This document shows, piece by piece, positions 1 through 17,854 of a stretch of 17,854 nucleotides of DNA. The stretch comes from an uncultured Ruminococcus sp. (GTDB lineage: Bacteria; Bacillota; Clostridia; Oscillospirales; Ruminococcaceae). The stretch lies in the NCBI GenBank assembly GCA_900540005.1, contig UQEM01000044.1, forward strand, positions 1-17,854, given 5' to 3'. The notes under the pieces are model-generated. The model was not told the origin of the DNA and searched no databases. It saw only the letters and a program-made list of their open reading frames with translations. A program made the translations under genes and the position numbers. Position 1 is the first letter of the stretch; the number at the start of each line of letters is the position of its first letter.

Positions 1-32
1 CTCGTGGGCTCGGAGATGTGTATAAGAGACAG
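1..32. other. Nextera (Tn5) sequencing adapter, left contig end
   Basis: The first 32 bases match the Illumina Nextera read-2 transposase adapter without its first two bases. They end in the 19-bp Tn5 mosaic end AGATGTGTATAAGAGACAG at 14-32. This is library-preparation sequence, not genome, so biological sequence starts at 33 and the gene running off this end is cut artificially. Confidence 0.98.
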
Positions 33-145
33 CAGTCGTAATATTCAATATCCCAGAGGAGCGAAGAAAAACTGTCGCACACCGCTTCCAGTGTGATTGT
101 CAGATTGTTTTCATCTGCTTCCATGTTATACACTTCAATCTGCAT
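33..145 (-). CDS. Partial Gp37-like siphovirus tail protein (N-terminus only)
   Basis: The ATG at 145-143 lies one base after the distal tail stop codon (TGA at 149-147), so the two genes are almost certainly translationally coupled. About 37 codons are readable before the adapter, giving a product that begins MQIEVYNMEADENNL and continues through SLLWDIEYYDC. The pattern of a hydrophobic strand followed by S-L-x-W-x-x-x-Y-Y-x-C resembles the N-terminus of the ReqiPepy6 Gp37-like tail family, and the gene after Dit is where the tail-associated or baseplate protein normally lies. That a gene starts here is well supported by frame and coupling. The family assignment rests on a short stretch and is tentative. 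The rest of the gene is outside the window. Confidence 0.6.
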
Positions 146-146
146 A

Positions 147-1004
147 TCACACCCCCAGATAAGCGTTCGTGTGAACGATGGTCACCCTCAGATTTTGCAA
201 CCCCGTGCCGCGCAGGTAAAAGCGGTTTCTGCCTTCACGCAGTGTCAGCCATGTTGAGCCGGAAACAAGTCGGTTGATGATATTGGTCTTGACACCGCCT
301 CTGTCCAGTGTTACCGTCTTATGGCCTGTTTTGGTTGTCACGGTAATGATGTCGCCTGCAAGAATCTCTCCGGTGATTTGCAGATATTCGTCCGTATCCG
401 CATTATACAGCGTGGGCGATCTTGCATCTTCGAGAGCTTCAATCACAAGCGTGAAGCCGATCTCGTCACCATCATTGATGATCTCCATGATGTTCTGCGT
501 ATTATATTTGCCCAGCACGAAAGGCTCCGGATTGGATTCTGTCGGGAACGGGAATGTGAATGCACCCGTGATCTGACTGTAATATGCCATGACGGATTCT
601 GTGGAATACCAGTAAATATCAGGACAGAGTATAGATATCTGTCCTGAAACAAGCTGCTCGAAGTTAGAAACTTCACAGATTTCGACATATCCCTCAGTGA
701 ACACATCAATGCCGGCGGTCTTGTAATACACTTTCACATATCTGCTCGGCTTCACCACCTTATATAGCTGATGACGGCGGCTTTCCACGCCCATTCCACG
801 CATCTCAAAATGGATCACAAGGTTTCGCTTTTCTATAAAAGCATTGTTCAGATAGCTTCCGTCCATGCCTGCATAAGACGATGCGCTGATTGTTCCGGGC
901 GGAGGATTTAGCCCTTCGATTTTTGAAGTCATAAAGTTGTTTGCAGTCGTGGATAGGTTTATTTTATCTCCGGCTGCGTTTTCGAGTATGAGGCTGAAAA
1001 ACAT
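147..1004 (-). CDS. Distal tail protein (Dit) / siphovirus tail component
   Basis: This 285-residue protein is a probable distal tail (Dit, siphovirus tail component) protein, the hub joining the tail tube to the adhesion device. The N-terminal half contains the motif IEGLNPPPGTISASS, then a strand-rich stretch (FIEKRNLVIHFEM), typical of the Dit N-terminal domain. The C-terminal half looks like a beta-sandwich ending in RNRFYLRGTGLQNLRVTI. I chose the ATG at 1004 over the GTG at 1013, because the Shine-Dalgarno AAAGGGG at 1014-1020 is one base from the GTG but a normal 9 bases from the ATG. In related phages this gene directly follows the tape measure gene; here a plus-strand dockerin gene separates them by about 2.2 kb. 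The next tail gene starts one base after its stop. Confidence 0.85.
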   Translation of the reverse strand: MFFSLILENAAGDKINLSTTANNFMTSKIEGLNPPPGTISASSYAGMDGSYLNNAFIEKRNLVIHFEMRGMGVESRRHQLYKVVKPSRYVKVYYKTAGIDVFTEGYVEICEVSNFEQLVSGQISILCPDIYWYSTESVMAYYSQITGAFTFPFPTESNPEPFVLGKYNTQNIMEIINDGDEIGFTLVIEALEDARSPTLYNADTDEYLQITGEILAGDIITVTTKTGHKTVTLDRGGVKTNIINRLVSGSTWLTLREGRNRFYLRGTGLQNLRVTIVHTNAYLGV

Positions 1005-1016
1005 AGGAATCACCCC

Positions 1017-1045
1017 TTTACATTTCGGCGGTTATCATGTATAAT
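1017..1045 (+). promoter_or_regulatory. SigmaA-type promoter of the dockerin gene
   Basis: The -35 box TTTACA (1017-1022) and -10 box TATAAT (1040-1045) are separated by exactly 17 bases, a near-consensus vegetative promoter. Transcription would start near 1052, leaving a 5' leader of about 95 bases before the ATG at 1148. The -35 box overlaps the minus-strand Shine-Dalgarno of the distal tail gene. The promoter gives the dockerin gene expression independent of the phage late operon. Confidence 0.75.
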
Positions 1046-1069
1046 AGATGTATGTAAGTTTAAGGACAA
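1041..1069 (-). promoter_or_regulatory. Candidate minus-strand promoter for the distal tail genes
   Basis: On the minus strand TTGTCC (complement of 1064-1069) and TATTAT (complement of 1041-1046) are separated by 17 bases. The -35 match is only moderate. Its -10 region overlaps the -10 of the opposing dockerin promoter. It could restore transcription of the tail genes cut off by the dockerin insertion, but AT-rich DNA yields such matches by chance. Confidence 0.3.
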
Positions 1070-1082
1070 ATTGGCAATTTGT
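1066..1082. promoter_or_regulatory. 17-bp palindrome in the dockerin gene leader
   Basis: ACAAATTGGCAATTTGT is a perfect inverted repeat with 7-base arms and a 3-base centre. It lies about 15-30 bases downstream of the predicted transcription start and well before the start codon. Position and symmetry fit an operator or a leader hairpin. No cognate regulator is identifiable here, since the XRE regulator in this window appears to use a different palindrome (GTGA-N8-TCAC). Confidence 0.4.
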
Positions 1083-1147
1083 GAGAAGCAATGAATAATA
1101 GCCTCTGCCAACACAAAGTTATCGAATAAAAAGGAGCGTGTATAACA

Positions 1148-3082
1148 ATGAAGAGGTTACTCGCATGTGTATCAGCTTTGGCTGTAATCTTGTCGTTCAA
1201 CAGTGTATCAGCGATTGCCGAGGATTCCCCGGCGAATATTGAAACTGCACTGTACGATCAATTAATGCAAAACGAAACTTATGACACCAACGGTGATGGT
1301 GTCATTTCGGAAGAGGAATTTTTGCAAATCAATTACCTAAATATTGACCTAACGGATATTACATCTTTGGATTTTTTAAATACTCTGCCAAACCTTCGCT
1401 TCCTATATATGCGCAATGGCAGTTTTGCTGATTTTTCATTTCTGAAAAATTTCACTTCGCTGTCAACGCTGCAACTTAGTAATATGCCACAGGTAACGGA
1501 TGTTTCTTTTATCAAAGAAATGAATCTTGACAAGTGCTATCTATCTCAAATGGATCAAATTACAGATGATATGCGAATCAATCTTCTCCGTTTTCAGGAT
1601 GTAGAAAATGGTGCTGTGGGATTTTCTAATCTGGTTGGTGCATTACCACAGGGGCTTTTCGTATATTCTGATATGTCACTTGCAATTGACGACACAGATA
1701 TTGCCTGCTTTGATCGAGATGTTGTACAACCTTTGCAGGCATCTGCTGCTGAGATTTATGGAAAAACTCCGGGAACTACTACGTACTCCTTTTCCTTCAA
1801 AAATGAAGTTATCCATACGGGAACAATAAAAATTGACGTGGTTCCGGAAACAACCACTCCAACAAAGGAAAACCAAGATTCACAGCAAATCTACACTTCA
1901 AAGTCTTTAAGACCGGGAAACACACTTGTTTTGCAAAATAATACATTATATGCATTAGAGAACAGAGCGTATTCCCCGTTAAAGAATGATGTGAAGGGCT
2001 TTTCGAACGGTTCATTTTATGACGATTCCGGCTCTGTTCTGTTTGTACAAGCTGATCTGGTTCTCTATCAAAATGGCACATTAGAGATTAACGGTAAGCA
2101 ACCGGTCGGTGGAGATGGCATCGTATTTTCACAGGTTGTCGGATCTTATGCAATATCTGAATCCGGCGATATATATTGCTTATACGGAGATAACGGAAAT
2201 ATTGTGCTTGATAAGGTGTATAGCGGTTTTGGCGGCGTTCCTGAAAGCGACCATATGTACATAATTTCGGATAAGGGCGAGATTGTTTTACTGGAACTAA
2301 AGTATCAGGATGGTAAAGCAATAAGCCGACAGGCGTTTGCTACTGGCATTATGAACGCGATCTGCTCTTATGGAAATTATTTCATTGATGAAAACCACAT
2401 TTTATGGGAAGTTGACCGAAATGTGGGGAACGAACCTACAATCAAACAGATTTCTGACGATGTAGTAGATGTTGGATTCAAGAGATATGGAAACGGCATG
2501 GTAGCTGGTGGGGTATATGTCAAGTCTGACGGTACTGCGTATACACTAAATACAAAGAAGAAAGTGGTTTTAGATGATGAATCAGAGGGCACAAAACCAT
2601 ATCTTGCATCCGGTTCGCTCATTTATAGCACGGGCGGCGGAGAGTACGCTGTGGCTGGAAACGGCTCAGGCAAATACCATATTGACTCTCAAAATGCTCT
2701 CTGTTTGGAATACAATGAAATTCGTAGAAAAACAAATGATGCAGCACAGTATTTAACCTATGACATAGACGAGGAAACTAATCTCCCCAATGTTTATTAT
2801 TTGAAATTAGACAACACAATCTGGTGCTATTCGTTTTCCAAGGATGCCTTTACCGAAGTTGTTGAACCGGAGAATCCGCAGTATCTTCGAAGCGATGTCA
2901 ACTCGGATGGCTATTTCAACGTAGCAGACATTGTAGTGCTGCAAAAATGGCTGCTTGCTGTTCCAGACACCACTCTGAACAATTGGAAAGCCGCTGATCT
3001 TTGCGAAGATAATAAGCTGGATGTTTTTGACTTATGTCTCATGAAAAGGGAACTGCTAGCGAATGTTTACCAATTGCATTGA
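1148..3082 (+). CDS. Secreted dockerin protein with EF-hand and LRRs (phage moron)
   Basis: This 644-residue exported protein has no recognisable catalytic domain. A signal peptide covers about residues 1-24 (basic MKR, hydrophobic core, cleavage near SVSA or AIA). A canonical EF-hand loop DTNGDGVISEEE is at 46-57. Leucine-rich repeat-like units span about 65-127 (LDFLNTLPNLRFLYM, FLKNFTSLSTLQL). A Thr/Pro-rich linker lies near 233-245. Residues 250-570 are repetitive beta-rich sequence (for example YVKSDGTAYTLNT) that may form an RCC1-like propeller. The C-terminus is a type I dockerin with two calcium loops: D583/N585/D587/N591/D594 and D617/D621/D625/D628. Dockerins bind cohesins, so the protein is probably docked on a cellulosome or cell-wall scaffoldin. 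AAGGAG at 1131-1136 supports the ATG at 1148. The gene opposes the phage operon and looks more AT-rich than its neighbours, with its own promoter and terminator, which points to acquired cargo. Confidence 0.85.
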   Translation: MKRLLACVSALAVILSFNSVSAIAEDSPANIETALYDQLMQNETYDTNGDGVISEEEFLQINYLNIDLTDITSLDFLNTLPNLRFLYMRNGSFADFSFLKNFTSLSTLQLSNMPQVTDVSFIKEMNLDKCYLSQMDQITDDMRINLLRFQDVENGAVGFSNLVGALPQGLFVYSDMSLAIDDTDIACFDRDVVQPLQASAAEIYGKTPGTTTYSFSFKNEVIHTGTIKIDVVPETTTPTKENQDSQQIYTSKSLRPGNTLVLQNNTLYALENRAYSPLKNDVKGFSNGSFYDDSGSVLFVQADLVLYQNGTLEINGKQPVGGDGIVFSQVVGSYAISESGDIYCLYGDNGNIVLDKVYSGFGGVPESDHMYIISDKGEIVLLELKYQDGKAISRQAFATGIMNAICSYGNYFIDENHILWEVDRNVGNEPTIKQISDDVVDVGFKRYGNGMVAGGVYVKSDGTAYTLNTKKKVVLDDESEGTKPYLASGSLIYSTGGGEYAVAGNGSGKYHIDSQNALCLEYNEIRRKTNDAAQYLTYDIDEETNLPNVYYLKLDNTIWCYSFSKDAFTEVVEPENPQYLRSDVNSDGYFNVADIVVLQKWLLAVPDTTLNNWKAADLCEDNKLDVFDLCLMKRELLANVYQLH

Positions 3083-3145
3083 TGCATAATAAAATACGCC
3101 CCATCACCGATCTTGAACTGCGTTATCCGTATGAAGTAATATGTG

Positions 3146-3179
3146 CAGGGGGCAGGAGCTTGATTCCTACCCCTGTTTT
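3146..3179 (+). terminator. Rho-independent terminator of the dockerin gene
   Basis: CAGGGG (3146-3151) pairs with CCCCTG (3170-3175). An inner AGGA/TCCT pairing (3154-3157 with 3165-3168) extends the stem, and TTTT follows at 3176-3179. It lies 64 bases after the dockerin stop and just before the 3' end of the opposing tape measure gene. The remaining bases of 3083-3198 hold no gene I can support. Confidence 0.75.
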
Positions 3180-3198
3180 ACTTGCACAGCGTAATAAA

Positions 3199-6100
3199 TC
3201 ACACATTCAGCGCATTCCGTGTCTGCCGATAAATTTCCAGTCGAGGCAGCGACTTCGGTGAATTATTCGTCTGGTTGACTGTCCGGCTGTTGTCATTGTT
3301 GTAGTAGTTGTTTACCACACCTGCGGAATTGCTTACTCCTGTCATACCGGACATATCCATGTTGAACCCGGACTGCATTGTCATGGTCATAGCATCGGCA
3401 ACACCGGATACCGCTTTTTCCACATATTTCTTGCTTTTGTTGATACCCTGTGCCAGTCCCTTCATAAAGTCCGGCATCCAGCTCTCAAATTCAGAAAGCG
3501 GTCCCTTGTCGGGAACGGAGAAGTGCAGATAATCGCTGATTGCCCGTGCCACATCCGCAACTGTATTGATGAGATTGCCAAGCATATAGGTGATGCCATT
3601 GATGAGGTTTTGCATGAGGTCACGCCCCCACGACCACGAGCTGTTGACTTTGTCCATGACTGCCTGATAAACGGAATTCATGGCATTGCTAACCGCATCC
3701 CGCACACCGCCGAGGCGGTCAGAAATTCCGCTTTTCACATTATCCCAGATAGACAGCACTGCCTCCTTGACCTGATTCATCGGATTTCGCACGATGTCAG
3801 GCATAGTGTTCCAGATGGAAGAAACTACGGACTTGATACCGCTCAGGGCTGTGTTTACCACATCCTTCGCAGCGTTCCATGTTGTAGAGATCACATTTTT
3901 GATGTCAAGCTGTCCGGTCTGGATCAGATTTTTCAGTGCCGCCCATACAGCAGTGATGATCTTTTTGATTCCGCTCAGAGCAGAATCAATCACAGAAAAT
4001 ACAGCCCTCCACGTTGTCGTCACCACGCTCTTGATGTTGTCAAGGGTGTTTTTAATTGTAGCCACAACCGCTTTCCAGCCGGACGATACATCGCTGCTGA
4101 TCTGCGATATCGTTGCATTAATTGCGGCATTGGCGTTTGCCCAGACCGTTTTCACGGTATCGAACACCTGCGTCATGAAGCCCTGCACCGAGGTTACCAC
4201 AGTGGACAGTGCATTCTGGATCACGCTGCTGATCTTGTCAGCCAGTCCGCCCGCAAAGTTATTGACAGCATCGTTGACAACACCTGCATTGGCGTTGATG
4301 CCGTCCGCAAGTCCTGTCATGAAGTCCGGCATCCAAGACTCAAAGTCTGCAAGAGGTCCCTCGTCAGGTACAGAGAAGTGAAGGAAAGACTTGATCTTGT
4401 CAGCCACACCCTTGACCGCATCGGATACCTTGTTGATACAGCTCTTGATACCGTTCACAATGCCGTTGATGATGTCAGCGCCCCAAGAGAAAGCCTCAGA
4501 TGCAAGGTTCTTGATGAAGCTGACCGCCGCATTAAAGCCATTGACAATCGTTGTTTTGATCGCAGTGATCTTCTGAGATACTGCGGATTTTACAGATTCC
4601 CAGATATTCGAGACTGTGGTCTTGATCGCATTCATCACAGTTGTGACTGTATTTTTGATGTTGTTCCAGATGTTTGAGACTGTGGAGGAAATGGTGTTCA
4701 GGATACTGCTGATAAATCCGCTGATAGCGTTCCATACGCTGCTTACCACAGCATGAATCGCATTCAGCACAGCCGAAATGTGTGCGCTGATGCTGTTCCA
4801 GATGGAAGATACCACAGACCAGATCGCGTTCAGAATCGTGCTGATAAAGCCGGAAATTGCATTCCACACAGTCTCTATCACGCTTTTGATCGTATCAAGC
4901 ACAGTACTGATCGTAGTGCAGATCGCATCCCAAATGGTCTGGAAGAAGTCGCGGATACTCTCCAAAATGGGAGTCAAGAAGGCTACAATGGCATTCCAGA
5001 TAGCAGTGATTTTCTCGTGAATCCAGTCCATTGCCATGCCGATGAGAATCTGAATTGCCTGAAAAATGGTCTCGAACAGATAACGGAATGCTTCGAGCAG
5101 CGGAGAGATAATGTCATAGATCGTCTGCCATACAGTCGTAATGACTGACCAGATGGCGTTCATGACTGTTGTGATTGCTGTATGGATGGCGTTCCACACA
5201 GTCTCAATGACGGTCTTGATGAGATTGATTTTTGTGGTTACATCGTTATAAATTGCCGTCCAGATGCCGACAAAAAAGTTCTTGATGCCTGTCCAGATGT
5301 TGGTGAAAAATGTTGCAATGCCATTTACGACACCTGTAAAGAAGTTTTTGATACCGTTCCAGATACCAACAAAAAAGTTCTTGATTGCATTCCAGACATT
5401 CACCCAGAACTCTTTCACTTCGTCAAGGCTTGTGCCGAAAATGTTACACAGCACATTCATATAGTTTTGGAGCGTGTCTTTCAGGAAGTTCCATACCGCT
5501 ACAAAAATACCCTTGATGCCGTTCAAGACTTTTTCCCAGTCACCCGTGAAGATACCGATAAAAATGTCCAACACATTCAGTAGGATATCCGTTACCGCCT
5601 TGAAGATGTTAGCAATCTGCTGAAATACGCCCTCAAAAATCGGCGCAAGAAAATTGCACAGTCCTTCCCATACAGCTTTAATGACCTCGCCGATGTTCTC
5701 AAAGTCGAAGCCTAAAGCGTTGAGACGGTCTACGATGCCCTGACAGAAGCCCTGAAAAATACCCTTGATCTGCTCCCAGATCGCCGTGATTTTCGCTCTG
5801 AATTCATCATTTGTTTTCCACAGGTGTACGAAAGCCGCTACCAAAGCAGCGATAACCGCAATGACAGCGACCACGGGCGCAGAGATACCGCCGATAGCAG
5901 CACCGAACGAACTGAATGCCGCCTTTGCGCCGGCAATGATAGTCGGGAGATTGGAAATGAACTGCATGAGCTTGCCGACTGTGACCATTGTTTTGCCGAC
6001 AACGACTAAAAGCGGACCCAGTGCAGCGGCTACCAGAGCGATTTTGACGATCGTTTCTTTGGTCGCCGGATCCATTTGATTCAGCTTATCTACCAGAGCT

Positions 6101-7749
6101 TGAATTTTGCTAACGATAGCACGGATCGCAGGCATAAGAATTTCACCGAAGGAAATGGCTAATTCTTCAAGCTGCGATTTCAGAATGGTGAGCTGACCGC
6201 CGAGGTTGTCCTGCATGACAGCGGCCATTTTTTCGGTAACGCCGTTGTAGCCGTCCACTTCATCGGAACAAGTGCTGATCGCACTGTTCAGCTTCTCAAT
6301 ATCTGAGGGTGCGGCGTTCATAACTGCAAGAAAACCGGACATTGCATTTTTGCCGACAAGTGCTTGTGCCGCAGATGCTTGTTCCGATTCCGACATCTGT
6401 GAGAATGCCACCCGGCAGTCTGCAAGGATATCATTCAGATCACGCATCGAGCCGTCTGCATTGGTAGTAGCGATCTCGATCTCTCCGAAGGAATCACCGC
6501 AGAATTTTACCTCTCCGGCAAGCGCATTCATCATAGAACGGAGCGCCGTACCTGCCTGTGAACCCTTGATACCGCTGTTCGCCATGAGACCGATCGCCTC
6601 GGCAGTGTCCTCACAGGAGAAACCCAGCGCACCTGCAACAGGCGCACAATACTTAAAGGTTTCACCCATCATGGACACATTGGTATTGGCGTTGGACGAT
6701 GCTGCTGCAAGTACGTCAGCAAAGTGTCCGGAATCAGCGGCTGTCAGTCCGAAAGCGGTCAGAGCGTCCGTGACGATATCCGATGTGGTTGCCAAATCCT
6801 CACCGCTCGCCGCCGCAAGGTTCATGATACCTTCGATACCGTCAAGCATATCTCCCGTTTTCCATCCTGCCATCGCCATGTAGTTCATGGCTTCCGCGGC
6901 TTCGGATGCGGAGAATTTTGTCTTTGCGCCCATTTCACGGGCTTTATCTCTCAGGTCTTGCAGCTCATCACCGGTCGCACCGGATACAGCGGCGACCTTG
7001 CTCATGGCAGTATCAAAATCCGATGCCGTTTTCACAGCGGCAGTACCGGCGGCGAGAACAGGTACAGTCACATGGGTAGTCAGTGTCTCGCCCACATCGG
7101 CGATTTTGCCGCCGACCTTTTCAAGGGTTTCACCCGCCTGACCGATTTTCACAAGAGCCTCTTGGGATTTGGTTGCCTCCGTTTGCAGATTCTGAAGCTC
7201 CTGCTCGGTTTCGATGATCTCACGCTGAAGGGCATCGTACTGCTCCGGGGAGATCGGATTTCCGAATTCATCGGATACATCCTTTGCCTGCTGTTTCAGA
7301 GATGTCAGTTCATCGGTCGTTTCCTTAATCTCACGCTGCAAAGCATCGTACTTCTCCTGAGAGATCTCACCTTTGGAAAGCTGCTCATCGGCGGTTTTCG
7401 CCTGTTCCTTCAGTTCTTTCAGCTTGTTTTCGGTCTCACCGATCTTCTGCTTGATCGGATCGTATTTTGCCTTCCAAACATCGTAGTTGTCTTTGGTTTT
7501 GGCGGCTTCCTCGCTGGCTTTTTTCAGGGTATCCAGCCGTTCTTTCGTGCTTTTGACGGCATCACCGAGGAACTTCTGCTTTTGAGCAAGCAGTTCCGTA
7601 TTGGTCGGATCGAGCTTCAGAAGCTTTTCGACATCCTTGAGCTGTGTCTGCGTGTTTTTGATGTTCTTATCTACGTTCTGTAAGGCTTTTTGCAGACCGG
7701 TTGTGTTACCATTGATTTCAACTGTGATCCCACGAATTCTCCCTGCCAT
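3199..7749 (-). CDS. Phage tail tape measure protein
   Basis: This 1516-residue protein sets tail length and is threaded through the tail tube. Residues 1-215 are charged coiled coil, with an internal duplication of YDALQREI near 134 and 171. Residues about 215-530 match the TP901-type tape measure core (ASDFDTAMSKVAAVSG, AMNYMAMAGWKTGDM, SGIKGSQAGTALRSMMNAL). Two hydrophobic segments follow at 566-586 and 623-641. From 653 to 1081 the sequence is a gapless series of 11-residue repeats with W or F at fixed positions (such as VWNAIKNFFVG). A cap at 1086-1162 follows, then a second hendecad array (1184-1370) and second cap (1371-1447). The Shine-Dalgarno GGGAGGTGA sits just upstream of the ATG at 7749. 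At the usual 0.15 nm per residue this predicts a tail of roughly 230 nm. No peptidase or lysozyme domain was seen. Cargo genes flank it on both sides. Confidence 0.95.
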   Translation of the reverse strand: MAGRIRGITVEINGNTTGLQKALQNVDKNIKNTQTQLKDVEKLLKLDPTNTELLAQKQKFLGDAVKSTKERLDTLKKASEEAAKTKDNYDVWKAKYDPIKQKIGETENKLKELKEQAKTADEQLSKGEISQEKYDALQREIKETTDELTSLKQQAKDVSDEFGNPISPEQYDALQREIIETEQELQNLQTEATKSQEALVKIGQAGETLEKVGGKIADVGETLTTHVTVPVLAAGTAAVKTASDFDTAMSKVAAVSGATGDELQDLRDKAREMGAKTKFSASEAAEAMNYMAMAGWKTGDMLDGIEGIMNLAAASGEDLATTSDIVTDALTAFGLTAADSGHFADVLAAASSNANTNVSMMGETFKYCAPVAGALGFSCEDTAEAIGLMANSGIKGSQAGTALRSMMNALAGEVKFCGDSFGEIEIATTNADGSMRDLNDILADCRVAFSQMSESEQASAAQALVGKNAMSGFLAVMNAAPSDIEKLNSAISTCSDEVDGYNGVTEKMAAVMQDNLGGQLTILKSQLEELAISFGEILMPAIRAIVSKIQALVDKLNQMDPATKETIVKIALVAAALGPLLVVVGKTMVTVGKLMQFISNLPTIIAGAKAAFSSFGAAIGGISAPVVAVIAVIAALVAAFVHLWKTNDEFRAKITAIWEQIKGIFQGFCQGIVDRLNALGFDFENIGEVIKAVWEGLCNFLAPIFEGVFQQIANIFKAVTDILLNVLDIFIGIFTGDWEKVLNGIKGIFVAVWNFLKDTLQNYMNVLCNIFGTSLDEVKEFWVNVWNAIKNFFVGIWNGIKNFFTGVVNGIATFFTNIWTGIKNFFVGIWTAIYNDVTTKINLIKTVIETVWNAIHTAITTVMNAIWSVITTVWQTIYDIISPLLEAFRYLFETIFQAIQILIGMAMDWIHEKITAIWNAIVAFLTPILESIRDFFQTIWDAICTTISTVLDTIKSVIETVWNAISGFISTILNAIWSVVSSIWNSISAHISAVLNAIHAVVSSVWNAISGFISSILNTISSTVSNIWNNIKNTVTTVMNAIKTTVSNIWESVKSAVSQKITAIKTTIVNGFNAAVSFIKNLASEAFSWGADIINGIVNGIKSCINKVSDAVKGVADKIKSFLHFSVPDEGPLADFESWMPDFMTGLADGINANAGVVNDAVNNFAGGLADKISSVIQNALSTVVTSVQGFMTQVFDTVKTVWANANAAINATISQISSDVSSGWKAVVATIKNTLDNIKSVVTTTWRAVFSVIDSALSGIKKIITAVWAALKNLIQTGQLDIKNVISTTWNAAKDVVNTALSGIKSVVSSIWNTMPDIVRNPMNQVKEAVLSIWDNVKSGISDRLGGVRDAVSNAMNSVYQAVMDKVNSSWSWGRDLMQNLINGITYMLGNLINTVADVARAISDYLHFSVPDKGPLSEFESWMPDFMKGLAQGINKSKKYVEKAVSGVADAMTMTMQSGFNMDMSGMTGVSNSAGVVNNYYNNDNSRTVNQTNNSPKSLPRLEIYRQTRNALNV
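3409..3639 (-). repeat. Tape measure cap module, copy 2
   Basis: This encodes tape measure residues 1371-1447. It aligns without gaps to residues 1086-1162 (copy 1), sharing SWG near the start and the conserved string LHFSVPD, GPL, FESWMPDFM, GLA, GIN. The copies are 285 residues (855 bp) apart, and each directly follows an 11-residue repeat array, so array plus cap was probably duplicated as a unit. Confidence 0.85.
3640..4200 (-). repeat. Tape measure 11-residue repeat array 2 (17 units)
   Basis: Residues 1184-1370 divide into 17 consecutive 11-residue units with no insertion, for example IKSVVTTTWRA, IKKIITAVWAA, IKSVVSSIWNT and VKEAVLSIWDN. Hydrophobic residues recur at units' positions 1, 4, 5 and 8, and tryptophan mostly at position 9. 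The phase is shifted relative to array 1, so they are separate arrays. In DNA this is a degenerate 33-bp periodicity. Confidence 0.8.
4264..4494 (-). repeat. Tape measure cap module, copy 1
   Basis: This encodes tape measure residues 1086-1162, the first copy of the 77-residue module that recurs at 1371-1447. It separates hendecad array 1 from array 2. The strongest conservation is around LHFSVPD, FESWMPDFM and the following GLA-x-GIN. Confidence 0.85.
4507..5793 (-). repeat. Tape measure 11-residue repeat array 1 (39 units)
   Basis: Residues 653-1081 fall into 39 gapless 11-residue units. Clear examples are VWNAIKNFFVG, IWNGIKNFFTG, IWTGIKNFFVG, VWNAISGFIST and VWNAISGFISS; the first dozen units (653-784) are more diverged but stay in phase. 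Tryptophan recurs at unit position 2. Tryptophan/phenylalanine hendecads are a known feature of siphophage tape measures. The nucleotide repeat is a 33-bp periodicity, not a CRISPR array. Confidence 0.85.
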
Positions 7750-7772
7750 GCGATATCACCTCCCGTTAGGGT

Positions 7773-7798
7773 ATAAAAAGCAGCCCCGAAGGACTGCT
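7773..7798 (-). terminator. Rho-independent terminator of the repressor/membrane cassette
   Basis: Read on the minus strand, AGCAGTCC, a TTCG tetraloop and GGGCTGCT form a stable hairpin (one G-T pair) followed by TTTTTAT. It lies 21 bases after the XRE regulator stop and about 25 bases before the tape measure start codon, so it would end transcription from the cassette. It would also block late-operon read-through into the tape measure gene unless antiterminated. Confidence 0.85.
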
Positions 7799-7819
7799 CT
7801 GTGTGTGGTAATTTACTTG

Positions 7820-8029
7820 TTATTCCGAATCGATGAATGAAAAGAGTTCCTCGACCGTTGTTCCAAAGATATGCGCAATATCCATAGCAAGTTTTAGCGA
7901 TGGATTGTACTGCCCTTTTTCAAGCCGAATAATCGTTTCACGCCGGACTCCTGTCAATTCGGCAAGCTCTAATTGACTCATTCCTGTTTTTGCACGGTAT
8001 TCACGAATTTTCGTCACAAGCTCAGACAT
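7820..8029 (-). CDS. XRE/Cro-family helix-turn-helix regulator
   Basis: This 69-residue single-domain DNA-binding protein covers a whole XRE helix-turn-helix domain: helix 2 MSQLELAELTGV, turn, then recognition helix RRETIIRLEKGQYNPSL, ending FGTTVEELFSF. Small stand-alone XRE proteins of this type are often encoded beside a small membrane protein, and here the upstream membrane gene overlaps by 8 bases. A strong Shine-Dalgarno (AAGGAGG, 6 bases before ATG) supports the start. It is the obvious candidate to bind the four GTGA-N8-TCAC sites in front of the operon and so autoregulate. It lies inside the tail gene cluster with its own promoter and terminator, so it is cargo rather than a morphogenesis gene. 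Whether it also controls host or phage genes elsewhere is unknown. Confidence 0.85.
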   Translation of the reverse strand: MSELVTKIREYRAKTGMSQLELAELTGVRRETIIRLEKGQYNPSLKLAMDIAHIFGTTVEELFSFIDSE

Positions 8030-8414
8030 CTGCGTCCTCCTTGCTGAACGTTGTGTCCATGATTAGAAAGAGGATGCTTCTGATTGCAAGCAAAGCACAG
8101 ATAATTCCAATAAAAACTGTGGCCGGAATAGCACTGTTCCTTGCGAACATACCGATAATTGCGAATGCCGCAAAAAGAATCCACATGATGAGCGTATTCG
8201 CTTTGGCAAGATTTTGTTTTGCGAGTTCATCGGCTTTTTCAAACTTACCATCAAAGAATACTGCAACTGCGATGGGCAACCACACGACCATTTCCGACCA
8301 ATCGTCAAGAAACAGAATGGCAATGATGCCAAAGGCAGATAGTGCTGCGATGGCCGCATGATAGGAGCGCAAGGACTTAATGGGTTCTTTCGTTTTCGGA
8401 GAGTTCTTTTTCAT
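8022..8414 (-). CDS. Small four-helix membrane protein paired with the XRE regulator
   Basis: This 130-residue protein is not assigned to a named family. After a basic N-terminus (MKKNSPKTKEPIKS) there are four hydrophobic segments: about 19-37 (AAIAALSAFGIIAILFL), 43-56, 75-93 (LIMWILFAAFAIIGMFA) and 98-119. A charged loop (DGKFEKADELAKQ) separates helices 2 and 3, so it should be an integral membrane protein. I preferred the ATG at 8414, because GAAGGCGG precedes it by 8 bases and it lies downstream of the promoter; the longer ORF to 8462 would start inside the -10 region. Its stop overlaps the regulator start, so the two are co-translated. It may sense or modulate the regulator, or act on the cell envelope in the lysogen. 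Neither role can be read from the sequence. Confidence 0.75.
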   Translation of the reverse strand: MKKNSPKTKEPIKSLRSYHAAIAALSAFGIIAILFLDDWSEMVVWLPIAVAVFFDGKFEKADELAKQNLAKANTLIMWILFAAFAIIGMFARNSAIPATVFIGIICALLAIRSILFLIMDTTFSKEDADV

Positions 8415-8434
8415 AAATATTACCGCCTTCCCAA

Positions 8435-8450
8435 GTGAGGTATTTCTCAC
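8435..8450. promoter_or_regulatory. Operator site 1 (GTGAG-N6-CTCAC)
   Basis: This 16-bp palindrome lies between the predicted transcription start (near 8455) and the start codon of the membrane protein gene. Symmetry extends one more AA/TT pair on each side. It is one of four sites with the pattern GTGA-N8-TCAC. A repressor bound here would block early elongation. Confidence 0.65.
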
Positions 8451-8455
8451 TTTCT

Positions 8456-8471
8456 GTGACAATCATATCAC
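8456..8471. promoter_or_regulatory. Operator site 2 (GTGAC-N6-ATCAC) on the -10 box
   Basis: This site shares GTGA-N8-TCAC with the other three and spans the -10 hexamer (8462-8467), exactly 21 bp (two helical turns) from site 1. Occupancy would directly exclude RNA polymerase. The inner arms are imperfect, which may indicate lower affinity. Confidence 0.6.
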
Positions 8472-8490
8472 ACATTTGCGATAATGTCAA
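8462..8490 (-). promoter_or_regulatory. Near-consensus promoter of the membrane protein/XRE operon
   Basis: On the minus strand TTGACA (complement of 8485-8490) and TATGAT (complement of 8462-8467) are 17 bases apart, and a TGA immediately before the -10 gives an extended -10 element. This is among the strongest promoter matches in the window and points at the membrane protein gene, about 40 bases downstream of the expected start. Confidence 0.85.
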
Positions 8491-8498
8491 GAGGTAAA

Positions 8499-8514
8499 GT
8501 GATAAATATATCAC
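8499..8514. promoter_or_regulatory. Operator site 3 (GTGAT-N6-ATCAC)
   Basis: This is the most symmetric of the four sites: its arms extend to AAAGTGATA and TATCACTTT (8496-8517) around a 4-base centre. It lies just upstream of the -35 box, 43 bp from site 2. Confidence 0.75.
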
Positions 8515-8519
8515 TTTTG

Positions 8520-8713
8520 GAAGAATGCACAAAAAATTCGATAGTTCTTCGTGCGATGTGATGTATTTATCACCATTTGAATCGACGGTAATCAATATTA
8601 GCGCATTTGTAAGGGAGTAGATCAGGAGTACAATCGTAATTTTCAGAACTTGCCGCACGATAATATCCATACCTTTTCGCAAAGATTCCCACGATATTTC
8701 TTGCTTTTCATGC
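8520..8713. other. Region between tail chaperone and cassette promoter: no supported gene
   Basis: From the GT stop codon at 8714 to the promoter there is AT-rich DNA containing operator site 4. A minus-strand reading frame ending at 8377 crosses it and could encode a short protein with two hydrophobic segments (from MDIIVRQVLKITIVLLIY). It has no convincing Shine-Dalgarno, and its 3' half is made of the operators, promoter and leader of the next gene. I treat it as regulatory DNA, possibly with a decayed gene. Confidence 0.5.
8558..8573. promoter_or_regulatory. Operator site 4 (GTGAT-N6-ATCAC)
   Basis: This 16-bp site has the same arms as site 3 (GTGAT and ATCAC) and lies 59 bp further upstream, about 110 bp before the predicted transcription start. 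Its distance suggests cooperative binding or looping with the promoter-proximal sites. Confidence 0.65.
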
Positions 8714-9255
8714 TCAGAATTTGTCCATGTCATTCTGCGTGGCTTTATAGTTATAGGTCGCTTCATCATTATCCCTTTCGATGAACATCTCATCAACCAT
8801 TCCGATGGTGAGCAGATCAAGGTCGGAAAGACTCAGCCCGATCTGCAAACATCGGAGGAGGAACAGCGGCGTTGTCATCTCGCGGTCAACTGGGCGAGAT
8901 TTTTTTTTGACTCTGCCTGTGTCTCCAGATTCATGCCCCACAGCTCGAAAAGCTGCGGCAGCACCTCGTAGATCGAGAAGCAGTTGAACTGTTCGAGCCA
9001 GTCGTCCGGGCTGTCGGGAACGTTCTCCGGATCGGCGTGCTTCGCCATCGTCCATGCGATATTCTCGAAGACCTCAAGGCTCTCGATGCCGAGACCGGAA
9101 TCCTGCTCATCGCTTTCGTCCACAGAGTCCTTCAGTGCGGCAAAATCCTTGAAAATGTCCTTACAGAACTTCGCACGGTAAAGGCGAGGCAGGGTTGCGC
9201 TCGCCTTGAAAGGAACATCGATACCGTCAACAGTGATGATTTTCTTGATAGCCAT
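8714..9255 (-). CDS. Tail assembly chaperone GT (programmed -1 frameshift product)
   Basis: Many siphophages make a minor longer chaperone by -1 frameshifting near the end of gene G; it helps the tape measure recruit tail tube protein. Here gene G reads TCA AAA AAA AAT in frame 0. A -1 slip on the run of nine A residues gives AAA TCT CGC and opens a frame continuing PVDREMTTPLFLLRCL to a TGA at 8714. The extension contains LSDLDLLTIGMVDEMF, an acidic/Asn stretch and a final ATQNDMDKF, all typical of the T part of phage GT proteins. The fused product would be about 180 residues. The feature spans both segments; the join is at 8900-8908. Frame, motif and genome position all agree. Slippage efficiency cannot be judged from sequence. 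Confidence 0.8.
8875..9255 (-). CDS. Tail assembly chaperone G (unshifted product)
   Basis: This 126-residue protein is the unshifted chaperone encoded between the major tail and tape measure genes, the usual place for lambda gpG-like proteins. It begins MAIKKIITVDGIDVPFKASA, a typical start for this family in Firmicute phages, and is acidic through the middle (DSVDESDEQDSGLGIE). WLEQFNCFSIYEVLPQLFELW is near the C-terminus, and the frame ends soon after the slippery A run. GGAGGAG lies about 5 bases before the ATG at 9255, and the major tail gene stops 15 bases upstream. It should act in the cytoplasm, coating the tape measure during tail assembly, and be absent from virions. Confidence 0.85.
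   Translation of the reverse strand: MAIKKIITVDGIDVPFKASATLPRLYRAKFCKDIFKDFAALKDSVDESDEQDSGLGIESLEVFENIAWTMAKHADPENVPDSPDDWLEQFNCFSIYEVLPQLFELWGMNLETQAESKKNLAQLTAR
8900..8908 (-). promoter_or_regulatory. Slippery A9 sequence for -1 ribosomal frameshift
   Basis: Nine T residues on the plus strand read as A9 in the mRNA and contain the heptamer A AAA AAA in the correct phase. Frame 0 ends 23 bases after the run, at a TGA at 8877-8875, while the -1 frame runs on for 61 codons of recognisable GT sequence. A homopolymer indel error is the alternative explanation. Confidence 0.75.
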
Positions 9256-9270
9256 ATTCTCTCCTCCGAA

Positions 9271-9918
9271 TCAGTCAGTTGTAGTGGATGCGGCAGTGCT
9301 GCTCTTGGTGGAAGATGCAGAACGTGTGCCGGTGCTGTTGTTTGTGGTCGTAGCGGTCGGGATATACACCGCATTATACCAGTTGTCATAGGTGGTCTGG
9401 TCGGTGCTTTCACAGGTCTTGGACTTCACCAGACCGTCAGGAAGTGCCGTTGCCTTCATCGAGAGAGTCTCCGTCTTGACCTCAGTGGACTCCTCCGTAG
9501 TGGAACTCTCGGTCGAGGGACGGGATGCCGAGCAGCAGTACAGCACATGACGGATGTGGTTCTTGTCGCCGTTGAACTCGAAGAGCAGTGCAAATTGCGA
9601 GGTCTCGGCATCGTTACGCTCCACAAGAACACCCTTGCTGTCGAGCTGCTCACCGAGGATCGTAGTGGCGAAATCGGTGGTGATGAGCGCCACCTCAAGG
9701 TCACCCTCGTAGCCAGCATTGTTGTTGATGACGTAGTACACGCCGTTATCGGCAAAAAAGTTCTCGTTCTCGCCGTTGGCATCGATAGAAAGCGACACCG
9801 CACCGGGCAGGCGCACCGGAGTTGCAAAGGTGGGCTCACCCTCATCGCTCCATGCGGTGATCTTCGCATAGTGGACCTTGTTCAGACCGAACTTGACTTT
9901 GTTTTTCTGAAGTGCCAT
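9271..9918 (-). CDS. Major tail (tube) protein, phi13 type
   Basis: This 215-residue protein is the probable tail tube subunit. The N-terminus (NKVKFGLNKVHYAKIT, then LPGAVSLSIDANGENENFFADN) and the central GYEGDLEVALITTDFATTILGE are characteristic of the phi13 family of major tail proteins, as is the later FALLFEFNGDKNHIRHVLYCC. The C-terminal region is unusual: SRPSTESSTTEESTEVKTE is a Ser/Thr/Glu-rich insertion, and the last 30 residues (TATTTNNSTGTRSASSTKSS and on) are almost pure Thr/Ser/Asn. This looks like a flexible surface tail instead of an Ig-like domain. GGAGG lies 9 bases before the ATG, within the last codons of the preceding gene, whose stop is 4 bases away. Confidence 0.9.
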   Translation of the reverse strand: MALQKNKVKFGLNKVHYAKITAWSDEGEPTFATPVRLPGAVSLSIDANGENENFFADNGVYYVINNNAGYEGDLEVALITTDFATTILGEQLDSKGVLVERNDAETSQFALLFEFNGDKNHIRHVLYCCSASRPSTESSTTEESTEVKTETLSMKATALPDGLVKSKTCESTDQTTYDNWYNAVYIPTATTTNNSTGTRSASSTKSSTAASTTTD

Positions 9919-9922
9919 TTTT

Positions 9923-10240
9923 TCATACCTCCATGATATAGAGGACTTCGTAGAGCTTTTCAGACTCTATCCATACCTCAGATTTTGTGTAATAGATGTT
10001 GTGCTGTGTCAGCACTTCCTCCACACGCTGTTCCGTATCCGGCGATTTTTCATCCGTATAAAGCTCGATGTGCAGCTCTTTGAAGCTGTGGTACATGAAA
10101 TTATCTGCGGAAAAGGTATCCTCGCCGGGAGACAGAAACAATGTGAAGGGCGGATCGGGGCTTTCACCCTCTGCGAAGTGATGATACGCAAAGGGCAGCC
10201 CGATCTCCTGCATCATCTCATTGATCTCTTCGTAGCTCAC
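9923..10240 (-). CDS. Probable tail completion/terminator protein
   Basis: This 105-residue protein has a GTG start. Its sequence (IGLPFAYHHFAEG, PPFTLFLSPGEDTFSADN, FKELHIELYTDEK, then LYEVLYIMEV) resembles small conserved proteins encoded just before the major tail gene in Firmicute siphophages, where the tail terminator or completion protein is expected. The GTG overlaps the preceding TGA as GTGA, so translation is coupled, and AAGGAG lies 5 bases upstream. I assign the role mostly from genome position and size; sequence resemblance is moderate and no catalytic motif is expected. Confidence 0.7.
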   Translation of the reverse strand: MSYEEINEMMQEIGLPFAYHHFAEGESPDPPFTLFLSPGEDTFSADNFMYHSFKELHIELYTDEKSPDTEQRVEEVLTQHNIYYTKSEVWIESEKLYEVLYIMEV

Positions 10241-10605
10241 GATAACTCCTTCTTGATGAGCGTTTCGAGCATATCTGCACCGTTTGCTTCGGCAGGAGCG
10301 ATATGCGGGATAGCAGCCACACGGCCACCGCCTCGTTTCGCATGACCGTGCTCCAGCAGGTGCGCGATCTGATAGCGGTTCTTAGAATGCACCGTCATTT
10401 CGAGTGTATGGCTGTTCTCCTTTACCTTTTTTGCAGCCCAGCTTTTCTGATAACGACCGGACTTTTTCGGAGCGTTAGCGGAGATCTCATTCTTGACGGC
10501 AGTCGCTGTTTTGCGGACAGCCTTCTTCATCGCTGTATCAGCAAGCTCCGCATATTCCGTCAAGCCTTTCATGATCTCCGATGCCATATCGTCAATAGAT
10601 GTCAT
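10237..10605 (-). CDS. HK97 gp10-like head-tail joining/tail component
   Basis: This protein is about 122 residues long. It begins with a helical Ala/Lys-rich region (YAELADTAMKKAVRKTATAV), then APKKSGRYQKSW, LEHGHAKRGGGRVAAIPHI and a C-terminal helix. The KSGRYQKSW and LEHGH...IPHI elements are signatures of the HK97 gp10 family of neck or tail completion proteins. The start is uncertain: ATG at 10605 or GTG at 10614. I chose ATG because AGGTG lies about 6 bases before it, but both overlap the end of the head-closure gene (to 10592). The stop overlaps the next start as GTGA. It should act at the head-tail interface. Confidence 0.8.
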   Translation of the reverse strand: MTSIDDMASEIMKGLTEYAELADTAMKKAVRKTATAVKNEISANAPKKSGRYQKSWAAKKVKENSHTLEMTVHSKNRYQIAHLLEHGHAKRGGGRVAAIPHIAPAEANGADMLETLIKKELS

Positions 10606-10951
10606 CCTTCGCACCTGCCTTTCTGGATTCGCAGATCAGCTTCATATAGTCCTGCGTCTGGTAATTCGGCACAATGCCTTTGATGTCGTAGTCCAGACCG
10701 TCAAAGCGGATGCGATAAAGCGTTGAGGACATTCTTTTTGTCTGCGGAGTTTGCCGGATGATGACCTCAATCTTCTGAATCGCTCTGGTCACGCCGGTAT
10801 CCGTCTCCTCAGAAGCACCGTTATTGGATACAGTCACAGATGCCCAGAGTGAGAACACCTCCTCCCACTGAGCCTTGTGATTGCCGATCGCATCTTTTTT
10901 GACATGATTTTCAAGGACGGCGATGCGCTGATTCAGTTTTCCGATCTCCAT
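10592..10951 (-). CDS. Head closure / head-tail adaptor protein (SPP1 gp16-like)
   Basis: This 119-residue protein begins MEIGKLNQRIAVLENHVKKD, followed by QWEEVFSLWASVTVSNNGA and a strand-rich core ending YRIRFDGLDYDIKGIVPNY. The pattern of a short N-terminal strand (RIAVL), W-x-x-V-x-x-x-W-A-x-V and a later Y-x-I-x-G-I is that of phage head-tail adaptor/head closure proteins, which seal the portal channel after packaging. Its ATG shares one base with the stop of the connector gene (TGATG), and an AGGGAGG lies about 10 bases upstream. It overlaps the next gene by 14 bases (ATG start) or 23 bases (GTG start). Confidence 0.85.
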   Translation of the reverse strand: MEIGKLNQRIAVLENHVKKDAIGNHKAQWEEVFSLWASVTVSNNGASEETDTGVTRAIQKIEVIIRQTPQTKRMSSTLYRIRFDGLDYDIKGIVPNYQTQDYMKLICESRKAGAKDDIY

Positions 10952-11229
10952 CAGACGATGCCCTCCCTCTGTGCGAATAACAGTGCCCTGAGTGTCAGCG
11001 TCAGCGCATGATAATCAGCAGTATTGCGGTTTTCATAGAGGTACGAAACAGTATACAGCATAGCCTGCCGGGAGGTCTCCTCATTTTCCGCGAGCTGCTT
11101 TTCATTCATGCGCCCCACATCCATCACGAGCCGCTGTGCCGTATCGATCAGAGTGAGGATGAGCTTGTCATCCTCGCAATGATCTACACGGAGATAGTTT
11201 TTTGTTTCAGGCAGTGAGATCAGAGTCAC
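10951..11229 (-). CDS. Head-tail connector protein (HK97 gp6-like)
   Basis: This 92-residue, mostly helical protein has a GTG start and reads MTLISLPETKNYLRVDHCEDDKLI onward. The opening pattern (LPETKNYLRVD, D-D-x-L-I-x-x-L-I-x-x-A) is typical of the gp6/Gp15-like connectors that form a ring under the portal. GGAGG is 8 bases upstream. It lies 18 bases after the capsid gene, as expected, and its stop overlaps the next start. It has about the usual family length of 90-110 residues. Confidence 0.88.
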   Translation of the reverse strand: MTLISLPETKNYLRVDHCEDDKLILTLIDTAQRLVMDVGRMNEKQLAENEETSRQAMLYTVSYLYENRNTADYHALTLTLRALLFAQREGIV

Positions 11230-11247
11230 TTATCTGCCCTCCGTTCA

Positions 11248-12501
11248 TCAGCCGTTGCCGCCTGCACCGCCGCCGGTGTTACCGCCAGTCGTAGTAGCCT
11301 TTGTTCCAGCCATCTTGAGAACCTTGACGGATTCCGGCAGGATCAGACGGCCGTCCACACGCTGCGTGGTGAGGAAGCCGACCTGATCGGTGCGGGCATA
11401 CAGCTCGTTCAGACGGCGGAAGGTGCGGTTCTGACGGTCTGCCACCCAGTAATTCTTCATGTCACCGAAGAGGAGAACACGCTCACCCTTTGCGATACCG
11501 GGCATGAAGGAAGAGGTGCGGATCGGTCTGCCGAGAATTGTATCCGGCTTTGCGATATCAAGGCTCGGCTTCCAGAGGTAGTTGTCGTTCTTGTCTTTCA
11601 GCTTCATGAGCTGAAGGAGAATGGTCTCGTTGCAGACGAACTGTGCGTTGCGGCGGTAGGGAGACTTCAGGCTGTAGTAGAGGTTGAAGATCTCATCGAA
11701 GGTGATCGCAGTCTGAGATGCCGCAGTGACACCAAGCTCAGCGCCGCCGGTCTCATCGAGAATACCGAGGGGCTTCTTGTCACCGTCACCGGTGAAGAAC
11801 GCTCTTTCCTCGGCGTTGCCCATTGCCACACCGAAACGTGCAGCGATATAGCTTGCGAGGTCGAAGGCGGAATCGTGCAGAAGCTCGTTGCTGATCTTGA
11901 TCATTGTGCCGAGCTTGTATGCGGAGAGCGTGGTCTGACCGAAACGAGTATCGGTCTCCGGGATCTCCTCACCCTCATCGATCCACTGTGCTTCCATCGT
12001 GTCATTGGCGATCGGGATCTTGCGGGTACCGGAATTGGTCTTGATGACCGTTGCCATCTGGCGGAAGATGTTATTCTCTTCGAGAGCCTGAATCAGTCTG
12101 CGCTCGAACTCGTCCGGCACAGTGTAGCCGCCCTCGGTGTCCTCACCGACAGAGAGTGCGTTGCGGACTGCAAGCTGATCGCCCTTGTTGCGGATCATAT
12201 CCCAGAACGCACACTTGTACTCGTCCGTTGCGGTCGAGTTAGTGGGCGGCGTGTTCTTTGCGCCGGGAGCGTTGGTGACGGGCTTGGAGGTCGGTGCGGA
12301 AAGTGCCGCATCCACGGCTGCCTGCTGTTCCAGACGCTCGATCTCTGCGCCGAGAGCCTGCACATCTGCCGCCATTTTGTTGTAGGTTTCCACAGCACCG
12401 GTCTCCACAAGACCGTTTTCACCCCGGTGCTGCTCAAGAAATGCTTTCGTCTGTTCCCACAGGGTATTGCGCTTGCTGCGCAGTTCCATGATTTTGCTCA
12501 T
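11248..12501 (-). CDS. HK97-family major capsid protein
   Basis: This protein is 417 residues from the ATG at 12501, chosen because GGAGA precedes it by about 6 bases while the longer frame to 12540 has no such site. Residues 1 to about 100 form a coiled-coil delta domain (MELRSKRNTLWEQTKAFLEQ, ALGAEIERLEQQ) and a Pro/Thr/Asn linker, probably removed by the protease. The mature HK97 fold follows, from NALSVGEDTEGGYTVPDEFE through TRKIPIANDTMEAQWIDEGE, FFTGDGDKKPLGIL and VGFLTTQRVDGRLILPESVK. The C-terminus is an unusual glycine-rich tail (TGGNTGGGAGGNG). A large hairpin separates it from the protease gene and may raise or separately set capsid mRNA levels. Confidence 0.95.
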   Translation of the reverse strand: MSKIMELRSKRNTLWEQTKAFLEQHRGENGLVETGAVETYNKMAADVQALGAEIERLEQQAAVDAALSAPTSKPVTNAPGAKNTPPTNSTATDEYKCAFWDMIRNKGDQLAVRNALSVGEDTEGGYTVPDEFERRLIQALEENNIFRQMATVIKTNSGTRKIPIANDTMEAQWIDEGEEIPETDTRFGQTTLSAYKLGTMIKISNELLHDSAFDLASYIAARFGVAMGNAEERAFFTGDGDKKPLGILDETGGAELGVTAASQTAITFDEIFNLYYSLKSPYRRNAQFVCNETILLQLMKLKDKNDNYLWKPSLDIAKPDTILGRPIRTSSFMPGIAKGERVLLFGDMKNYWVADRQNRTFRRLNELYARTDQVGFLTTQRVDGRLILPESVKVLKMAGTKATTTGGNTGGGAGGNG

Positions 12502-12545
12502 ATCTTTTCTCCATTTCTGCCGGACATCTCCGGCGGGCATAAAAT

Positions 12546-12592
12546 AACAGCGTGCTTCTGAGATGTTCCTTATCTCAGAAAAGCAAGCTGTT
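12546..12592 (-). terminator. Long hairpin across the protease stop codon (attenuator or processing site)
   Basis: AACAGC, TGCTT and CTGAGAT (12546-12564) pair in order with ATCTCAG, AAGCA and GCTGTT (12572-12592), with one mismatch, a 2-base bulge and a 7-base loop. On the minus strand it is followed by TTATTTTAT. The protease stop lies in the loop-proximal part. A weak terminator, an mRNA 3'-end stabiliser or a processing site are all possible. Since the capsid gene follows in the same operon, full termination seems unlikely. Confidence 0.55.
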
Positions 12593-13499
12593 GTTTCAGA
12601 ATTTCATAGGGCACAGAGCCGTCTTTAGTTCTGCCGTCCATGCCGATCACAGGGACGGTCACAGTCGGTGCTGTATCCGTCAGCCCTTCCTCGGAAGGTT
12701 TCTGTGCATCCTCTGCCTTGCCGTCATCGGACGGCTCTGTGCCTTCGTGTGCTGCGGAAGCGGTGATCTTTCCCAAGATGGTCTGCCCCATGATACGGGT
12801 ACTGTACTGCCAAAGGGCATCGCCGGATTCTAGCTTGAACGGCTTCTTTTCTGTTTCCTTCTTTTCATCCCCGTCCTCGTCACCGCCTTCCTCGTCGGGC
12901 TTTTCGGGCTTATCCTCCTCCGGATCGTCAGGCTCATCCTTCTTGTCCGGTTTGGACTTTTCATCGAACAGAATCTCATCTGCAAAGCCCAGCTCAACTG
13001 CCTTTTTCGCATTGATCCATGTCTCGTCCGACATGAGCTTGCTGATGCGGTTTCTGCTGAGTCCGGTTTTTGCGGCATATGCGTTGATGATGCTCTCTTT
13101 GACCTCATTCAGTGTTGCGATGGCTTTTTCCATGTCCTTGGCGTTTCCCATCGCAATTGTGGACGGATCATGCACGAACAGGAGTGCGGTCGGAGACATC
13201 TGCACAGTATTTCCTGCCATAGCAATCACGCTCGCCGCCGATGCTGCAATGCTTGCGATTTTTACCGTTACCCTGTGCGGATAATCACGTATCATCGTGT
13301 AAATTTCTGCTGCTGCGAACACATTGCCGCCTGGAATATTCAGCCAAAGTGTAATGTCACCCTCCTCGGCATACAGTTCATCGCGGAAAGATTGCGGCGT
13401 AATTTCATCACCCCAGAAGCTCTCCGAGTCGATAGGACCTTCGAGACGAAGAACTCTGCCGCCGCTGTCATCGTGGATCCAATTCCAGAACTTTTCCAT
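12570..13499 (-). CDS. ClpP-like prohead maturation protease
   Basis: This 309-residue S14 (ClpP-type) serine protease should cleave the capsid delta domain during head maturation. The fold spans residues 15-180: LNIPGGNVFAAAEIY (54-67), the nucleophile S87 in SIAASAASVIAMAG, H110 in LLFVHDPST and the probable D158 in MSDETWINAKKAVELGFADE complete the triad. Residues 180-225 are a highly acidic and lysine-rich low-complexity linker (DEPDDPEEDKPEKPDEE). A further segment runs to the end (VPYEILKQQLAFLR) and could act as a built-in scaffold. The portal stop TAA is immediately followed by this ATG, with GGGGG upstream. Its own stop lies within a large hairpin. Confidence 0.93.
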   Translation of the reverse strand: MEKFWNWIHDDSGGRVLRLEGPIDSESFWGDEITPQSFRDELYAEEGDITLWLNIPGGNVFAAAEIYTMIRDYPHRVTVKIASIAASAASVIAMAGNTVQMSPTALLFVHDPSTIAMGNAKDMEKAIATLNEVKESIINAYAAKTGLSRNRISKLMSDETWINAKKAVELGFADEILFDEKSKPDKKDEPDDPEEDKPEKPDEEGGDEDGDEKKETEKKPFKLESGDALWQYSTRIMGQTILGKITASAAHEGTEPSDDGKAEDAQKPSEEGLTDTAPTVTVPVIGMDGRTKDGSVPYEILKQQLAFLR

Positions 13500-14882
13500 T
13501 TACATACCCCCATTCTTGTATTTCTTCCTGCGCTTTTTTCGCAGGAATCTGTCATCGGTTTCTTCGCCCGGATTCTCGTCCGGCTCATCCTGTTCCTCGG
13601 TATCCGGCTGTTCCTGCGGCTGATTCAGAGCATATGCCGCACCTGCATCCTCCAGCTTGTTATACGAGCCGTTCAGGTAGTAGTCGTTGCCGCCCTGATC
13701 GTCAGGGATCAAGTCCATATTTTCAAGACGGCGCACATCATTGGGCGACATAAAGCCGTTGCCGACACCGATAGCGTAGGCGTTCATTCGGCTCTGGTAG
13801 TCGCCGCGCATCAGACCGTCCACATTGAATTTCGGGAAATATACATTCTGTTCTTCCTCCAGAAGAAGGTCTTTCATGATGCCCTTTTCGATGCGAATGA
13901 TCCACGGCATAAGAGAATACTGCACAAATGCAATACCCTGATGCTCGATGTTATTGAAGGTGCTGCGTTTCAGATCCTGTACCAGATGCGGCGGCACCTG
14001 AAACATACGGCAGATCTCCTCAACATCAAATTCGCGGGTCGAAAGGAACTGCGAATCCTCTGGCGGCAGCGATATCGGCTTATACTGCATTCCTTCTTCG
14101 AGGACTGCGATGCGGTGTGCGTTGCGTGCGCCGCCGTAAGCCCGTGTCCAGTTGTCACGGATTTTCTGCGGGTCTTTGAGCACGCCCGGATGCTCCAGTA
14201 CGCCGGCAGGCTGCGCTCCGTTTTTGAAGAAGGCACTGCCGTATCGCTCTACTGCCATGACCGCACCGAGTGCATTTTTCATCATCGCTATCGGTGAGAA
14301 ACCGACCAGTCCATTGAATCCCAGACCGGGAATGTGCAGTATCTCATCCCTCTGAAAGATGATATCCTTGTCATGCTCACCGGGCTTTTCATCAGTGTAT
14401 GCATGATAGGTGTAAATGAGGTCGCCGCTTTTTGGATCACGGTCGATCTCCATGTTTTCCGGCAGTAGCGGATACAGACCGAGAATTTCATTCTTACCGT
14501 CCCGGACAATCTGTGCATAGGCGTTGCCCCATAGTAAAAGGTGGCACATGAGTGCTTCCCAGAACGAGAATGAACTCATTTCGGGATTCGGCTGTCGGTA
14601 GAGTATTTTGTACAGCGGATGATCGGTAGCGCGTTCCTTATCCTCGCCGTCACCTGTATATCTGTACAGATGCAGCGGAAGCCCTGCGATAGTATTTGAC
14701 AGCAGTCTCACGCAGGCATAAACGGTAACAATCTGCATTGCAGTGCGTTCATCCACACGCTCTCCGCTGTGCGTCATACCGAAAACGAACAGGTTTCCTG
14801 AATCCCGGACATTGTCCTGAATATCCGGCAGCATCGGCGCATCTCTCGGCTTGCTGATGCCAAGCCAGCTCAAAAAGCCCAT
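13500..14882 (-). CDS. HK97-family portal protein
   Basis: This 460-residue portal subunit forms the ring through which DNA enters the prohead. Family motifs in order are: MQIVTVYACVRLLSNTIAGL, PLHLYRY, HPLYKILYRQPNPEMSSFSF, WEALMCHLLLWGNAYAQI, EILHIPGLGFNGLVGFSPI, FFKNGAQPAGVLEHPG, FDVEEICRMFQVPPHLV, STFNNIEHQGIAF and NGFMSPNDVRRLENMD. The C-terminus is acidic (QPDTEEQDEPDENPGEE) and then strongly basic (RFLRKKRRKKYKNGGM). I chose the third-codon ATG at 14882 because AGGAGG lies 8 bases before it; the ATG at 14888 is only 2 bases from it. The terminase stop is 15 bases upstream and the protease start follows the stop directly. Confidence 0.95.
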   Translation of the reverse strand: MGFLSWLGISKPRDAPMLPDIQDNVRDSGNLFVFGMTHSGERVDERTAMQIVTVYACVRLLSNTIAGLPLHLYRYTGDGEDKERATDHPLYKILYRQPNPEMSSFSFWEALMCHLLLWGNAYAQIVRDGKNEILGLYPLLPENMEIDRDPKSGDLIYTYHAYTDEKPGEHDKDIIFQRDEILHIPGLGFNGLVGFSPIAMMKNALGAVMAVERYGSAFFKNGAQPAGVLEHPGVLKDPQKIRDNWTRAYGGARNAHRIAVLEEGMQYKPISLPPEDSQFLSTREFDVEEICRMFQVPPHLVQDLKRSTFNNIEHQGIAFVQYSLMPWIIRIEKGIMKDLLLEEEQNVYFPKFNVDGLMRGDYQSRMNAYAIGVGNGFMSPNDVRRLENMDLIPDDQGGNDYYLNGSYNKLEDAGAAYALNQPQEQPDTEEQDEPDENPGEETDDRFLRKKRRKKYKNGGM

Positions 14883-14897
14883 AAACATTACCTCCTG

Positions 14898-17078
14898 TCA
14901 GATGACCACAAGATCGTGGTCGGGTTCATCATATACACTGCCTTGCATCTCGTGGCGAATACAGCGGTCAAGTGCCATGATCCATGCTACGATGCCGTCA
15001 ATTTTCTCTGTGGACTTTTTCTTGGACGGCTTGATATTTTCCGCCGCGTCAATTTCAGCGACCACATTTCCTGCCATCCATCGCAGGACAGGATTTCCGC
15101 TATGGATAAACTTGCCCTCAAGCAGCAGCTTGTAAAGCTCCTTCATCGGTGGCGACATATCCTTGAAGCCCATGCCGATTGGGACAACGGTAAAGCCGTC
15201 ACCCTCAAGATCGGTGATTAACTGCGTTGCATTCCAGCGGTCGGCGGCAATTTCCTTGATGTTATACATCGTGTGCAGCTCGTTGATCGTTTTCCGCACG
15301 AAACTGTAGTCCACAACATTGCCCTCGGTGATATGAAATAATCCCATGCGCTCCCATACATCGTAGGGAACATGGTCTCGCCGTACTCGCAAATCGAGCG
15401 TTTCTCTCGGCAGCCAGAAGTGCGGGACAACGATGTATTTCTCGCCGTCATGCAGCGGAGGGAACACCAGCACAAATGCCGTGATATCCGATGTGCTGGA
15501 CAGGTCAAGTCCCGCATAGCACTCCCGTCCTCGGAGCTTTTCAAGGTCGATTGGAAGATTACCCCTGTCGTAGATATGCTCCGGAATCCATGCCACCGCA
15601 CTGCCTACCCACTGATCCAGACGAAGCTGACGGAATACATTTTCTTCAGCGGGATTTGTAAGGGCTTCTCGGTGAGCATCGCGGACTCGGTCGATGGCGA
15701 TAGTGTATCCGAGCGAGGGGTTTGCCTTGTACCAAGATTCCTCCGCGTTCCAGTCATCGCCGTCATCCAGTCCGTAGATCACGGGATAAAAGGACGGATC
15801 AATACGCCTTCCTTCGAGGATGTCTTTGGCTTTCGTGTGATACTCGTAGCAGATGGAATTTCTGTCCGTTCCTGCCGTGGTGATAAGGAAGTACAGCGGT
15901 TGAGTACGGGCATCGCCGGAGCCCTTTGTGAGAACATCCACAAGGCTGCGGTTAGGCTGGGCATGAAGCTCATCCAGAACCAGACCGGATACATTCAGAC
16001 CGTGCTTGGTACCGACTTCTGCCGAAAGCACCTGATAGAATCCCACATTGGAATAATTGACCAGACGTTTTGTGGCCGCCATGATCTTGGAGCGTTTCAG
16101 GAGCGCCGGTGTCATTTCGACCATGCGCTTGGCGACATCGAATACAATGGATGCCTGCCCACGATCAGCAGCAGCGCCGTAGACCTCAGCAGACGGCTCG
16201 TTGTCGGCGTAGAGCAGATACAGTGCAATTGCCGCTGCAAGCTCACTGTTGTGCGTAGGCACAAATGACGGTCCTGCGAGATATTGGTGACTCGGACTGT
16301 CCACCTGAATGCACTGCATTTTTACAGGATGATTTACAGGTTGAATATCCAGCAGATAATGAAAACAGGAGCGAGTTTCCTTTAACCGCGCCTGTGTGCG
16401 TGTATTTTTGCGTTTAAGCCTTGATGTCGGTTGGTCATCAAAGGTTGTAAAACGGACGATATACAAAATCTCGCCGGTCGGCCACCCATGCCGTGTAGAA
16501 GGCTCACATTTCACTGCATTTTTGATGCCGAGTGACCACAGCAGTTCTCTGACGGAAAGCGCCAGCTCTCGCAGCGTTGTGACATACACGCTTTGTCCTT
16601 TGCGTTCACCGATACAGCCGTCCGAATCCATCAGCCCTTGCAGCAATGCCCACCGCTGCTCTGCGGATGCCCTCAGATATTCTGGTCGGATCTTCTTTTC
16701 ACGGAAGCTGTCAAGTAGTACTGCTTTCAGTTCATTGTACTTTATGATCTCACTGCCGCCGCATTTCTGCGGATAACGGTTGTGTACCTTATACGGAATA
16801 TTCGAGATGATATCCTCGACATCCTCCGTCCGAACAGTGATCTCCGGCTTGGTCACATTACCGTTTCCGAGCCAGTAGCCGTACAGATACGGATCAATCG
16901 GTAAAACTGCCGCTTCTGTCTGAAGGACACCGCACACCGGAATTCGGATCAGAGAATCACGCTTTGACTGTGGTCTGTCGGAAAAACGCTGTCTGTATTC
17001 CGTTGTCCTGCGATAGATCTCGCCGGTCGTCCAGAGAACATCTGAAATTGTCAATAACGCTTGACACATTAACCGCAA
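14898..17078 (-). CDS. terL: Terminase large subunit with intein, 5' end lost to an IS
   Basis: The open frame is 726 codons; its first ten or so (from a TTG at 17078) lie in the IS end and are not terminase. Codons about 11-277 are intein and 278-726 the C-terminal extein of a Terminase_1-type packaging motor. The extein starts SELAAAIALYLLYAD, which in relatives directly follows the Walker A G-x-G-K, so the intein splits the P-loop at K/S. Walker B is LVLDE (D369, E370) and the coupling motif LITTAG is at 398-403. The RNase H-like nuclease residues are D525 (GLDLSS), D613 (ADRW) and D694 (KIDG). The N-terminal extein with Walker A and about 100 residues is absent, so this allele is probably non-functional as assembled. 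The stop is 15 bases before the portal start. Confidence 0.9.
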   Translation of the reverse strand: MRLMCQALLTISDVLWTTGEIYRRTTEYRQRFSDRPQSKRDSLIRIPVCGVLQTEAAVLPIDPYLYGYWLGNGNVTKPEITVRTEDVEDIISNIPYKVHNRYPQKCGGSEIIKYNELKAVLLDSFREKKIRPEYLRASAEQRWALLQGLMDSDGCIGERKGQSVYVTTLRELALSVRELLWSLGIKNAVKCEPSTRHGWPTGEILYIVRFTTFDDQPTSRLKRKNTRTQARLKETRSCFHYLLDIQPVNHPVKMQCIQVDSPSHQYLAGPSFVPTHNSELAAAIALYLLYADNEPSAEVYGAAADRGQASIVFDVAKRMVEMTPALLKRSKIMAATKRLVNYSNVGFYQVLSAEVGTKHGLNVSGLVLDELHAQPNRSLVDVLTKGSGDARTQPLYFLITTAGTDRNSICYEYHTKAKDILEGRRIDPSFYPVIYGLDDGDDWNAEESWYKANPSLGYTIAIDRVRDAHREALTNPAEENVFRQLRLDQWVGSAVAWIPEHIYDRGNLPIDLEKLRGRECYAGLDLSSTSDITAFVLVFPPLHDGEKYIVVPHFWLPRETLDLRVRRDHVPYDVWERMGLFHITEGNVVDYSFVRKTINELHTMYNIKEIAADRWNATQLITDLEGDGFTVVPIGMGFKDMSPPMKELYKLLLEGKFIHSGNPVLRWMAGNVVAEIDAAENIKPSKKKSTEKIDGIVAWIMALDRCIRHEMQGSVYDEPDHDLVVI
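16248..17048 (-). other. Intein with LAGLIDADG homing endonuclease (5' truncated)
   Basis: The protein-splicing element ends FVPTHN/S: penultimate H276, terminal N277, then S278 as the +1 nucleophile. An upstream block F resembles MQCIQVDSPSHQYLAG. Two endonuclease motifs are visible: LYGYWLGNG (65-73) and LQGLMDSDG (146-154). In the first, the metal-binding Asp normally at position 8 is Asn72; the second keeps D153. The N-terminal splicing block with its first cysteine or serine is missing because the IS interrupts the intein just before DVLWTTGEIYRR. The insertion site, the Walker A loop of a terminase, is a typical conserved target for phage inteins. Confidence 0.88.
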
Positions 17079-17812
17079 GGATTTTGAAGTTAAGCAGCGA
17101 TAGTCAAAGCAGAATAGAACCTGTGCCGTTTTACAGCTGGTGGGATGCCACCGATCGCCGAGCAGATTCTGCGGTTGCTCCAGTAGCTCATGAAATATCG
17201 CCAGACCATCGTTTTTAATGCTTCAATCGTATAATTTTCGGATCTTCTTCCTCTGTTATAAAACAATTCCTCCTTCATTCTTGCCCATATACTCTCGCAT
17301 CTTGCGTTATCATGGCATCTTCCTCCAGCACTGTTCATGCTCTGAACAATGCCGTATTTTTGAATAGCAGTTCTGTACGAAGAACTTGTATACTGGCTGC
17401 CCCGGTCGGAATGCACATTGGCTCCACGAATCTCCGGATACCTCAAGTTCGCATTTTTCAGTGTTTCACAGCATAGTTCAGCTCGCATATGGTCCGCCAT
17501 GGCAAGACCATTTGGCATCAGGTCATAGCAATCAAAAATCGCCGAAACATACAGCTTTCCGCCTTTTGCCTTGATTTCAGTAATGTCTGTAACGCATTTT
17601 TTCAAAGGTGCATCTGCTGTGAAATCACGTTTCAGAAGATCGTCTGATTTACGGGCTTCACGGTCTGCTTTTGTGATTCCGTTGGGCTTTCGTTTGGGTT
17701 TATGAATCAGGTTTATCTGCTCCATCACGCTGCGAACGGTTGCTTCGCACGGGATATTGATCCCATTAAGCTTGCCGACTTCTTTTCTGTACTTGAGTGC
17801 CTGATACATACG
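17049..17812 (-). mobile_element. IS3-family insertion sequence, partial
   Basis: The element holds the transposase gene and about 40 bases of its 3' flank. I place the inner end at 17049, where the plus strand begins TGTCAATAACGCTTGACA. The TG terminal dinucleotide fits IS3-family ends, and homology to intein resumes right after. The boundary could be off by a few bases. The other end, orfA and any target duplication lie beyond the contig, which stops in adapter at 17813. Contigs commonly break in multicopy IS elements. Confidence 0.75.
17090..17812 (-). CDS. IS3-family transposase OrfB (N-terminally truncated)
   Basis: About 240 residues of a DDE transposase with an rve-type integrase core are present. 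The three acidic catalytic residues are visible: D in VTDITEIK, D in VHSDRGSQYTS and E in NARCESIWARMKEELFY. The N-terminal part (RMYQALKYRKEVGKLNGI, then ATVRSVMEQINLIHKPKRKP) is the end of the OrfB HTH_21-like region. The C-terminus (MSYWSNRRICSAIGGIPPAV) matches the usual Y-N-x-x-R-x-H-x-x-L-G-x-x-P pattern loosely. The apparent start at 17827 (GTG, giving MYKRQ) lies inside the Nextera adapter and is an artefact; the native sequence begins at the Arg codon at 17812. The true start, and orfA if present, are missing. Confidence 0.88.
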   Translation of the reverse strand, partial: RMYQALKYRKEVGKLNGINIPCEATVRSVMEQINLIHKPKRKPNGITKADREARKSDDLLKRDFTADAPLKKCVTDITEIKAKGGKLYVSAIFDCYDLMPNGLAMADHMRAELCCETLKNANLRYPEIRGANVHSDRGSQYTSSSYRTAIQKYGIVQSMNSAGGRCHDNARCESIWARMKEELFYNRGRRSENYTIEALKTMVWRYFMSYWSNRRICSAIGGIPPAVKRHRFYSALTIAA

Positions 17813-17854
17813 CTGTCTCTTATACACATCTCCGAGCCCACGAGACTCGACGTC
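17813..17854. other. Nextera adapter plus index, right contig end
   Basis: Bases 17813-17846 are the reverse complement of the full 34-base Nextera read-2 adapter, starting CTGTCTCTTATACACATCT. The last 8 bases, TCGACGTC, sit exactly where an i7 sample index would be read. This is untrimmed adapter read-through; none of it is genomic. Confidence 0.98.

Follow-up and report, generated by a model that had tools for sequence, protein, structure and literature searches.

Morons of lambdoid-type phages are extra genes among the late genes that carry a promoter and a terminator and are dispensable in relatives, and they are usually met one at a time. The moron gp15 of HK97 is named in a title cited by PMC11318856. 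P2-like phages and P4-like satellites have, in the part of PMC9122126 consulted, a variable hotspot with a different genetic system in each element; the P4 locus adjoins cos, and its systems lie in either orientation. In bacteria, R. flavefaciens FD-1 encodes LRR-dockerin proteins with a signal peptide, and 28 LRR modules occur among its dockerin proteins (PMC2930009, in part). Some dockerin groups of this strain are thought to serve the cell surface (parts of PMC2930009 and PMC5301203), and the portion of PMC9377139 consulted mentions dockerins for bacterial genomes only. In the titles and abstract openings of the literature searched, no moron hotspot between the tape measure protein (TMP) and distal tail protein (Dit) genes, no dockerins in phages and no conserved-promoter cargo slots were described.

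The window, the whole stretch of DNA analysed here, is a metagenome-type contig of 17,854 nt from an uncultured Ruminococcus sp. (UQEM01000044.1, assembly GCA_900540005.1). Our analysis suggests that it carries a dockerin gene as bacterial cargo of a temperate-type siphovirus, placed in a conserved expression dock between TMP and Dit. We give this reading a probability of roughly 0.75. The features of the dock are as follows.

147..1013, minus strand: distal tail protein (Dit), flanking the dock on one side
1017..1045, plus strand: dock promoter TTTACA-N17-TATAAT, antisense to the phage operon, 11/12 to consensus
1046..1147, plus strand: leader with palindrome ACAAATTGGCAATTTGT (about 1067-1083) and, by eye, an RBS-like AAAGGAG upstream of the start codon
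1148..3082, plus strand: cargo gene between TMP and Dit, 644-aa protein (LRR, beta-rich, propeller-like, dockerin)
1217..1663, plus strand: internalin-like LRR domain, model residues 24-172
1868..2842, plus strand: probable beta-propeller, model residues 241-565
2891..3058, plus strand: dockerin domain, residues 582-637 (PF00404, E 3.4e-10)
3146..3179, plus strand: hairpin then TTTT, terminator-like by its fold, ending the cargo unit and adjoining the TMP stop
3199..7749, minus strand: tape measure protein (TMP), flanking the dock on the other side

The original prediction, of a 644-residue plus-strand gene between minus-strand TMP and Dit genes with TTTACA-N17-TATAAT ahead of it and a hairpin-TTTT behind, was borne out. 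The dockerin domain scored 40.4 bits against a curated PF00404 cut-off of 22.9. Both Ca-binding loops, DVNSDGYFNVAD and DLCEDNKLDVFD, are present; loop 1 is canonical, and position 3 of loop 2 is a Cys, a residue also present there in 11 of 14 relatives. A signal peptide was recognised by eye at the N-terminus. Structure modelling matched the LRR domain to the fold of internalins InlB and InlH and gave a probable beta-propeller for the middle part, which had been described as propeller-like and proposed for fold prediction over residues 250-570. Unlike internalins, the 644-aa sequence contains no LPXTG motif of an internalin-type wall anchor and has a dockerin at its C-terminus. It is similar to the LRR-dockerin proteins of FD-1 in its signal peptide, LRR and dockerin, but those described in the part of PMC2930009 consulted belong to a bacterial genome, whereas this one is phage-borne and its LRR and dockerin are separated by a propeller-like part. 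An NCBIfam search of 10 proteins gave no equivalog above cut-off for the dockerin protein. The GC content is 0.38-0.43 across the cargo gene versus mostly 0.43-0.58 in the rest of the window, where the lowest value (0.40) falls in a second dock described below. The leader is not more stably folded than its shuffles (z +1.58).

We compared the TMP-Dit junction among Dit-bearing viral contigs (35 loci and a second set of 50, of which 16 were new) and among 22 genome loci, which came from Dit matches in 19 of the 396 genomes of the family of G005. Of 74 loci entered, 10 were unmeasurable (L090, L102, L109, L112-L116, L118 and the window, where the TMP end reads PRLEIYR instead of the motif searched for) and 10 were duplicates, leaving 54 distinct junctions with the window excluded. 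The gap was longer than 150 bp (371-1600 bp) in 46 of them and 16 bp or less in the other 8, here called empty; that of the window is about 2.2 kb. By eye, the unmeasured L102 and L118 are filled, while TMP and Dit seem to adjoin each other in L109 and in the distant L113-L116 (Dit 30-33% identical). In 42 of the 46 filled docks, the longest ORF of the gap runs against the direction of the phage genes. Antisense cargo in L098 and L117 overlaps the TMP end and was clipped by the measure; counting these two, the strand shows backwards-facing cargo in 44 of the 46 docks. L005 and L111 differ in that their longest gap ORF does not run antisense. The nearest virus record, L001 (G001), was tried as a further witness of the junction. 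It matches the window strongly but ends within TMP, and is therefore uninformative at this point.

The window backbone loses its similarity to the compared loci somewhere within 917-1057 and regains it within 3197-3227, and no alignment to these loci (E <= 1e-10) crosses 1058-3196. G+C-rich hairpins were seen by eye downstream of the TMP stop in a number of relatives. Loci L079 and L100 are 95% identical over 84 bp on the Dit side and 95.6% over 45 bp on the TMP side, and L020 and L119 are 96% identical over 85 bp; no cargo similarity was found within either pair at E <= 1e-4. By sequence comparison, the TMP-Dit junction is a conserved cargo dock of this phage group, and the dockerin gene appears to be one load of it, not a lone moron.

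The promoter scan covered the 110 bp before the Dit start (taken as the ATG at codon 4 of the window's GTG-started ORF) and required a -35-like box 16-18 nt from the -10. An antisense TATAAT or TATACT with a spaced -35 was found in 45 of the 46 distinct filled docks and in none of the 8 empty ones. An earlier set of 52 loci including the window, 43 of them distinct, had given 38 of 39 filled docks and none of 4 empty ones. Measured to its near edge, the -10 stands 36-48 nt ahead of the Dit start in 42 of the 45, with outliers at 57 (L089), 68 (L111) and 84 nt (L026). At 36-41 nt, the -10 of the window is in the common register, and its -35 by eye adjoins or overlaps the Dit ribosome-binding site. 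L010 is the sole filled dock without a promoter at the usual place, and a promoter-like pair is visible further up. Many -35 boxes are weak (TTGCTT, TTGTTT), with a shuffle P of 0.1-0.3 for those single sites. As these are not significant singly, the evidence for a promoter is its fixed place. Mean pairwise identity was computed for 25 docks that were selected by a -10 at about 36-44 nt and aligned on that box. Between the -10 and Dit it was mostly 0.5-0.74 (one bin 0.31), to which the Dit ribosome-binding site contributes, while the cargo side was at background (about 0.25-0.33, and 0.36-0.41 in the last 10 nt). This indicates that unrelated cargo lies behind a related promoter.

In this light, the dock cargo is similar to lambdoid morons in being an extra gene amid late genes, with a promoter and a terminator, and dispensable in relatives. 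It differs in that the site and the promoter are a standing part of the phage, a related promoter being found before unrelated backwards-facing genes. The dock also resembles the P2/P4 hotspots, as one locus with different content in each related element; unlike the P4 locus, it lies inside the tail module, is antisense and has a conserved promoter, a common platform promoter not being described for P4 in the part of PMC9122126 consulted. Set against those hotspots, its cargo is only partly defence-like. The gene in the window had been predicted to be a self-contained moron. Cargo status is well supported by the conserved site, the other genes on TMP backbones 89-91% identical, the promoter and the hairpin, but self-containment is not, since the promoter belongs to the phage dock and is common to docks with unrelated genes. 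The cargo gene carries several features that define a moron: a putative promoter and terminator of its own, replacement or absence in phage relatives, and a deviating GC content.

When the main antisense ORF of the window was clustered with those of the 46 docks, 44 unrelated groups resulted (blastp E <= 1e-3), with L016/L098 (78%), L018/L094 (42%) and L021/L029 (identical) as the sole pairs. The TMPs closest to that of the window are those of L019, L022 and L026, and the cargo differs in each: Fic in L019, NUDIX and an unknown gene in L022, and in L026 a matrixin, with an apparent signal peptide by eye, and a second ORF. The profile search covered 40 cargo proteins, all from viral contigs; cargo of L005, L090 and the genome loci (L098-L119) stood outside it, the latter being read by eye. 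Pfam matches were found in 26 of the 40 (24 families, E <= 0.001); 4 of these stayed under the curated cut-off. The families were NMN transporter, NUDIX, GIY-YIG, VanZ, MTaX1/HNH, chromate transporter, Na/H exchanger, DnaJ, PDDEXK_4, Fic, DUF3644, matrixin, HXXEE, ADP-ribosyltransferase-like, EamA, HsdR-N, TraX, Shedu, RpiB-like, Imm33, SnoaL, HEAT, metallo-hydrolase and SUKH. Dockerins had also been proposed to be sought between TMP and Dit in related phages, and none was found among these 40 proteins from viral contigs. One NUDIX gene lies beside TMP in both L003 (8732-9196) and L022 (8854-9327), and the promoter-proximal gene differs between the two docks (GIY-YIG or unknown), which suggests gene-wise exchange inside a dock. 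The dock cargo of L107 (809-1433) resembles an MNT/HEPN toxin-antitoxin pair by eye.

Relatives of the dockerin protein were found at six loci of GTDB genomes, with 71-36% identity, in Ruminococcus sp., R. flavefaciens or Clostridia MAGs/genomes on contigs of 4.6 to 767 kb. By eye, the ORFs around them encode further secreted proteins or dockerin proteins or are of housekeeping type, none of them TMP or Dit, and the L037 relative has two integrase-like ORFs among its neighbours. Against the L037 copy dN was 0.21 and dS was saturated, so that dN/dS is unreadable. A protein search, in which the 7994 candidates sharing most words were scored, placed the protein in a 90% cluster of 65 member sequences. 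With the single protein and two alignments as queries, none of the viral contigs (IMG/VR) was found to encode it, in scans seeded by short peptide patterns that can miss distant relatives. The dockerin protein is, as far as its homologues tell, a member of a bacterial (Ruminococcus/Clostridia) family that the phage seems to carry as cargo. The original prediction had held that TMP and Dit adjacent in other copies, with the dockerin gene only at host loci, would speak against it. Both were encountered in part: 8 of the 54 distinct junctions are empty and 46 filled, and the six relatives with surroundings lie on bacterial contigs, none beside TMP or Dit. Because 46 docks are filled, this points to acquisition from hosts and not to an artefact.

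Sixteen genomes were chosen for a search of cohesins and dockerins; 6 of them contain a relative of the dockerin protein, and 10 were taken from the 19 that have a Dit relative. Cohesin matches were found in 15 (all but G003) and dockerin matches in 15 (all but G393), while among 14 named control genomes one had a cohesin match and none a dockerin match. As all chosen genomes hold a relative of the protein or of Dit, the cohesins indicate compatibility with docking, not enrichment. G311 and G343, which have the closest Dit (87-88%), hold at least 99 and at least 137 dockerins, lower bounds from 150 candidates scored in each, together with 12 and 16 cohesins. Docking to the scaffoldin or surface of a lysogen is plausible on this ground. 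G002 holds both a 70% relative of the dockerin protein and a related phage locus.

We propose that the dock supplies a backwards-facing promoter of sigma-A type beside the Dit ribosome-binding site and, in many cases, a G+C-rich hairpin at the TMP stop. With the late operon off in a lysogen, this housekeeping-type promoter could fire; as the cargo is read antisense to the late operon, it could be made while the late genes are silent. We consider such expression in lysogeny quite probable. The secreted protein would then be anchored through its dockerin to a cohesin of the host scaffoldin or cell surface, and would display the internalin-like LRR and the propeller as binding modules; we judge export and cohesin docking likely, with somewhat less assurance. 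A benefit to the host through adhesion, substrate binding or surface masking is a tentative suggestion. Once the late operon is on, transcription would cross the cargo from the opposite side. Related phages may exchange cargo, for which homologous recombination in the TMP and Dit flanks during co-infection would be the simplest route. Both the protein itself and the cohesins of the host genomes would be in keeping with a cellulosome or surface role. Should the dockerin prove functional, phages have a part in making up their hosts' cellulosome or surface coat, a contribution not named in the titles of the literature searched, which covered few subscription papers. This phage group keeps a standing, promoter-equipped backwards slot, with 44 content groups in 47 docks; as the slot is mostly full and its content differs nearly everywhere, every dock content is a candidate host-fitness or defence gene, and lysogenic conversion of fibre-degrading gut bacteria is opened to testing.

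The protein could alternatively cover a receptor or scaffoldin and block adsorption of other phages (superinfection exclusion). A surface location would fit this, and other docks hold likely defence genes: PADLOC matched 3 of 10 chosen cargo proteins (Shedu SduA, PDC-S26 and HNH nuclease) and 7 gave no match, and HsdR-N and the MNT/HEPN-like pair of L107 may be added. Relatives of the dockerin protein occur, however, in bacterial genomes outside phage tail loci, which makes a general surface role at least as likely, and we regard defence cargo as rather unlikely.

We infer that the window phage is a siphovirus of temperate type, since relatives of it sit in host genome contigs. No phage-type integrase was recognised among the window ORFs, part of which were profile-searched, and the tRNA search found no tRNA. 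The terminase region contains the following.

14898-17827, minus strand: TerL reading frame containing a LAGLIDADG domain
17090-17827, minus strand: IS3-family transposase ORF, coming after TerL similarity ends

The LAGLIDADG domain is likely an intein. Similarity to L001 stops at 17042 in the TerL frame, and L001 itself continues past there. TerL thus seems to be interrupted by an IS3-type element, and for this reason the phage copy may be packaging-defective. This would suit a functionless, decaying passenger in a defective prophage; yet the cargo ORF is full-length, its domains and Ca loops are as in relatives, the dock promoter is present, and the 90% cluster is well populated, so that we hold decay to be improbable.

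A second dock, which behaves similarly, lies on the other side of TMP.

about 7770-8489, minus strand: second dock, in sense orientation, between gpG/gpGT and TMP
7820-8029, minus strand: XRE regulator ORF
8022-8462, minus strand: membrane-protein ORF as listed, with an in-frame ATG near 8414
about 8488 to 8460, minus strand: promoter-like TTGACA-N17-TATGAT, by eye
within 7770-8489, minus strand: terminator-like CAGTCCTTCGGGGCTG-TTTTT at the end of the dock, after the XRE regulator

Equivalent slots hold other genes in relatives. In the sense docks of L018, L031 and the L126 contig, the promoter, the leader hairpin and GCTAAATCGGAATTTG are almost the same and the 3' ends are alike, and each dock encloses a different gene. 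The sense docks of L015 and L016 contain an EamA gene, to which one in the antisense dock of L031 is related (70-78% over 60-120 bp). A near-palindromic CAAATTCYGATTTG follows the promoter, the cargo stop or both in several docks: the antisense docks of L020, L027, L031, L032, L035, L079 and L082, and the sense docks of L015, L018, L020, L031 and L126, with copies on both sides of the cargo in L027, L031, L032 and L035. It may serve recombination or regulation. It was rejected as a feature common to docks in general: among 37 docks, 8 leaders and 3 trailers reached a shuffle P <= 0.01, and the window leader matches it at 10 of 14 positions (shuffle P 0.095). Its exact 16-mer was found in 13 stretches of viral contigs. 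Four are sense docks of this phage group (L121 and L123, which are contigs of L018 and L031, L126 and L127), and no dock-like context was seen at the other 9; 197 genomes gave 1 match. One could imagine integron-like platforms, with two docks around TMP, a fixed promoter and leader and cassettes bounded by CAAATTCYGATTTG inverted repeats, the phages serving as a circulating gene library for cellulosome-forming gut bacteria and the dockerin protein as one cassette tuning the host surface machinery. We rate this wider scheme as improbable too.

A virion structural or adsorption protein, decorating the tail and binding host cohesins through its dockerin, would explain the place between TMP and Dit, and dockerin and LRR could bind a cell surface. 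This is very improbable, as the gene is on the opposite strand with its own promoter and, by eye, a signal peptide, has no PHROG match at E <= 0.1 to suggest a phage structural protein, and has relatives on bacterial contigs, and as the site holds transporters, nucleases, Fic, NUDIX and others in relatives and is empty in 8 of 54.

Adapter-like or transposon sequence, presumably Nextera-like, remains untrimmed at both contig ends (1-32 and about 17810-17854). An assembly chimera, joining a host dockerin locus to a phage contig, might be suspected from these ends of a metagenome-type contig, from the six relatives with surroundings on bacterial contigs and from the absence of the protein in the viral contigs searched, but it is no less improbable than a virion protein, since both joins coincide with the start and end of the dock in relatives, the left one carries the dock promoter in the usual register, the right one has a hairpin like other docks, and nucleotide similarity of the slot (900-3300) to the bacterial relatives begins only inside the coding sequence.

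A separate observation concerns one bacterial locus, L041 (3456-8727), where the relative of the dockerin gene breaks off at about residue 290 and a 1457-aa ORF comes next.
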